Program-made: the position numbers and the translations under genes
In this document: positions 1 to 64,000 of the stretch, in pieces
Position numbering within the stretch: position 1 is the first letter of the stretch
Layout of the letters: each line of letters begins with the position of its first letter
Assembly: GCF_900142415.1 (NCBI RefSeq)
Contig: NZ_FRAU01000001.1
Span: 310,001-374,000 of the forward strand
Direction: 5' to 3'
Length of the DNA: 64,000 nt
Origin: Rhodothermus profundi
Lineage (GTDB): Bacteria; Bacteroidota; Rhodothermia; Rhodothermales; Rhodothermaceae
Notes under the pieces: generated by a model
Database searches by the model: none
Told to the model about the DNA's origin: nothing
What the model saw: only the letters and a program-made list of their open reading frames with translations

Positions 1-1454
1 AACGGAGCGTCGAGCTGATCAAGCGTCCGGCGCTCAAGCTCGCGTTCCAGCTTAACGATATCCTCGATCTGATACAGGAACCACGGATCGATGTAGGTGA
101 TGTCGTGGATTTCTTCGACCGAGGCGCCCAGCCGAAACGCATTGCGAATCTGGAGCGTGCGGTCCCAGTAGGGCTTTTTGAGGCGGGCCCGAACTTCTTC
201 GCGCGTAGGATCCTCGCGGTCGGCTCCCAGACCGGCATAGCCGTTTTCCAGGCTCTGCCAGGCTTTCTGGAGCGCTTCAGGGAACGTGCGTCCAATTGCC
301 ATAACTTCGCCGACCGCCTTCATCTGGGTGGTCAGCTCCTCATCGACACCTTCGAACTTCTCAAAATTCCAGCGCGGAATCTTGACCACCACGTAATCAA
401 TTGAGGGCTCAAAGCAGGCGCTTGTGGTGCCGGTTACATCATTGGGCAACTCATCCAGCGTGTAGCCTACCGCCAGCCGGGCAGCCACTTTGGCAATCGG
501 ATAGCCGGTAGCCTTTGAGGCCAGGGCTGATGAACGCGACATGCGCGGATTAATCTCGACGGCGATCATGCGGCCAGTATGCGGCTCAACGGCAAACTGC
601 ACGTTGCAGCCGCCTGCAAACTTGCCAATGGAGCGCATCATTTTGATCGCCGCATCCCGCATGCGCTGGTACTGCTTATCGGTGAGCGTCTGCGCCGGGG
701 CGACGGTGACCGAGTCGCCCGTATGGATACCCATTGGATCGAAGTTCTCAATGGGACAGACAATGATCACATTGTCATTGGCATCGCGCAGCAGCTCCAG
801 TTCATATTCCTTCCAGCCGTAAACGCTCTCTTCAATGAGCACCTGATGCACCGGCGAGAGCTCCAGCCCGCGCGTTACCTTACGGTCGAACTCCTCCATG
901 GACCAGACGATACCGCCGCCGGTCCCCCCCAGCGTAAACGACGGCCGGATCACCACGGGTAAGCCGCCCAGCTCCTGCAGGATCTCTTTGGCTTCAAGCA
1001 AGCTGCGCGCTGTGCGGCTCCGCGCCTGGTCAATTCCGATCTGCTCCATCAGGTCGCGGAATCGCTGGCGATCCTCGGTGATCTGAATGGCTTCAATGTC
1101 CACGCCAATGATCTCTACGCCCATAGCGTCCCAGAAGCCCTCCTCATGGAGCTGCGCAGCCAGGTTCAAGGCTGTCTGCCCTCCCATGGTAGGCAGCACC
1201 GCGTCGGGACGCTCTTTTTCGACAATGCGCCGAATGGATTCAGGCGTGAGTTCTTGCAAGTAGACCCGATCGGCTGTGATCGGGTCGGTCATGATCGTTG
1301 CCGGGTTCGAGTTGACCAGAATGACTTCATATCCCTCTTTCCGCAACGCCCGGGCTGCCTGACTTCCGGAGTAGTCGAACTCACACGCCTGCCCGATCAC
1401 AATCGGGCCCGATCCGATCAGCAAGATCCGCTGAATGTCGGTCCGCTTTGGCAT
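1..1454 (-). CDS. carB: Carbamoyl-phosphate synthase large subunit, N-terminal 484 residues (cut by window edge)
   Basis: Reading the minus strand from the ATG at 1454 gives [20 protein letters not shown], then [19 protein letters not shown] and [10 protein letters not shown], the standard start of the CarB large subunit. The frame stays open to base 1, so the C-terminal part lies outside the window. The visible part covers the first ATP-grasp (carboxyphosphate) half, including [15 protein letters not shown] and [21 protein letters not shown]. The enzyme makes carbamoyl phosphate from glutamine-derived ammonia, bicarbonate and two ATP in the cytoplasm, feeding pyrimidine and arginine synthesis. 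The gene lies 36 bases downstream of carA and is almost certainly cotranscribed with it. Confidence 0.97.
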
Positions 1455-1490
1455 GGTAGGTTGCAGCGGTTAGGTTCCATTTCGTGAGGG

Positions 1491-2630
1491 TTATACGCGA
1501 GCGAACGGGGCGGTCGTAACCGGACGGTGGGCCGCCACCAGGGCCAGAAATTCATCAAAGAGATAGCGACTGTCGTGGGGCCCCGGAGACGCTTCGGGAT
1601 GGTACTGGACCGAAAGGCCAGCAAATGATTTGAAGCGCAGCCCTTCAACTGTCTGGTCGTTCAGGTTAACGTGCGACACATCAGCTTCGCGTGGATCAAC
1701 CGACGCAGCGTCCACAGCAAAACCATGGTTCTGCGTCGTGACTTCTACGCGTCCGGTGCGCAAATTTTTGACCGGGTGATTGGCGCCGCGATGCCCCACG
1801 TACATCTTATAAACCTTGAAGCCCAGCGCCAGAGCCATCAGCTGATGCCCCAGACAGATGCCAAAGATTGGCAGGCCTGTCCGAATAGCCGCTCGCACCT
1901 GTTCGATAGCCTGCGGCATGGCCCGCGGGTCGCCTGGCCCGTTTGAGAAGAACAGGCCATCTGGCTCCCAGGCCAGCACTTCATTCAGAGGCGTATAGCC
2001 CGGGAAAACGCGCACCGTGCAGTCCCGCGCCTGGAACATGCGCAGGATGTTCAGCTTGCAGCCATAATCGAAAACGGCGATGCGCGCTCCGGGTCCTGTG
2101 CAAAAGTCGTATGGCTCCTTTGTCATCACATAAGAGGCCAGTTCCAACCCGTTCATCGAAGGCAGGCGTCGCGCCTTCTCCACCAGGCTTTCATCGTCCA
2201 GGTCAATGGAGGAAATGACCGCATTCATGACCCCCTTCGTGCGAATGTGCCGCACCAATCGTCGCGTATCGACACCGGAGATACCTACCAGCTTGTAGCG
2301 TTGCATCCAGGCTTCTAGCGAGCCATCTGCCAGGCGATTGGAGTAGCGATGCGAAAAGGCGCGCACGACCAGGCCAGCGACCATCGGACGGGCTGCCTCC
2401 ATGTCGATGTCCATCACCCCGTAGTTGCCAATGTGGGGATAGGTCATCATCATGATCTGACCGTAGTAAGACGGATCGGTCAGGATCTCCTGGTAGCCCG
2501 TCATGCTGGTGTTGAAACACAGCTCCCCGCCCGTCTCACCACGGTGTCCGATGGCAATGCCCGTCACAACAGTTCCATCGGCCAACGCCAGCTTACAGGG
2601 ATCCGGTGTCGGGTGCAGCATGGGAATCAT
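1491..2630 (-). CDS. carA: Carbamoyl-phosphate synthase small subunit (glutamine amidotransferase)
   Basis: The 379-residue product has the usual CarA length. The N-terminal CPSase domain contains ELCFNTSMTGYQEILTDPSY. The class I glutamine amidotransferase domain follows from about residue 180, with the nucleophile Cys259 in FGICLGHQLMALALG and the His/Glu pair in YHPEASPGPHD near residue 345. It hydrolyses glutamine and passes ammonia to CarB, encoded immediately downstream. The start could be the ATG at 2630 (MIPM) or the next one at 2621; no clear ribosome binding site separates them. A terminator-like hairpin lies about 43 bases upstream of the start codon, which suggests control by attenuation. 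Confidence 0.97.
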   Translation of the reverse strand: MIPMLHPTPDPCKLALADGTVVTGIAIGHRGETGGELCFNTSMTGYQEILTDPSYYGQIMMMTYPHIGNYGVMDIDMEAARPMVAGLVVRAFSHRYSNRLADGSLEAWMQRYKLVGISGVDTRRLVRHIRTKGVMNAVISSIDLDDESLVEKARRLPSMNGLELASYVMTKEPYDFCTGPGARIAVFDYGCKLNILRMFQARDCTVRVFPGYTPLNEVLAWEPDGLFFSNGPGDPRAMPQAIEQVRAAIRTGLPIFGICLGHQLMALALGFKVYKMYVGHRGANHPVKNLRTGRVEVTTQNHGFAVDAASVDPREADVSHVNLNDQTVEGLRFKSFAGLSVQYHPEASPGPHDSRYLFDEFLALVAAHRPVTTAPFARV

Positions 2631-2672
2631 GGGGCCTGTCAGGGGTTTGGTTTAGCATTCACCATGACGAGG

Positions 2673-2703
2673 TAAAAAAAAACCTTCCCCACATGTGGGA
2701 AGG
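2673..2703 (-). terminator. Rho-independent terminator inside the carAB leader (candidate attenuator)
   Basis: On the minus strand a 7-bp stem (CCTTCCC at 2683-2689 paired with GGGAAGG at 2697-2703) is followed directly by a run of nine T (complement of 2674-2682). It points toward carA and ends about 43 bases before its start. No convincing minus-strand gene lies upstream before the divergent TonB-like gene at 2968, so termination of an unrelated transcript is unlikely. The position is that of a transcription attenuator for carAB, which is an inference. Confidence 0.7.
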
Positions 2704-2705
2704 CT

Positions 2706-2873
2706 TCAGCCGCCACGAAATCGTCGCGTATATAAATGTCCTGTGCCAGAACTTCTCACCATTTGCGATGCTTTCGGCCCGTCAACAGGAGGGCGCGAAA
2801 AAAGGTTTCTGGAAGATACGGCATTTGTCCAGGCAAAACCAGGGGATGCGCCGCTTCTCCCGGCTTTTTTCAT
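2706..2873 (-). CDS. Possible 55-codon leader ORF upstream of the carAB terminator
   Basis: An ATG at 2873 opens a frame of 55 codons beginning MKKAGRSGASPGFAWTNAVS. It is preceded by GGAAGGG five bases upstream, a better Shine-Dalgarno sequence than most genes here have. Its TGA stop at 2708-2706 lies two bases before the first base of the terminator stem, and the corresponding RNA has a run of six U near the middle (complement of about 2799-2804). That is where a translated leader that tunes transcription termination would be. The peptide resembles nothing I recognise and the ORF may be chance, so confidence is low. Confidence 0.3.
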   Translation of the reverse strand: MKKAGRSGASPGFAWTNAVSSRNLFSRPPVDGPKASQMVRSSGTGHLYTRRFRGG

Positions 2874-2967
2874 GGTAGCCCTTCCGGCCTATCTTCTCCG
2901 ATCTGAAGCGCCTCTGAACGGATTGCGCGGATGGCGGTTCAACAGGTGAAAAAATCGCTTACAGCTT

Positions 2968-3645
2968 ATGCGCGCTGTGCGCCGACAGCAAGAACGCGCA
3001 GTTTATTCGCTACGCATGATGGCCAGCCTGGCCTTTACTCTGGGGCTGGTCGTCCTGGTCGTGCGGCTATGGCCGGCCCCCGACCGCACCGCCTTGCCGG
3101 CTGCTGTGTATCGTAGTCTATCCCCCGAAGTGATTGCTCTGGAAGAAGTACTGCCTACCCGTCAGGCGCGCCCGGCTCCTCCTCCACCTGTTCCCCCCCT
3201 TCCTGTCGTCGTGCCGGATGAAGTGCTGCTGGAAGAGGTCAACATTACGGCAGACGCCAATCGTCTCCTCCTGGAGGAAGCAGGCACCGATCCTTTTGCT
3301 GCAGAAGGGGCTCTGGAAGGAACGCTGGCCGCTGCCCCTGCTTTTGAGGTGGGGCCCAAGCCAGTGCGGTTTGTGGAGCCTGAATACACCCGTGCTGCGC
3401 GGCGCGCCCGCATCCGGGCCGAAATTGTGGTCGAGGTGCAGGTAAGCCCTACCGGCCAGGTACTTTCAGCAACAATTGTTGAGCGCTATCTGCTCGCTCC
3501 CTATCGGCAGCGCGTGGACACGCTGGGCTATGGTCTGGAAGAAGCAGCACTGGCGGCTGCGCGGCGCTGGCGTTTTCGTCCGGCCCGTGTGAACGATCAG
3601 CCCGTCGCTAGCTTCACCCGCATCACGTTCAGCTTTGGTCAATAG
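2968..3645 (+). CDS. TonB-like energy-transducing protein
   Basis: The 225-residue product is built like TonB: a short cytoplasmic start, one membrane segment at about residues 17-34 (MMASLAFTLGLVVLVVRLW), a proline-rich stretch at 67-83 (RPAPPPPVPPLPVVVP) and a C-terminal TonB domain from about residue 128. That domain has PKPVRFVEPEYTRAARRARI, VVEVQVSPTGQVLSATI and ARRWRFRPARVNDQPV, the family pattern. TonB proteins pass proton-motive force from ExbB/ExbD to outer-membrane receptors, but no exbB/exbD or receptor gene is nearby, so the partner is unknown. The first methionine is used; the start at 3016 (MMAS) is also possible. The gene diverges from carAB. Confidence 0.8.
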   Translation: MRAVRRQQERAVYSLRMMASLAFTLGLVVLVVRLWPAPDRTALPAAVYRSLSPEVIALEEVLPTRQARPAPPPPVPPLPVVVPDEVLLEEVNITADANRLLLEEAGTDPFAAEGALEGTLAAAPAFEVGPKPVRFVEPEYTRAARRARIRAEIVVEVQVSPTGQVLSATIVERYLLAPYRQRVDTLGYGLEEAALAAARRWRFRPARVNDQPVASFTRITFSFGQ

Positions 3646-3648
3646 CCG

Positions 3649-3825
3649 CTATTCGAGATCAACCCATCGAGCATCTTCAATCTCCTCCCAGGGACGACGA
3701 CGGGTTGGCGGTCGCTCTTCCAGTTCATAGGGGCGTCCGTGATCCTCCAGCATGGCCCGCACCAGATTGCGACCGCTTCGCCAGATCAGGTACAGCAACA
3801 CAATCCATAGAAGCAGCTTTACCAT
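3649..3825 (-). CDS. Small DUF4834-like membrane protein (58 residues)
   Basis: The frame from the ATG at 3825 begins MVKLLLWIVLLYLIWRSGRN: one hydrophobic helix followed by a basic residue cluster, then an acidic/arginine-rich tail with EERPPTRRRPWEEIEDARW. This shape resembles the small Bacteroidota family DUF4834 (one membrane helix, charged cytoplasmic tail), whose function is not known. It starts three bases after the stop of the deoxynucleoside kinase gene, so it is probably the last gene of the folK-dNK operon. Its stop lies three bases from the stop of the convergent TonB-like gene. Family assignment rests on pattern only. Confidence 0.65.
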   Translation of the reverse strand: MVKLLLWIVLLYLIWRSGRNLVRAMLEDHGRPYELEERPPTRRRPWEEIEDARWVDLE

Positions 3826-3828
3826 GGT

Positions 3829-4512
3829 CTACTTTAACGTTCGGGCCGGTCGTGGATTAAAATACGTGATACCTCCATAACGGCGGCGTTCCAGAATTTG
3901 CCGGATAAGCTCCTCCAGGTCTTCCGGATTTTTGACAAAGTCAATCTGAGCGGCATTCACAATGAGAAGGGGGCCCTTGGTATAGTGGAAAAAGTAGCGA
4001 TCGTATGCTTCGCAGAGCGCCTCAAGATAACTCCGCTCAATCCGCTGTTCGTAGGGACGGCCCCGCCTGCGAATGTTCTCCAGCAGTCGGTCTGGGGTAG
4101 ATTGCAGATAGACGACCAGATCAGGTATCGGGACGTTGGGCTCCATCAGGGTATAGAGCGTTTCATAAAGCTGCAGCTCATCGCCCTTCAGGTTGATGCG
4201 GGCAAAGATGCGGTCTTTGTCAAAGGCGTAATCACTCACCACAAACGGATGAAACAGGTCGCGCAGCATGAGTTGTTTTTGCTGGCGGAAGCGGCTGGCC
4301 AGAAAACTGAGTTGCGTATGAAAAGCCCAGCGTTCTGGGTCTTCGTAGAAACGCGGCAGAAATGGGTTCTCTTCAAATTCCTCCAGCATCAATCGTCCGC
4401 CAAAACGTTCGGCAATCAGCCGGGCCAGGGTGGTTTTGCCCACGCCGATGACGCCTTCAATGACCAGATAGCGTAAATCGTCAGGTAGTTGGATCGTGTT
4501 GGCGGCCCCCAT
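3829..4512 (-). CDS. Deoxynucleoside kinase (deoxyadenosine/deoxyguanosine kinase family)
   Basis: The 227-residue protein has the dNK fold signatures: P-loop GVIGVGKTTLA at residues 20-30, LEEFEENPFLPRFYEDPERW for the nucleoside-binding acidic region, FVVSDYAFDKDRIFA in place of the ERS motif, and an arginine-rich lid, ENIRRRGRPYEQRI. Enzymes of this family phosphorylate deoxynucleosides for salvage, using ATP, in the cytoplasm. The exact substrate cannot be read from sequence. The gene sits 16 bases after folK, an arrangement (folK next to a dNK) common in Bacteroidota, and is followed at once by a small membrane protein gene. Confidence 0.9.
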   Translation of the reverse strand: MGAANTIQLPDDLRYLVIEGVIGVGKTTLARLIAERFGGRLMLEEFEENPFLPRFYEDPERWAFHTQLSFLASRFRQQKQLMLRDLFHPFVVSDYAFDKDRIFARINLKGDELQLYETLYTLMEPNVPIPDLVVYLQSTPDRLLENIRRRGRPYEQRIERSYLEALCEAYDRYFFHYTKGPLLIVNAAQIDFVKNPEDLEELIRQILERRRYGGITYFNPRPARTLK

Positions 4513-4528
4513 GCGTTTGCGTCGTCTG

Positions 4529-5065
4529 TCAGCGCGTTTTTAGCGATACGCCCGTGCGACGCAGGGGTGCCCGGTCTGGACACCGGTGCAGCAATTCGGC
4601 TACAGTGGCGCAGAACGGTGCCGGCACATAAAAATCAGGAGCCAGATCAGCCCAGGGCTGCAGCACAAATCGCCGGACAGCCAGCCGTGGATGCGGCAGC
4701 GTCAGACGCTCATCGTAGCGCACCAGGTCGTCCCAGGCCAGCACGTCCAGGTCCAGCGTTCGGGGTGCCCAGCGGATGGTTCGCTGCCGTCCGGCTGCAG
4801 CTTCCAACCGGCGGCACAGATCCAGCAGCGTTTCGGGCGTTAACGTGGTGTGCAACCACACCACCGCATTCAGATAATCTGGCTGCTCCTGACCAGACAG
4901 CACGTGCGCGGCGCTTTCGTACACCGGCGACACCGCCACAAGCTGCACAGCGGGATGCTGACGAAGCGCCGCTACGGCGGCATGCAGGTACGCAGCCCGA
5001 TCCCCCAGATTCGAGCCCAGCGCCAGAAAAACCGAAGGCAATGGCTGGTCGGGTACGCAATACAT
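4529..5065 (-). CDS. folK: 2-amino-4-hydroxy-6-hydroxymethyldihydropteridine pyrophosphokinase
   Basis: HPPK transfers pyrophosphate from ATP to the pterin precursor of folate. The protein shows the family signature in order: VFLALGSNLGDRAAYL near the N-terminus, SPVYES, DYLNAVVWLHTTLTPETLL, and the catalytic region RWAPRTLDLDVLAWDD, then LTLPHPRLAVRRFVLQPW. From the ATG at 5065 the product is 178 residues, normal for HPPK. A longer open frame upstream to 5263 is discarded because it reads through a strong terminator hairpin at 5130-5155 and has no family similarity; an ATG at 5077 is the only other plausible start. The dNK gene follows 16 bases later. Confidence 0.95.
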   Translation of the reverse strand: MYCVPDQPLPSVFLALGSNLGDRAAYLHAAVAALRQHPAVQLVAVSPVYESAAHVLSGQEQPDYLNAVVWLHTTLTPETLLDLCRRLEAAAGRQRTIRWAPRTLDLDVLAWDDLVRYDERLTLPHPRLAVRRFVLQPWADLAPDFYVPAPFCATVAELLHRCPDRAPLRRTGVSLKTR

Positions 5066-5124
5066 CGCGCAGAGCATCTGCCGCTTTTGTTGGAAAAAAA
5101 CGTTCTCGCTGGAGAGTTTCAACG

Positions 5125-5159
5125 AAAAAGCCCGAGACCTTACGGGGTCTCGGGCTTTT
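5125..5159. terminator. Strong bidirectional terminator hairpin upstream of folK
   Basis: A perfect 10-bp stem, GCCCGAGACC (5130-5139) with GGTCTCGGGC (5146-5155) and a 6-base loop, is flanked by AAAAA on the left and TTTT on the right. It would work on either strand. No coding gene that needs it ends here on either strand: folK starts downstream of it on the minus strand, and the first plus-strand gene starts at 5343. It may end a short non-coding RNA or act in the folK leader. Confidence 0.75.
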
Positions 5160-5342
5160 CCCACCCATCCTGCGAGCACGGTACTGCGATGCGCGTCACC
5201 CTTGTTGCAACAAAACCGATACGCAGACGACGATGGGCAGGCGCAGGGTAAGTATCGACCCACCGATCTGGTTTCTTAAGCCAGAACTTTTCACGTAGAT
5301 CAACCTTTCAGGCATGATGTTGCGAAGAAGAACAGACGCTCC

Positions 5343-5642
5343 ATGAACGTTACTTTTGGCATTGGGCTGCTGGCTGCTACGCTGACCACGCTGGCGTTTT
5401 TACCCCAGGTTGTGCGCACCTGGCGTCGCCGTTCTGCCGACGACCTGTCAGCGGGCACCTTTTTGCTGCTGCTTACCGGCATTATCCTCTGGTTACTCTA
5501 CGGCATCCTCCGCCAGGACCCCATCATTATCCTGGCCAATGCCATCGGTATGAGCCTGGTGGGCAGCCTGCTGTGGATGATCTGGCGCTTCCGCGTGCGG
5601 CCGCCCGCACAGAAGCGTGCGCTCAGGAAGCCCCGCCAATAA
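5343..5642 (+). CDS. SemiSWEET-type sugar transporter
   Basis: This 99-residue protein has three predicted membrane helices and the PQ-loop motif FLPQVVRTWRRRSADDLS, with Pro21-Gln22 at the end of helix 1. The lengths and motif match bacterial SemiSWEETs, which dimerise to make a sugar facilitator in the inner membrane. Helix 2 is GTFLLLLTGIILWLLYGIL and helix 3 contains IILANAIGMSLVGSLLWMIW; the Asn in helix 3 is conserved in the family and lines the transport path. The sugar is unknown. The last 20 bases overlap the end of the convergent aldehyde dehydrogenase gene. Confidence 0.9.
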   Translation: MNVTFGIGLLAATLTTLAFLPQVVRTWRRRSADDLSAGTFLLLLTGIILWLLYGILRQDPIIILANAIGMSLVGSLLWMIWRFRVRPPAQKRALRKPRQ

Positions 5643-7020
5643 AGACCGTCTTAATGTTCACAAACTCCCGAATGCCAAAAATCGACAATTCTCGTCCATA
5701 ACCGCTTTCCTTGACCCCTCCGAAGGGCAGCCGTGGATCGCTACGCACAAAATCGTTTACAAAGCAACATCCGGCCTCAAATGCCTCACGTGCAATGCGT
5801 TCTCCCCGCGCCTCGTCCCGCGTAAACACAGCAGCTCCCAGCCCGAACACCGTGTCGTTCGCCACCCGAATTGCTTCGGCTTCGTCACGCACGGGAATGA
5901 TCGCAGCCACCGGACCAAACAGCTCCTCCTCATAAGCAGGTGACCCCTTGGGCACATCGGTCAACACCGTGGGCGGATAGTAGGCACCCGGTCCCTCCGG
6001 GATCTCACCCCCCAGGAGCAACCGGGCTCCGCGGCGCAGGCTTTCCTGCACCTGGCGATGCAGCTCGTCACGCAGGTCATGCCGAGCCATTGGCCCCACT
6101 TCGGTGGCTTCGTCCAGCGGATCCCCCATACGAGCCGCCTGCATATGCGCCACCAGCAAACGCTCAAAGGGCTCGCGCACAGCCTCTACGACCACAAATC
6201 GTTTGGCTGCGATGCAGCTCTGCCCCGAGTTGATCAATCGGCTTTTGGCACAAATCGCTGCGGCCTGCTCCACATCAGCATCTTCTAAAATCACATACGG
6301 ATCACTACCTCCCAGCTCTAACACAGTCTTTTTAAGCGCCGCCCCGGCTCTGGCAGCAACTGCTCGTCCAGCCGGGGTGCTTCCTGTCAGCGTTACCGCC
6401 CGAATTCGCGGATGCGCAATCACCGGATCTACCTGATCACTACCAATCAGAAGCGTGCGAAACAGATGCTCCGGGAAACCGGCCTCGCGCAACAGTTCCT
6501 CAATGGCCAGGGCACAACCAGGCACGTTGGAGGCGTGCTTGAGCACCGCCGCGTTACCTGCCATCAAGGTAGGCGCCGCAAACCGAAAGACCTGCCAGAA
6601 CGGAAAATTCCAGGGCATAATAGCTAAGATTACGCCCAGCGGCTCAAAAGCGACATAGCTTTTGCGGGCATCGGTTTCAACCGGCTCCGGCGCCAGGAAA
6701 CGTTCAGCGTGCTCCGCATAGTACTCGCACACCCAGGCACACTTGTGCACTTCCGCCCGCCCATCCCGAATGGGCTTGCCCATTTCCTCGGCCATCAGCC
6801 GAGCATAGTGATCCGCCCGCTTCCGCAACAGGCTAGCAGCCTGCCGCATGCAAGCCGCTCGCTCCGCAAACGGCACGCGGCGCCACGCCTGAAAAGCTTC
6901 ATGCACCCGCTCAATGGTCTGCGCAACTTCTTCCCCGGTCATGCCCTCGTAAACCCGAAGCTGCGCCCCCGTAGCCGGATTGATCACAGGAAATGATCTG
7001 CGAACAGCAATTTCTTGCAT
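5623..7020 (-). CDS. Aldehyde dehydrogenase, succinate-semialdehyde dehydrogenase type
   Basis: The product (465 residues from the ATG at 7020) is an NAD(P)-dependent aldehyde dehydrogenase. Visible motifs are IMPWNFPFWQVFR and LKHASNVPGCA for cofactor binding, TGSTPAGRAV, the general base glutamate in LELGGSDPYVILEDAD, the catalytic cysteine in INSGQSCIAAKRF, and ELFGPVAAI. The short length and GQSCIAAKRF are typical of the Sad/GabD branch that oxidises succinate semialdehyde, but substrate choice is uncertain. A longer start at 7107 would add 29 residues with no family match. Its 3' end overlaps the convergent SemiSWEET gene; it diverges from the first Rrf2 regulator. Confidence 0.92.
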   Translation of the reverse strand: MQEIAVRRSFPVINPATGAQLRVYEGMTGEEVAQTIERVHEAFQAWRRVPFAERAACMRQAASLLRKRADHYARLMAEEMGKPIRDGRAEVHKCAWVCEYYAEHAERFLAPEPVETDARKSYVAFEPLGVILAIMPWNFPFWQVFRFAAPTLMAGNAAVLKHASNVPGCALAIEELLREAGFPEHLFRTLLIGSDQVDPVIAHPRIRAVTLTGSTPAGRAVAARAGAALKKTVLELGGSDPYVILEDADVEQAAAICAKSRLINSGQSCIAAKRFVVVEAVREPFERLLVAHMQAARMGDPLDEATEVGPMARHDLRDELHRQVQESLRRGARLLLGGEIPEGPGAYYPPTVLTDVPKGSPAYEEELFGPVAAIIPVRDEAEAIRVANDTVFGLGAAVFTRDEARGERIAREAFEAGCCFVNDFVRSDPRLPFGGVKESGYGRELSIFGIREFVNIKTVFIGGAS

Positions 7021-7206
7021 GGCTTTCTCTGGTCTGGTTCCTGGATAGCCGCCTTGCTGCTTTATATGGTTAGCCCCCCCGGTTCGATTCCACCTGGCTT
7101 CTGGCATCAGGTGTAATGAATCGGGAACCTGAAGGCCATCTTGGAAATTTTGTGCCCGTTCCTTTTTAGGACAAATGTATCTCTAAGTCGAAAACCCGGT
7201 AGGCCC

Positions 7207-7635
7207 ATGTTCTCTCGCGCCTGTGAATACGGTTTGCGTGCGGTACTGTACCTGGCTGCGCTCAATCACAATGGCTATGTATCAATCCGGGAGATCGGGG
7301 AACGCTTGAACATTTCCGTACCCTTTTTGACCAAGATCTTTCAGAAGCTGACGCAGGCAGGCCTGATGCAGTCGCTGCGCGGCCCCAGCGGCGGTGTTAT
7401 GTTTGCGCGCTCTCCAGAAGAAATTACCCTTTTTGATGTAATTGTGGCCATTGACGGCCCGGACCTGTTCACGGAGTGCGTGCTGGGTCTGCCGGGCTGT
7501 GGCGAGGCTGCTCCCTGCCCCCTGCACGATCGCTGGAAAGAAGTGCGCAATCCCATCCGCGACTTGTTTGCGGCCACTACACTGGCCGAGATGGCCCGCC
7601 GCATTCAGGAAGCACGCCTGCGCCTGACAGCCTGA
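7207..7635 (+). CDS. Rrf2-family transcriptional regulator with three-cysteine motif (copy 1)
   Basis: The 142-residue protein starts MFSRACEYGLRAVLYLAALN, the normal Rrf2 opening, then a winged helix (IREIGERLNISVPFLTKIFQ; LMQSLRGPSGGVMFAR). Cys91, Cys98 and Cys104 in ECVLGLPGCGEAAPC give C-x6-C-x5-C, the layout that holds a 2Fe-2S or 4Fe-4S cluster in NsrR and IscR. Rrf2 proteins use this cluster to sense nitric oxide, iron or redox state. It precedes a second Rrf2 gene and the nos cluster, so a role in nitrogen-oxide-responsive control is plausible but unproven. The frame extends upstream to 7141 without family similarity. Confidence 0.93.
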   Translation: MFSRACEYGLRAVLYLAALNHNGYVSIREIGERLNISVPFLTKIFQKLTQAGLMQSLRGPSGGVMFARSPEEITLFDVIVAIDGPDLFTECVLGLPGCGEAAPCPLHDRWKEVRNPIRDLFAATTLAEMARRIQEARLRLTA

Positions 7636-7739
7636 AACACTCCACGTTTGTGCACATCCCACCAAATTCCTGCAAAAGTTTAACTAAGCAATCTATTAAG
7701 GATAAAATTCTATTATTTTCACTTTTGTCTCTATGAATT

Positions 7740-7760
7740 GTGTAGGGCTTTCCCCTACAC
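7740..7760. promoter_or_regulatory. 8-bp inverted repeat between the two Rrf2 genes
   Basis: GTGTAGGG (7740-7747) and CCCTACAC (7753-7760) form a perfect 8-bp inverted repeat with a 5-base spacer, in the 217-base gap between the Rrf2 genes. No T-run follows, so it is a poor terminator; an operator or an mRNA hairpin is more likely. The AT-rich stretch at 7680-7740 just upstream could hold the promoter for the second Rrf2 gene and the nos genes, but no clear -35/-10 pair was found. Confidence 0.4.
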
Positions 7761-7852
7761 GGAATATCGGGAAATGCGGCATCCTGCTGTCGGATTGGCC
7801 CGACACCTAGCTGATCGGCTGTCGCGTACTTTAAGGGCTGAAATTAAGACAA

Positions 7853-8305
7853 ATGAATCCGCAAACGCTAATGATCAGCCTGAGCGGGCGGCAGGCACTG
7901 GCGGCTATGTTGGCGCTGGCGCAGCAGCGAAGGGGGCGCTTTGTGCCGGTGCGTCGGCTCAGTCGGATGATTGGCGCCTCCCCGCATACGCTGGCGCGCA
8001 TCATGCTTCGGCTGACGGCGGCGGGCCTGACCGATGCGCTGCGTGGTCCGGGTGGAGGCGTACGGCTGGCTCGGCCGGCCCACGAAATCACCCTCTTTGA
8101 GGTCGTCCAGGAAATCGACGGCCCCGAGGTGCTCAACCGATGCGTGCTGGGACTGGGGACGTGCGACGAGTCCGAGCCCTGTCCCCTTCACCTGATCTGG
8201 TATCCCTGCCGTCAGCAATTTCGCCAATTGCTGACCGAAACCACCTTGGCAGATTTAATCCATCGTCCATCCACCCTCAACCAACCCAAAGTGCCATGCA
8301 CCTGA
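7853..8305 (+). CDS. Rrf2-family transcriptional regulator with three-cysteine motif (copy 2)
   Basis: The 150-residue protein is a divergent paralogue of the preceding regulator. It keeps the winged helix (VRRLSRMIGASPHTLARIML; LTDALRGPGGGVRLARP) and the cluster motif Cys97-x6-Cys104-x5-Cys110 in RCVLGLGTCDESEPCPLH, and adds Cys119 in WYPCR. The neighbouring cytochrome c gene begins within its last codons (overlap of 10 bases in another frame), so it is transcribed into the nos genes and probably regulates them. By family precedent it would sense nitric oxide or redox state through an Fe-S cluster. The start could also be the ATG at 7871. Confidence 0.92.
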   Translation: MNPQTLMISLSGRQALAAMLALAQQRRGRFVPVRRLSRMIGASPHTLARIMLRLTAAGLTDALRGPGGGVRLARPAHEITLFEVVQEIDGPEVLNRCVLGLGTCDESEPCPLHLIWYPCRQQFRQLLTETTLADLIHRPSTLNQPKVPCT

Positions 8306-8784
8306 ACCGTGTAACGACGTGGAGTACCATCCTCCTGCTAACCCTGACGCTGGCTGCCTGCGGTGGACGTTCTGGCACAGAGGCGGAGTCGGCTGCTCCC
8401 ACGGCTAACGCCGAACGTCCGGCAGCTTCTCAAGATCCGGAAGCGCTAGCAGCCGAAATTGGCCCGGTAAAAGAGGTCTCGCTGGGCGCGCAGATTGATG
8501 CCGCGCTGGCTCAGCAAGGCCAGCAGCTTTTCAACACCTACTGCACGGCCTGTCACCGGCTTGACGAACGCTTCATCGGGCCGGCGCTGGGCGACGTAAC
8601 CCAACGGCGGGGGCCTGTCTATCTCATGAACGTGATGCTGAATCCCAATGGCATGATCCAGCGCCACCCTGTCATGAAACAACTGGTGGAGGAATATGGC
8701 ACGCTCATGACAGACATGGGCCTGACCGAAGACCAGGCGCGTGCCATCCTCGAATACCTGCGTCAGGTTGCTGAAACCAACTGA
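8296..8784 (+). CDS. Lipoprotein c-type cytochrome of the nos locus
   Basis: The 162-residue protein has a lipoprotein signal peptide ending in LAAC (Cys22), a low-complexity Ala/Glu/Pro linker and one heme c site at residues 83-87 (YCTACHRLDERFIGPAL). Candidate axial methionines lie in QRHPVMKQLVEEYGTLMTDM. It is therefore a membrane-anchored, periplasm-facing monoheme cytochrome. It lies 35 bases before nosZ, so it is the likely electron donor to nitrous oxide reductase, as small cytochromes are in other clade II nos clusters. That role is inferred from position. The frame upstream to 8140 lies inside the Rrf2 gene and is not used. Confidence 0.92.
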   Translation: MHLNRVTTWSTILLLTLTLAACGGRSGTEAESAAPTANAERPAASQDPEALAAEIGPVKEVSLGAQIDAALAQQGQQLFNTYCTACHRLDERFIGPALGDVTQRRGPVYLMNVMLNPNGMIQRHPVMKQLVEEYGTLMTDMGLTEDQARAILEYLRQVAETN

Positions 8785-8819
8785 TTTTCCCATAGATCAC
8801 CAACCCAGGAGGTATAGCC

Positions 8820-10802
<1,983 letters not shown>

Positions 10803-10810
10803 CCCCTACG

Positions 10811-10845
10811 AGGGGTCAGGGCACCCTGAGGGTGCCCTGACCCCT
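10811..10845 (+). repeat. Perfect 16-bp stem-loop after nosZ
   Basis: AGGGGTCAGGGCACCC (10811-10826), a 3-base loop TGA, then its exact reverse complement at 10830-10845. It begins eight bases after the nosZ stop. The downstream bases GTTATTATC are not a T-run, so this is probably not a standard terminator. A hairpin here would protect the 3' end of nosZ mRNA and give NosZ more transcript than the downstream accessory genes; this is an inference. Confidence 0.75.
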
Positions 10846-10869
10846 GTTATTATCAGACCCAGAGAAGCC

Positions 10870-11532
10870 ATGACGTGGTTGGACAAAATCATTGGGCCGC
10901 GCATTCCAGATTCGGTCCTGCATCGCGAGCGGCGACGCTTCCGTCGGCCCACCCTCCTGCTGGGCAGCGCGGCATTGTTGCTGTTGATTTCGATTTTCTT
11001 TCCCTACTGGCGCATTCGGCTATATGCGCCGCAGTATCCCGGTGGCCTGGTGGCCAAAGTGTACGTGAACCGCGTCGAAGGCGACGTCCGTGAGATTGAT
11101 GCGCTCAACCATTACATCGGTATGCGGCCGCTCGAAGAGGCTGCCCAGCTTGAACGTTCCCTGAGCATCATACTTATCGGCGCAATGGCCCTGCTGGTAG
11201 CCGGCGCCATCTACGTACATTCTCCATGGGCTGCTGTGCTGAGCCTGCCCGCCCTGCTCTACCCCCTGATTTTTCTGGGCGATCTGTACTACTGGCTCTG
11301 GAATTTTGGCACCAACCTGGATCCCAGAGCCCCGCTGAGCAGCTCGGTCAAGCCTTTTGTTCCACCGCTCCTGGGCGAAGGCCAGGTCGGCCAGTTCCGG
11401 GTTGTGGCTATCTGGGACATTGGACTCTGGCTGGCCATTGTAGCTTCTATTCTGATCGTGGTCGGTCTCTACCACCATCGCAAGGCTTACAAGCCATTTT
11501 ACGAGGCTTATGTCCGGGGACAGACGGCATAG
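10870..11532 (+). CDS. Multi-pass membrane protein in nosZ-nosD gap (NosB-like)
   Basis: The 220-residue protein starts MTWLDKIIGPRIPDSVLHRE and has about four membrane segments: PTLLLGSAALLLLISIFFPYW, SIILIGAMALLVAGAIY, VLSLPALLYPLIFLGDLYYW and WDIGLWLAIVASILIVVGLYH. A gene for a membrane protein of unknown function between nosZ and nosD is a hallmark of clade II nos clusters, where it is called nosB; I assign it by position and topology, not by a motif. The segment between helices (RIRLYAPQYPGGLVAKVYVN) probably faces the periplasm. Its end overlaps the nosD start by 23 bases, which suggests translational coupling. Confidence 0.7.
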   Translation: MTWLDKIIGPRIPDSVLHRERRRFRRPTLLLGSAALLLLISIFFPYWRIRLYAPQYPGGLVAKVYVNRVEGDVREIDALNHYIGMRPLEEAAQLERSLSIILIGAMALLVAGAIYVHSPWAAVLSLPALLYPLIFLGDLYYWLWNFGTNLDPRAPLSSSVKPFVPPLLGEGQVGQFRVVAIWDIGLWLAIVASILIVVGLYHHRKAYKPFYEAYVRGQTA

Positions 11533-12880
11533 CATCTGGCGGGGAATGTTAGCTTTTCTCTGGCTGAGCCTGACCGCAGCGCAGGCGCAGCCTGCCACTT
11601 CCCTGCAAGAACGACTGGCAGCCGCTGCCCCCGGCGACACCGTGCGCGTAGTCGGAGGCGTTCATAGCGGCCCGTTACGAATTACCCAGCCCGTGGTGCT
11701 GCTGGGGGAGCAAATGCCCGTAATTGACGGACGCGGCCAGGGTACCGTTGTCACCATCGAAGCCCCCCACGTGGTCCTTCAAGGCTTTGTAATTCGCAAC
11801 TCCGGCCGCTCCCTGGATCAAGAGGACGCGGGCATTGCAGTCTATGCCGACCACGTAACCATTGCCGATAACCGCCTTGAAAAGGTACTGTTTGGCATTT
11901 ACCTGCGACAGGCCGACTCCTGCCGCATCCTGCGCAATATCATCGAAGGGGATCTCACGCTGGAAACAGCTCGCCGAGGTGACCTGATTCGCCTATGGTA
12001 CAGTAACGATGCCATCATCCAGGATAACGTTACTCGCTACGGCCGCGACGTGGTTATCTGGTTTGCCCGGGGCATTGTACTGCGCGGCAACACAATTGCG
12101 TTCGGTCGTTATGGGCTGCACTTCATGTACAGCGACCAGGCTCTGATCGAACGTAACCGCATGCTCCAGAATTCCGTCGGCGCCTACCTGATGTACAGCA
12201 CGCGCCTGACGTTCCGCCACAATCTGCTCGCCTACAATCGACATGCTTCTGCGATTGGCGTGGGCCTCAAGGACATGGATGAGGTAAGGGTAGAGGAAAA
12301 CGCTTTTGTGGACAATCAAATCGGCATTTTTATCGACAACAGCCCACGGGCCATTGAGGCGCAGATTCGCTACCGGGGCAACGTAATCGCCTACAATGAC
12401 ATTGGCGTGCAAGCGCTGCAGGAGGCCCCTCGTAGCACGTTTGAAGACAACAGCTTTATGGATAATTATGAACAGGTAGACCTGGTAGGAGGCGGGCAAT
12501 TTTCAGAAGAAAACGGGACGTTCTGGCGTCGGAACTACTGGAGCGATTACCGGGGCTATGATGCAGACCGCGACGGCTACGGCGATCTCCCCTACCAGGC
12601 CGTTGCGCTCTTTGATGCATTGACCGACCGAACGCCTGCATTTCGATTGTTTGTGTTCAGTCCGGCCGTGCAGGCTCTGGAACTGGCAGCCCGGGCGTTT
12701 CCAGTGATACGTCCAGCGCCCAAGCTGATTGATCCGACGCCCCGCATGCACCCTCGACTCCCTGAAGGTCTGCCCGCAGCGCGCCAGCAGCCACAACCAA
12801 CGCTGGCGCTGGCCGGCCTGGCGCTGTTGCTGATGGGCATGCTAACCGTAAGCCGCGTTCACTTGCGTCGTTTAGACTAA
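11510..12880 (+). CDS. nosD: NosD, periplasmic copper-site maturation protein
   Basis: The 456-residue product has an N-terminal signal segment (MLAFLWLSLTAAQAQPA) and a long right-handed beta-helix made of repeats such as NRLEKVLFGIYLRQADSCRI, NTIAFGRYGLHFMYSDQALI and NSVGAYLMYSTRLTFRHN, the NosD/CASH pattern. It ends with the NosD motif around NYWSDYRGYDADRDGYGDLPY. NosD works with NosF and NosY to mature the NosZ copper centre. A hydrophobic segment at the very C-terminus (LALAGLALLLMGMLTVSRVHLRR) suggests that it is anchored in the membrane. The start at 11510 overlaps the previous gene; the ATG at 11546 is also reasonable because it directly precedes the signal segment. Confidence 0.95.
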   Translation: MSGDRRHSIWRGMLAFLWLSLTAAQAQPATSLQERLAAAAPGDTVRVVGGVHSGPLRITQPVVLLGEQMPVIDGRGQGTVVTIEAPHVVLQGFVIRNSGRSLDQEDAGIAVYADHVTIADNRLEKVLFGIYLRQADSCRILRNIIEGDLTLETARRGDLIRLWYSNDAIIQDNVTRYGRDVVIWFARGIVLRGNTIAFGRYGLHFMYSDQALIERNRMLQNSVGAYLMYSTRLTFRHNLLAYNRHASAIGVGLKDMDEVRVEENAFVDNQIGIFIDNSPRAIEAQIRYRGNVIAYNDIGVQALQEAPRSTFEDNSFMDNYEQVDLVGGGQFSEENGTFWRRNYWSDYRGYDADRDGYGDLPYQAVALFDALTDRTPAFRLFVFSPAVQALELAARAFPVIRPAPKLIDPTPRMHPRLPEGLPAARQQPQPTLALAGLALLLMGMLTVSRVHLRRLD

Positions 12881-12901
12881 CCTGCTGGGTTAACCATTAC
12901 T

Positions 12902-13771
12902 ATGGCGCTGCTGACTATCGAAAAGCTGACCAAGCGCTTTGGGGCCGTAACTGTGCTGCAGGAAATATCCTGCACAATAGCTCCGGGCGAAAGTGTGGCC
13001 CTGTGGGGGCCCAACGGAGCGGGCAAAACCACATTGCTTCGCTGCGTGCTGGGCGTGTTGCCGTTTGACGGCAGAATCCAGATCCACGGCCTTGACGTGC
13101 GGCGTCAGGGGAAGCAGGCGCGACGGCTGGTGGGCTTTGTGCCGCAGGAAGTGGCTTTCTATCCCACGCTGACCGTCCGAGAAACCGCTGCTTTTTTTGC
13201 CCGGCTGCGCGGGCTTGATCCAGCAGAAGCCAGACAACGACTGGTGCAGGTTGCCCTGGAAGATCGCCTGGACCAGCCCGTCCGCACCCTTTCCGGAGGC
13301 CAGCGCCAACGCCTGGCCCTCGCATTAGCCTTGCTGGGCGATCCGCCGCTGCTCCTGCTCGACGAGCCCACCGCCAGCCTGGACGTCCGCAGCCGGGCCG
13401 AGTTTATCGCCCACCTGCAAACGCTGCTAGCCCAGGGGAAAACGTTGCTGTTTTCGACGCACCGCTTTGAGGAAGTAGAGCACCTGGCGCGTCGCGTGCT
13501 TCTGCTCGAAAATGGCCGTCTGGAGGCAGATACCACTCCGGGCGCGCTGGCCCGCCAACTGTTTCCAGATGTAACCCATTATCATCTACGCTTGCATCTC
13601 CCTGAATCGCAACGCTCCAGCGCCCTGGAAACGCTCCAGACCCATGGCTACGAGGTATGGATGAACGGCCACGGACTGGAAGTGCGCGTGCCGGCCAACC
13701 AGAAAGCCTCACCGCTGCTCCTGCTGAGCCGCGCTGGCTTTGAGGTTATCGACTTTGAACTGCATGCGTGA
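12902..13771 (+). CDS. nosF: NosF, ABC transporter ATPase
   Basis: The 289-residue protein is an ABC ATPase: Walker A GPNGAGKTT at residues 36-44, Q-loop in GFVPQEVAFYPTLTV, signature LSGGQRQRLALALALLGDPP near residue 130, Walker B LLLLDEPTASLD and the switch histidine in LLFSTHRFEEVEHL. Following nosD and preceding nosY, it is the ATPase of the NosFY complex, which together with NosD is required for NosZ maturation. A C-terminal domain of about 75 residues follows the nucleotide-binding domain. nosY starts three bases after its stop. Confidence 0.96.
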   Translation: MALLTIEKLTKRFGAVTVLQEISCTIAPGESVALWGPNGAGKTTLLRCVLGVLPFDGRIQIHGLDVRRQGKQARRLVGFVPQEVAFYPTLTVRETAAFFARLRGLDPAEARQRLVQVALEDRLDQPVRTLSGGQRQRLALALALLGDPPLLLLDEPTASLDVRSRAEFIAHLQTLLAQGKTLLFSTHRFEEVEHLARRVLLLENGRLEADTTPGALARQLFPDVTHYHLRLHLPESQRSSALETLQTHGYEVWMNGHGLEVRVPANQKASPLLLLSRAGFEVIDFELHA

Positions 13772-13774
13772 ATC

Positions 13775-14617
13775 ATGACCACCACAACGACACGCGCTAC
13801 CATCGCGCTCTTAGCCCGCAAGGAACTGCACGATGCCCTGCGCAACCGCTGGTTTGTGCTCTACACGGTAATCTTTGCGGTGCTCTCGCTGGCCCTTTCG
13901 TGGATCGGTCTGGCAGGAGGTCAGCTCTACGGGCTGGCAGGATTTGGCCGCACAACAGCCAGCCTGATCAATCTGATCATGCTCATTGTCCCCCTGATGG
14001 GACTCACTCTGGGAGCCCTCAGCCTGGCCTTAGAGCGTGAACAGGGCACCCTGCTCTACGTGCTGGCCCAACCTGTTGTCCCCGCCGAAGTGCTGCTGGG
14101 CAAGCTGTTGGGATTAGCAACGGCCCTGACAACTGCCCTGAGCATTGGCTTCGGCCTGAGCGGTCTGCTTCTGGCCTGGCGAGGTAGCACGTTAGGGCTG
14201 GGCGCCTACCTGGGCCTGTTCGGTTTGACAATCTTACTTGCGCTGCTCAGCTTAAGCCTTGGGCTGCTCCTTTCCAGCGCCCTGCCCCGAACAGCCGCAG
14301 CGCTGGGTGGTGCCCTCTTTGCCTGGCTATTTCTGGTGTTTCTGGGCGATCTGGGGTTGCTGGGATCTGCCCTTGTGCTGCGCGTTTCGGTGGAGCAACT
14401 CTTCACGCTTTCGCTGCTTAATCCCCTGCAGGTATTTAAAATAGCTGCGATTCTGCTGCTGCGCAGCGATCTGCAAGTTCTGGGACCGGCCGGCCAGTAT
14501 GCAATGCACACCTACGGCATGCGTCTGCTCCCGCTTTCGGTCGGCCTCCTCTTGCTCTGGACCCTGCTTCCCTTGCTTCTGGCTTACATATTCTTTCGCC
14601 GACGGGGCGCGCTGTAA
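13775..14617 (+). CDS. nosY: NosY, ABC transporter permease
   Basis: The 280-residue protein is very hydrophobic, with about six membrane segments, for example WFVLYTVIFAVLSLALSWIGL, LINLIMLIVPLMGLTLGALSL and LLPLSVGLLLLWTLLPLLLAYIFF. The ALEREQGTLLYVLAQPVVPAEVLLGKLLG segment is the coupling-helix region typical of NosY/ABC-2 permeases. It pairs with NosF. The start codon is three bases after the nosF stop, so the two are cotranscribed and probably made in equal amounts. Confidence 0.95.
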   Translation: MTTTTTRATIALLARKELHDALRNRWFVLYTVIFAVLSLALSWIGLAGGQLYGLAGFGRTTASLINLIMLIVPLMGLTLGALSLALEREQGTLLYVLAQPVVPAEVLLGKLLGLATALTTALSIGFGLSGLLLAWRGSTLGLGAYLGLFGLTILLALLSLSLGLLLSSALPRTAAALGGALFAWLFLVFLGDLGLLGSALVLRVSVEQLFTLSLLNPLQVFKIAAILLLRSDLQVLGPAGQYAMHTYGMRLLPLSVGLLLLWTLLPLLLAYIFFRRRGAL

Positions 14618-14667
14618 AATGGTTCATCACCCTGCCACCACGCGCAGAAGATGCTACGCCAGCTTCA

Positions 14668-14689
14668 AAAGTTGTCCTGCAACAATTTT
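14668..14689. promoter_or_regulatory. AT-rich dyad upstream of nosL
   Basis: The 191-base gap between nosY and nosL holds an imperfect inverted repeat: AAAGTTGT (14668-14675) with ACAATTTT (14682-14689), eight pairs including one G-T, spaced by six bases. It may be an operator or a weak mRNA hairpin. Nothing else is recognisable in the gap. Confidence 0.3.
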
Positions 14690-14808
14690 CCAGCCTCCGT
14701 CCAGATCTGCGAGATAGCTGGCCTGCAACCGGAACGCCCCGTTACTACTCGCGCAGAATCAGCAACACGTGAAACTAAGCACTCTGCCAACCCAACCACG
14801 AGTCAGTC

Positions 14809-15288
14809 ATGCCTGCTACATTGCGTCGTCTGGGCCAGTTAGTTGGATTTAGCGGACTCCTGTTGTTAAGTACCTGCCGGCCGGCTCCTGAGCCAGATTG
14901 GCCTCCTGTTATTCGTTTTGGCTACGACGCCTGCGACTACTGCCGCATGCTCATCAGCGAGCCCCGCTATGCGGCTACGCTGCGCACAACAGACGGCCAG
15001 GAATACCGCTTTGACGATATGGGGTGTCTGCTTCACTACCTGCACGAGCACCCCGAGCTTACCGAAGCCCGCATCTGGGTCCATGACTATTTCGAGGACC
15101 GCTGGCTATCTGCCGACCAGGCGTTCTTTGTGCGCAGCAACCGCCTCCTCACTCCGATGGGATATGGCATCGTCGCTCTGGCCGACACCCTGGCGGCTGA
15201 CAGCCTGGCTCACGCGCTCGGCGGCGTCCTCACGCGCTTTGCGTCGCTCCGGGAGGCGCCACCGCCTGTCCCCATGCAGCTCCCCTAG
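14809..15288 (+). CDS. nosL: NosL-like copper chaperone lipoprotein
   Basis: The 159-residue protein begins with a signal peptide ending LLLLSTC (Cys23), so it is probably a lipoprotein, although Thr before the cysteine is less usual. The NosL copper motif is present as CDYCRM (Cys42, Cys45, Met47), followed by FDDMGCLLHYLHEHPEL and ARIWVHDYFEDRWLSADQAFFV, the standard NosL core. NosL delivers copper(I) for assembly of NosZ. It is separated from nosY by 191 bases but on the same strand, and is the last nos gene. Its stop is one base from the stop of the convergent CBS gene. Confidence 0.92.
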   Translation: MPATLRRLGQLVGFSGLLLLSTCRPAPEPDWPPVIRFGYDACDYCRMLISEPRYAATLRTTDGQEYRFDDMGCLLHYLHEHPELTEARIWVHDYFEDRWLSADQAFFVRSNRLLTPMGYGIVALADTLAADSLAHALGGVLTRFASLREAPPPVPMQLP

Positions 15289-15289
15289 C

Positions 15290-15724
15290 TTACCGTCCGG
15301 CAACCACGATGTCACGCAACACGCGCGCCTCAGCTTCGAGCTCTTCCAGGCGAGATTTAACGACGTCGCCAATACTGATCATGCCAATGAGCCGGCCGTC
15401 TTCAACCACCGGAAGGTGACGAATGCGGCGATAGGTCATCTGCCACATCACATCCCGAATGGGGTCGTCTGGCTTGCAGAAATGCACCGGACTGGTCATG
15501 CAACGGCGCACGGGCTCCTCCAGCAGAGCGGCTCCTCTTTCAGCCAACCGCCACACTACGTCACGCTCCGTAAAGAGCCCGATCATCCGGGCTCGGTCAT
15601 CAACGACCGGCATGGCCCCGATCTGGTGCCTCCGAAGACGCTGCACCGCCTCACGTACCGGCGTCTCCGCTTCCACAGTAATCACACGCGCGGGTTTGCC
15701 GCGCAGTACATCGCGAACCCTCAT
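15290..15724 (-). CDS. CBS-domain pair protein
   Basis: This 144-residue protein is essentially two CBS domains: the first in VRDVLRGKPARVITVEAETP...IGAMPVVDDRARMIGLFTERD, the second in VRRCMTSPVHFCKPDDPIRD...RIRHLPVVEDGRLIGMISIGD. Such stand-alone pairs bind adenine nucleotides and sense energy state, but their targets are usually unknown. A GTG start at 15745 would add seven residues; the ATG at 15724 fits the usual family start better. It is a single gene converging with nosL and diverging from the YjbQ-like gene. Confidence 0.9.
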   Translation of the reverse strand: MRVRDVLRGKPARVITVEAETPVREAVQRLRRHQIGAMPVVDDRARMIGLFTERDVVWRLAERGAALLEEPVRRCMTSPVHFCKPDDPIRDVMWQMTYRRIRHLPVVEDGRLIGMISIGDVVKSRLEELEAEARVLRDIVVAGR

Positions 15725-15853
15725 GGCCTCTGGCAATGATTTCACCTATCCTTTATATTACGACGCAAATTCACAGGATCCAAACATTCTTTTCACCAGA
15801 CGGTACTTCGCTGTTTCGTTACAACTTGTTGTCAGGCGCTACCCACTGACGTC

Positions 15854-16912
15854 ATGCCCACCGAGTTGACGCTGGCGCTGCAGCCCAAAACGCGGCTGGA
15901 TCTCATCGACGTCACAGCCCTTATCCGGGAAAAGTGGCCCGATTTTCTACACCACTATCGGCAGGCACTCTATTACTCCTATCACACGACGGCTGGCTAT
16001 CTCGAGCAGCGCCTTTGCGAACGCCTGGATTATCGGCGCGACGCATTAGAAGCTTTCTTTCGCACCTTCCAGCGGCTATTTCCCCCGGAAGCCGGCTATT
16101 GTCACGACCGGCTGGAACTGCGGCAGGAACTGAGTGAGGAGGAGCGCCGTCGCGAACCCCGCAATGCCGATGCTCACCTGACCTATATCGGGGCCGGACT
16201 CCTTCCAGCTGCCTGCTATCGAAACACGCCAGATTGTCCGGTCTATTTTGTCGAGCTGGATGGCATCTACGACGGACGCGTGCGCACCCGGCAGACAACC
16301 GTTGTAGGATTCAATCGAACCGAACGGCTGGCTACCTGCCGCCTGCGCGTTCCTATGCCAGCCCACCGCATTGCCTCGGTTAACTTGCGCGACCGGCGCC
16401 TGGGCCTCTTTGAAACGCTGGAGGACTGGCTCCAGACGTTCGACTTGCGCCATGGGCGTCTGGACCTGTTGCTTCCTGCGGAAGAGCAGCACGCGGCACT
16501 AACCGTCAACGAATATGAGACGTTGCTCATGCGCTACGACCTGGCCGAAGTGCTGCGCAATCCCCTTCGTTTTATGGCGGAAACAGGGCGCCATGCCCTG
16601 CAAAACCCGCGCGCCGTACCCGGCAAAGCGCTCAACTATGCAAAATACGACCTGGTGCGCCTGGCCAACGAATTAATCGACCGACTGGGCCTGAACGAAT
16701 CGCTCGTCGAGCGCGTGCTCAACAAATTCTTGGCCCTTCCGGCTGCCCGGTTTCTTCGCATGAAGCGCGGCGTGCACCTGCTGGTAGCCCCCGACGTCTC
16801 AGGACAGCCGACCATCCGTCAGGGCCGCTACCAGAGTCCTATCCTCATCCAGTGGGAACGCTCTCCGCGCAATGTGCGAGAAATTGAGGTGCGTCTGTAT
16901 CGCTTTACTTAA
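15854..16912 (+). CDS. Enlarged YjbQ/UPF0047-like protein of unknown role
   Basis: The first 165 of 352 residues look like a YjbQ/UPF0047 protein, a family of about 140 residues: TRLDLIDVTALIREKW, the HTTAG motif at residues 44-48, PRNADAHLTYIGAG at 102-115 and VYFVELDGIYDGRVRTRQTTVVGF at 130-153. Between these is an insert rich in charged residues (about 50-100). The remaining 190 residues, including ALTVNEYETLLMRYDLAEVL and KALNYAKYDLVRLANELIDR, match nothing I recognise. YjbQ proteins can make thiamine phosphate in vitro, but their cellular role is unsettled. The 3' end overlaps the stop of the convergent A-type carrier gene by four bases. Confidence 0.65.
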   Translation: MPTELTLALQPKTRLDLIDVTALIREKWPDFLHHYRQALYYSYHTTAGYLEQRLCERLDYRRDALEAFFRTFQRLFPPEAGYCHDRLELRQELSEEERRREPRNADAHLTYIGAGLLPAACYRNTPDCPVYFVELDGIYDGRVRTRQTTVVGFNRTERLATCRLRVPMPAHRIASVNLRDRRLGLFETLEDWLQTFDLRHGRLDLLLPAEEQHAALTVNEYETLLMRYDLAEVLRNPLRFMAETGRHALQNPRAVPGKALNYAKYDLVRLANELIDRLGLNESLVERVLNKFLALPAARFLRMKRGVHLLVAPDVSGQPTIRQGRYQSPILIQWERSPRNVREIEVRLYRFT

Positions 16913-17241
16913 AGCCCGAAAGACTCTCCACAGGCGCAGGTGCGCGCCGCCTGCGGATTGACAAAGTGGAATCCCCGCCCTTCTAACCCATCAGTAAAAT
17001 CTAACGTGGTCCCTTTCAGATAAAGATAGCTCCGCCGATCAATGACAACCTGCACTCCCTCGAACTGCGCCGTCAGGTCCTGTTCCTGCAATGTCGTGTC
17101 CCAGCCCAACTCATAGGTCAGTCCCGAACAGCCTCCCGGCACCACCGCAATGCGAAGCATCGTACGAGCCAGGTCCACTCCTTCATTCTGGGCAATCTCA
17201 CGAATGCGCGTCAGCGCCCGTTCGGTTATCTGCAATTCCAT
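16909..17241 (-). CDS. A-type iron-sulfur carrier (IscA/SufA/ErpA family)
   Basis: The 110-residue protein is a HesB/IscA-type carrier with the three conserved cysteines: Cys38 in VVPGGCSGLTYEL and Cys102/Cys104 in RTCACGESF. GVQVVIDRRSYLYLKGTTLDFTDGLEGRGFHFVNP is the usual family core. These proteins accept Fe-S clusters from the scaffold and pass them to targets. It is divergent from sufB across a 274-base shared regulatory region that contains a perfect inverted repeat, so it probably acts with the SUF system as its SufA-like carrier. Confidence 0.93.
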   Translation of the reverse strand: MELQITERALTRIREIAQNEGVDLARTMLRIAVVPGGCSGLTYELGWDTTLQEQDLTAQFEGVQVVIDRRSYLYLKGTTLDFTDGLEGRGFHFVNPQAARTCACGESFGL

Positions 17242-17368
17242 GGCGTTTTCAAAAATAACGTAACTGCCTGCAAATCACCCCTTCCGGCACGCCAGCACAA
17301 CCAGTGCCGCCTGTCTCAGGTTCCAGGAGAAGGAACGTTCTGTCAACCTCGTGGTTCGTAATCTAGCG

Positions 17369-17400
17369 TTGACAAACCGATATGTAAACTTTAGTTTACA
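17369..17400 (+). promoter_or_regulatory. Candidate suf promoter with overlapping palindromic operator
   Basis: TTGACA at 17369-17374, 17 bases of spacer and TAGTTT at 17392-17397 form a plausible -35/-10 pair facing sufB. Overlapping the -10 is the inverted repeat TGTAAACTTTAGTTTACA (17383-17400): two perfect 8-base arms around TT. A dyad over the -10 is a typical repressor site. The start codon of sufB follows about 115 bases later. The bound protein is unknown. The rest of the 274-base gap holds no gene. Confidence 0.6.
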
Positions 17401-17515
17401 AAACCCTGTTACCCTCCCCTGCAAGAGCCGTCTCGCACCGATTGCACGGCGGCACTTGCCTTGCACTACAAGCTATCCGTCTGTAACCCAGAACCCTTAA
17501 GCCCTGCTACGCCTT

Positions 17516-18976
17516 ATGAGCGACACTGCCTACCTGCACCAGATCGCCCAGAGCGACTACAAGTACGGGTTCGAGACCGACATCGAAGTTGAAAAGGCGC
17601 CTCCTGGCCTGAGCGAGGAGGTCATCCACTACATCTCGGACCGGCGCGGGGAGCCGGACTGGATGCGGGAATGGCGTCTGCGCGCGTTTCGCTATTTCAT
17701 GAGCCTCCTGGAACGCTACGAAGAAACCTACCCGCGCTGGGCGCACCTGAAGTACCCCGACATCGACTTTCAGGCAATCAGCTACTACGCCGCTCCCCAG
17801 AAAAAGCCGCGCTATAAGAGCCTCGACGAAGTCGATCCCAAAATCCTGGAGACGTTCCGTAAACTGGGTATCCCCCTGGATGAACAGATGCGGCTGGCCG
17901 GCGTGGCCGTCGATGCGGTCATGGACAGTGTGTCGGTGGCCACCACCTTCAAGGAAGAACTGGCCAAGCACGGCATCATCTTCTGCTCCATGGGTGAGGC
18001 CATTGAGCACTATCCGGAGCTCGTGAAAAAGTACCTGGGCTCCGTCGTCCCCTACACCGATAATTTCTTCGCCGCCCTGAACGCTGCCGTCTTCTCCGAT
18101 GGCTCGTTTGTCTACGTGCCTAAAGGCGTGCGCTGCCCGATGGAGCTGAGCACCTACTTCCGAATCAACACAGCAGGCACCGGGCAATTCGAGCGCACGC
18201 TGATCATTGCTGACGAGGGGGCTTACGTGAGCTACCTGGAAGGCTGCACGGCCCCCATGCGCGACGAGCATCAGTTGCACGCAGCCGTCGTGGAACTGAT
18301 CGCGCTGAAAGACGCCGAAATCAAGTACTCCACCGTCCAGAACTGGTACCCGGGCGATGCAGAAGGCAAAGGCGGGGTCTACAATTTTGTTACCAAACGC
18401 GGCATCTGCCTGGGCGAAAACTCCAAGATTTCCTGGACGCAGCTTGAAACCGGCTCCGCTATTACCTGGAAGTATCCAAGCGTCATCCTGAAGGGCGACA
18501 ACTCGGTAGGCGAGTTTTACTCCGTCGCGTTCACGAAAGGGTACCAGCAGGCCGACACGGGCACTAAGATGATCCATCTGGGCCGCAATACGCGTAGCAC
18601 GATCATTTCGAAGGGTATTGCGGCCGGATACTCAAACAATAGCTATCGCGGGTTGGTCAAAATAGCCCGCTCGGCCGACAACGCCCGCAACTTCTCCCAG
18701 TGCGACTCCATGTTGCTGGGCGACAAGTGCGGAGCGCATACATTTCCCTACCTTGAAATCGAAAACCCGACCGCCCGTGTCGAACACGAGGCAACAACCT
18801 CGAAAATTGGTGAAGACCAGATTTTCTACTGCCAGCAGCGGGGCCTGAGCGAAGAAACGGCCATCAAACTCATCGTGAACGGCTTCTGCAAAGAGGTGCT
18901 GGCGCAGCTTCCCATGGAGTTTGCCATGGAAGCCCAGAAGCTGCTGGCCATCGAACTGGAAGGTAGTGTTGGCTAA
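17516..18976 (+). CDS. sufB: SUF Fe-S scaffold subunit SufB
   Basis: The 486-residue protein matches SufB throughout: [85 protein letters not shown], the C-terminal [20 protein letters not shown] and the final [21 protein letters not shown]. SufB forms the SufBC2D scaffold on which Fe-S clusters are built. It is the first of five or six suf genes on the plus strand. The ATG at 17516 gives the normal N-terminus; no clear ribosome binding site is present. Confidence 0.98.
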
Positions 18977-19023
18977 GTCTTAATCCTGTTGTTTCCCGGA
19001 AACCCTCAAACCTGAATATCCCT

Positions 19024-19788
19024 ATGGCACTCCTGGAAATTCGTAACCTGCACGCACGCGTTGAAGAAAAGGAAATCCTCAAGGGCGTTAACCTGACCGT
19101 CAACCCGGGCGAAGTTCACGCCATCATGGGCCCGAACGGCTCGGGCAAAAGCACGCTGGCTTCGGTCCTGGCCGGCCGCGAAGACTACGAAGTCACCGAA
19201 GGGGAAGTGCTCTACGACGGCCAGAACCTGTTAGAGATGGAGCCCGACGAGCGGGCCCGCGAAGGAATCTTTCTGGCTTTCCAGTATCCAGTCGAACTCC
19301 CGGGCGTCAATATGGCCACGTTCCTGCGCGAGGCGCTCAAAGCCATCCGGGAGCACCGCGGTCTGCCCCCGCTTAGCCCGGTGGAATTCATGAAACTGCT
19401 TAAAGAAAAAGCAGAACTGGTCGGGCTCGACCCCAGCCTGAAGCAACGCTCGGTCAATGAAGGCTTTTCCGGAGGTGAAAAGAAGCGGAGCGAAATCTTT
19501 CAGTTGGCCATGTTGGAGCCACGCCTGGCCATCCTTGACGAGACGGACTCAGGGCTTGACATCGACGCCCTTCGCGCGGTGGCCGATGGGGTCAATAAGC
19601 TACGCGCGCCCGACCGTGCCTTTGTGATCATTACGCACTACCAGCGTCTTCTCAACTACATCGTGCCGGACTACGTGCACGTCATGGTCGATGGACGAAT
19701 CGTCCGCTCCGGCGACAAGAACCTCGCCCTGGAGCTGGAAGAAAAAGGCTACGATTGGATTAAGGAAGAAATCGGGCTGGTTGCCTGA
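19024..19788 (+). CDS. sufC: SUF scaffold ATPase SufC
   Basis: The 254-residue protein is the SufC ABC-type ATPase: Walker A in [19 protein letters not shown], the SufC-specific [42 protein letters not shown], the signature region [15 protein letters not shown] and Walker B/D-loop [16 protein letters not shown]. It drives conformational change of the SufBC2D complex. It follows sufB by 47 bases and precedes sufD by 55 bases. Confidence 0.98.
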
Positions 19789-19843
19789 GCGTGCTTTTGC
19801 TGTCACAATAACCTCCTGAGAGCTAAACCAGTTGTCATAGAAA

Positions 19844-21175
19844 ATGACCACAATAACTGCTACCAAAACGCGTCCAGAAGAGCGCTTCCTGCACGCCTTT
19901 GAGGCCTATGCCGGCGAAGTGCTCAACGGCACAAGCGAGCACCTGGCCACGCTGCGCCGGAAAGCCATCGAGCGCTTCGGGGCGCTGGGCTTTCCAGGCC
20001 GCAAGTCGGAAGCCTGGAAGTACACGCCCATTACCCGTGCCCTGCAACATCCGTACAAGATTGATCCAGCGCCCTCAATCCCGCCGTTGCGCGACGAGGA
20101 CCTGGCTCCTTATGCCATCCCCGAACTGGACGCCTATCGCATCGTGCTCCTGAACGGGCGCTTTGCGCCTGCCCTTTCGACTACGTCGGCGCTGCCTCAG
20201 GGCGTTATACTGACCAGCCTGCAGGAAGCGGCCCAGCAGCATGCCGATCTATTCGAAAAATACTTCGCTCATTACCTCGACTTTGAAAACGAACCCTTTC
20301 TGGCGCTTAACACGGCCTTTGCCCGGGATGGATTCTTCCTGTACGTACCCGAAGGAATCGCCCTGGAGCGCCCGGTGCATGTGCTGCACCTGATTGACAC
20401 CGAGGAGGAACTGTTTCTGCAGCCGCGCCATGTGGTGGTAGCCGCCCCGGGCGCCTCAATTAAGCTGGTCCTGAGCGGGCACAGCCGCAGCAAGCGCCGC
20501 ACGTTCACCAACAGCGTCATCGAAGTGTTCGTCGGACAGGGAGCCGAAGTGCACCAGTATGACCTGCGTCTGGAAGGCGAGACGGCTTCTGCTATCTACA
20601 GCACGCAGGCCTACCTGGAAGGTGGTGCCCGCTACACCAACGGCACGCTGACGCTGGGCGGCGCCCTGATTCGCAACAACGTGTACGTACGCTTCGATGA
20701 TCAAGAGGGGGAAGCGCATCTGTATGGCCTCTTTCTGGGGCGCGGCACCATGCATATTGACAACCACACCATGATCGACCATGCGGTGCCGCATTGCGTC
20801 AGTAATGAACTCTACAAAGGAATTCTGGACGACCAGGCGACCGGGGTCTTTAACGGCAAAGTGCTTGTACGTCCCCATGCGCAAAAGACAAACGCCTACC
20901 AGTCAAACAAGAGTATTGTACTGACGCGGGAGGCCCGCATGTACTCGAAGCCTGAACTGGAAATCTACGCCGACGACGTGCGCTGCACGCACGGCGCAGC
21001 CTGCGGCCAGCTTGACGAAAACGGTATCTTTTACCTGCGAACGCGCGGTCTAACGCTCCAGAAAGCCCGGGCTATGATGCTTCTGGCTTTTGCTCGCGAC
21101 GTGCTCGACCAGATCGCTATCGAGCCGCTGCGGGCTTACCTTGATGAACGGGTAGCCAGCCTTCTGGCAGCCTGA
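19844..21175 (+). CDS. sufD: SUF scaffold subunit SufD
   Basis: The 443-residue protein has the SufD order: [20 protein letters not shown] near the N-terminus, [33 protein letters not shown], and the beta-helix core ending [45 protein letters not shown] and [34 protein letters not shown]. It pairs with SufB; the histidine and cysteine of [11 protein letters not shown] are the conserved SufD site. It lies between sufC and sufS. Confidence 0.98.
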
Positions 21176-21204
21176 AATCAACCGTTCACCCACCGCCTGC
21201 AACC

Positions 21205-22461
21205 ATGCCTGCCTCTGTCGACACCACGGGATTGCAGACATCCTTCGACGTCGCGCGCGTGCGCGCCGACTTTCCGGCCCTGCACCAGCGCATCTATGAC
21301 GGCCGGCCGCTGGTGTACCTGGACAATGCGGCAACCACCCAGAAACCCCAGGTAGTCATCGACCGCATCCGGGACTTCTACGCGCGCGAAAACGCCAACG
21401 TCCACCGAGGCGTGCACTACCTGAGTCAGCTCGCCTCGGACGCCTACGATGAGGCGCGGCGTCTGATTGCTGCCTTCATCGGCGCGCCGGACCCGTCACA
21501 GGTCATTTTCACGCGAGGCACAACCGAAAGCATTAACCTGGTGGCCGCCACCTACGGCCGTCAATGCGTTGGCCCCGGAGACGAAATTGTGCTCTCCGCT
21601 ATGGAGCACCACTCCAACATTGTCCCCTGGCAGATCCTCTGCGAAGAAAAAGGCGCGCATTTGCGCGTCGTACCGGTCGATGAGCAGGGCGTGCTCGATC
21701 TGGAAGCGCTGGAGCATATGCTGGGCGAGCGCACGCGCCTGGTAGCCATCGCCCACGTATCGAATGCGCTGGGAACGGTCAATCCCGTCCGGGAAATTAT
21801 CCAGATGGCACATGCCCGGGGCATTCCGGTGCTGATCGACGGAGCGCAGGCGGTGCAGCACCTGGAGGTGAACGTGGCTGAGCTGGACTGCGACTTTTAC
21901 TGCTTCTCTGGCCATAAAATGTATGGCCCGACGGGCATCGGCATTCTCTACGGCAAGGCCGAACTGCTTGAAGCGATGCCGCCCTACCAGGGCGGCGGCG
22001 ACATGATTGAGCGCGTTACCTTTGAGCGCACTACCTATAACCGGCTGCCCTATAAGTTCGAAGCCGGAACGCCCCATATAGCCGGAGCCATTGGCCTGGG
22101 AGCGGCCGTCACGTACCTGAACGGACTGGATCGCGCTGCTATAGCCCGCTACGAGGACGAGCTGCTACGCTACGCTACCGAGCGCCTGCAGGAAGTGCCG
22201 GGCCTCCGATTAATCGGGACGGCGCCCCATAAAGTCAGTGTCCTTTCCTTTGTGCTTGACGGCGTGCACCCCTATGATGCCGGCACGCTGCTGGATCAAA
22301 TGGGCATTGCCGTACGCACAGGCCATCACTGTGCCCAACCACTTATGGACCGGCTGGGCCTGAGCGGTACAATCCGTGCTTCGCTGGCGCTTTACAACAC
22401 GCGCGAAGAAATCGACGCGCTGGTTCAAGCGCTCTATCGCGTGGTTCGCCTGCTTCGTTGA
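21205..22461 (+). CDS. sufS: Cysteine desulfurase SufS
   Basis: The 418-residue group II cysteine desulfurase shows [43 protein letters not shown], the PLP lysine Lys238 in [18 protein letters not shown] and the catalytic Cys376 in [11 protein letters not shown]. It removes sulfur from cysteine and passes it as persulfide to SufE, encoded three bases downstream. Length and motifs are complete. Confidence 0.98.
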
Positions 22462-22464
22462 GCT

Positions 22465-22908
22465 ATGGCTACGCCTGGCAACGATACCATTGAAGCCCGT
22501 GCGCAACAGATCGTCGAAGAGTTTGCCCTCTTCGACGACTGGATGGGGAAATATGAGTACCTCATTGAACTGGGTAAGTCGCTTCCGCCTATTGAGCCGG
22601 AATACAAAACCGACGCATTCCGGATTCATGGCTGCCAATCCCAGGTATGGATCCGGCCTGAGTTTCGAGAGGGTCGCCTTTACTTCAAGGGGGATAGCGA
22701 TGCCCTGATCACCCGAGGGCTGGTAGCCCTGCTGATTCGCGTGCTTTCGGGGCAGCCCCCGGAAGCTATCGTGAATGCTCGGCTGGACTTCCTGGACGAA
22801 ATTGGCCTGAAGGCGCATCTGTCACCCACCCGCAAAAACGGGCTGGCTGCCATGATTGAGCAGATGCGTCGTTATGCACAGGCATATTTGCAGACCTCTC
22901 ACAACTAA
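22465..22908 (+). CDS. sufE: SufE sulfur-transfer protein
   Basis: The 147-residue protein has the SufE core: FALFDDWMGKYEYLIELGKSLPP and the acceptor cysteine Cys57 in RIHGCQSQVWI, then FKGDSDALITRGLVALLIRVLSG. It accepts persulfide sulfur from SufS and gives it to SufB. The start is three bases after the sufS stop, so the pair is translationally linked. Confidence 0.97.
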   Translation: MATPGNDTIEARAQQIVEEFALFDDWMGKYEYLIELGKSLPPIEPEYKTDAFRIHGCQSQVWIRPEFREGRLYFKGDSDALITRGLVALLIRVLSGQPPEAIVNARLDFLDEIGLKAHLSPTRKNGLAAMIEQMRRYAQAYLQTSHN

Positions 22909-22923
22909 CCAAATGGCAAGGCA

Positions 22924-23265
22924 ATGTCCGCCTACGTAGCCATTGACAACCAGCCTGGAGATAAGGAGCTAGAGCAGGCTGTCATCGAGGCGCTCAAGAG
23001 CATCTATGACCCAGAGATTCCTGTTAACATTTACGATCTGGGTCTGATCTATGAGATTCGCATCTTTGAGGACCGGACGGTTTACGTCAAAATGACGCTA
23101 ACGGCTCCGGGCTGCCCGGTAGCCGGTACGCTACCGGGGCAGGTTGAAATGCGCCTGCAGGAAGTACCCGGGGTTAAGGATGCGCGGGTTGAACTAACCT
23201 TTGATCCTCCGTACACGATTGAGCGCATGTCTGACGAGGCTCGGCTGACGCTTGGCTGGATGTAA
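22924..23265 (+). CDS. SufT-like MIP18/DUF59 Fe-S assembly protein
   Basis: The 113-residue protein is a DUF59/MIP18 domain: LEQAVIEALKSIYDPEIPVNIYDLGLIYEIRI, then the conserved cysteine in TLTAPGCPVAGTLPGQVE and VELTFDPPYTIERMSDEARLTLGW. It is the SUF-operon type usually named SufT, which helps Fe-S maturation or delivery. It ends the suf gene run, 15 bases after sufE and 18 bases before the sigma-54 activator gene. Confidence 0.93.
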   Translation: MSAYVAIDNQPGDKELEQAVIEALKSIYDPEIPVNIYDLGLIYEIRIFEDRTVYVKMTLTAPGCPVAGTLPGQVEMRLQEVPGVKDARVELTFDPPYTIERMSDEARLTLGWM

Positions 23266-23283
23266 TTGGCCCGGTAAGCTACC

Positions 23284-26256
23284 GTGCAGCACACGCAAAC
23301 CATAGCACTGGCACGCAGCCTGCTGGCCGAAGGGCGCAGCGGTGAGGTGGCCCGCATGCTAAGTCCGCTCATTGAGCCGCTACCGGCCGGATCGGCACCG
23401 GCCGACTCACCGCAGCCTATCCTGCGAGCCCTGCTGGCGCGCGTACGATTGCTGCGCCAGGGTGATGTGTCCAGTGCCTATCGGCTGCTAAAGCCGCTTG
23501 ACGTTTCTACGCTACGTGAGCATCTGTCGCCAGCCGTCCGGGCTGAGGTGGCCCTCTGGCTGGGATGGCTTCATGCCTGGCCAGAAAACCTGGAAGCAGA
23601 ACGAACGCGTGCTTTTAACCTCCTGGCGGAAGCAGAACGCTTCTTTCACCAGGAGCTCAATACAGCAGGGCGTTGCTGGGTTCAGCTTGGACGCGCACTG
23701 GCCTACCTGACCATCGATGAATATGCGCTGGCGCTTCAAGCACTGGATGAAGCAGCCGCTCTGAAGGAGCGGTTGCCCGACCTCCAGGCAGACGGCTGGA
23801 TCCAGGATCTGGGTGTTCAGGCAGCCCTGCTAACCGGACGCTATCACCGGGCTGAACGCGCCCTGCGTCAGCTTCAAGCGCTGGCCGAGCGCACCGGGGA
23901 CACCTTGCTGAAGGGTCGTGCGCTTGCCTATCAGGCACTGCTTAAACACGTTCAGGGAGGGGCACCAGCCGAAATCCTTGCGACGGTTGAAGCTGCAGAA
24001 GCGTTACTTTCTGGGCTCGTACCTCTTCCGCATTTGCTGTGGCTGGCCCGCGCAGCCCGTCTGGCAGCGCTGCGCCGTCAAGGCCACTGGCGCGAGATCG
24101 ACCGGCTGCTGCAACGCTGGTCAGGCTCCGATGCCCGCCTGGTTGCTCATCCAATCCTGCTTGAGGCAGCCGAACTGGCCCTGCTGCGGGAGGACTTTAC
24201 CACCTGTGAGCAATTGCTGGAGCGCATGTTGACTACGCCAGCACCCGCACAATCTCGGTTGCTGGCGACCCGCGCTGCCCTGTTGCAGGCCCGGCATTTT
24301 CTGCGACGTAACCAGCTCGCACGAGCCCGTGAATGGGCTGACCGAGCCCATCGCACCGCCCAGGAGTTGGGCCTGGAGCCGCTAATACTGGAGGCGCTCC
24401 TGGTGCAGGCTCAGATTGCCCTGGCAGAAAAGGCGCTATCTCAGGCCCAGATGCTCCTGCAGCAGGCCGAAGTCTTTAGCAACTACTTCAGCCTGCTTCC
24501 ATGGGCTGCCTGGCGCTTCTGGCTGCTGGGTGAGCGCCTGCAGGCCGAAGGCCAGCCGGATGAAGCGCGGGCCCATTATGTACAAGCGCTGTCAGCCTAC
24601 TCGCTGTTGGGCGACCGCTACCACACGGCACAGATGCAGTTGGCCGTAGCCCAGTTAGTCCGCTCAACCGATTCGGCTCAGGCGCGCTCGCTGCTGGAAG
24701 CAGCCGCGCAGACGTTCGAAGCACTGGGCGTAGCCTCCCGGGGCCAGCAGGCCCGCCATATGCTTCAACACCTTCCCCACCAGGCATCACCTGCTGCGCT
24801 GGCCCCTGAATCCCAACTGGGCAACGTTCTGGCCCGAGCTGCCCTCTCCGTTGAGTTGGTCGCAGAAGCCTGGCTACAGGTACTGGAACAGCTCTGGCCG
24901 GATCGATGGCTTGCTGTCTTTCAACACACGCCAGAGGGCGAGTGGACCTCTATTCGCGCCCATGGTGAAGCTCCCGCCCCCCTTTCCTTCCCATCTCCAG
25001 ACAAACCTCAGACGTATCAGGATGGCGTCGCCTGGCTACAACTGCGCGCCCTGCCGGGCCCCGTCTTCTTTATGGCAGCCCGGGTAGCCGAAATCGAATA
25101 TGCCGACTGGCAGGCTATCGTCGCGCGGCTGCGCCCCTGGCTTCCCGTTGTTGCGTTAGCCCTGGACCATGCCCTGCTACGGGCCCGCCAGTTTGGCGAA
25201 CTGGCCAACGGACACGCGCCAGAGGACACCCAACCGTCTCCGCTGGAAGATCTTGTTTATGCGAGCCCGACCATGAGGGCCCTCGTCAACCAGATTTACC
25301 GGGTGCGCAGCAGCCACAGTCCCGTTTTGATTCTGGGAGAAAGCGGCACCGGCAAAGAGTTGATTGCCCGCGCCGTCCACGCCACCAGCGATCGCCGGGA
25401 GGCTCCCTTCATCGCCTTTAACTGCGCCAACGTTCCGCCAGAGCTGATTGACAGCCACCTGTTCGGCCACGAAAAAGGCGCCTTCACGGGCGCCTTGCAG
25501 GCGAACCCCGGCGTTATCCGGGCTGCCGATGGGGGCACGCTTTTCCTCGACGAAATTGGTGATCTGCCCCTTGAAGTTCAGCCTAAGCTGCTACGTTTCC
25601 TTCAGGAAGGTGAAATCTTTCCGCTGGGAGCGCGTCGCCCGGTGCGCGTTAACGTGCGCGTCATTGCTGCAACCCATCGAGATCTGGAGGCGCTCGTGCG
25701 CGAGGGTAAGTTTCGAGAAGATCTGTACTACCGACTCAACGTGATTCCCCTGTACGTTCCGCCCCTGCGCGAGCGCCGCGAGGACATCCCGGTCCTGGTT
25801 CGGCACTTTCTGAATACGTTGCGGCCGCCAGGTGCGCCGGCCGTTTCCATTACCAGCCGAGCCATGGAGGCGCTCATGCGCTACGACTGGCCCGGAAACG
25901 TGCGCCAGTTGCGTAACGAAATTGAACGCGCGCTGGTATTCGTGGCGAGCGAGCCTGCTCCTACCATTGATCTGAAAGATCTGTCTCCGGTCGTGCAGCG
26001 CGCCCAACGTGATGCGACAGCGCCTCTGGTCCGCTCCGCTATCGACAGTAGCCAGCCCCTGGAGGCTATTCTGGCCGACACTGAAAAAGCTCTGATTGAA
26101 CAGGTGCTGGCCGACCATCGCGGACGCATCAGCGCTGCAGCTCGGGCACTGGGCCTAACCCGACAGGGGCTTTACAAAAAAATGAAGCGGCTCGGCATCG
26201 ACCCAGGCCGCTTTCAACACCGTCGTGCTAGCACGAACCCAACCGCAACCTCATAG
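23284..26256 (+). CDS. Sigma-54 interaction domain activator with long helical-repeat N-terminus
   Basis: The 990-residue protein starts with GTG. Residues 1 to about 500 are strongly helical with TPR-like units such as AERFFHQELNTAGRCWVQLGRAL and ARAHYVQALSAYSLLGDRYHTAQ. A region of about 120 residues follows (GAF-like in position only). The AAA+ domain occupies about 655-890: Walker A GESGTGKELIARAVH near 685, the sigma-54 loop GAFTGA near 733, Walker B GGTLFLDEIGDL and an arginine finger region. The C-terminus is a Fis-type helix-turn-helix (GRISAAARALGLTRQGLYKKMK). It would activate sigma-54 promoters; the signal is unknown. It is probably cotranscribed with suf. Confidence 0.9.
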   Translation: MQHTQTIALARSLLAEGRSGEVARMLSPLIEPLPAGSAPADSPQPILRALLARVRLLRQGDVSSAYRLLKPLDVSTLREHLSPAVRAEVALWLGWLHAWPENLEAERTRAFNLLAEAERFFHQELNTAGRCWVQLGRALAYLTIDEYALALQALDEAAALKERLPDLQADGWIQDLGVQAALLTGRYHRAERALRQLQALAERTGDTLLKGRALAYQALLKHVQGGAPAEILATVEAAEALLSGLVPLPHLLWLARAARLAALRRQGHWREIDRLLQRWSGSDARLVAHPILLEAAELALLREDFTTCEQLLERMLTTPAPAQSRLLATRAALLQARHFLRRNQLARAREWADRAHRTAQELGLEPLILEALLVQAQIALAEKALSQAQMLLQQAEVFSNYFSLLPWAAWRFWLLGERLQAEGQPDEARAHYVQALSAYSLLGDRYHTAQMQLAVAQLVRSTDSAQARSLLEAAAQTFEALGVASRGQQARHMLQHLPHQASPAALAPESQLGNVLARAALSVELVAEAWLQVLEQLWPDRWLAVFQHTPEGEWTSIRAHGEAPAPLSFPSPDKPQTYQDGVAWLQLRALPGPVFFMAARVAEIEYADWQAIVARLRPWLPVVALALDHALLRARQFGELANGHAPEDTQPSPLEDLVYASPTMRALVNQIYRVRSSHSPVLILGESGTGKELIARAVHATSDRREAPFIAFNCANVPPELIDSHLFGHEKGAFTGALQANPGVIRAADGGTLFLDEIGDLPLEVQPKLLRFLQEGEIFPLGARRPVRVNVRVIAATHRDLEALVREGKFREDLYYRLNVIPLYVPPLRERREDIPVLVRHFLNTLRPPGAPAVSITSRAMEALMRYDWPGNVRQLRNEIERALVFVASEPAPTIDLKDLSPVVQRAQRDATAPLVRSAIDSSQPLEAILADTEKALIEQVLADHRGRISAAARALGLTRQGLYKKMKRLGIDPGRFQHRRASTNPTATS

Positions 26257-26274
26257 ATCATCTAACAGAGCACC

Positions 26275-26697
26275 ATGCAACCGACCCGCAGCCCCGACGT
26301 CAAGCCGACCGTCAACGAAACGCTGACCGTCCACCTGGACCACGCGGCCATCATGACGACCCAACTGGACGCCGCGGTGGATTTTTATACCCGATTTATT
26401 GGCCTGCATTTGCGGGTTATTGAAGAAGATCCCATCCGTAAAGGCCGTCGCCGGGCACTGTTGACCGATGCCAACGGCCGCGAAGTACTGGAACTCATTG
26501 AAATGCCCGAGCTAAGCCATCCCACTATTCCGGGCCGAGGAGGCATCCATCATCTGGGATTCCGCCTACCCCCCACCGACTGGCACGCCTTGCGGGCTCG
26601 GCTGGACGCAGCAGGCTACCCCTACCAGGAAGTGCATCAACGTCTGTTCGTGCGCGACGCAGACGGTCTGGTACTGGAGATTGAACCGCTTCGCTGA
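26275..26697 (+). CDS. VOC/glyoxalase-fold protein
   Basis: The 140-residue protein is a single vicinal-oxygen-chelate domain: VHLDHAAIMTTQLDAAVDFYTRFIGLHLRVIEED and GIHHLGFRLPPTDWHALRARLDAAGYPYQEVHQRLFVRDADGLVLEIEPL. The first His (LDH) and final Glu (LEIEP) could bind metal, and His is also present in IHHLGF. The family includes lactoylglutathione lyases, dioxygenases and epimerases; no substrate can be assigned. It follows the sigma-54 activator by 18 bases. Confidence 0.88.
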   Translation: MQPTRSPDVKPTVNETLTVHLDHAAIMTTQLDAAVDFYTRFIGLHLRVIEEDPIRKGRRRALLTDANGREVLELIEMPELSHPTIPGRGGIHHLGFRLPPTDWHALRARLDAAGYPYQEVHQRLFVRDADGLVLEIEPLR

Positions 26698-26699
26698 GC

Positions 26700-27398
26700 T
26701 TATCGTCCCCGCCGACGCTTCCGTCGTCGTCCTCCTTTCTTCTGGCCGCGCACGCGCAGCACGTCGGCCAGTTCGTTGGTGTCGTCCGGGCGCAGCGCCA
26801 CCCCATGCGCGGCCAGCAACTGGCCGCATTGTTCAATAGCGGCCACCAGGCCATCGACGGGACGGCCTTCGCGAATCCCCTTCCGAATTCGATCTACAAC
26901 TTCTGCCCACGCCTCTGGTCCTACTCGTTGGTTGATCCCTGTATCACCAATTACTTCCACCCAGTGCTCAAAAAGCGAGACAAAAATCAGAATACCCGTG
27001 CGATCTCGCGTGTTGAACACTTCTTCCTCGACAAACGCCTGTAATGCCCGCAAATGTACCTGTTCAGCCATCCGCGCCTCGCTTACCAGCCAACGCTGCA
27101 CGGGCGCCACGTACGCCGCCAGCAAACCGCCCACTATACCCGCCAGAGACGTAAGCAACGCAACTCCCCACCCTGTATGCAGCCATGTCAGTCCCCAGCC
27201 CTGGTAGATAAAGTCAAACACCAGAGCCACCACCAGCACCGGGAACATCAACAGTAGCGCTCCCTTCCATACCGCCTCAGGATACGTACCGCTACGCGGC
27301 ACAATCACCGGAACGATCTCGCCTGCCGTCTGCTGTTCAGCGGCGGCAACAGCCTCTTTAACTCGGTTCAGCTCTTCTTCCGTAAAAAGCAGGTTCAT
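26700..27398 (-). CDS. Membrane protein with C-terminal TPM domain
   Basis: The 232-residue protein begins FTEEELNRVKEAVAAAEQQTAGEIVPVIV, the usual opening of a TPM-related N-terminal domain. Two membrane segments follow at about 44-65 and 75-98. The TPM-type part contains RTGILIFVSLFEHWVEVIGDTGIN and VVDRIRKGIREGRPVDGLVAAIEQCGQLLAAH. It ends in a basic tail (KKGGRRRKRRRGR). TPM proteins are linked to photosystem repair or to membrane quality control in bacteria, but the function here is unknown. Its start overlaps the stop of the zinc-ribbon/TPR gene by four bases, so the two are translationally coupled. Confidence 0.85.
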   Translation of the reverse strand: MNLLFTEEELNRVKEAVAAAEQQTAGEIVPVIVPRSGTYPEAVWKGALLLMFPVLVVALVFDFIYQGWGLTWLHTGWGVALLTSLAGIVGGLLAAYVAPVQRWLVSEARMAEQVHLRALQAFVEEEVFNTRDRTGILIFVSLFEHWVEVIGDTGINQRVGPEAWAEVVDRIRKGIREGRPVDGLVAAIEQCGQLLAAHGVALRPDDTNELADVLRVRGQKKGGRRRKRRRGR

Positions 27399-28399
27399 GG
27401 TGTCGCATCGGTAGTTTGCAAGCGACGAATCAACTGCAAAATTGTATCAGCCTGGGCATAAAGGGGAGAACGCGGACCAACCAGCCGCTGCACCTTTTCA
27501 AACTGGGCGCGCGCCTCCTCAAGCCGGTTGATCTGCAGCAACATGATGCCCAGGTTAAAATTTGCCTGGATGTGGGTAGAATCTTGCGCCAGCACGAGCC
27601 GCGTCTGGCGCACCGCCTCCATCGGATTGTCCGGGTCATAAAGATAGGCAATGGCCATATCGGCCCGCACGTCCAGGTTGTCTGGTTCTTTGTCAAGCAC
27701 GCGCTGATAAGCTGCTATAACGCGACGGGCCAGCGCCGTTTTAGCCGGTCCATCGACCATTTCCATCCAATCATAGAACAGATTGCCTGCCCGTCGCCAG
27801 GCCTCTGGTGTATCCAGACGACGCGCGATCTCTTCCTGAATAAGCGCTGCGCGATCAGGGCGACCAATCCCGATCAGCAGGTTCACCAGGGCCTGCTGTT
27901 TTTCCAGCCGGGCCGTCCCCTCCAACCGGGCAATCTCCGCTTCCAACGCCGCCACCTGATCCGCCACAGCCGCAGGAATGGGTCCAGGTTCTGGAAGAGG
28001 AAGCGTCGCCGGCTGGGTAGCAGCTCCGGCCGGCGGCAGCCCGCCGCGTCCCCCACTGACCAGGGTAATCAGGTATAAAGCACCCACCAGCAACACCCCT
28101 CCCACTACAATGAAAACCACATGCACTGGCCGCAATGTCGCCGCTCTCCCGGACGCTTTTGCGGCGGAAGCTGCTGCCGGAGCAGCAGGGCGCTCATGAG
28201 GAGCCAGCGGCCGCACGCCCGGCAAGGTCGCTCCACACTGGTTGCAATAACGAGCCCCCGCCGGGTTGGCATGTCCGCATGCCTGGCAAACCAGCACGGC
28301 CGGATCCTGCCGCACCGACATGCCACACAGATCACAAACCACAGCCCCTTCCTTCAGACGGGCACCACAGGCCGGACAAACAGCAGTTGTTTTGGACAT
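27395..28399 (-). CDS. Zinc-ribbon membrane protein with TPR repeats
   Basis: The 334-residue protein has two double zinc-ribbon units in the first 60 residues: CPACGARLKEGAVVCDLCG and CQACGHANPAGARYCNQCG. An Ala/Pro-rich linker and one membrane segment follow (VVFIVVGGVLLVGALYLITLV, about 95-115). The rest is outside the cytoplasm or coiled, with a helix (VAALEAEIARLEGTARLEKQ) and three or more TPR units (AYQRVLDKEPDNLDVRADMAIAYL; THIQANFNLGIMLLQINRLEEARAQFEKV). It is coupled to the TPM gene. The zinc ribbons probably bind a protein or nucleic acid in the cytoplasm; no function is known. Confidence 0.85.
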   Translation of the reverse strand: MSKTTAVCPACGARLKEGAVVCDLCGMSVRQDPAVLVCQACGHANPAGARYCNQCGATLPGVRPLAPHERPAAPAAASAAKASGRAATLRPVHVVFIVVGGVLLVGALYLITLVSGGRGGLPPAGAATQPATLPLPEPGPIPAAVADQVAALEAEIARLEGTARLEKQQALVNLLIGIGRPDRAALIQEEIARRLDTPEAWRRAGNLFYDWMEMVDGPAKTALARRVIAAYQRVLDKEPDNLDVRADMAIAYLYDPDNPMEAVRQTRLVLAQDSTHIQANFNLGIMLLQINRLEEARAQFEKVQRLVGPRSPLYAQADTILQLIRRLQTTDATP

Positions 28400-28531
28400 A
28401 ATTACTGGTTTACAAGCTTACGAATTTCGCACCTGTTTCTGAACGCTACCCGCTTCCGGGAGTTCGGGCAAAAATGTAGACAACACCGTATCTTTTCAGC
28501 CAGTCTGTTGCAACCCGACAGATATAAAACA

Positions 28532-31500
28532 ATGCATCCAGACGCACAGACCGTCCGGGTATCTCTGATTGTATTTCTGGCCGTAACGGCTCCCACGTTC
28601 GCGCAGACCTCGCCCGACTGGCAGCAGCAGGTGCACTATGAAATGGACATCCGCCTGGATCCCGAACATCATCGCCTGCGTGGCTTTGCGCAGATCGTCT
28701 ACTATAACCATTCGCCCGACACGCTCTATCACGTCTTTTTTCACCTGTACTTCAATGCGTTTCACCCGCAGTCCATGATGGCCGAGCGCAACCGCCATCT
28801 GCCCGATCCAGACCGGCGCGTAGTTCCCAGAATATGGCAGCTTGGTCCAGAAACGCGTGGGTTCCACCGCATTACCCATCTAGCCCAGGAGGGACAACCC
28901 CTGGCCTTTCGCATCACCGACACGGTGCTGAAGGCTGAACTGATCCGGCCGCTGGCGCCCGGCGACTCTACTGTCTTTACCCTCCGCTTCCATTCACAAG
29001 TCCCTCTCCAGACGCGCCGTAGCGGTCGCGACAACGCCGAAGGCATCGACTTCTCCATGAGCCAGTGGTATCCTAAAATTGCTGCCTACGACGGACGCGG
29101 CTGGCATCCCGACCCATATATTGGACGCGAGTTTTACGGTGTCTTCGGCACATTTGACGTTCGCATCACGCTCCCTGCCTGCTACACCATCGCCGCAACC
29201 GGCGTGCTGCTCAACGCCGATGAGGTAGGCCATGGGTACGACCACATCACCGATCAGGGCTGGAGTCGTTTCGACCCGCGCGAAGCTGGTCTGCGCTGCA
29301 CTCCGGGCGACTCCCTCACCTGGCACTTCCGCGCTGAAAACGTCCACGATTTTGCCTGGGCAGCCGATCCGGACTACATCCATGAAACCTGGCGTGACGA
29401 TAGCCTCGGGGTGGTCTATCACCTGCTTTTCCAGCCCGACGTAGCAGCGCGCTGGCAACCCATGCGGCAGTGGGTGCCCTGGCTCATTCGCTACTTTAGC
29501 CGGCGCTTTGGTCGCTACCCTTATCCTCAGTTCACGGTCGTGCAGGCAGGCGACGGCGGCATGGAATATCCCATGATTAACTTCATCACAGGGCGCCGCA
29601 GTCCACTTTCTCTGCTGGGCGTAACTGCCCACGAAGCCGCACACGAGTGGTTCTATGGCGTGCTGGCCTCCAATGAAAACGCCTACGCCTGGATGGACGA
29701 AGGCTTTACGAGCTGGGCGACCACCGAGGCAGTCGCTCACCTGCTGGGCCAGGAACCCGACCATCGAAACGCCGCGCTCAGCGTCGTGCGGCTCCAACAG
29801 ATGGGATTGTTCGAACGCCTGAACACCCCCGCGGACTGGTTCGCCTCCAACATAGCCTACAGCATAGCTTCCTATCCCGGAGGCCAGATGCTACTCGACC
29901 TGCTGGGCTACGTGATTTCTGATTCGCTACGCGACGCATTCCTACAGGCCTACTTCCGAACCTATGGCCTGCGCCATCCCAACCCCTATGATGTCGAAAA
30001 AGTGGCCGAACAGGTCAGTGGCATGCGCCTGGACTGGTTTTTCGAGCAACTGACCAATACCACCTACACGTATGACGATGCCCTGGATGCCGTTACGCAG
30101 CGCCCTACCTCAACAGGATGGCAGGTTACGCTGCGGCTTCGCCGCCGAGGCGCTATGTTTCTGCCAGTTGACGTGCGCCTGACGCTTGCCAACGGCACGA
30201 CGCAGTGGGTGCATATCCCGCTTGGACTGGCGCAGGGCCATAAGCCGGTTCCCGCGAACTGGGTAGTGGCCCGTCCGTGGCTGTGGACGTTTCCCACCTA
30301 TACCCTGACGCTCACGCTGCCGGCCCGTGTGGTACGCGCCGAACTGGACCCGCTTCAGCGAACGCCCGACCACAACCGCTTGAACAATACCTGGCCTTTT
30401 CCTCTTCGGCTGGATTTTCTGCAGCCCCTCGCCTTCGACTGGACCGCCTACAGGGCCTCATGGCGTCCGCTGCTCACCTATGCGTACGATTTTGGAGCTG
30501 GCCTGGGATGGCAACTCCGCGGCCGTTACTTTTTCGACCGTCATGAAACCCTGCTGACGCTCAAACTCTGGCCATTGGTGCTGCTGAGCAACGGCCGTCG
30601 CCCTGAACGCCCCGGAATTCAAGGCCGCAACGCCTGGTGGACTGGTATCGACTACGTGGTGCGCTACAGCGATCGGCTGGGGCCGCGCACGCGATGGCAC
30701 GTGCAGCTTGAAAAACATCTGGGCGTCATGGAAAACCGCCTGCTGCTCACGCATACGCTGGGCCGATGGGCGGCATTAGGGCACGACTACGGAAGCATCG
30801 AACTGGGCCTTGTCCACCAGTACGTCCCGAGCAACCGCGCCTTTACCTTTGAACGAACGCTCGCCTGGATGCCCCGTAACCATTTAGCCTGGACCCGCCT
30901 GGCTTACCGTTTAGAACGGCCACGGCTACACCTGACAGTAGCCCTCGAAATGGGCGAAGGACAGCAAGGCCGGGGCGCCCTGCGGAGCATGGTGGATGTA
31001 TCCTGGCATCTGACGCGACCCGCCTCTTTCGGCGTGATTCTGCACGGCACGCTCGCACGAGGAAGTGGACAGTTGCCGTTCAGTCGCGTTTTCCGGCTGG
31101 GAAGCGCCTCGGTTGAAACAGCCTGGCGGCATGCAGGCTTTCGCACAATCGCCGCCCTCTTTAACAATGCCCGCCGCTCGCTCCATCTGATTCCCTTAGC
31201 AGTAGCGGGCCCTGTTGCCTATTGGAGCCCAGAACTTCAGGATCCGCTTCGCCTGCAGGGAAACGTTCTGGTCGCAGGGCGTGTGGTGGCCTACGGCCGC
31301 CCGTTTACGCATGCGCTTTTGCGTCCCCTCCGCTTTGAAGGATTCCTGAGCATAGGCCAGACCTGGTTCACCGATCCCGCCCAGGCTCGCGATCGCTACA
31401 TCTTTGCCTGGAATCGGTTTCTGGCTGATGCTGGCGTAGGCCTCGCCTATAACCTGGACGAACTGCCCGGCCTGACGCGCTGGGCAGCTCAGTCCGAGCT

Positions 31501-31618
31501 GCTGCAGCATGTACGCGTTCACCTGCGTCTTCCCCTGTGGGTCAGCAATCCTGACCTTATTGGCCAGCGCGACGCCTTGCGGTTCCGCTGGATACTGGGC
31601 CTTGAGGTCAAACGCTAG
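28532..31618 (+). CDS. Secreted M1-family zinc metallopeptidase
   Basis: From the ATG at 28532 the product is 1028 residues with a signal peptide (VSLIVFLAVTAPTFAQ). The M1 zinc site is complete: His367-Glu368-x2-His371 in TAHEAAHEWFYG and Glu390 in WMDEGFTSW, 18 residues on. GGMEYPMINFITG replaces the GAMEN exopeptidase loop, with Tyr for Asn. About 400 residues after the catalytic part form an aromatic-rich beta domain, possibly an outer-membrane or secretion-linked domain. It is an aminopeptidase N-like enzyme acting outside the cytoplasm. An upstream in-frame extension to 28121 lies inside the divergent zinc-ribbon gene and is rejected. Confidence 0.93.
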   Translation: MHPDAQTVRVSLIVFLAVTAPTFAQTSPDWQQQVHYEMDIRLDPEHHRLRGFAQIVYYNHSPDTLYHVFFHLYFNAFHPQSMMAERNRHLPDPDRRVVPRIWQLGPETRGFHRITHLAQEGQPLAFRITDTVLKAELIRPLAPGDSTVFTLRFHSQVPLQTRRSGRDNAEGIDFSMSQWYPKIAAYDGRGWHPDPYIGREFYGVFGTFDVRITLPACYTIAATGVLLNADEVGHGYDHITDQGWSRFDPREAGLRCTPGDSLTWHFRAENVHDFAWAADPDYIHETWRDDSLGVVYHLLFQPDVAARWQPMRQWVPWLIRYFSRRFGRYPYPQFTVVQAGDGGMEYPMINFITGRRSPLSLLGVTAHEAAHEWFYGVLASNENAYAWMDEGFTSWATTEAVAHLLGQEPDHRNAALSVVRLQQMGLFERLNTPADWFASNIAYSIASYPGGQMLLDLLGYVISDSLRDAFLQAYFRTYGLRHPNPYDVEKVAEQVSGMRLDWFFEQLTNTTYTYDDALDAVTQRPTSTGWQVTLRLRRRGAMFLPVDVRLTLANGTTQWVHIPLGLAQGHKPVPANWVVARPWLWTFPTYTLTLTLPARVVRAELDPLQRTPDHNRLNNTWPFPLRLDFLQPLAFDWTAYRASWRPLLTYAYDFGAGLGWQLRGRYFFDRHETLLTLKLWPLVLLSNGRRPERPGIQGRNAWWTGIDYVVRYSDRLGPRTRWHVQLEKHLGVMENRLLLTHTLGRWAALGHDYGSIELGLVHQYVPSNRAFTFERTLAWMPRNHLAWTRLAYRLERPRLHLTVALEMGEGQQGRGALRSMVDVSWHLTRPASFGVILHGTLARGSGQLPFSRVFRLGSASVETAWRHAGFRTIAALFNNARRSLHLIPLAVAGPVAYWSPELQDPLRLQGNVLVAGRVVAYGRPFTHALLRPLRFEGFLSIGQTWFTDPAQARDRYIFAWNRFLADAGVGLAYNLDELPGLTRWAAQSELLQHVRVHLRLPLWVSNPDLIGQRDALRFRWILGLEVKR

Positions 31619-31624
31619 GGCTTC

Positions 31625-33505
31625 CTATCCTTCAAAAGCTACAGTGGCCATCATTTCCTCAATGGTCGTCTCGCCGGCCAGCACAACCTCGCGAGCGGCC
31701 TCCTGCAGCGTCTGCATGCCTTCTTTGATGGCCTGCTCCCGGAGCGCATCCTCGTCGATAGCCTCCCGGGCTGCTACGATCATATGGCGGATGGCGCGCG
31801 AGAACCAGAGCGTTTCGGTAATGGCCCGTCGGCCCTTGTAACCAACCCCTTTGCAGACCGGACACCGCGGGCTGTGGCCGGCTTTGTAAAAAGTAGTCCG
31901 GGCTATCTGCTCCTCTGTAAAACCAAGCCGCGCCAGCAACACGGGATCAGGGTCGGGATCGGGCACCCGGCATTGGGGACAGACTTTTCGGATCAGGCGC
32001 TGCGCCACCACCAGGTTAATCGCATAGGCAATCAAAAACGGCTCAATCCCCATCTTGTAGAGCCGGCTCACCGCACTGGGCGCATCGTTCGTGTGCAGCG
32101 TCGAAAACGTCAAATGCCCCGTGTTGGCCAGCTTGATGGCCAGCTCGGCCGTCTGCCGGTCGCGCATCTCGCCTACCATGACAATGTCGGGGTCGTGCCG
32201 CAAAATGGCGCGCAGCGCATCCTCCAGCCCCAGCTTATGGCTGAGTTTGATCTGACGCACGCCCGGAATGATGTATTCAACCGGGTCTTCAACCGTCAAC
32301 ACATTCTTGCGCGGGCTGACGACCTGGTGGAGGGCGGCGTAGAGGGTGGTGCTTTTACCGCTGCCGGTAGGACCGGTAACGATCACCATCCCATAGGGCT
32401 GGCGAATTGCCCATTCAAAACGCTCTAAAGCCCGATCGGAAAGTCCCAGCAGGCGCAAATCCTTGATGACCTTGCGATCGTCCAGCACGCGAATGACAAT
32501 CGACTCCGCTCGCACGTCAAAGCTGGCCGTTGCAATAGGCAGTACGGAGACGCGGAAGCGGATCAGGTGGTCGTCGATCCAGCGCTGAATAAAACCATCC
32601 TGGGCTTTCTCTCGCTCAAAGCGATCCACGCCTCCCGCTTTGTCTTTCACTACAGCTAAAAAAGCTTCCGGGTGCACCTTGTCCTCAACATGCCAGCAGT
32701 GCAGTTCTCCATCTAACCGGAAGTGAATTTCTACCTTCCGCTCGTGGTTCGGGAAGATGTGGATGTCTGAGGCGCCCTGGCGGACGGCTTCGACCAGCGT
32801 TGCTTCAAAGAGATTGATGAGCTTGGAGCGATTGATCTCGGCTTCCAGCGACTCCTCATCAATCAACCCGCCCTCTTCTTCATAGCTCATGCCCAGGTCC
32901 AGTGCCTCGCCCTCCTGCTGCACGCGCTCCAGATATTCGTTGCGATGAGGAAAGGCCTCTTCATAGATCTGATCGATCGTTGAAGCGGGCGCATAGCGCA
33001 ATTCAAAGCGATCCAGCCCTAAACGGGCAAGCTTCCGGTGCAAATCCGGACGCGTTGGATCGTGCGTGGCCAGCACCCAGCGCATAACGTTCCGTTCAGG
33101 ATCCATTTCCTGCCCGATGGGCAACACCCGCTCGCGTCGCATCCAGCGCCACTGATCCTGGGTAAAGCGTTGTTTTTGCTCTCGGATAAAACGCATTACC
33201 TGATCGCGCTGGAGCTGGGCCGTTTTAAAACCATAAACTTCGGCAGCCGTAGCGTAGACGACCTCCGGATTGATTTCTTCAAGATCTGCCAGCACGCGCC
33301 ATAACGCCCGCCTTCCGCCTTCCTGCTGCTGACGCCACCGTTCCCAGGCCCTGCGCACCTGTTCTTCCCGAACCAGCTCCTGGAACAGGAGCATGATCAC
33401 CACGGGATCGCTTAGATCCAGAGGCGAAAATTCCTCAGAAGCTGCTCCATTCTCTGAGATAGAGGATGCAGATGCCGACTTGGGACGAGGCCGTTCTTCC
33501 GACAT
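31625..33505 (-). CDS. PilB/GspE-type secretion ATPase
   Basis: The 626-residue protein has the type II/IV secretion ATPase core: Walker A GPTGSGKSTTLYAALH, the Asp box DRFEREKAQDGFIQRWIDDHLIRFRVSVLP, Walker B DALRAILRHDPDIVMVGEMRD, His box HLTFSTLHTNDAPSAVSRL and the zinc tetracysteine VCPQCRVPDPDP...CPVCKGVGYKGRRAITE. An N-terminal MshEN-like domain precedes it. It powers pilus or secretion pseudopilus extension at the inner membrane. No other pil or gsp gene is in the window, so PilB and GspE cannot be told apart. It converges with the M1 peptidase gene, with six bases between stops. Confidence 0.93.
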   Translation of the reverse strand: MSEERPRPKSASASSISENGAASEEFSPLDLSDPVVIMLLFQELVREEQVRRAWERWRQQQEGGRRALWRVLADLEEINPEVVYATAAEVYGFKTAQLQRDQVMRFIREQKQRFTQDQWRWMRRERVLPIGQEMDPERNVMRWVLATHDPTRPDLHRKLARLGLDRFELRYAPASTIDQIYEEAFPHRNEYLERVQQEGEALDLGMSYEEEGGLIDEESLEAEINRSKLINLFEATLVEAVRQGASDIHIFPNHERKVEIHFRLDGELHCWHVEDKVHPEAFLAVVKDKAGGVDRFEREKAQDGFIQRWIDDHLIRFRVSVLPIATASFDVRAESIVIRVLDDRKVIKDLRLLGLSDRALERFEWAIRQPYGMVIVTGPTGSGKSTTLYAALHQVVSPRKNVLTVEDPVEYIIPGVRQIKLSHKLGLEDALRAILRHDPDIVMVGEMRDRQTAELAIKLANTGHLTFSTLHTNDAPSAVSRLYKMGIEPFLIAYAINLVVAQRLIRKVCPQCRVPDPDPDPVLLARLGFTEEQIARTTFYKAGHSPRCPVCKGVGYKGRRAITETLWFSRAIRHMIVAAREAIDEDALREQAIKEGMQTLQEAAREVVLAGETTIEEMMATVAFEG

Positions 33506-33603
33506 GGGGCTGACTGGTTATCACTTGGCGAATCGGTCCTGGTCATAAGAATCGGCCATTCCCCTCCTTTCTATAGCCCCATTTCAGTGTCCTTTGCCCG
33601 CCT

Positions 33604-34380
33604 TCATATCAATGAACGAGACTGTCCGCCGTCCACATTAATGCAGGCGCCTGTTACCCAGCGGGCCCGCTCCGACACAAGAAACGTCACCACGTCGGCT
33701 ACTTCTTCCACGGTGCCAAACCGTCCCATGGGAATGTTCTGCGCAATAAATTGACGCGTGCCCTCCGGATCTTCCTGCAAACGCCGATCCCAGCTTCCTC
33801 CAGGGAAACGAATGGAACCAGGCGCGACGGTGTTGACCCGAATGTTGTAGGGCGCCAGTTCCAGCGCCAGGATCTTAGCAGCGCTTATTAGCGCCGACTT
33901 AGTGCTGTTGTAGATAGACAGTCCGGGACCGCCTGCTTCGCGCCCGAAGATTGACGCGATAAATACAATAGCGCCTCCGCCAAGCGCCCTCATCACCGGA
34001 ATTGCAGCCCGGGCGCATCGAAGATGCGCCCGCAGATTGAGTTCAATCAACGCCGACCAGTCGGCCTCCGAAGTCTCTTCAAAGTAGCCACGTCGGTTAC
34101 CACCGGCATTACCCACGAGAATATCTACCCGCCCAAACTGCTCGCGAGCCGCTTGCACCAGACGTTCTCCTGCTTCTGGATGCGTTACATCCAGCGTTAA
34201 GGTAACAACCTCAGCACCCTGCGCCCGAAGCATGTTGGCTGTAGCTTCCAGGTCCTCAGCCCCTCGAGCGCAGAGCACCAGCCGGCACCCTTCCGCTGCC
34301 AGACTTCGCGCGATTCCCTGCCCAATGCCGCGACTTGCTCCGGTTACAATCGCTACTTTTTCGCGTAAACCCAGATCCAT
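33604..34380 (-). CDS. Short-chain dehydrogenase/reductase
   Basis: The 258-residue classical SDR has the cofactor motif TGASRGIGQGIA at about residues 13-24, NAGGNRRGYF for the NNAG motif, the catalytic Ser in IVFIASIFGREAGG and the YxxxK pair in LSIYNSTKSALISA, and the C-terminal ARWVTGACINVDGGQSRS typical of FabG-like enzymes. Substrate is not evident. The start at 34380 (MDLGLREKVAIVTG) is chosen; the upstream frame to 34536 lies inside the divergent xseB gene. It stands alone, divergent from xseB. Confidence 0.92.
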   Translation of the reverse strand: MDLGLREKVAIVTGASRGIGQGIARSLAAEGCRLVLCARGAEDLEATANMLRAQGAEVVTLTLDVTHPEAGERLVQAAREQFGRVDILVGNAGGNRRGYFEETSEADWSALIELNLRAHLRCARAAIPVMRALGGGAIVFIASIFGREAGGPGLSIYNSTKSALISAAKILALELAPYNIRVNTVAPGSIRFPGGSWDRRLQEDPEGTRQFIAQNIPMGRFGTVEEVADVVTFLVSERARWVTGACINVDGGQSRSLI

Positions 34381-34455
34381 CGTTCCAGCCGCTTGCGTTC
34401 CTGTCGAAGCTACTGCATATTTTCTCCGGTTCGCAAGCAAACACCCCCAGCTATA

Positions 34456-34692
34456 ATGGACACTCCCTCCACACCCGCTGACGTTCCGCTTTCTTTTGAA
34501 GAGGCGCTGGCGCGCCTGAAGCAGATCGTAGAGCATCTGGAAGGCGACCAGTTAGACCTGGAAGCCTCCATTCTGGCCTACGAAGAAGGCCTCAAGTTAG
34601 CGCGTTACTGCCTGGAGCAGCTCCGAACAGCCGAACTGCGCATTCAGCAACTCTCCCTTAACGACGACGTCAACCTGGAAAATGCCGAGTGA
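34456..34692 (+). CDS. xseB: Exodeoxyribonuclease VII small subunit
   Basis: The 78-residue protein has the XseB pattern SFEEALARLKQIVEHLEGDQLDLEASILAYEEGLKLARYCLEQLRTAE, two long helices that form the coiled tail of exonuclease VII. The enzyme degrades single-stranded DNA from both ends. The large subunit gene xseA is not in the window. The ATG at 34456 gives the usual length. The following gene could begin at a GTG overlapping its stop. Confidence 0.93.
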   Translation: MDTPSTPADVPLSFEEALARLKQIVEHLEGDQLDLEASILAYEEGLKLARYCLEQLRTAELRIQQLSLNDDVNLENAE

Positions 34693-34751
34693 TCTCCCTG
34701 TACAGGTTAGCGTTAAATAGTGCTGTTTGCAAGCCGAAGGTAACGCCAACC

Positions 34752-35255
34752 ATGCAGTTGTTTGCAGCATTCCCCGATGAAGCCCGCCTGTGGATCTTTG
34801 CTGCCAGTCGATCGCTATCGCCAACGGAAACGCAGACGCTGCTTGCCTCCCTTCAACCCTTTTTAGCAAGCTGGCAGGCTCACGGCCTGCCAGTGCACGG
34901 CCAAGCAGCAATGCTGCACCAGCGCTTTCTGCTGTTGGCCGGTTACGTACCGAACGGTGAGATTTCCGGATGCAGCATTGATGCAGCCACACGAGCCGTC
35001 AACGCAGCCGGGCAGGCCCTGGGTATTACCTGGCTGTCCCCCCTCGTTATCTTCTACCGAGACGCGGAAGGTACCGTGCAGCATGCTACCCGCGCCCAAT
35101 TTCGCCGCCTGATTGCGGCGGGACAGGTTACCGCAGCAACGCCGGTGTTCGATCTGTCGCTGACGACCGTGGGAGAACTGCGCCGCGGAGCCTTCGAGAA
35201 ACCGGCTGGCCAGAGCTGGCATGCCCGTGTTTTTTCGCTGACGCCCCAGCCATGA
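34752..35255 (+). CDS. Conserved Bacteroidota protein (commonly annotated as ABC transporter ATPase)
   Basis: The 167-residue protein begins MQLFAAFPDEARLWIFAASRSLSPTETQTLLASLQPFLASWQAHGLP and contains SGCSIDAATRAVNAAGQALGI, and ends PAGQSWHARVFSL. This pattern of paired aromatic residues, W..HG, GCSID and a final GQSWH is familiar from a small, widespread Bacteroidota family. It has no Walker motifs, so the inherited name ABC transporter ATPase is misleading; function is unknown. A GTG at 34689 overlapping the xseB stop would add 21 residues. It is followed six bases later by the potassium channel gene. Confidence 0.8.
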   Translation: MQLFAAFPDEARLWIFAASRSLSPTETQTLLASLQPFLASWQAHGLPVHGQAAMLHQRFLLLAGYVPNGEISGCSIDAATRAVNAAGQALGITWLSPLVIFYRDAEGTVQHATRAQFRRLIAAGQVTAATPVFDLSLTTVGELRRGAFEKPAGQSWHARVFSLTPQP

Positions 35256-35261
35256 AGCCCC

Positions 35262-36314
35262 ATGTCTTCGCTCAACCGTTTCTTTGAGCGCCTGCTACAC
35301 TGGATCGTCCATGCAGAGGCAGAGCGGCGTGAGATTCTGCTGGGCTCGCTGCTGCTGGTATTCATCATGCTGGGCGGTACCATGGGGTACCGCATTATTG
35401 AAGGGTGGACATGGATCGAGGCCTTCTACATGACCTTCATCACGCTCACGACCATTGGCTTTTCAGAGGTTCGTCCCCTGTCGGAGGCTGGTCGACTTTT
35501 TACCGTACTTGTCGCGCTGGCAGGCATTGGTACGGTCGCTTTTATTGCGACCCGTATGGTACAGTTTATTCTGAGCAATACCGCCCTCCGCGATCGCTAT
35601 CTTCGTCGAAAACTCAGAGCCATGCATGACCACTTTATTGTTTGCGGCTACGGACGCGTTGGGAAGCGGATTGTGGAAGACCTGCTGCAGGCAGGCCGAC
35701 CGGTTGTCGTCATTGAGCGCGCTGCTGAAGAGCTGGAAGAACTGCGCGCAGCCCACCTGGTCTTTGTGGCAGGCGATGCCGAGGAGGAAGAAACGCTTCG
35801 TCAGGCAGGCATCGACCGGGCACGCGCCCTCATCCTGGCGCTAGCAGACGACAGCGCGAACGTGTTTGTTACCCTTCTGGCCCGCGAACTGAATCCCAAC
35901 GTTTTCATTCTGGCGCGCACAAATGATCACAAAAATATGCGCAAACTGCTGCGCGCTGGCGCCAATAAAGTGATCGCTCCCAGTGAGGTTGGGGCCGATC
36001 GCATGGCTCAGGTTGTGTTGCGTCCGCATGTTGATGCGTTTATGGAACGAGTTCTGGGAACCGGAGCGCTGGGACTCCAGATGGAAGAAATTCGGATTGA
36101 AGCGGGCGCGCCCCTGGCCGGCAAAACGCTGGCCGAAAGTAACTTTCGCCAGCGCTACAACGCAATCGTAGTGGCCATCGTCGACGGCCAGACAGGAGCT
36201 ATTCGGTATAATCCTGGAGCAGACGCTCGCCTGCAGGCCGATGACATTTTGATTGTGCTGGGCATCCCGGAAGCCATTGAAAAGTTGCAAACCGAGGGAT
36301 GCCGCGCCCCATGA
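35262..36314 (+). CDS. Potassium channel with RCK/TrkA-N domains
   Basis: The 350-residue protein has two membrane helices (LLGSLLLVFIMLGGTMGYRII; FTVLVALAGIGTVAFIATRMV) around a pore loop, FYMTFITLTTIGFSEVRPLS, where TTIGFSE replaces the usual TVGYGD filter. The cytoplasmic half is RCK: a Rossmann motif in FIVCGYGRVGKRIVEDLL (TrkA-N) and a TrkA-C domain from about residue 260 (MEEIRIEAGAPLAGKTLAES). It is a MthK-like ligand-gated K+ channel. Reduced selectivity is possible given the filter, but this cannot be judged from sequence. Confidence 0.92.
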   Translation: MSSLNRFFERLLHWIVHAEAERREILLGSLLLVFIMLGGTMGYRIIEGWTWIEAFYMTFITLTTIGFSEVRPLSEAGRLFTVLVALAGIGTVAFIATRMVQFILSNTALRDRYLRRKLRAMHDHFIVCGYGRVGKRIVEDLLQAGRPVVVIERAAEELEELRAAHLVFVAGDAEEEETLRQAGIDRARALILALADDSANVFVTLLARELNPNVFILARTNDHKNMRKLLRAGANKVIAPSEVGADRMAQVVLRPHVDAFMERVLGTGALGLQMEEIRIEAGAPLAGKTLAESNFRQRYNAIVVAIVDGQTGAIRYNPGADARLQADDILIVLGIPEAIEKLQTEGCRAP

Positions 36315-36367
36315 AAGGGAACTGAAGCCATTGCACCTGCTTTGTTCAGGAATTGGCAAGAAAAAAC

Positions 36368-37348
36368 ATGCTGAAGTTTACTATGTATCGCGGTATACTG
36401 GGACTGCTGTTGCTGGCGCTGGCTTTGCAGCCGCAGATGATATGGGCCCAGGACTACATCAATCAGACGGCTCTGGAAGATATTCTGGAGCACCAGAACG
36501 AGGACCTCGATGCGATTCCCGAGGTGCAGTATCACTACTATATCTTGCACCATAGCTCAGGCAACAACGTACTGGCCCGCAATACGCTCTACAAGGTGCT
36601 GGGCGATGGAGACCTCGCGCTCGGAAAAAAACGCGCGCGTCTGGTAGAGCTACTGAACCGCGTGCTTATCCGCAACCTGAAAATTGGCGACACGCTGGTT
36701 ATTCCGAACCAGTTTGACCTGGATTTCCGGGCCTATTCGCCGTTTCCGCGCTACTATCCAGGCGGTCGCGACTTTGACAAATTGTTCATTATGGACAAAT
36801 CGATCCAGGCTTTCGGCGCCTACGAATACGGAAAACTGGTCCGCTGGGGCGTTATCAACACCGGTGCTCCAGAAAACCCCACGCCAAACGGTCGTTTCAA
36901 CTTCAACTGGAAAGAAGAATACCGCATTTCATCTCTGAGCCCTCCAGGCGAACCCTGGGAGATGTACTGGGTCTTTAACTTCCATGATGCCCGTGGCATT
37001 CACGTCCACCAGTATCCAATGCCAACGGGCGGGCCGGCCAGTCACGGCTGCGTGCGGCTCATTGATGCCGACGCCCGATGGGTCTTCTACTGGGCAGATC
37101 CCTGGCAAACCACAGCAGGGGGCACCGGAATTGAATCGCGGAAGGGTAAAATTATCAAACAGGGCACGACGGTTCTCGTCATCGGCGAAGATCCTGTAGG
37201 CCGTCCTCGCCCTTTTCTTTTTAAGAAACGGTACCCCGTACTGAAACGCGTGGAGCTGCCGGCGCATCCTTACGACGTGCCTCCGGGAACGCCGCAGCAG
37301 GAGTTCTTTGATCGGCTGCGGGAAACGCGTGCGGGAACCTCACGCTGA
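36368..37348 (+). CDS. Secreted L,D-transpeptidase (YkuD family)
   Basis: The 326-residue protein has a signal peptide (GILGLLLLALALQPQMIWAQ) and a C-terminal YkuD catalytic domain with the motif HVHQYPMPTGGPASHGCVRLID, in which Cys is the nucleophile and His/Ser/Gly/Arg are conserved. Such enzymes crosslink peptidoglycan or attach lipoproteins to it in the periplasm. A TTG at 36353 would extend the frame by five residues; the ATG at 36368 is used. It follows the potassium channel gene by 53 bases. Confidence 0.92.
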   Translation: MLKFTMYRGILGLLLLALALQPQMIWAQDYINQTALEDILEHQNEDLDAIPEVQYHYYILHHSSGNNVLARNTLYKVLGDGDLALGKKRARLVELLNRVLIRNLKIGDTLVIPNQFDLDFRAYSPFPRYYPGGRDFDKLFIMDKSIQAFGAYEYGKLVRWGVINTGAPENPTPNGRFNFNWKEEYRISSLSPPGEPWEMYWVFNFHDARGIHVHQYPMPTGGPASHGCVRLIDADARWVFYWADPWQTTAGGTGIESRKGKIIKQGTTVLVIGEDPVGRPRPFLFKKRYPVLKRVELPAHPYDVPPGTPQQEFFDRLRETRAGTSR

Positions 37349-37352
37349 AGGC

Positions 37353-37484
37353 TCAGCAATAGTGCCCGATGATCCAGATAATTCCTACGATCAACAGATA
37401 CCATCCGGCCAGCAACAGGTAAAAACGTAACCGTCCCCACTTAGGCCGAACCGACGGTAGCCATAGCAGATAGAACGCTCGCAT
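37353..37484 (-). CDS. Possible 43-residue membrane protein
   Basis: An ATG at 37484 opens a frame encoding MRAFYLLWLPSVRPKWGRLR followed by a single hydrophobic helix (FYLLLAGWYLLIVGIIWIIGHYC). A lone-helix peptide starting 92 bases after the signal peptidase I gene on the same strand is plausible, but no family is recognised and there is no clear ribosome binding site. The rest of the gap 37485-37576 holds nothing recognisable. Confidence 0.4.
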   Translation of the reverse strand: MRAFYLLWLPSVRPKWGRLRFYLLLAGWYLLIVGIIWIIGHYC

Positions 37485-37576
37485 CGGTTTACCCGGATTA
37501 CAGAGCTCCTGCACTCTGGAAGTGCGAAAACCATTCCCAACCCTCAGATAGGCTTTCCAAGCAGCAATGCGGCTCG

Positions 37577-38650
37577 TTAGTGCACAGGGCGAAAGAGACG
37601 GTTCCAGCGAATCCGATGCTGCTCAGGATCCCAGGAAAGGTAAATGAGCAGGGCTTTCCCTACGATGTGATCGGCAGGAACGAGCCCCCAGGCCCGACTG
37701 TCAAGCGAGTTATCGCGGTTATCTCCCATAACAAAGTAATAATCCTGGCGGATCACGCAGGAGCGACCAGGCCGGCCATTGATCAGGAACGTACCGTCAG
37801 GCCGGGGATAGATCTGGTATCCTTCAAAACGTAGAAGGAGCTCCCGATAGAAAGGCCACGTACGGAGCGTCAGGTAGAGCGTATCGCCACGTCCAGGAAT
37901 ATAGACAGGCCCCCAGCCCTCCTCTCGACGAGCTTTCTGCGCGGCTGCTCCTTGCAATAATGCCGCGGCGGAGTAGGGCCGAAGCGTATCGACTTCAGCA
38001 AAGCCGGCAATATGGCGAGCAACCGCTACCGTCGCGTCAAAAAACAGGAGCCCCGCCCGATAAGCCGAACGCGAAACGTTGCGGGCCCCCATCGCTTGCA
38101 GCGAATCGAGCGAAAGCTGGGCGCCCGGGCGCAGTTGGAGCATCCAGCGCCGTTGCACCAGATCAGGATCGGGAAAGGGGCGACCGTTCACATAGACCAC
38201 TTTGTCCTGAATCCAGAGCGTGTCGCCTGGCAGCCCGACCACCCGCTTGATGTAATGCGTCTTGCGGTCAATGGGACCTGTCTCGACCGGGTAATTGAAG
38301 ACGACCACATCGCCGCGCCGAATCCCTGTCAGTCCGGGCAGGCGGAGATAGGGCAGCTCAACGCCGGGGACATACCACGCCGTAAAGGGCAATCCTAGTG
38401 ACATGGGCATGCGAGGGCCGTAGTGGAGCTTGGAGACCAGTACAAAGTCTCCTACAAGCAACGTCTGCTCCATAGAAGGCGAAGGAATGCGATAGGCTTC
38501 CAGCACAAAAATGCGAATGAGCAGAGCGAGCGCCACGGCCAATCCCAGCGCGGCCAGCCAGTCCCGCATGCGCTGCCACCATGGGACAGGCCGTGCGGAC
38601 GCGCCGTCTGTTTGCACCTCCGAGACCTTCCTTTCCTGCCCCCCCCTCAC
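37577..38650 (-). CDS. lepB: Signal peptidase I (second copy)
   Basis: The 357-residue type I signal peptidase has a membrane helix (LAALGLAVALALLIRIFVLEAY), the catalytic Ser59 in RIPSPSMEQTLLVGD, Lys135 in THYIKRVVGLPGDT, and the E-box VMGDNRDNSLDSRAWGLVP. An insert of about 110 residues between boxes D and E is longer than in E. coli. It would cleave signal peptides from exported proteins. The start used is GTG at 38650; an ATG at 38569 is the next option. It lies six bases downstream of the first lepB copy, and the two share a nearly identical 89-base tract. Confidence 0.94.
   Translation of the reverse strand: MRGGQERKVSEVQTDGASARPVPWWQRMRDWLAALGLAVALALLIRIFVLEAYRIPSPSMEQTLLVGDFVLVSKLHYGPRMPMSLGLPFTAWYVPGVELPYLRLPGLTGIRRGDVVVFNYPVETGPIDRKTHYIKRVVGLPGDTLWIQDKVVYVNGRPFPDPDLVQRRWMLQLRPGAQLSLDSLQAMGARNVSRSAYRAGLLFFDATVAVARHIAGFAEVDTLRPYSAAALLQGAAAQKARREEGWGPVYIPGRGDTLYLTLRTWPFYRELLLRFEGYQIYPRPDGTFLINGRPGRSCVIRQDYYFVMGDNRDNSLDSRAWGLVPADHIVGKALLIYLSWDPEQHRIRWNRLFRPVH
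38183..38271. repeat. 89-base tract shared with the neighbouring lepB gene
   Basis: This tract matches 39275-39363 in the upstream lepB gene at 87 of 89 bases, with differences only near 38189 and 38232. It encodes the catalytic lysine region (KTHYIKRVVGLPGDTLWIQD). The flanking DNA of the two genes is much less alike, which suggests gene conversion. Confidence 0.85.
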
Positions 38651-38656
38651 GGCCCG

Positions 38657-39781
38657 TCAGCGAATCGGTTTGAAGAGTCGGTTCAGGCGCGGCAGGTGGT
38701 GCCGGCTATCCCATGAGAAATAGATAAAGAGGGCTTTTCCGACCACATGATCCATGGGCACGAATCCCCAGAAACGGCTGTCCTCCGAATTGTCTCGGTT
38801 GTCGCCCATGACAAAGTAATAATCCTGGCGGAAGGTGTAGGTGGCCGTTGGACGGCCATCAATCAAAAACGTACCATCCTGCTGGCGACCGGTTGTATGT
38901 CCCTCGTAGCGCCGGATTACGGGCTCCACAATGGGCCAGTTTTCCTCTGTTAGCGTAATGGTCTGTCCACGGGCAGGAATAACCACCGGACCATAATTAT
39001 CCGGCGAGTAGCCCATGCCGGGCGGATACATCAAGTCATTGTAGGTACTTCCCCGAGGAATGACCAGGGGTTCCACGCGTTCGACATAGGGCCACTGCGC
39101 AATAGCTTCTGCCGCCTCGGGTGTAGCCATGACCAGCACCTGGCGCGGATCAGGCGTTGGCTGCACCTCTTCAATGCCCAGTTCAGCCAGACGCACTTCT
39201 GGAAGCATAATGCGTGGATCGCTTTTGATCACCCGCCAGTACTGCTGCATGGTAGGGCGAAGCGGCTGGGGCTCACCGTTGACATAGACCACTTTGTCCT
39301 GAATCCAGAGCGTGTCGCCTGGCAACCCGACCACCCGCTTGATGTAATGCGTCTTGCGGTCAACCGGTAGATCCTCCTCTGGCGGATAGTTAAACACAAT
39401 TATATCCCCTCGCTGAATCTCCGTAAATCCAGGCAAGCGCGTGTGCGGCAGCGTAACGCCCTTCAGATAGATTTTGGTAAAGGGGATACCGAGAGAGATG
39501 GGCGTGCGCACCCCATAGTGCAGCTTGGAGACAAATAGATAATCCCCTACCAGCAGCGTTTTTTCCATCGACGGCGTGGGGATGCGGAAGAGATCAAACA
39601 GAAACGTACGCACAACCAGCATCACCACCAGCGCAAAGCCCAACGCCTCAATCCACTCGCGCAACTTGCTTTTGGAAGGCCGGGCCTGACCATCCGCCGA
39701 AGGAGCGGATGCCCCCTTAATCTTACTCCGTGGCTTACGGGTACGCTGTTTTGTGGTCGATTCGGAACGCGTCGCTGCCAA
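38657..39781 (-). CDS. lepB: Signal peptidase I (first copy)
   Basis: The 374-residue protein has the catalytic Ser71 in RIPTPSMEKTLLVGDYLFVSKLHYG, Lys148 in THYIKRVVGLPGDT and the E-box VMGDNRDNSEDSRFWGFVPMDH. A lysine/arginine-rich cytoplasmic N-terminus precedes the membrane helix (IEALGFALVVMLVVRTFLFDLF). The only in-frame start upstream of the conserved part is TTG at 39781, so the true N-terminus is uncertain. It forms a tandem pair with the downstream lepB and is in the same orientation as lepA, echoing the classical lepA-lepB neighbourhood. Confidence 0.94.
   Translation of the reverse strand: MAATRSESTTKQRTRKPRSKIKGASAPSADGQARPSKSKLREWIEALGFALVVMLVVRTFLFDLFRIPTPSMEKTLLVGDYLFVSKLHYGVRTPISLGIPFTKIYLKGVTLPHTRLPGFTEIQRGDIIVFNYPPEEDLPVDRKTHYIKRVVGLPGDTLWIQDKVVYVNGEPQPLRPTMQQYWRVIKSDPRIMLPEVRLAELGIEEVQPTPDPRQVLVMATPEAAEAIAQWPYVERVEPLVIPRGSTYNDLMYPPGMGYSPDNYGPVVIPARGQTITLTEENWPIVEPVIRRYEGHTTGRQQDGTFLIDGRPTATYTFRQDYYFVMGDNRDNSEDSRFWGFVPMDHVVGKALFIYFSWDSRHHLPRLNRLFKPIR
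39275..39363. repeat. 89-base tract shared with the downstream lepB gene
   Basis: This is the partner of 38183-38271: 87 of 89 bases are identical, including third codon positions, although the two proteins differ widely elsewhere. Confidence 0.85.
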
Positions 39782-39838
39782 GGCTCGGTGGGGTTTGGTC
39801 TGAATAACGTCGGGAAAACGCTACAAAACGCTTCCGGT

Positions 39839-40669
39839 TCAATGAACGTCTGACAGACGCGGCCGCCCGAGAATTCGGGCAGGCCGCCGAATAGGCGTAA
39901 GGAAAAAGTGCTGCCCATCAAAGCCTGTCAGATACCAGGTATCGGTCTCAGGCTGGTAGTAATAATCCACAAACGGGGCCCGTTTTGGATCGTCGATCAA
40001 CCGTCCCAGCAGTGCCTGACGGATCTGCCAGAGTTGATCACGATAACGCGGCGCACTTGCTACCACCAGACCTCGCTCTAAAGGCCCGTTCACATCCATA
40101 ATGCGGAACGGGATCGAGTCGTTCAGGACCAGCCAGTACTCGAACTGAATGTACTCATCACGCGGGCGGCGCCGAAAAAGATCGACTTCAGCCAGCGTGC
40201 GCGTTGGATTCCCAAAATGCGCCTGCAGGCGAGCCCGAAGCTCCGCAGTCCGGAGCGTGTCCAGCGGCGTCCAGCTATTGCTTCCCAGGTAAGCCCACCC
40301 TTCCTGGCCGAATCGTCGCTGAAACCAGCGTTGCTCGAAGCGTCGCACGACCCGCCACCGCGTCAGGGTAAAGCGGGGCCTGCGTGGCTGTCGGGAGGAG
40401 TCCTGCCTTAGCAGACGACTCAGGGCCGGGTAGCGCTGGTAGAGCGTAACGGGCAATAGCTCCGGTGGACGCGGTGGCAACAGGGTGGTCCATTTGGCCG
40501 CCTGCTGTTTGAGCCAGGCTGCCCGATAGGTCCACACAAGCGCCCGTTGCGCCTGAATGCGCTGCAGGAGATGGTCTATTTCCTGTTCCTGGGCTGCCGC
40601 AACGCCTACCAGCAGCAAGCCAAGCAGCCTGCCGCCCCATCCCACGCCGTAGCCTATCAGGCTTTTCAT
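39839..40669 (-). CDS. Unknown secreted protein between lepA and lepB
   Basis: The 276-residue protein has a signal peptide (LLGLLLVGVAAAQE). The middle is very rich in arginine and tryptophan, for example RRPRFTLTRWRVVRRFEQRWFQRRFGQEGW. The C-terminal third has alternating strands (YIQFEYWLVLNDSIPFRIMDVNGPLERGLVVAS; FVDYYYQPETDTWYLTGFDGQHFFLT). There is a faint likeness to GWxTD-type Bacteroidota secreted proteins in LQAHFGNPTRTLAEVDLF and EYWLV, but not enough to assign. It lies four bases after lepA and before lepB on the minus strand, and may be part of that operon. Function unknown. Confidence 0.7.
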   Translation of the reverse strand: MKSLIGYGVGWGGRLLGLLLVGVAAAQEQEIDHLLQRIQAQRALVWTYRAAWLKQQAAKWTTLLPPRPPELLPVTLYQRYPALSRLLRQDSSRQPRRPRFTLTRWRVVRRFEQRWFQRRFGQEGWAYLGSNSWTPLDTLRTAELRARLQAHFGNPTRTLAEVDLFRRRPRDEYIQFEYWLVLNDSIPFRIMDVNGPLERGLVVASAPRYRDQLWQIRQALLGRLIDDPKRAPFVDYYYQPETDTWYLTGFDGQHFFLTPIRRPARILGRPRLSDVH

Positions 40670-40673
40670 TGTC

Positions 40674-42479
<1,806 letters not shown>

Positions 42480-42557
42480 AGCCTACACGACACCACGCAA
42501 AGCTCCTGGAATGCAGCGCTGATATACCGCCTGGAATCTCTGGGTTCCGCGCTGCTG

Positions 42558-43139
42558 CTACGACTCCTCGACCGGCTGTTCCCGGGGGGTCGGTGCGGCC
42601 GCTGTCGCCATCTGTCGGCGATGAAACTCCTTTTGAAAGAGCAGCAGCCCTACCACCCCGGCCACAATGGCCATATCGGCTACGTTCCAGATAGGAAACA
42701 ACGCCACGTAGGCCCCACCGATGAAGGGAATGGATTCTGGCAGATAGCCCCGCCAGATATCAAAGTGAATGAAGTCAACAACGCGCCCGTGAAAGAATCC
42801 GGCATAGCCGTAAAGCAGCCCGTAAAACAGCCGATCAATGATGTTGCCCAGCGCGCCGCCCAAAATCACTGCCAGACTGGCGCGGTAAGGGACGTATCCG
42901 TCGCGGATGCGATAGAGATACCACGCAATCAACACCGTGGCCACAATCGCCAGGATGGCCACTGTTCCGGGAGGCCCGAACGACAATCCAAAGGCCATAC
43001 CCGGATTTTCCGTGTAGGTAAGCTTAAGCCAGTCATCCAGCAGGGGGATGGACTCGCCAGGGTACATGGTCTGGACCACCAGCACTTTGGTAAGCTGGTC
43101 CACCAGTACCACCAGCAACGTAATCCAGAGTATTCGCAT
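42558..43139 (-). CDS. lspA: Lipoprotein signal peptidase (signal peptidase II)
   Basis: The 193-residue product starts at the ATG at 43139 (MRILWITLLVVLVDQLTK). It has four membrane helices and the two catalytic aspartates in GALGNIIDRLFYG (Asp102) and FPIWNVADMAIVAG (Asp155). It cleaves prolipoproteins after diacylglyceryl transfer; several lipoproteins (NosZ, cytochrome c, NosL) occur in this window. A TTG at 43148 would add three residues. It follows the TraR/DksA gene by 29 bases, a Bacteroidota arrangement. Confidence 0.97.
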   Translation of the reverse strand: MRILWITLLVVLVDQLTKVLVVQTMYPGESIPLLDDWLKLTYTENPGMAFGLSFGPPGTVAILAIVATVLIAWYLYRIRDGYVPYRASLAVILGGALGNIIDRLFYGLLYGYAGFFHGRVVDFIHFDIWRGYLPESIPFIGGAYVALFPIWNVADMAIVAGVVGLLLFQKEFHRRQMATAAAPTPREQPVEES

Positions 43140-43168
43140 ATGGATCAACCCCGCGCCCCTGGAAACGG

Positions 43169-43621
43169 TTATTTTTTCTGCTTCAGCTTAGCCTCGATAG
43201 AGACCTCGGTATGCGGTACCGCCTCCAGACGCTCACGGGGGATTGGCTTGCCGGTCACCTTGCAGATTCCGTAGGTCTTGTTTTTGATGCGCTCGAGCGC
43301 CCGGTCCAGATGGCTGATGTACTTTTGCTGGCGCGCGATCATCAAAAAGAGCTTTTCGCGCTCCATTGCGTCGGTGCCGGCATCCGCCATGTGAAAACTG
43401 TAGGCCGTATCGGTGCCTCCCTGCTCACGTGCGTCCTCCAATTGCGCCTTCATGCGCTCAATGTCTTCTACAGCCTGCCGGCGCCGCTCCAGAATTAACT
43501 GTCGGAAGTACTCCAGTTCTTCATCGGTAAAAGGAGTCCGACGCACGGGCTCCGTCTTTTCTGGTTCCTGCGCCGACGTCTTCTGGTTCGACGTGGCGTT
43601 GTGTTCGTGCTTTTCCGCCAT
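43169..43621 (-). CDS. TraR/DksA-family protein with reduced zinc finger
   Basis: The 150-residue protein starts MAEKHEHNATSNQKTSAQEP, then has a long coiled coil (ELEYFRQLILERRRQAVEDIERMKAQLED) and a short DksA-type C-terminal finger: YGICKVTGKPIPRERLEAVPHTEVSIEAK. Only one of the four usual zinc cysteines is left, a pattern I recall from Bacteroidota homologues. DksA-type proteins bind RNA polymerase; whether this one does is not certain. The gene lies between ileS and lspA, as in many Bacteroidota, 78 bases after ileS. The upstream frame to 43849 lies inside ileS and is rejected. Confidence 0.9.
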   Translation of the reverse strand: MAEKHEHNATSNQKTSAQEPEKTEPVRRTPFTDEELEYFRQLILERRRQAVEDIERMKAQLEDAREQGGTDTAYSFHMADAGTDAMEREKLFLMIARQQKYISHLDRALERIKNKTYGICKVTGKPIPRERLEAVPHTEVSIEAKLKQKK

Positions 43622-43698
43622 AGTACTTGCAGAACTTAACGTTACCACCCCACGCGTGTCTGAAAAAACAAAAGGGCAGCAGACCACTGTTGCAAAGA

Positions 43699-46600
43699 TC
43701 AGGCCTGCTGTCCTGTGACTGTCCCGATCGGGATGCGCTGTACGCCTACCGTAAAGGTCTCCCCATCGATGTCGAATGTCTCTACGTGAGCTCCCGTAGG
43801 CTGCTCGGACGGTTGCAACGCTACGGCCAGCGTCTCGTTCCGGATCCAATCCCCATGGCGCGCCAGCGCCTGGGCCAGCCGTCCGCTTGCCTGGTAATAA
43901 ACGGTAATGCGGTCGGTTACCTCAAATCCAGCTTTTTTACGCAGGTTCTGAATGCGGTTGATAACTTCCCGGGCCAATCCTTCCAGGATGAGCTCCTCGG
44001 TTCGGGTGGTGTCAAGCGCCACCGTTACTCCTTCTTCCTGGCCCACCAGCCACCCTTCAATGCCTTCACTTTTGATCTCCAGATCGTCGGGACCGAGCTC
44101 CACCTGCTGCCCCCCCACCTCCAGCACCAACCGTCCTTCCTGCAGATACCGGTCAATTTCTTCCTCAGTAAGCTGTGCCACGCGAGCCGCTACGCCTTTC
44201 ATGAGCTTACCGAGACGCTTACCCAGGCGTCGATAATTCGGCTTAGCGGTGCGCCGCACCACCCGACTGGTCCCCTCCACATACTCAATGTCTTTGACGT
44301 TGACTTCTTCCAGAATGAGCGACCGTACCGACTCGACCACCTCACGTGCAACTCCGGTTCCGGTTACGACCAGAATACGAGGCAACGGTTGCCGCACGTT
44401 AATTCGCGCCTGGTTGCGCAGCGCCAGCACAATGGAAACAATGGTACGCGCCAGCGCCATGCGCTGCTCTAGCTTTGTATCGATCGCCCCACGCTCCACT
44501 TTCGGAAAATCAGCCAGATGCACCGATTCCGTCCCCTTCTTCTCACGACCATCCTGCAGAGCCCGATAAAGCCATTCGCTGAAAAATGGGGCAATAGGCG
44601 CCATCAACAGAGCGGTCGCTTCCAGGCATTCATAGACCGTCTGATAAGCAGCCTGCTTATCTCGTTCATTTTCCTGCTCTCCGGTGCGCGCGCTCCAGAA
44701 GCGCCGCCGCGAACGTCGGATGTACCAGTTCGACAATTCATCCACGAAGCGCTCAATGGCCCGGGCCGCCCGCGTCGGATGGTAGTCCTCGTAAGCAGCC
44801 TCCACCTCGGCTATCGTGCTGTTTAACCGGCTAATGATCCAGCGGTCCAGTTCCGTCCGCTCAGCAACCGGCATCCGGGTTGCCGGATAGACGAAGTCGT
44901 CTATGTTGGCATAAGTGGCAAAGAACGTATAGACATTTTCCAGCGTGTTAAAGAAACGGCGCCGGGTGGCCTCCAGCTCGCGTTCTGAAAACCGAAGATT
45001 TTCCCAGGGCGGCGCATTGCTGATCATGTACCACCGCACGGGATCGGCCCCGTAACGCTCCACGACCTCGAAGGGATCGACCACATTTCCCTTCGACTTG
45101 GACATTTTTTCGCCTTTCTCGTCAAGCACCAGCCCGTTAACCACGACGTGGCGGAAGGCTACGCTGTCCATGACCAGCGTAGCGATTGCATGCAGCGTGT
45201 AGAACCATCCCCGCGTTTGATCCACCCCTTCCGCAATGAAATCGGCCGGAAACGTACGTTGGAAGACCTCCTGATTCTCAAAGGGATAATGCCACTGCGC
45301 AAAAGGCATGGCACCTGAATCGAACCAGACGTCGATCAGGTCGGGCACGCGCCGCATGGTGCCGCCATCCGGGGCCGGCCAGGTAAGCCGATCCACATAG
45401 GGCCGGTGCAGGTCGAGCTCACCGGTCTCTGGATTGATCGCTTCCGGCGGAAACGTGCCGCCCAGCTTCTGGCGCAGCTCTTCAATTGAACCGATGACTT
45501 CGATGTAGTCTGGATTGCGATCGCTTTGCCAGATAGGAAGCGGCGTGCCCCAGTACCGCTGGCGACTCAGCGCCCAGTCCACATTGTTACGCAGCCACTC
45601 GCCAAAGCGTCCCTGGCCAATAGCAGGCGGATGCCACTGGATCGTCTCATTCAGGGCTATCATCCGGTCTTTGACGGCCGTGGTCCGGATGAACCAGCTC
45701 TCCACCGGGTAGTTCATCAACGGCGTGCCCTTACGCCAGTCGTGCGGATAGTTATGCCGATAGGTTTCCTGCCGGAAAAGCAGGCCCCGCTGCCGCAAAT
45801 CGCGCAGAATAACCCGGTCGGCATCTTTAAACCACAGACCGGCCACCAGGGGCGCCTCGTCGGTAAACGTCCCTTCAGGCGTAATTGGATTAATCAGGGG
45901 CAACCCCTCTTTCTGCGCTGCTTCATAGTCTTCGGCCCCAAAGGCAGGTGCCATATGGACAATGCCGGTACCTTCTTCGGTGGATACAAAGTCGGCCGCA
46001 ATGACGCGCCAGGCTTCGCCCTCCTTAAAGCGCTTTTTGAAGTACGGGAACAGCGGTTCGTAGAGCGTACCGACCAGCGCTCGTCCAGGAAACCGCTCGA
46101 CCACTTCAGCCGATTCGTCATGCAGCACGTCCAACCGATCCTCCGCCAGAATCAGATATTCGGTTCCGTGCACTGCGTCTTCGCGACGCACTTTAACGTA
46201 CGAGATGTCCTCTCCAACAGCCAGCGCAACGTTCGAGATGAGCGTCCAGGGCGTGGTTGTCCAGGCCAGCAGGTAGGTGCGCTCAGCGCCTCGCACGGGG
46301 AAACGCACGTAGGCGCTCGGGTCCTCTACCTCCTTGTAGCCCAGGCTCACCTCGTGCGAGGAAAGCACGGTACCAGAACCCGGGCTATACCACTGGATCT
46401 TGTAGCCTTTGTACAGCAGTCCCTTCTGGTAGATCTGCTTGATCAGCCACCAGACGGATTCGATATACGCATTTTCAAACGTGATATATGGATGCTCCAG
46501 ATCCACCCAGTACCCAATGCGCTCGGTAAGCTGGTCCCAGAGTTCTTTGTAACGCAGCACGCTGCGGCGGCAGGCGGCATTGTATTTCTCAATACCAAAG

Positions 46601-46932
46601 GCCTCCACCTGCGCTCGCCCTTCCAGGCCCAGTTCCTTTTCAACTTCAATTTCCACCGGTAGCCCGTGCGTGTCCCAGCCCGCCTTACGCTCTACCCGGA
46701 ATCCCTTCATGGTTTTGTAGCGGCAGAAAATGTCCTTGATCGTTCGGGCCAGAACGTGATGAATGCCGGGTTTGCCGTTGGCTGTAGGCGGTCCCTCGTA
46801 AAAGGAGAACGTGGGCCCCTGCTCCCGCTGCGCAATGCTGCGCTGGAAGATCTGGCGCTGCTTCCACCAGCGCAGGATTTCGCGCTCCATTTCGGGATGG
46901 CGAAACTGCGCAACCTGCTTAAAGCGCTTCAT
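43699..46932 (-). CDS. ileS: Isoleucyl-tRNA synthetase
   Basis: The 1077-residue class I synthetase has the HIGH-equivalent GKPGIHHVLARTIKDIFCR and PPTANGKPG near the N-terminus, the KMSKS loop GEKMSKSKGNVVDPFEVVERYGADP, and WFIRTTAVKDRMIALNETIQWHPP and RQRYWGTPLPIW. It is longer than the E. coli enzyme (938 residues), as expected for the larger, eukaryote-like IleS type. It charges tRNA-Ile in the cytoplasm. The upstream 288-base region holds no T-box signature. Confidence 0.98.
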   Translation of the reverse strand: MKRFKQVAQFRHPEMEREILRWWKQRQIFQRSIAQREQGPTFSFYEGPPTANGKPGIHHVLARTIKDIFCRYKTMKGFRVERKAGWDTHGLPVEIEVEKELGLEGRAQVEAFGIEKYNAACRRSVLRYKELWDQLTERIGYWVDLEHPYITFENAYIESVWWLIKQIYQKGLLYKGYKIQWYSPGSGTVLSSHEVSLGYKEVEDPSAYVRFPVRGAERTYLLAWTTTPWTLISNVALAVGEDISYVKVRREDAVHGTEYLILAEDRLDVLHDESAEVVERFPGRALVGTLYEPLFPYFKKRFKEGEAWRVIAADFVSTEEGTGIVHMAPAFGAEDYEAAQKEGLPLINPITPEGTFTDEAPLVAGLWFKDADRVILRDLRQRGLLFRQETYRHNYPHDWRKGTPLMNYPVESWFIRTTAVKDRMIALNETIQWHPPAIGQGRFGEWLRNNVDWALSRQRYWGTPLPIWQSDRNPDYIEVIGSIEELRQKLGGTFPPEAINPETGELDLHRPYVDRLTWPAPDGGTMRRVPDLIDVWFDSGAMPFAQWHYPFENQEVFQRTFPADFIAEGVDQTRGWFYTLHAIATLVMDSVAFRHVVVNGLVLDEKGEKMSKSKGNVVDPFEVVERYGADPVRWYMISNAPPWENLRFSERELEATRRRFFNTLENVYTFFATYANIDDFVYPATRMPVAERTELDRWIISRLNSTIAEVEAAYEDYHPTRAARAIERFVDELSNWYIRRSRRRFWSARTGEQENERDKQAAYQTVYECLEATALLMAPIAPFFSEWLYRALQDGREKKGTESVHLADFPKVERGAIDTKLEQRMALARTIVSIVLALRNQARINVRQPLPRILVVTGTGVAREVVESVRSLILEEVNVKDIEYVEGTSRVVRRTAKPNYRRLGKRLGKLMKGVAARVAQLTEEEIDRYLQEGRLVLEVGGQQVELGPDDLEIKSEGIEGWLVGQEEGVTVALDTTRTEELILEGLAREVINRIQNLRKKAGFEVTDRITVYYQASGRLAQALARHGDWIRNETLAVALQPSEQPTGAHVETFDIDGETFTVGVQRIPIGTVTGQQA

Positions 46933-47131
46933 GCCTTTCGGTACCGACGGTTGACTGCTTGCGTCTGCGCATTCAGGAATCTCTGAAAAATACGCAATTC
47001 AGATGGCACGCGCGCTGCTGGCCCGTTAAGAATGCTGAAGAAACGCATGGCCTTCGCAAGGGCTTTTTCTTACCGTAGCTGCCTTCTTCTCCGGGGAAGC
47101 GGAGAAGCCATCTAGTTCCCAACGCTTTCAC

Positions 47132-47165
47132 AAAAAAGGCCCGCTCCCCTGGTCGGGGGGCGGGC
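47132..47165 (-). terminator. Terminator downstream of malate synthase
   Basis: On the minus strand a GC-rich hairpin (arms at about 47139-47149 and 47155-47165) is followed by a run of six T (complement of 47132-47137). It lies 56 bases after the aceB stop and would end its transcript. The remaining part of the 288-base gap (46933-47131) is the ileS leader, with a small hairpin at about 47039-47071 and no gene. Confidence 0.8.
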
Positions 47166-47220
47166 TCCGCGAGCGTCACCCCGTAACGCTTACGCAGCTT
47201 TTGCAGCCTACGACCGGACG

Positions 47221-48807
47221 TTAACTGGGCACCTTTTCCTGTTGCAGCAAACGCTCATAAGCGGGCAGCGTCATGAACTCGACGAATGTATCGGAGCGCA
47301 CCAGTTCATCCAGCACTTCGGCGGCCTCCCGGTAATAGGCTGCGTCTCGGCCGCCCAGCTTGGCCAATTCTTCGTCCCGCACCTGGGCATACAGTTCAGG
47401 CGTAATAGGCCGGCCATCGTCCAGTTGGGCTTCGCGGTGGACCCACTGCCAGAGCTGAGCGCGGGCAATTTCAGCCGTAGCCGCATCTTCCATCAGATTG
47501 AAGATGGCGGCTGCCCCGTTGCCCGAAAACCACTGGTTCAGGTACTGGAGCGCTACACTTACGTTGTTGCGCAACCCGCTTTCCGTGATGCGTCCACCTG
47601 GCACCCGGAAGTCCAGGAGCTCCGCGGCGGTCACCTGTACGTCTTCACGCAAGCGGTCCTTCTGATGCGGCCGATCGCCCAGGTAGCGGTTAAACACTTC
47701 CTCGGCTACCGGCACCAGATCGGGATGCGCTACCCAGGTGCCGTCAAACCCCTGCCCGGCTTCCCGCTCCTTATCCTTGCGCACTTCGGCCAGCGCTCGC
47801 TCATTGACTTCGGGATTGCGACGCGAAGGAATGAAGGCCGCCATTCCGCCAATGGCATGCGCCCCGCGCCGGTGGCACGTCTTCACCAGCAACTCCGTGT
47901 ACGCGTACATGAAGGGCACCGTCATTGTTACCTGCGCCCGATCCGGGAAGACCGGTGCCGTAGCATGGAATTTCTTGATGCAGCTAAAGATGTAATCCCA
48001 GCGCCCGGCATTTAACCCGGCGGCATGATCCCGCAGCTCGAAGAGAATCTCGTCCATTTCCAGGGCAGCCAGGATTGTCTCGATGAGCACCGTAGCACGG
48101 ATCGTTCCGCGCGGAATGCCCAAGTAGTCCTGAGCAAAGTTGAAAACGTCGTTCCAGAGCCGGGCCTCCAGGTGGCTTTCAAGCTTTGGCAGGTAGAAAT
48201 ACGGTCCGCTTCCTCGCTCCAGCAACTCGCGGGCATTGTGGAAGAAATAGAGTCCAAAGTCAAACAGCGAGGCGCTGACCGGCTCCCCATCAATCCAGAC
48301 GTGCCGCTCTTCCAGATGCCACCCGCGAGGACGCACCAGCAACGTGGCGAGCTGCTCCTTCAACCGGTACTCCTTCCCTTCCGGCGAAGTGTACTCCAGC
48401 GTGCGCCGCACCGCATCCATCAGATTCTTCTGCCCCCGCACTACGTTTTCCCAGGTGGGCGACAGCGCATCTTCAAAATCAGCCATGAAGACCCGGGCCC
48501 CGGAATTCAGGGCGTTGATCATCATTTTGCGATCGACTGGCCCGGTAATTTCCACGCGCCGGTCCTGCAAATCGTCGGGGCAGGGCGCCACCTTCCAGTC
48601 TCCTTCACGGATATGCCGCGTGTGAGCCAGAAAGTCCGGACGCTCCCCTTCCAGTAAGCGACGCCAGACTTCACCGCGACGAGCCAGCAGCCCCTTGCGA
48701 ACCGCATTGAATTCACGATGCAACCCGGCCACAAATTCCAAGGCCTCGGGCGTCAACACCTGCTCGGCTTCAGCCAGCCGTGCACCTCGAATCTCAATAC
48801 CTTGCAT
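47221..48807 (-). CDS. aceB: Malate synthase A
   Basis: The 528-residue protein matches malate synthase: [56 protein letters not shown], the acetyl-CoA/glyoxylate site in [43 protein letters not shown], and [19 protein letters not shown]. It condenses glyoxylate with acetyl-CoA to malate. The ATG at 48807 has a strong ribosome binding site, GGAGGG, four bases upstream, so it is preferred over the longer frame to 48873. Isocitrate lyase is not in the window. The IclR-type regulator is divergent, with a 120-base shared gap. Confidence 0.97.
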
Positions 48808-48927
48808 AGGTCCCTCCAGAATGATTGCTGGTTGCGCTGCTACAAACTTAGGATGCACTCTTGATTTTGTCAATAGATGAAATTATTTTTTATTAAACGA
48901 AAAACAAATCCAACGCTACGCACGGTT

Positions 48928-49761
48928 ATGGCAACACGCAAACCTGGACGGACGCGCACCAGCGAGCCAACTGGTGTGCGGGCACTGGAGCGGGGATTGC
49001 GTCTGCTTGAGGAGTTGGGAGGCGGGGAAGCGCTCTCCCTTTCTGAACTGGCGCGGCGCACCGAACTAACGCCCAGCACCACCTATCGTCTGCTGGAAAC
49101 GCTACGACGGCGACGCTTTGTTGACTGGGACGAAACCTCCGGGCTCTGGCGCATTGGGCTGCGTGCTTATCAAATCGGCCAGGCGTTCTGTCATCCGAAC
49201 AGCCTTTCGTCGCTGGCCCTTGAGGCCATGCAGCAATTAGTTGCCAGCGTCAACGAAACGGTTAATCTCGCTGTACTCGACGGTACCGAAGCGGTTTACA
49301 TTCAGCAGGTTGAAAGCAGTCAGATGCTGCGCATGTTCACACAACTGGGCGCCCGCGTGCCGCTACACTGCACGGGGGTGGGCAAGGTGCTCCTGGCCTG
49401 GCGGCCTCCCGAAGAAGTGCGTCGGCTACTGGGCCCTGAGCCATTGCCAGCCTTTACGCCGAATACGCTGACGCGTTTGGAGGCGATCCTGCAAGAACTG
49501 GCTCGGGTACAACAGCAGGGTTATGCGCTTGACCGCGAGGAACGAGAAATTGGCGTGCGTTGCCTGGCAGCTCCCGTGCGCGATGCAACCGGCCGCGTGG
49601 TGGCTGCCCTTAGCCTGTCGGCACCGGCCGTGCGACTACCGGACAGCCGGCTAACAGAGCTGGTACCGGCCGTACTGGAAACGGCTCAGACCCTTTCGTT
49701 GCGTCTGGGCTGGCAACCAGAAACTGCGTCGCTGCCGACAGGTCAGTCCAGTCCTACCTGA
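48928..49761 (+). CDS. IclR-family transcriptional regulator
   Basis: The product from the ATG at 48928 is 277 residues: an N-terminal winged helix (ALERGLRLLEELGGGEALSLSELARRTELTPSTTYRLLETLRRRRFVD) and an IclR effector domain (GLRAYQIGQAFCHPNSLSSLALEAMQQLVASVNETVNLAV; LHCTGVGKVLLAW; EREIGVRCLAAPVRDATGRVVAALSLSAPA). Divergent from aceB, it is a candidate repressor of the glyoxylate shunt, as IclR is in enterobacteria. A start at 48877 would add 17 residues rich in Lys and Asn. Its 3' end overlaps the convergent gene at 49743 by 19 bases. Confidence 0.92.
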   Translation: MATRKPGRTRTSEPTGVRALERGLRLLEELGGGEALSLSELARRTELTPSTTYRLLETLRRRRFVDWDETSGLWRIGLRAYQIGQAFCHPNSLSSLALEAMQQLVASVNETVNLAVLDGTEAVYIQQVESSQMLRMFTQLGARVPLHCTGVGKVLLAWRPPEEVRRLLGPEPLPAFTPNTLTRLEAILQELARVQQQGYALDREEREIGVRCLAAPVRDATGRVVAALSLSAPAVRLPDSRLTELVPAVLETAQTLSLRLGWQPETASLPTGQSSPT

Positions 49762-50432
49762 AAACGGGTGCGCAAGCGCTGCACGTGCAGGGCCAGCGCA
49801 TTGCGCAGCTCATAGACTTCCTCATAAAGCGTGCGGTAGCGATGCGCTGTCATATAAGGAGCCAGGCGCAGCTCGGCCAATGTGGCCAGCGCCCGATTGG
49901 CCGTAATCAGGGCATGCCGCGCGCACACGATGTTACCGCCCAGCGTCTCCCGCTCATAGCCCAGCATATGCCCCTCAGCTAACTCCAGGGGAATCTGAGC
50001 CAGACAGGTGCAGAAGTGCACCAGGGCGCTGGTTTTAAGCGTGCCGGGCAGGCGGTTGGCCCATTCCAGCACAGCGTTGGCGAGCGCGCGGGCCTGGGCC
50101 ATTAGGGCGCGGCAGGCTTCAGCCTCGGGGATGAGCGTCTCTTCGGCTTCGCTCTCCCCCTCACCGATGCCTTCCTCCTCAAACGGCCATCCGGCCTCGC
50201 GAGCCCGAAGCAATCCCTGAATTGCTGCCTGGCTCCAGCCGCGCGCTTCCAGAAAAGAACGCAAGCGCTGTCTCCAGGCCTGCACCTGGTCAGGCAGCGC
50301 ATGCTCTGGATAGGGATCGTAGCGCGTAAAGGCAAAATAATCTTCCAGCAGGCGATCGATCTGGCGTCGACGCGCCTTCAGGTAGGCTTCCCAGCGCTCC
50401 TCATCCCAGATTTCACCCTCCCAAGGCAGCAT
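49743..50432 (-). CDS. Unknown helical cytoplasmic protein
   Basis: This 229-residue protein has no signal peptide or membrane segment and is largely helical, with acidic stretches (EEEGIGEGESEAEETL) and a conserved-looking core HFCTCLAQIPLELAEGHMLGYERETLGGNIVCARHALITANRALATL. I recognise no family. It starts 16 bases after the purine nucleoside phosphorylase stop and ends the yggS-divIVA-PNP transcript, so it is probably cotranscribed with them. Several cysteines (HFCTCL and VCARH) could bind metal, which is speculative. Confidence 0.65.
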   Translation of the reverse strand: MLPWEGEIWDEERWEAYLKARRRQIDRLLEDYFAFTRYDPYPEHALPDQVQAWRQRLRSFLEARGWSQAAIQGLLRAREAGWPFEEEGIGEGESEAEETLIPEAEACRALMAQARALANAVLEWANRLPGTLKTSALVHFCTCLAQIPLELAEGHMLGYERETLGGNIVCARHALITANRALATLAELRLAPYMTAHRYRTLYEEVYELRNALALHVQRLRTRFQVGLD

Positions 50433-50447
50433 TGCATAAGACGTCCA

Positions 50448-51317
50448 TTAGGTTGAAGGCGCCGTCGTCTGCTGCCCCACGGCTTCGACAACGGCTTTCA
50501 TCAGTCGGGTCAGACGGGGCTCGGCTTCAGCAGCCGCTGCCAACACGGCTTCAAGCGACAGGGGTTCGAGCGCATCGGGAAAGCACTCATCCGTAATGAC
50601 CGAAATGGCCATCACGCGGAGGTTCATGTGGCGCGCCACAATGACTTCAGGCACTGTGCTCATGCCCACCGCGTCGGCCCCAATGAGCCTCAGAAAACGA
50701 TATTCGGCTTTTGTTTCGAGATTGGGCCCCAGCACCGCAACGTAAACCCCCTGTTGGAGTTTGATGCCTAGCTCCAGCGCCTTCTCTTCGGCCAGGCGGC
50801 GCAGCTCTGGATCGTAGGGCTCGCTCATATCTGGAAAGCGCGGTCCCCACTCGTCGATGTTGGGTCCCACCAGCGGATTGTGCCCCTGCAGGTTGATGTG
50901 GTCGGTGATCAGCATCAGATCACCCCGGCGAAACAGCGGATTCATGCCGCCGGCTGCATTCGAAATAAGAAGCGTGTCAATGCCCAGCGTTGCCAGCACG
51001 CGCACCGGAAACGTTACCTGCCGGGGGGTATAGCCTTCGTAGAGATGGAAACGACCCTGCAATGCATAAACCGGCACCCCGCTTAGATGGCCAACAATCA
51101 ACCGCCCGTGATGAGACTCAACGGTAGAGAGCGGAAAGTGGGGAATCTCGTCGTAAGGTAGCGTCATTTCCGCCTCAATTTCCCGGGCCAGTTCCCCCAG
51201 GCCCGTTCCCAGAATGATGCCTAGGCGTGGCCGCAGGGTCGTACGGTCCTGAATGTACGCGGCGGCCTCTTCAACGTGCGCGCGGTACGTCTTGACGTCG
51301 AACAGTGACTCCTGCAT
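50448..51317 (-). CDS. punA: Purine nucleoside phosphorylase, trimeric type
   Basis: The 289-residue product matches trimeric [123 protein letters not shown] and ISVITDECF. It cleaves inosine and guanosine to bases and ribose-1-phosphate. The ATG at 51317 is used; a TTG at 51329 overlaps the divIVA stop and would add four residues. Neighbours are DivIVA upstream and an unknown protein downstream. Confidence 0.95.
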
Positions 51318-51325
51318 AGCGCTAC

Positions 51326-52204
51326 TCAATCCAGATCTTTAAGGATACGACGAATTTTTTCGAATTCTTCGCTTACCTGTCCACTTTGCTGAGGCGTCTG
51401 CGTCTCACCGGAAGTCTGCGAAGGAGGCGGTGAGCCTACGATGCTCCGCACGGTCCATCCTTTTCGCTCTCCAGGCGTCTCCGAGGGAGCTGGTGTTTCG
51501 GGAGCGTCCGCAGCCTCGGGAGCCTCCGCCACTTCTGGTGGCTGCGGGTACGCCGTGAAGCGAGGCAGCGCAGGCGATTCAGCAGTCTCCGATAGCCCTT
51601 CCTGCGCTTCTTGAGCAAACGTCTCTGCCGAAGGGGCAGCAGCTTCTTCTGTTTCGGAGGGCGGCGTTTCGTACGAGGATGCAGCCGCTGCCTCCAGGGT
51701 CTTGCCGGATGTGTCGTCTCCAGCCGATGCTGAGGATTCAGCCTTCTGCTCCAGGGCACGCTGCTCGAACTTAGCCAGCACTTCCATTTCAGCCCGCAGG
51801 AAAGCCCGCAGCCGGGCGATCAGTTCATCGCGGCGCTCGGCAAGTTCAGCGATGCGTTGCTGCAATTGTCGCCGTTCCTGCTCCGCCTGCCAGCGGATTT
51901 CATCGGCCCGGTTTTTTGCTTCTTCAAGGATAAGGCGTGCCTTTCGCTCTGCCTGTTCAACAGTCTGACGGGCACTTTCGCGTGCCGTCTCCAGCGCTTG
52001 CTGCAACGCCTCTTCAATCCGTCGATAGTGCTCCAGCTTTTCCTCTAACTCTCGGATGCGTTCAGCCTGTCGGCGATGTTCGTCGAGCAGTTGCTGCCAC
52101 TGCTCAGATACAGTCTGCAGAAAGGCCTGCACCTCCGTGATTTCATAGCCGCGAAACGCCCGCGTAAATTCTTGTTTGCGAATGTCCAGCGGGGTTAGTT
52201 TCAT
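51326..52204 (-). CDS. DivIVA-domain protein
   Basis: The 292-residue protein begins with the DivIVA domain: [20 protein letters not shown], then [21 protein letters not shown], followed by a coiled coil of over 100 residues and an acidic Pro/Glu-rich tail (about 150-270) that looks disordered. DivIVA proteins bind curved membranes and organise division or cell-wall synthesis. The gene follows yggS by 62 bases, as divIVA does in many bacteria. The Bacteroidota version may not be polar, so the exact role is uncertain. Confidence 0.92.
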
Positions 52205-52266
52205 GGTAGCGCACCGGCTGGCTCAGGGTTCAGGCAAAGATAGGAAAAAAAGCGTCCCCCTGCACA

Positions 52267-53001
52267 TTACTTCTCCAGACGTGGGCCAAACAGCGCGCTG
52301 CCCAGGCGTATATGCGTAGCGCCCTCTTCAATGGCCACCTCAAAGTCGCCGCTCATGCCCATGGACAGATAGCGCAGGCGCACGCGCGGGTTACGGCGCG
52401 GGTTGTACGTTTCGGCCAACTGGCGCAGCAGGCGAAACTGGGGCCGCACTGCCTCGGGGTCTTCGGCCGGCGCGGCCAGCGTCATGAGCCCTACGATTTC
52501 CAGATGCTCAAAGGGAGCCAGGGCGTCCAGAAAAGCATGCACGGCGTCAGGCTCCAGACCAAACTTGGTGGTCTCGCCGGAGACGTTCACCTGCACAAAG
52601 CAGGGCAACACGCGCTCGGCCATGGTTGCCCGTCGCTCCAGCGTTTCCGCCAGCCGCAGATTATCCAGGCTATGAAGCCAATCGGCATGAGCTACAACGT
52701 CTTTGGCCTTGTTGCGCTGTAGATGTCCGATCATATGCCAGGTAATGGCACCACCTTCAATCTGTCCAGGTAATACTGCGGCCTTGGCCACCAACTCCTG
52801 CACTCGGTTTTCACCAAAATGGCGCACTCCTGCTTCATAGGCCGCCTGCACTACAGAGATCGGAAACGTTTTGGTTACGCCAATGAGCGTGATCTCATCG
52901 GGACTACGTCCGACCCGCCGGCAGGCGCGGGCAATCCGCTCCTGAATGCGCGCCAGTCGTTCCTTGAGCGCAACGCTGTCTGCGACGTACTGCTCGGCCA
53001 T
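52267..53001 (-). CDS. YggS family PLP-homeostasis protein
   Basis: The 244-residue protein is the PLP-binding YggS/PROSC type: ITLIGVTKTFPISVVQAAYEAGVRHFGENRVQELVAKA with the PLP lysine in GVTKTF, AITWHMIGHLQRNKAKDVVAHADWLHSLD, FVQVNVSGETTKFGLEPD and RYLSMGMSGDFEVAIEEGATHIRLGSALFG. These proteins maintain pyridoxal phosphate balance. It heads the operon with divIVA and PNP. Confidence 0.96.
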   Translation of the reverse strand: MAEQYVADSVALKERLARIQERIARACRRVGRSPDEITLIGVTKTFPISVVQAAYEAGVRHFGENRVQELVAKAAVLPGQIEGGAITWHMIGHLQRNKAKDVVAHADWLHSLDNLRLAETLERRATMAERVLPCFVQVNVSGETTKFGLEPDAVHAFLDALAPFEHLEIVGLMTLAAPAEDPEAVRPQFRLLRQLAETYNPRRNPRVRLRYLSMGMSGDFEVAIEEGATHIRLGSALFGPRLEK

Positions 53002-53122
53002 GCGACCTGCGTTTTTTTGCAGCTCGAATGTTCAATCCCGGGGAAAAGGTTCCAACAGAGAAACCCGAAGGCTTGTGATGGGGTAGGCTAAGCAGTTTTT
53101 TCTTCCTTCCGAATCAGAGGTG

Positions 53123-54031
53123 ATGCAACACAACACAAGGATGGCAGAATTTGGGGCCGCTTCAGAGAACGAACCAATCTGGTGGTACGAAACCGGTACC
53201 GATGACGTGACGCTGGGCTTCCGCATGCGGCTACTTCATCGGGAGCAAACCGCCTACCAACTGTTGGAAATCTACGAGCATCCTTTCTTTGGCCGCGTGT
53301 TGGTGTTAGACGGTAACCTGCAAACCACCCAGGGCGACGAGTTCATCTATCACGAGATGCTCACCCATGTACCGCTTCTAGGCGCTTTGCCGGCCAGCAT
53401 GGAGGATGCTTCGGTGCTGATTATTGGAGGCGGCGACGGCGGCACGTTGCGCGAGGTGCTGCGCCACGACTGGGTTCGGCGGGTCGTCATGGTTGAAATC
53501 GACCCGGTAGTTATCGAGCGCTGCAAAGAATATCTGGGATTTCATGGCAACTACGACGATCCCCGGGTTACCCTGATTATTGGCGATGCGGCGCAATACG
53601 TGGCGGAAGAGGCACCGCGCCAGCAGCCGTTCGACGCCATTCTGGTGGATTCAACCGATCCGGTAGGTCCGGGCGAAGTGCTTTTTACGCCTGAATTTAT
53701 TCGCAACGCCTGGGCCTGTTTAAAGCCCGGAGGCGTGTTTGCCCGTCACCTGTGCATGCCGCTGTTTGACGGTCCGGTTGTGCGCGATGGAGTTGCCCGG
53801 CTGCGTCAGGTGTTTCCTCGGGTTGAAGTTTACCAGGCTACCATCTTTACGTATGTAGGGGCCCAGATGGCGTTTGTGGCCTGCACAAAGGACGGTCACT
53901 CCGTCCGAGAACCGCAGCGCCTGCTGACAGCGCGCTACTACAATCCCGATGTGCATCGGGCCTCCTTTGCGCTGCCTACCTGGTGGATGACCGAGCTGAT
54001 TGACGCTCCAGCGGCAGCAGCTGGATTGTAA
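53123..54031 (+). CDS. speE: Spermidine synthase
   Basis: The product from the ATG at 53123 is 302 residues and matches spermidine synthase: ILVLDGNLQTTQGDEFIYHEMLTHVPL-type region (VLVLDGNLQTTQGDEFIYHEML), VLIIGGGDGGTLREVLRHDWVRRVVMVEIDPVVIERCK, DAILVDSTDPVGPGEVLF with the catalytic Asp and TDPVGP, and FVACTK. It transfers aminopropyl groups from decarboxylated SAM to putrescine. The start is uncertain: GTG at 53120, ATG at 53123 or ATG at 53141 are all possible. It ends at a bidirectional terminator shared with the pnt genes. Confidence 0.95.
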   Translation: MQHNTRMAEFGAASENEPIWWYETGTDDVTLGFRMRLLHREQTAYQLLEIYEHPFFGRVLVLDGNLQTTQGDEFIYHEMLTHVPLLGALPASMEDASVLIIGGGDGGTLREVLRHDWVRRVVMVEIDPVVIERCKEYLGFHGNYDDPRVTLIIGDAAQYVAEEAPRQQPFDAILVDSTDPVGPGEVLFTPEFIRNAWACLKPGGVFARHLCMPLFDGPVVRDGVARLRQVFPRVEVYQATIFTYVGAQMAFVACTKDGHSVREPQRLLTARYYNPDVHRASFALPTWWMTELIDAPAAAAGL

Positions 54032-54056
54032 ACCTACCTGTCGCTCCAAAGCGCCA

Positions 54057-54093
54057 AAAGAAAGGCCGGGTTAACTCCCGGCCTTTCTTTTTG
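54057..54093. terminator. Bidirectional terminator between speE and pntB
   Basis: A perfect 14-bp stem: AAAGAAAGGCCGGG (54057-54070) with CCCGGCCTTTCTTT (54077-54090) and a six-base loop, with A- and T-runs in the outer stem. It serves both convergent genes. Confidence 0.92.
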
Positions 54094-54112
54094 GTTGCCT
54101 TGCAGCGGTTGC

Positions 54113-55573
54113 TTACAGGTTCTTGATTTCGTTAATCAACTGCATTAGGGATTCCCGGGCATCGCCAAAGAGCATGCGCGTATTGGGCAGGTAGAAGAGT
54201 TCGTTTTCAATACCTGAATACCCGGGCCGCAAGCTACGCTTTAGCACCAGCACTGTTTTCGCCTGATCCACGTTCAGAATAGGCATGCCATAGATCGGGC
54301 TGCTCTGGTCGTAGCGAGCGGCTGGATTGACCACGTCGTTAGCCCCGATGACCAGCGCCACGTCGGCAGTGGCAAACTCGTCGTTGATTTCCTCCATTTC
54401 GAAGAGCTGATCATAGGGCACATTCGCTTCGGCGAGCAGCACGTTCATGTGTCCGGGCATGCGGCCGGCAACCGGATGAATGGCATACTTGACCTCCACG
54501 CCGCGCTCTTGCAGTAGATCTGCCAGCTCCCGCACCTGATGCTGCGCCTGGGCCACCGCCATGCCATACCCCGGCACGATAATCACTTTATTCGCATACG
54601 CCAGCAGAATGGCTGCATCTTCTACCGTGGCTTCGTGGACCGTCTTACCTTCAGCAGCCGCCACTGCTCCTCCTTCCCCTGCCTCGCCTCCGAATCCGCC
54701 CAGCAGCACGTTGAGCAGCGAACGGTTCATTGCCTCGCACATGATCCGCGTCAGGATCAATCCCGAAGCGCCCACCAGTGCCCCGCTGACGATCAGTGCC
54801 GTATTGTCCAGCACAAACCCGGTAGCAGCCGCAGCGAGTCCTGAGTAGGAGTTGAGCAACGAGACCACTACCGGCATGTCGGCCCCTCCAATTGGGATCA
54901 CCAGCAGCACGCCCAGCACGAGCGCCAATCCGGAAAGGACTACCATGCCCCACACAACCGGATCGGAAACCGCTGGAAAGGTATTGGCACCGGCCACCAC
55001 GAATCCCATCGACACCAGCGCACCCAGCGCGATCAGCAGCGTCAGCAGGCGCATCCCCGGGAAAATGACCGGATTACCTGTAATGTATCCCCCCAGCTTG
55101 CCAAAGGCCACAAAGCTGCCGGAGAAGGTGACCAGACCGATCAGCACGCTGAGCACTACCGTGATGGCCTGCACGGCATCGAAGGGTACCTGTTCAAGCG
55201 CCGGCAGCAGAGCAGCAAGCGCCACGGTGGAATTTTCAGGAATCAGGTAGCGGGCTACCTCGGCCGCGGCGACCAGAGCCGAAGCCAATCCGCCAAATCC
55301 GTTGAAGGCGGCCACCAGCTCGGGCATGGCCGTCATTTCGACGCGTCGCGCCAGCACGGCGCCAATCGTCCCCCCGATGACCAGGCCGGCAATCATTTCA
55401 ATCGGGGTAATGATCTCGTGCAGAAAGAGCGTGGCTACTACGGCCAGCAGCATGCCCAGGGCTGCTAGCTGGTTGCCTCCTCGAGCAGTTTTAGGGGATT
55501 GCAGCCGTTTCAACCCGAAGATAAACAGGGCGGCTGCCACCAGATAGGTCAGATCAATCAGCGTGGTCTTCAT
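54113..55573 (-). CDS. pntB: NAD(P) transhydrogenase subunit beta
   Basis: The 486-residue protein has about nine membrane helices in its first 280 residues (for example LIAGLVIGGTIGAVLARR and IGGADMPVVVSLLNSYSGLAAAATGF), followed by the NADP(H)-binding domain III: VIIVPGYGMAVAQAQHQVRELADLL, YAIHPVAGRMPGHMNVLLAEANVPYD and VALVIGANDVVNPAARYDQSSPIYGMPILNVDQA. It couples proton entry to hydride transfer from NADH to NADP+. It is the last gene of pntA1-pntA2-pntB. Confidence 0.97.
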   Translation of the reverse strand: MKTTLIDLTYLVAAALFIFGLKRLQSPKTARGGNQLAALGMLLAVVATLFLHEIITPIEMIAGLVIGGTIGAVLARRVEMTAMPELVAAFNGFGGLASALVAAAEVARYLIPENSTVALAALLPALEQVPFDAVQAITVVLSVLIGLVTFSGSFVAFGKLGGYITGNPVIFPGMRLLTLLIALGALVSMGFVVAGANTFPAVSDPVVWGMVVLSGLALVLGVLLVIPIGGADMPVVVSLLNSYSGLAAAATGFVLDNTALIVSGALVGASGLILTRIMCEAMNRSLLNVLLGGFGGEAGEGGAVAAAEGKTVHEATVEDAAILLAYANKVIIVPGYGMAVAQAQHQVRELADLLQERGVEVKYAIHPVAGRMPGHMNVLLAEANVPYDQLFEMEEINDEFATADVALVIGANDVVNPAARYDQSSPIYGMPILNVDQAKTVLVLKRSLRPGYSGIENELFYLPNTRMLFGDARESLMQLINEIKNL

Positions 55574-55608
55574 GGGTACGCTCTGGATGGATGGCCGTCC
55601 ACATGAGA

Positions 55609-55944
55609 TCAGGACACAGTAGCCGGTTCGGCTGCCTCCGTCTTTGCGGCAGGAGCCTGCGCAGGTGCTCGCCGCTCCCGTGCCTTGAACATTTGCAACA
55701 TTCGATCGGTCACCAGAAAGCCGCCCACCACATTAATCGTGGCGGCAATCAGGGCAACCATGCCCAGCCATTTCGACCAGGTGCCGCCCACCATACCCGC
55801 CACAACCAGGGCTCCTACAATGGTAATTCCACTGATCGCGTTAGAGCCCGACATGAGCGGAGTGTGCAGCGTCTGCGGCACCTTACTGATAACTTCGAAC
55901 CCTACAAAGGCAGCCAACACAAAAATGATCAGGTTGTCTAGCAT
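55609..55944 (-). CDS. pntAB: NAD(P) transhydrogenase subunit alpha 2 (membrane part)
   Basis: The 111-residue protein has three membrane helices: LIIFVLAAFVGFEVISKVPQTLHTPLMSGSNAISGITIVGAL and VALIAATINVVGGFLVTDRMLQMF. This is the stand-alone C-terminal, membrane half of PntA in the three-gene Rhodospirillum-type transhydrogenase. A Pro/Ala/Glu-rich tail of about 20 residues follows. It lies between pntA1 and pntB. Confidence 0.95.
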   Translation of the reverse strand: MLDNLIIFVLAAFVGFEVISKVPQTLHTPLMSGSNAISGITIVGALVVAGMVGGTWSKWLGMVALIAATINVVGGFLVTDRMLQMFKARERRAPAQAPAAKTEAAEPATVS

Positions 55945-55982
55945 AGCTCCCCCTATCGGTCTGTTCTACCAAATCGTCCGGT

Positions 55983-57116
55983 TCAGGCAGCCAGCAACGC
56001 CCGAACGCGCTCATTAACCACTTCGCCGTTGTAGGTCACGCAGGCGCCTTTGAAGATTTCGTCTTCAAAGTTAGGCTGGAAGCCTTCCGAGGTGGCGAAT
56101 TCCTGAATCATAGCCAGCAGGGTACGTGCATACATCTGGCTGGCATGCACCGGCATTTCGGCAGGGAGGTTGAGCGGTCCCACAATCTGAACCCCGTTGC
56201 GCACTACCGTTTCGCCGGGTTGCGTCAGCACACAGTTGCCTCCGTTCGGGGCCGCCAGATCAATGATCACCGAGCCGGGCTGCATCGCTTCCACCGCCTC
56301 TTCTGTGATCAGCACAGGTGCCCGGCGGCCCGGCACCTGGGCAGTGGAAATCACCACATCGGACCGCCCGATATGGGGCACCAGCAACTGCGCCTGCTGC
56401 CGCTGTTTTTCCTCAGCCAGCGCTTTGGCGTAGCCTGATACATCCTGCGCGTCGGGCACCTCAAAGGGCAGCTCTACAAACGTTGCGCCCAGACTTTGCA
56501 CTTCCTCTTTGACCACATCGCGGATGTCATAGGCCGACACCCGCGCTCCCAACCGCCGCGCGGTGGCAATAGCCTGCAAACCAGCTACACCGGCGCCCAA
56601 CACCAGCACGCTGGCCGGCCGCACCGTCCCAGCCGCTGTTGTCAGCAACGGGAAGAATTTAGGCAGCAAATTGGCCGCAATGAGCACGGCCTTATAGCCG
56701 GCCACGGCTGCCATGGCCGAGAGTGCATCCATTTTCTGAGCCCGCGAAATGCGCGGCACCAGCTCCATCGCCAGCGCCGTTACCCCCTGACGGGCCAACT
56801 TTTCGGCCAGCTCAGGATGATCCAGGGGACTTAAAAATCCGATAAGCACACTGCCTGACCGCAGCAGCGCGATTTCCTCCTCCGAAGGAGGCTGAACATG
56901 GACCACCAGATCGGCAGCCCACGCTTCCTCTTGCGTCACAATCCGGGCGCCCGCAGCTTCATAAGCTGCGTCGGAAAAGAACGCCCCCTCCCCTGCTCCT
57001 CGGGCCACCCGCACCTCCATTCCCTGCTGCGCCAGGCGCTTCACCACATCAGGCACCAGAGCTACCCGCCGTTCACCGGCAGCCGTTTCGGCCGGAACGC
57101 CAATTTGCAAGGCCAT
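55983..57116 (-). CDS. pntAA: NAD(P) transhydrogenase subunit alpha 1 (NAD-binding part)
   Basis: The 377-residue soluble NAD(H)-binding domain I has IGVPAETAAGERRVALVPDVVKRLAQQGMEVRV at the start, SVLVLGAGVAGLQAIATARRLGARVSAYDIRDVVKEEVQSLGA for the nucleotide site and GSVIIDLAAPNGGNCVLTQPGE. It resembles alanine dehydrogenase but is followed by the membrane subunits, so it is PntA1. The start at 57116 has an A-rich upstream region. Confidence 0.96.
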   Translation of the reverse strand: MALQIGVPAETAAGERRVALVPDVVKRLAQQGMEVRVARGAGEGAFFSDAAYEAAGARIVTQEEAWAADLVVHVQPPSEEEIALLRSGSVLIGFLSPLDHPELAEKLARQGVTALAMELVPRISRAQKMDALSAMAAVAGYKAVLIAANLLPKFFPLLTTAAGTVRPASVLVLGAGVAGLQAIATARRLGARVSAYDIRDVVKEEVQSLGATFVELPFEVPDAQDVSGYAKALAEEKQRQQAQLLVPHIGRSDVVISTAQVPGRRAPVLITEEAVEAMQPGSVIIDLAAPNGGNCVLTQPGETVVRNGVQIVGPLNLPAEMPVHASQMYARTLLAMIQEFATSEGFQPNFEDEIFKGACVTYNGEVVNERVRALLAA

Positions 57117-57193
57117 AATCAGAGGACTGGTTAGGATTTACGGATAAAAAACCGTACTCCTGTTATTTTTTCAACCTGGCAGTAATAAACATT

Positions 57194-57220
57194 GAAAAAA
57201 GGCGTCCGGCAATGCCTTTT
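57194..57220 (-). terminator. Terminator downstream of serC
   Basis: On the minus strand the arms AAAAGGC/GCCTTTT (complement of 57197-57203 and 57214-57220) form a hairpin with a ten-base loop, followed by further T. It lies 28 bases after the serC stop. Confidence 0.7.
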
Positions 57221-57248
57221 CACTGTTTGACCAATCCATCACATAAAA

Positions 57249-58367
57249 TCAACCGTATCTTTGCTCAAAATAGTCCATAAAGGATATAAGAGCCTCCACT
57301 GCTTCAATCGGGCAGGCGTTGTAGATGGAAGCGCGCAATCCTCCTACAGAGCGATGGCCTTTCAGGCCAATAAGGCCCGCCTGTTTGGCTTCTTCGACAA
57401 AGCGCTGTTCCAACTCTTCAGAGGGCAGCCGGAAGGTTACATTCATCTTAGAGCGCGAGCCAGGCTCGGCAGTCCCACGATAGAAGTCACTCCGATCAAT
57501 GCGTTCGTACAGCAGTTGGGCCTTTCGGTTATTAATAGCTTCCATGGCAGGCAGCCCACCCAACCCCTCCAGCCAGCGCAATACCTTCTCTACAAGGTAG
57601 ACGGCAAAGACCGGCGGCGTATTGAAGATCTTGCCGACGTGCGTGCCGTAGTCCAGCATCGTAGGCAGCGGTTGATTGCGGCGCTGCAAAAAGTCCTCCC
57701 GAATCAGCACCACAGTCACGCCGGCTGGTCCTACGTTCTTCTGGGCTCCTGCGTAGATCAGTCCATACCGCTCCGGCGTGATGCGCCGGCTTAAGAAATC
57801 GCTGGAAGCATCACATACCAGGGGGACTTCAACCTCGGGTTCGGTCTGAAATTGCGTGCCATAGATGGTATTGTTCGACGTAAAGTGCAGATAAGCGGCT
57901 CGGGGATCTACCTCCCAGGTAGAAGGATCTGGAATGTAGCTGAAGTTGCGGTCTTCACTGCTGGCGGCCACGCGCGCATTGCCCAGGAATTTTGCTTCTT
58001 TGTAGGCCTTCTTGGCCCATGATCCGGTAATCAGATAATCAGCAGAACCGTCTTTGGGCAGGAAGTTCAGTGGCACCTGATGAAATTGCAGGGAGGCACC
58101 GCCTTGCAGAAAAAGTACGTGCCACTCCTCCCCCAGTCCTAGCAGCTTTCGAAGTAGCGTCTTGGCTGAGGCATCAATGGCGGCGTATTCAGGAGAGCGG
58201 TGGCTGATCTCCAGTACCGACGTTCCCAGATTTCGGTAAATGGGCAGTTCTTCCTTGACTTCCAGGAGAACCGACTCGGGCAAAGCAGCAGGACCGGCCG
58301 AAAAGTTGTAGACGCGACCGCTTGCTGTGCGAAACACCGGGGTTTGAAGCGCTGTAGGCTGCGTCAT
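57249..58367 (-). CDS. serC: Phosphoserine aminotransferase
   Basis: The 372-residue PLP enzyme shows VYNFSAGPAALPESVLLEVKEEL, HVLFLQGGASLQFHQVPLNFL, CDASSDFLSRRITPERYGLIYAGAQKNVGPAGVTVVLIRED with the PLP lysine, and LKGHRSVGGLRASIYNACPIEAVEALISFM. It makes 3-phosphoserine from 3-phosphohydroxypyruvate and glutamate. The start overlaps the serA stop by four bases (ATGA), giving translational coupling. Confidence 0.98.
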   Translation of the reverse strand: MTQPTALQTPVFRTASGRVYNFSAGPAALPESVLLEVKEELPIYRNLGTSVLEISHRSPEYAAIDASAKTLLRKLLGLGEEWHVLFLQGGASLQFHQVPLNFLPKDGSADYLITGSWAKKAYKEAKFLGNARVAASSEDRNFSYIPDPSTWEVDPRAAYLHFTSNNTIYGTQFQTEPEVEVPLVCDASSDFLSRRITPERYGLIYAGAQKNVGPAGVTVVLIREDFLQRRNQPLPTMLDYGTHVGKIFNTPPVFAVYLVEKVLRWLEGLGGLPAMEAINNRKAQLLYERIDRSDFYRGTAEPGSRSKMNVTFRLPSEELEQRFVEEAKQAGLIGLKGHRSVGGLRASIYNACPIEAVEALISFMDYFEQRYG

Positions 58368-59593
58368 GGCTGCTTCTCGGGTTTTGAGGGTTCCAGCGGA
58401 ATCAGTGAAACGGCGAGCACATCGGGTAGTGCCGCGATGCGTTGCACTACCGTTTCGTCAGGTCGTCCGTCAAAGCGGATGCGCGCGCAGGCAGCACGCG
58501 CACCGGCAAAAATCAGGTTCTCCATTTCCTGCACGTTCCAGTTTGCGCGTCGCACCTCGTCCAGCACCGACGCCAGCACCCCCACCTTGTCGAGGTGGCG
58601 CACCGTTAGCAGGTGCGTGGCCGGTGAGTGGACTTCCAGGTTAACGCAGTTGGGCGCATGTCCCGTTTCAAGATAGGTTTTGATGACACGCACCACTTCA
58701 TCAGCAATGGCCTCCTGGGCCTGCTGCGTTGAAGCGCCAATGTGATGCGTAAAGTACACCTGGGGATGCCCGGCCAATGGATGCGCAAATGGACCCGCCT
58801 TGGCAGCCGGCTCCCCTTCCATGACGTCCAGTGCAGCGCGGATGCCGCGGTGCTCCAGCGCCCAGGCCAACGCCTCTTCGTCAACTAGGGAGCTCCGACT
58901 GGTATTGATAAAGTAGGCTCCGGGCCGCATGGCCTCAAAGAAATCCCGGTTGGCCAGGTGTCGCGTCTCTGGCGTAGCCGCCAGATGAAGCGTCACAATG
59001 TCGGCGCTGGCCGCTACTTCCCGCGGACTGTCTTTACGAATGACCCCCAACGCCTGGGCCATTTCATCGGTCAACGAGCGGCTCCAGGCCACAACCGTCA
59101 TCTCAAAGGCATGGGCCCGCCGGACTACTTCCCGGCCAATGTGGCCCAGACCGATGACGCCCAGCGTGCGTCCTTTGAGCCCGCGTCCCTTGCTGTAGGC
59201 TGCTTTGTTCCACCGACCTTCCCGGGCATCCTGCACATTTTCCGGAATGAATCGGTCCAGCGCAAGGATCAGCCCGAATGTAAGTTCGGCCACAGCGACT
59301 GCATTCTTCCCCGGGCAATTAGCCACGAAGATTCCTCGATCAGAGGCGGCCGCTACGTCAATGGTATCGTAGCCGGCGCCAGCGCGGATAATCAGTTCTA
59401 GCGCCGGTGCCGCGCTCATCATGTCGGCCGTCACCCGGGTGGAACGCACCACAAGGATTTCCGGGTTGAGGGAAGCAAGGGCTTCGGCCAGGGCCGCATC
59501 TTTCAGCTCAGGGCGGTCATGCACGATCAGCCCTGCAGCTCGAAGCGCTTCCAGACAACGCGCTTCTAACTTGTCAGCAATGAGCACCTGCAT
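58364..59593 (-). CDS. serA: D-3-phosphoglycerate dehydrogenase
   Basis: The 409-residue protein has the D-2-hydroxyacid dehydrogenase core: RAGAGYDTIDVAAASDRGIFVANCPGKNAVAVAELTFGLIL, LGVIGLGHIGREVVRRAHAFEMTVVAWSRS for NAD, and the catalytic Arg/Glu/His in YFINTSRSSLVDEEAL and YFTHHIGASTQQAQEA. A C-terminal ACT domain (from about residue 325, HLDKVGVLASVLDEVRRANWNVQEME) suggests feedback control by serine. It begins serine synthesis and is coupled to serC. Confidence 0.97.
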   Translation of the reverse strand: MQVLIADKLEARCLEALRAAGLIVHDRPELKDAALAEALASLNPEILVVRSTRVTADMMSAAPALELIIRAGAGYDTIDVAAASDRGIFVANCPGKNAVAVAELTFGLILALDRFIPENVQDAREGRWNKAAYSKGRGLKGRTLGVIGLGHIGREVVRRAHAFEMTVVAWSRSLTDEMAQALGVIRKDSPREVAASADIVTLHLAATPETRHLANRDFFEAMRPGAYFINTSRSSLVDEEALAWALEHRGIRAALDVMEGEPAAKAGPFAHPLAGHPQVYFTHHIGASTQQAQEAIADEVVRVIKTYLETGHAPNCVNLEVHSPATHLLTVRHLDKVGVLASVLDEVRRANWNVQEMENLIFAGARAACARIRFDGRPDETVVQRIAALPDVLAVSLIPLEPSKPEKQP

Positions 59594-59608
59594 GGCACGT
59601 TACTTTTT

Positions 59609-60832
59609 TCAGTCAAACACGTGGATGAGCAAGCCGCTGCGCAGCTTCGGTTCAAACCAGGTAGATTTGGGCGGCATCAGCAGGCCTGCGTCCGAAACCG
59701 CTACCAACTCATCAATGCTGGTCGGGTACATCGCAATAGCCAGCGCCACCTCTCCCCGATCCACCATCTCTTTCAACGCGTTCAACCCTCGGATCCCTCC
59801 CACAAAATCCAGGTTCGGATCCGTTCGCGGATCGGTTATCCCCAGCACAGGTTCCAGGATATGTTCGTTCAGACGGGCCACGTCCAACTGATCGGCCACC
59901 GTATTGCGCTGCGACGGTGGCAGCACCACGCGGTGCCAGCTCCCCTCCAGATAGATCGTAATGGTCCCACGAGCCGGCGGCGCAGGATCCGCTACGTTGC
60001 GCGTCACCTCCATACGCGCTTCCAGCGCCTGCAAAAACGCTTCCGGCGACATCGGAAGCTTACGGATTACCCGATGGTATGGCAGAATTTGCAACTGGCT
60101 CATGGGGAACAGCACGGCCGGAAAAATTTCGTACTCGGCCAGTCCCTCATGCTGCGGTTCCTGCTGGCGCAGCACTGCAGCCGCCCGAGCAGCCGCTGCG
60201 CATCGATGGTGCCCATCAGCCACGTAAACCCGCGCTACCGCCTGAAACGCTTCCCTTAACGCATTCGGCTCGTCGACTTTCCAGATAGTATGCCGAACGG
60301 CATCGTCGGCCACAAAATCATACAGCGGCTTTTCTTTCGTAATCTGCTCTATCTGCCGGTCAATCGCCTCCTGATCCGGATAGGTCAGCATGACCGGCTC
60401 CGCGTGCGCGCGCTGCTCCAAGATATGCCGCGTGCGATCCGCTTCTTTGTCGGGTCGCGTCTTCTCATGCCGCACGATGCGCCCGTCCTCATAGGCAGCT
60501 ACCGGCACGCAGCCAAACACGCCGGTTTGCACATGCGCCCCCATCTGCTGCCGATAAACGTACAGGGCAGGTGCCGCATCCTGGACAAATACGGAACTCG
60601 ACCGAAACCGCCGCAGGTTCTCCGCTCCCTTGGCATAGACCGCCTCATCATGTTCATCCGTGCTTTCAGGCAGGTCAATTTCAGGGCGGATAACATGCAG
60701 AAAACTCCAGGGCTTGCCGGCCGCCAGCTTTCGCGCTTCTTCCGTACTTACCACATCATATGGGGGCGAAGCAACTTCGGCAGCCTTCTCGGGAATCGGT
60801 CGCAATGCACGAAAGGGATACAACAGCGACAT
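59609..60832 (-). CDS. DUF1015 family protein
   Basis: The 407-residue protein is a DUF1015 member: LYPFRALRPIPEKAAEVASPPYDVVSTEEARKLAAGKPWSFLHVIRPEIDLP, the central ADGHHRCAAAARAA and HEKTRPDKEADRTRHIL, and the C-terminal DPNLDFVGGIRGLNALKEMVDRGEVALAIAMYPTSIDELVAVSDAGLLMPPKSTWFEPKLRSGLLIHVFD. Members are commonly next to serA/serC in Bacteroidota, as here (15 bases before serA). Function is not established; a role in serine metabolism is suggested by context only. Confidence 0.9.
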   Translation of the reverse strand: MSLLYPFRALRPIPEKAAEVASPPYDVVSTEEARKLAAGKPWSFLHVIRPEIDLPESTDEHDEAVYAKGAENLRRFRSSSVFVQDAAPALYVYRQQMGAHVQTGVFGCVPVAAYEDGRIVRHEKTRPDKEADRTRHILEQRAHAEPVMLTYPDQEAIDRQIEQITKEKPLYDFVADDAVRHTIWKVDEPNALREAFQAVARVYVADGHHRCAAAARAAAVLRQQEPQHEGLAEYEIFPAVLFPMSQLQILPYHRVIRKLPMSPEAFLQALEARMEVTRNVADPAPPARGTITIYLEGSWHRVVLPPSQRNTVADQLDVARLNEHILEPVLGITDPRTDPNLDFVGGIRGLNALKEMVDRGEVALAIAMYPTSIDELVAVSDAGLLMPPKSTWFEPKLRSGLLIHVFD

Positions 60833-60943
60833 TGGTTACTCACAGGTTGTCAAACGTTTGGAAGTAGACTATAAGTTAACAACAGGCGAATTCTGATAGT
60901 AGAAATCATATAAATTTGATCTGCATCTCCCCTGAAACTTCAC

Positions 60944-60973
60944 TTGACGTTTTGTCGTTACAGGGCGTAGCTT
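60944..60973 (+). promoter_or_regulatory. Promoter of the initiator tRNA
   Basis: TTGACG at 60944-60949 and TAGCTT at 60968-60973, spaced by 18 bases, lie just upstream of the tRNA, whose first base is 60985. It is the clearest sigma-70-type promoter seen in this window. The rest of the gap back to 60833 is the leader of the DUF1015 operon, AT-rich, with no gene. Confidence 0.65.
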
Positions 60974-60984
60974 GCGAGCAACAT

Positions 60985-61057
<73 letters not shown>

Positions 61058-61064
61058 CTATGCC

Positions 61065-61099
61065 AGGCGCCTGACCTTCTAGGTCAGGCGCCTTTTTTT
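61065..61099 (+). terminator. Terminator after tRNA-fMet
   Basis: A 12-bp perfect stem, AGGCGCCTGACC (61065-61076) with GGTCAGGCGCCT (61082-61093), is followed by a run of seven T including the last stem base. It ends the single-gene tRNA transcript. Confidence 0.93.
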
Positions 61100-61210
61100 G
61101 TTCATTGTACTGCCCATCTTTTGGCCGCTCGATTTAAGTCCTCGTCCGAACGGCCGATTCTACCACAGACCGTAGCCCCCGTGTACCTTAACCCAAACCC
61201 TTAAAAGACC

Positions 61211-61768
61211 ATGCGTAACCCTCGACTGCTTGCCGTACTCGTTGTCCTGGCGACTACCGCCTTTGCGCTGCTGCCAGAACGGGCCACCGATGTTACGCCT
61301 ATCCAGCAGCTCTTTCTGATCAAGGAGCTCAAGCCAGACATCGCGCGCATCGGGGTAATCTGGGATAAGAACACGGCCAATCGCGACAAAATTTTGCCGC
61401 AATTAGAACGGGCCTCGGCAGCTACGGGCATTAAGGTCATTGTCGGAGAAGTTGCCAACCTGCAGGAAGTAGGCCCTCAGTTTCGGACGTTGCTGCGCGA
61501 GCACAAAATCGAAGCGCTGTGGATTCTGGAAGAGGCTGGCCTGCTCGGGCAATCCGCTACGCGCAGCTTTTTAATTAAGAGTGCTACGCAGGCCGGTATG
61601 CCGGTCTTTGCGCCATCCGAAACCTGGCTGAAAGAGGGAGCCTGCGTTACCTGGCGTAAGGATGCCAGTGGCATTCAACTGGTGGTCAACAAGGCCGTGG
61701 CCGAGGCCATGGGCATTACGATTCCGGCCAAATATCAGGATCGGACAGCCTTCCTGGCTATGAACTGA
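61211..61768 (+). CDS. Small periplasmic protein (YfiR/ABC-substrate-binding-like) next to a chemoreceptor
   Basis: The 185-residue protein has a signal peptide ([15 protein letters not shown]). The mature part has [52 protein letters not shown] and [43 protein letters not shown]. The first half is like one lobe of the ABC substrate-binding family, the end like YfiR/DUF4154 proteins, which are about this length. It is far too short for a complete two-lobed binding protein. It lies 28 bases before a methyl-accepting chemotaxis protein, so it may bind a ligand and signal to it. Confidence 0.75.
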
Positions 61769-61796
61769 ATGTTTCACCAGCAGCTTACAGGTAGTT

Positions 61797-63680
61797 ATGG
61801 AAGATCTGCGGACCCATTCACTACGGGCGTGGCTGACCCGGATGAACCTGCGTCAGCGCTTCATCCTGTTTCTGGGCGGGCTGGCAACGTTGACGTTTAT
61901 TGCCTTCTTCGTCTACGCCCAGTATGCCACGCAGGTCACCGAAGAGGAGTTCGCGCAGCGAGGCCACCTGCTGGCGCAAACGCTGGCCCGCCAGAACGGC
62001 CTGGCCCTGTTGATGCAGGACACCAACGGCCTGCAGCAGGAGCTTGAACAAACGCTGGCTTCAGGCTACGCCATAGCGGGTGCCTTCCTTAACCAGGAAG
62101 ATAGCGTTGTAGCAGCCCAGAACCTGGAGACGCTGCGCCCGGAAGACCTGGCCCCACCGTCCGACACCACGGCGGAAGCTCGCTTGCGCTGGAGCAAAAC
62201 GCAGGCAGGGGTTCCCGTATTGATTGCCCAGGCACCCGTCACACTCGGAAGCGACGGGCAACAGCTAGGACGCGTGCTGGTAGCCATTCCTGCTGAGTCT
62301 GTCCAGGCCCAGCAGCGCACGGGCTTCTGGCTGTCGATGCTGATTGCGGCGTTTATCACGCTGGTGGTGTGGCTGATTCTGGTGGTGGTTCAGCGAACCG
62401 TCGTGCGGCCGGTTGATCAGTTGCGCCAGGCAGCCCGCGCTGTTGAGCAGGGAGACCTGAGCGTCCGGGTTGCTATTGATCAGCAGGACGAAATCGGCCA
62501 ACTGGCCGCCTCTTTCAACGCCATGGTTGAGGCCAGCGAGCGCAATATGGAGGCGCTGCGCGAGCAGCAAGAAGCTGCAGAGGCGGCCCGCAAGCAGGCA
62601 GAATCCCTGCGCCGACAGGCCGAAGAAACCAGCCGACGCCTGCAGGAACGTTTTCGCCAGATCTCGCAGGTCATTGCAGCCGTAACCCGCGGTGACCTGA
62701 CCCACCGGCTTGAGGTGCCTGACGATGATGAGGTAGGCGCCCTCATGCGCCAGATCAATCAGATGATCGAAGATCTGACAGCGCTGGTACGGGAAATTCA
62801 CGCCACGGGCAACGCCCTGGCCGAAGTTGCGCATAACGTGTCGACTTCGGCCGAGGAAATGTCGGCCGGCGCCAGCAGCCAGGCCCATCAGACCATGGAG
62901 GTGGCCACAGCTATTGAAGAAATGACGCAGACCATTGCCTCCTCCGCGCAGAACGCGCACGAAGCGAATCGTATGGCCAAACGGGCCTCCGAGCTGGCTG
63001 CAAGTGGTGAAGAAATCTTTCGGAGAACCACCGAGGGCATGCATCGCATTGCCACCATCGTTAAGGATTCCACCCAGAAGGTCATGGCCCTCGGTGAATC
63101 CAGCGCGCAGATCGGCGAAATCATCCAGGTGATCAGCAGCATTGCCGACCAGACGAACCTGCTGGCGCTTAATGCTGCTATTGAAGCGGCGCGCGCGGGA
63201 GAGCAAGGCCGTGGATTTGCCGTGGTGGCCGACGAAGTGCGCAAACTGGCCGAGCGCACGACCAGTGCTACCAAGGAAATTGAGCAAATGATCACCCGCA
63301 TTCAGCAGAATACCAGCGAGGTGGTCGACTCCATGACTAAAGGCAATGCGGAGGTGGAAGCCGGTCTGAAGCTGGCCGATGATGCCTCGCATGCCTTCGG
63401 CGAAATTCTGCAGGCCATTGACCAGATGGTGCTGATGATCAACCAGATTGCCTCGGCCAGCGAACAGCAATCGGCCACCAGCAGCCAGATTTCGCAGAGC
63501 GTCGAGGAGATTTCGTCGGTGGCCAACGAGGTCTCGCGCGCCACTTCCGAACTGGCGGCTACGGCCAATGTGCTGAACCAGCACGTGCTGCAAATGCGTC
63601 AGCTTATCGAACGCTTCCGCATTCGACAGGAAAGCGGTGCGTCCACGGAAGTGGCGTCGCCTATTGGAGACGGGCTGTAG
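61797..63680 (+). CDS. Methyl-accepting chemotaxis protein with two HAMP domains
   Basis: The 627-residue protein has membrane segments at about 22-42 ([21 protein letters not shown]) and 180-205 ([20 protein letters not shown]), with a periplasmic domain of about 135 residues between them. HAMP 1 follows ([41 protein letters not shown]), then a coiled coil, HAMP 2 ([30 protein letters not shown]) and the signalling domain with the hairpin tip [44 protein letters not shown]. It would control CheA. No che genes are in the window. The upstream periplasmic protein gene is probably cotranscribed. Confidence 0.95.
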
Positions 63681-63700
63681 GCCACACGGGGGAGGTTCAA

Positions 63701-63730
63701 AAAGGCTGCCCAGACTGGGCAGCCTTTTTT
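63701..63730. terminator. Bidirectional terminator after the chemoreceptor
   Basis: A 12-bp stem, AAAGGCTGCCCA (63701-63712) with TGGGCAGCCTTT (63716-63727) and a three-base loop, is flanked by A- and T-runs. It serves the chemoreceptor gene and the convergent PAP2 gene. Confidence 0.92.
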
Positions 63731-64000
63731 TTATGGCCAGAGTTGATGTACGGCCCAGGCCACCCCTGCTCCCAGCACGGCACCGGCCAGCACGTCTGTC
63801 GGATAGTGCACGCCTTTCCAGATGCGTCCAACCGCTACGCTGGTAGCCCAGACATAAACCGGGATTACGACATACCCCCGGGGGACTTCCAAGCTCCAGG
63901 CTGTAGCCAGCGCAAAAGCAAGTGCAGCATGGCCCGAAGGAAAAGCATAGGAATCTGGTGGATCCCCTCGCGGTGCAATGTCATCCCACAGGCGAAATGG
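63731..64000 (-). CDS. PAP2-family phosphatase, C-terminal part (cut by window edge)
   Basis: The last 89 residues contain the PAP2 motifs SYAFPSGHAALAFALATAWS and VWATSVAVGRIWKGVHYPTDVLAGAVLGAGVAW: the PSGH motif and a G/R...HYPTDV motif with the catalytic histidine. Two membrane helices are visible. Members dephosphorylate phosphatidic acid or undecaprenyl diphosphate at the membrane; the substrate is unknown. The N-terminus lies beyond the window. Confidence 0.9.
   Translation of the reverse strand, partial: PFRLWDDIAPRGDPPDSYAFPSGHAALAFALATAWSLEVPRGYVVIPVYVWATSVAVGRIWKGVHYPTDVLAGAVLGAGVAWAVHQLWP

Follow-up and report, generated by a model that had tools for sequence, protein, structure and literature searches.

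The carAB operon of Rhodothermus profundi is preceded by a terminator hairpin that recurs upstream of most carA genes of Rhodothermales, and on the comparison of these leaders we regard the hairpin as very probably attenuating the transcription of carAB. Translation of a short leader has the best support among the candidate modes of control, and we give an even chance to the attenuator being worked by ribosome occlusion, as in E. coli pyrBI. The proposal of attenuation at carAB, made in a preliminary description of this locus, is well supported by comparative anatomy, except for two of its elements, a 55-codon leader peptide and a T6 run as U-rich pause, which did not hold.

Terminator hairpin upstream of carA

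Carbamoyl phosphate synthase catalyzes the common first step toward arginine and pyrimidines. In the window, by which we mean the whole analysed stretch of 64,000 nucleotides, the small (glutaminase) subunit is encoded by carA (1491-2630, minus strand; TIGR01368, 469 bits against a cut-off of 307), the first gene of the operon. The start of carB lies 36 nt beyond carA, and its N-terminal part (3-1454, minus strand; NF003671, 810 bits) forms an open frame that runs off the window. The nearest gene on the other side of the leader (2968-3645, plus strand), which has a match to the TonB C-terminal domain, is divergent, in line with the preliminary description, where no convincing gene had been seen upstream on the carA strand; the terminator should therefore act mainly on RNA started in the carA leader. 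Further along the window, the minus-strand gene at 3829-4512 encodes a deoxynucleoside kinase (PF01712, 140 bits).

The hairpin (2679-2707, minus strand) has the core CCTTCCC-ACATGTG-GGGAAGG at 2703-2683, in which the arms CCTTCCC (2703-2697) and GGGAAGG (2689-2683) enclose a loop at 2696-2690. With flanking pairs the stem reaches 11 bp, 2707-2697 being paired to 2689-2679. A tract of nine T follows (2674-2682, minus strand), as read in the sequence, and the spacer between it and the carA ATG at 2630 is 43 nt, so that the 7-bp hairpin with nine T, placed 43 bases before carA at the outset, is present exactly as described. The isolated hairpin folds with -16.0 kcal/mol, compared with -7.1 +/- 2.35 for its shuffles (z -3.8), and an equally good fold was found in one of 200 shuffles.

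The survey set comprised 110 carA copies of the order with upstream DNA, from 15 families. Conservation in relatives, suggested earlier as a check, was found for the hairpin, which together with a T tract precedes 95 of the 110 copies and is found in 14 of the 15 families. The core stem CCTTCCC/GGGARGG is retained; leader, loop and spacing vary widely. A strict hairpin pattern matches a single site in the 3.14-Mb genome of R. profundi and occurs in 51 of 114 genomes of the order, at carA in 50 of them and at two sites elsewhere, and the reversed control pattern has zero matches in the same 114 genomes. Given one genomic site, the same place across the order and an empty reversed control, we take the terminator ahead of carAB to be a real feature, beyond chance.

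A plain constitutive terminator, serving a small RNA or background transcription while carAB is expressed from its own downstream promoter, is in our view very unlikely. The 43 nt available here, and the ~5-15 nt between the T tract and the start of carA in genus g25 of family f12 and at locus L147, leave little or no room for a promoter, the shorter distance making a second promoter unlikely in the latter cases; moreover, the site is almost exclusive to carA.

The hairpin is absent in all six genomes of family f14, where the predicted transcription start lies 26-34 nt before carA. In family f15, two genomes retain a remnant of the 5' arm, GGCCTTCCC, without a 3' arm; at three loci of one f15 subgroup (L190, L193, and L200) the hairpins before carA are decayed to GGCCTTCCC or GGCCTTTCT, the 3' arm being missing. 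At two other loci (L224 in genome G021 and L225 in G031) the encoded CarA is only 43-45% identical to that of the window, yet a CCTTTCC/CCTTCTC-type hairpin precedes the gene, possibly reflecting gene replacement behind a retained leader or a binning error.

Predicted promoter and probable leader reading frame

Upstream of the hairpin we found a -7 promoter box of the Bacteroidota type, TATCTTCC (2811-2818, minus strand), of which TATCTT is invariant in the genus. It follows the consensus TAnnTTTG, located at -12 to -5, that comes from Flavobacterium (PMC9723704). The position of the box places the probable transcription start in the GAAACC block (2804-2809, minus strand), which is also invariant in the genus. 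The tract TGAAAAAA upstream of the promoter (2865-2872, minus strand), again formed by invariant columns and coinciding with the start of the 55-codon frame of the preliminary description, may be an upstream promoter element, and a better reading of the conserved ATGAAAAAA seems to be an A-tract that precedes the promoter. Throughout the order, with the exception of f14, matches to TTG-n20-TAnnTTTG occur upstream of the hairpin, and the predicted start precedes the hairpin by a median of 106 nt; in some f15 genomes this distance is only 17-29 nt.

Reiterative initiation of the type of B. subtilis pyrG, in which extra 5' G residues would keep the terminator from forming by pairing with its pyrimidine-rich 5' arm, is extremely improbable. 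The pyrimidine-only 5' core would suit pairing with poly-G, and the intervening leader is unconserved, as this explanation allows, but the predicted start sites contain no G run, the start region of the genus being GAAACC.

The 55-codon open reading frame (2873-2706, minus strand) pointed out in the preliminary description, with GGAAGGG upstream and a stop two bases before the 7-bp core, does exist. Its role as the leader peptide was rejected, since its start at 2873 precedes the probable transcription start (~2806) by ~67 nt, and since five of six congeners carry it in disrupted form. Among the six congener genomes, the frame is broken after 8, 8, and 13 codons in three; two near-identical congeners have its counterpart in another frame, which continues through the hairpin, and only one locus (L006) matches it. 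Likewise, the T6 run, earlier taken for a U-rich pause, is present directly after the probable start (2803-2798), and is unconserved. What is kept in the genus is neither the start of the 55-codon frame nor the T6 run, but the last 17-18 codons.

These last codons resemble a short leader ORF (2706-2762, minus strand) that would begin with ATG at 2762 (18 codons) or with the conserved GTG at 2759 (17 codons) and encode (M)VRSSGTGHLYTRRFRGG*. Its stop codon TGA (2708-2706) lies inside the base of the hairpin. Toward its end the frame reads GTG...CGA CGA TTY CGT GGY GGC TGA (..RRFRGG*); this part contains no indels in any of the six distinct genus sequences, the window included, and the stop is retained in five of the six; in the most distant congener (L007) CGT is changed to GAT and the stop is TAA, and in genome G005 the stop is replaced by TGC, so that the frame reads into the hairpin. 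Variable columns are distributed over the three codon positions as 4/3/11 when L007 is left out (11 of 18 in third position, P = 0.002), and as 7/7/11 when it is included (11 of 25, P = 0.09), a modest signal.

Across the order, more genera than expected have a stop codon within the 12 nt that precede the core (24.6 of 43 compared with 16.1 expected, z 2.9), although no such excess is seen in families f7, f11, f13, and f15. The candidate leader peptide of the Salinibacter type shows a codon-position bias of 13/13/26, and a conserved short frame beginning M-Q-E-P-P-L is found upstream of carA at three loci of family f3 (L020, L022, and L025), where it ends before the hairpin. The candidate peptides of other clades share no sequence. 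Among the candidate leader ORFs of f9, f12 g25, and f4 g44 there is no codon-position bias, and a conserved peptide is unsupported there.

Candidate mechanisms of attenuation

In the mechanism that we propose, RNA would start at ~2806 on the minus strand, ~100 nt before the hairpin, and reach the intrinsic terminator before carA. Without interference the hairpin would fold and transcription would end, giving a leader RNA of ~130 nt. A ribosome at or near the stop codon of the leader ORF, at the hairpin base, would cover the 5' arm and prevent the hairpin, and RNA polymerase could enter carAB. Readthrough would then be set by how tightly the ribosome trails the polymerase. The sequence itself shows the terminator with its position and deep conservation, the promoter match, and the frame signal in the genus, from which we infer termination in the cell, translation of the leader ORF, and occlusion as the switch. 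If, as in E. coli pyrBI, the signal were UTP, a shortage of UTP would slow the polymerase and open the operon. We hold UTP to be a doubtful candidate for the signal, because the leaders of the order show no enrichment in U: with the last 10 nt set aside, Rhodothermales leaders contain 19-25% U, and they give no evident sign of a UTP-sensitive pause.

A competing RNA structure was considered as well. Pairing of the leader to the 5' arm of the terminator is weaker than in shuffled leaders (mean z +0.45 over the set), and the consensus fold of the genus retains the terminator. An antiterminator in the leader was thus rejected, and its lack fits ribosome occlusion, which needs none. In E. coli, when a stop codon was shifted toward a terminator, from a distance of 28 nt on its upstream side to one of 5 nt, termination fell from ~90% to <10% (PMC4824070). 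The f15 leaders with only 17-29 nt between predicted start and hairpin are too short for a leader peptide, which counts against occlusion.

These very short f15 leaders instead favor an attenuator read by a trans-acting protein or ligand on the conserved stem (PyrR or an unknown RNA-binding protein) rather than by translation, a possibility that we rate as unlikely. The same possibility draws on the stem itself, as the core CCTTCCC/GGGARGG is conserved beyond the needs of termination. In 70 distinct hairpins the pyrimidine is always on the 5' side in all six core pairs, with swaps among C-G, U-G, and U-A and one broken cell, and the 5' arms at carA are on average 73% pyrimidine; the corresponding value is 46% for a set of twelve terminator-like hairpins taken from the window and from a second stretch, the carA hairpin itself being among the twelve. 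However, drift from C-G to U-A through U-G pairs can by itself maintain this orientation without selection, so that the orientation is not proof of a binding partner; the loops are unconserved, and the stem is different in the sister order. The genome does contain two PyrR-like genes (G000:C6:122741-123232, which scores over the family cut-off, and G000:C4:277760-278215), and no pyrimidine gene was recognized by eye among the neighbors of the former. Against PyrR stand the absence of its binding consensus from 95 leaders and of Rfam matches to PyrR or riboswitch families in the window and in ten carA loci.

The codons CGA CGA TTY CGT before the leader stop raise the question of arginine attenuation, with termination set by ribosome stalling or by an arginine-induced arrest. 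Arginine synthesis is fed by carAB, and peptide ends rich in arginine recur as RRFRGG* in Rhodothermus, RPRRR* or RPCCR* in f12, and RFRI* in f2. Nevertheless, Arg codons across 27 genera are not enriched compared with shuffled leaders (28.4 vs 23.5, z 1.3), for which reason an order-wide arginine attenuation was rejected, and Arg is absent from the Salinibacter-type leader peptide. Control of the trp type would need an antiterminator, and none was found in the leaders. Besides, a stall at the Arg codons would leave the hairpin free and lower carAB expression under arginine scarcity, which is the wrong sign. Altogether we consider arginine attenuation quite improbable.

Leaders outside the order and known regulatory systems

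A sample of 21 genomes from other families of the class represents the sister order. In 18 of them a hairpin AATCCGRC...GYCGGATT-T was found at carA, plus one further site; the same pattern is absent from three Rhodothermales genomes searched. Loci L255-L283, from class members outside the order, are the carriers of this near genome-unique hairpin. In family f16 of the sister order, many leaders carry a -7 box near -80, and in 16 of 21 loci an ATG precedes the hairpin by 31-35 nt; in 19 of 21, an open ATG frame, a candidate leader ORF, runs into the terminator. The last 30 nt of these leaders are 39-47% U with little G, and only in the sister order is a U-rich leader clear. By such features the sister-order leaders appear close in anatomy to E. 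coli pyrL, and the nearly fixed distances between promoter, ATG, U-rich stretch, and hairpin make the idea directly testable. It is improbable in our view, if still conceivable, that a single ancestral translation-coupled attenuator controls carAB class-wide, with its stem, fixed inside each order as CCTTCCC in Rhodothermales and AATCCGAC in the sister order, being read by a specific partner in addition to folding.

Among Bacteroidia (L287-L324), the gene 5' of carA often has an end that by eye resembles that of rplQ, encoding L17, and a terminator of lineage-specific sequence lies between this gene and carA. We rejected the Bacteroidia hairpins as homologues, since they follow the rplQ-like gene and probably terminate that operon.

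Translation in Bacteroidota proceeds largely without Shine-Dalgarno sites, and if the ribosome-occlusion model is true, a pyrBI-type logic would have arisen or persisted in such a phylum. At E. coli pyrBI, a ribosome that follows the polymerase closely keeps the leader terminator from acting (PMC10135430, PMC5021804), and pausing on the U-rich leader depends on UTP (PMC10135430). Both systems have a terminator in the leader of a pyrimidine operon and a leader ORF, here a probable one, that reaches the hairpin. They differ in that the operon here is carAB and that the Rhodothermus ORF ends at the hairpin base, whereas pyrL contains the hairpin; pyrL is described as 49% U, while the Rhodothermus leader is not U-rich, the sister-order leaders being nearer to it.

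The operon carAB stands at the branch point of arginine and pyrimidine synthesis, and its E. coli counterpart, which faces the same double demand, is controlled at initiation (P1/P2, ArgR, and reiterative transcription). According to a review, attenuation is involved neither at carAB P2 nor in the arginine genes of E. coli (PMC6245113). The carA (SRC-12-1) motif of Polynucleobacter is likewise a structured RNA that sits directly 5' of carA and behind a promoter, but is described as beta-proteobacterial, an extended imperfect hairpin with 30 examples, and a possible riboswitch (PMC8632094). PyrR attenuators also act at pyrimidine genes, and PyrR homologues are present in the genome; their binding consensus and antiterminator hairpin set are nevertheless absent here. 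The fungal arginine attenuator peptide, the uORF of CPA1/arg-2 acting by eukaryotic translational arrest, is similar in that a short ORF precedes the gene for the homologous small subunit, and differs both in this mechanism and in its response to arginine, a role that is unsupported across the order. The attenuator of B. subtilis pyrG has a pyrimidine-rich 5' arm. It is another case of attenuation at a pyrimidine gene, where termination is prevented by added G residues (PMC4448216), in contrast to the predicted start site here, which lacks a G run. The element looks like a new instance of an established kind of switch, at an operon for which the open-licence literature yielded no report of it.

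A regulon shared with pyrG or pyrB was rejected, since the carA-type hairpin is absent from the 23 pyrG and pyrB leaders tested, one of which has an unrelated terminator. At one contig of genome G154, identical carA matches lie at both ends (G154:C1:18842-19939 and 3741526-3742623), which is probably an untrimmed circular overlap. Finally, upstream of pyrG at loci L231 and L229, where a terminator is absent, there is a promoter-like TATCTTGG and then, close to the probable start, AGGGCC, which recalls G-run start sites.
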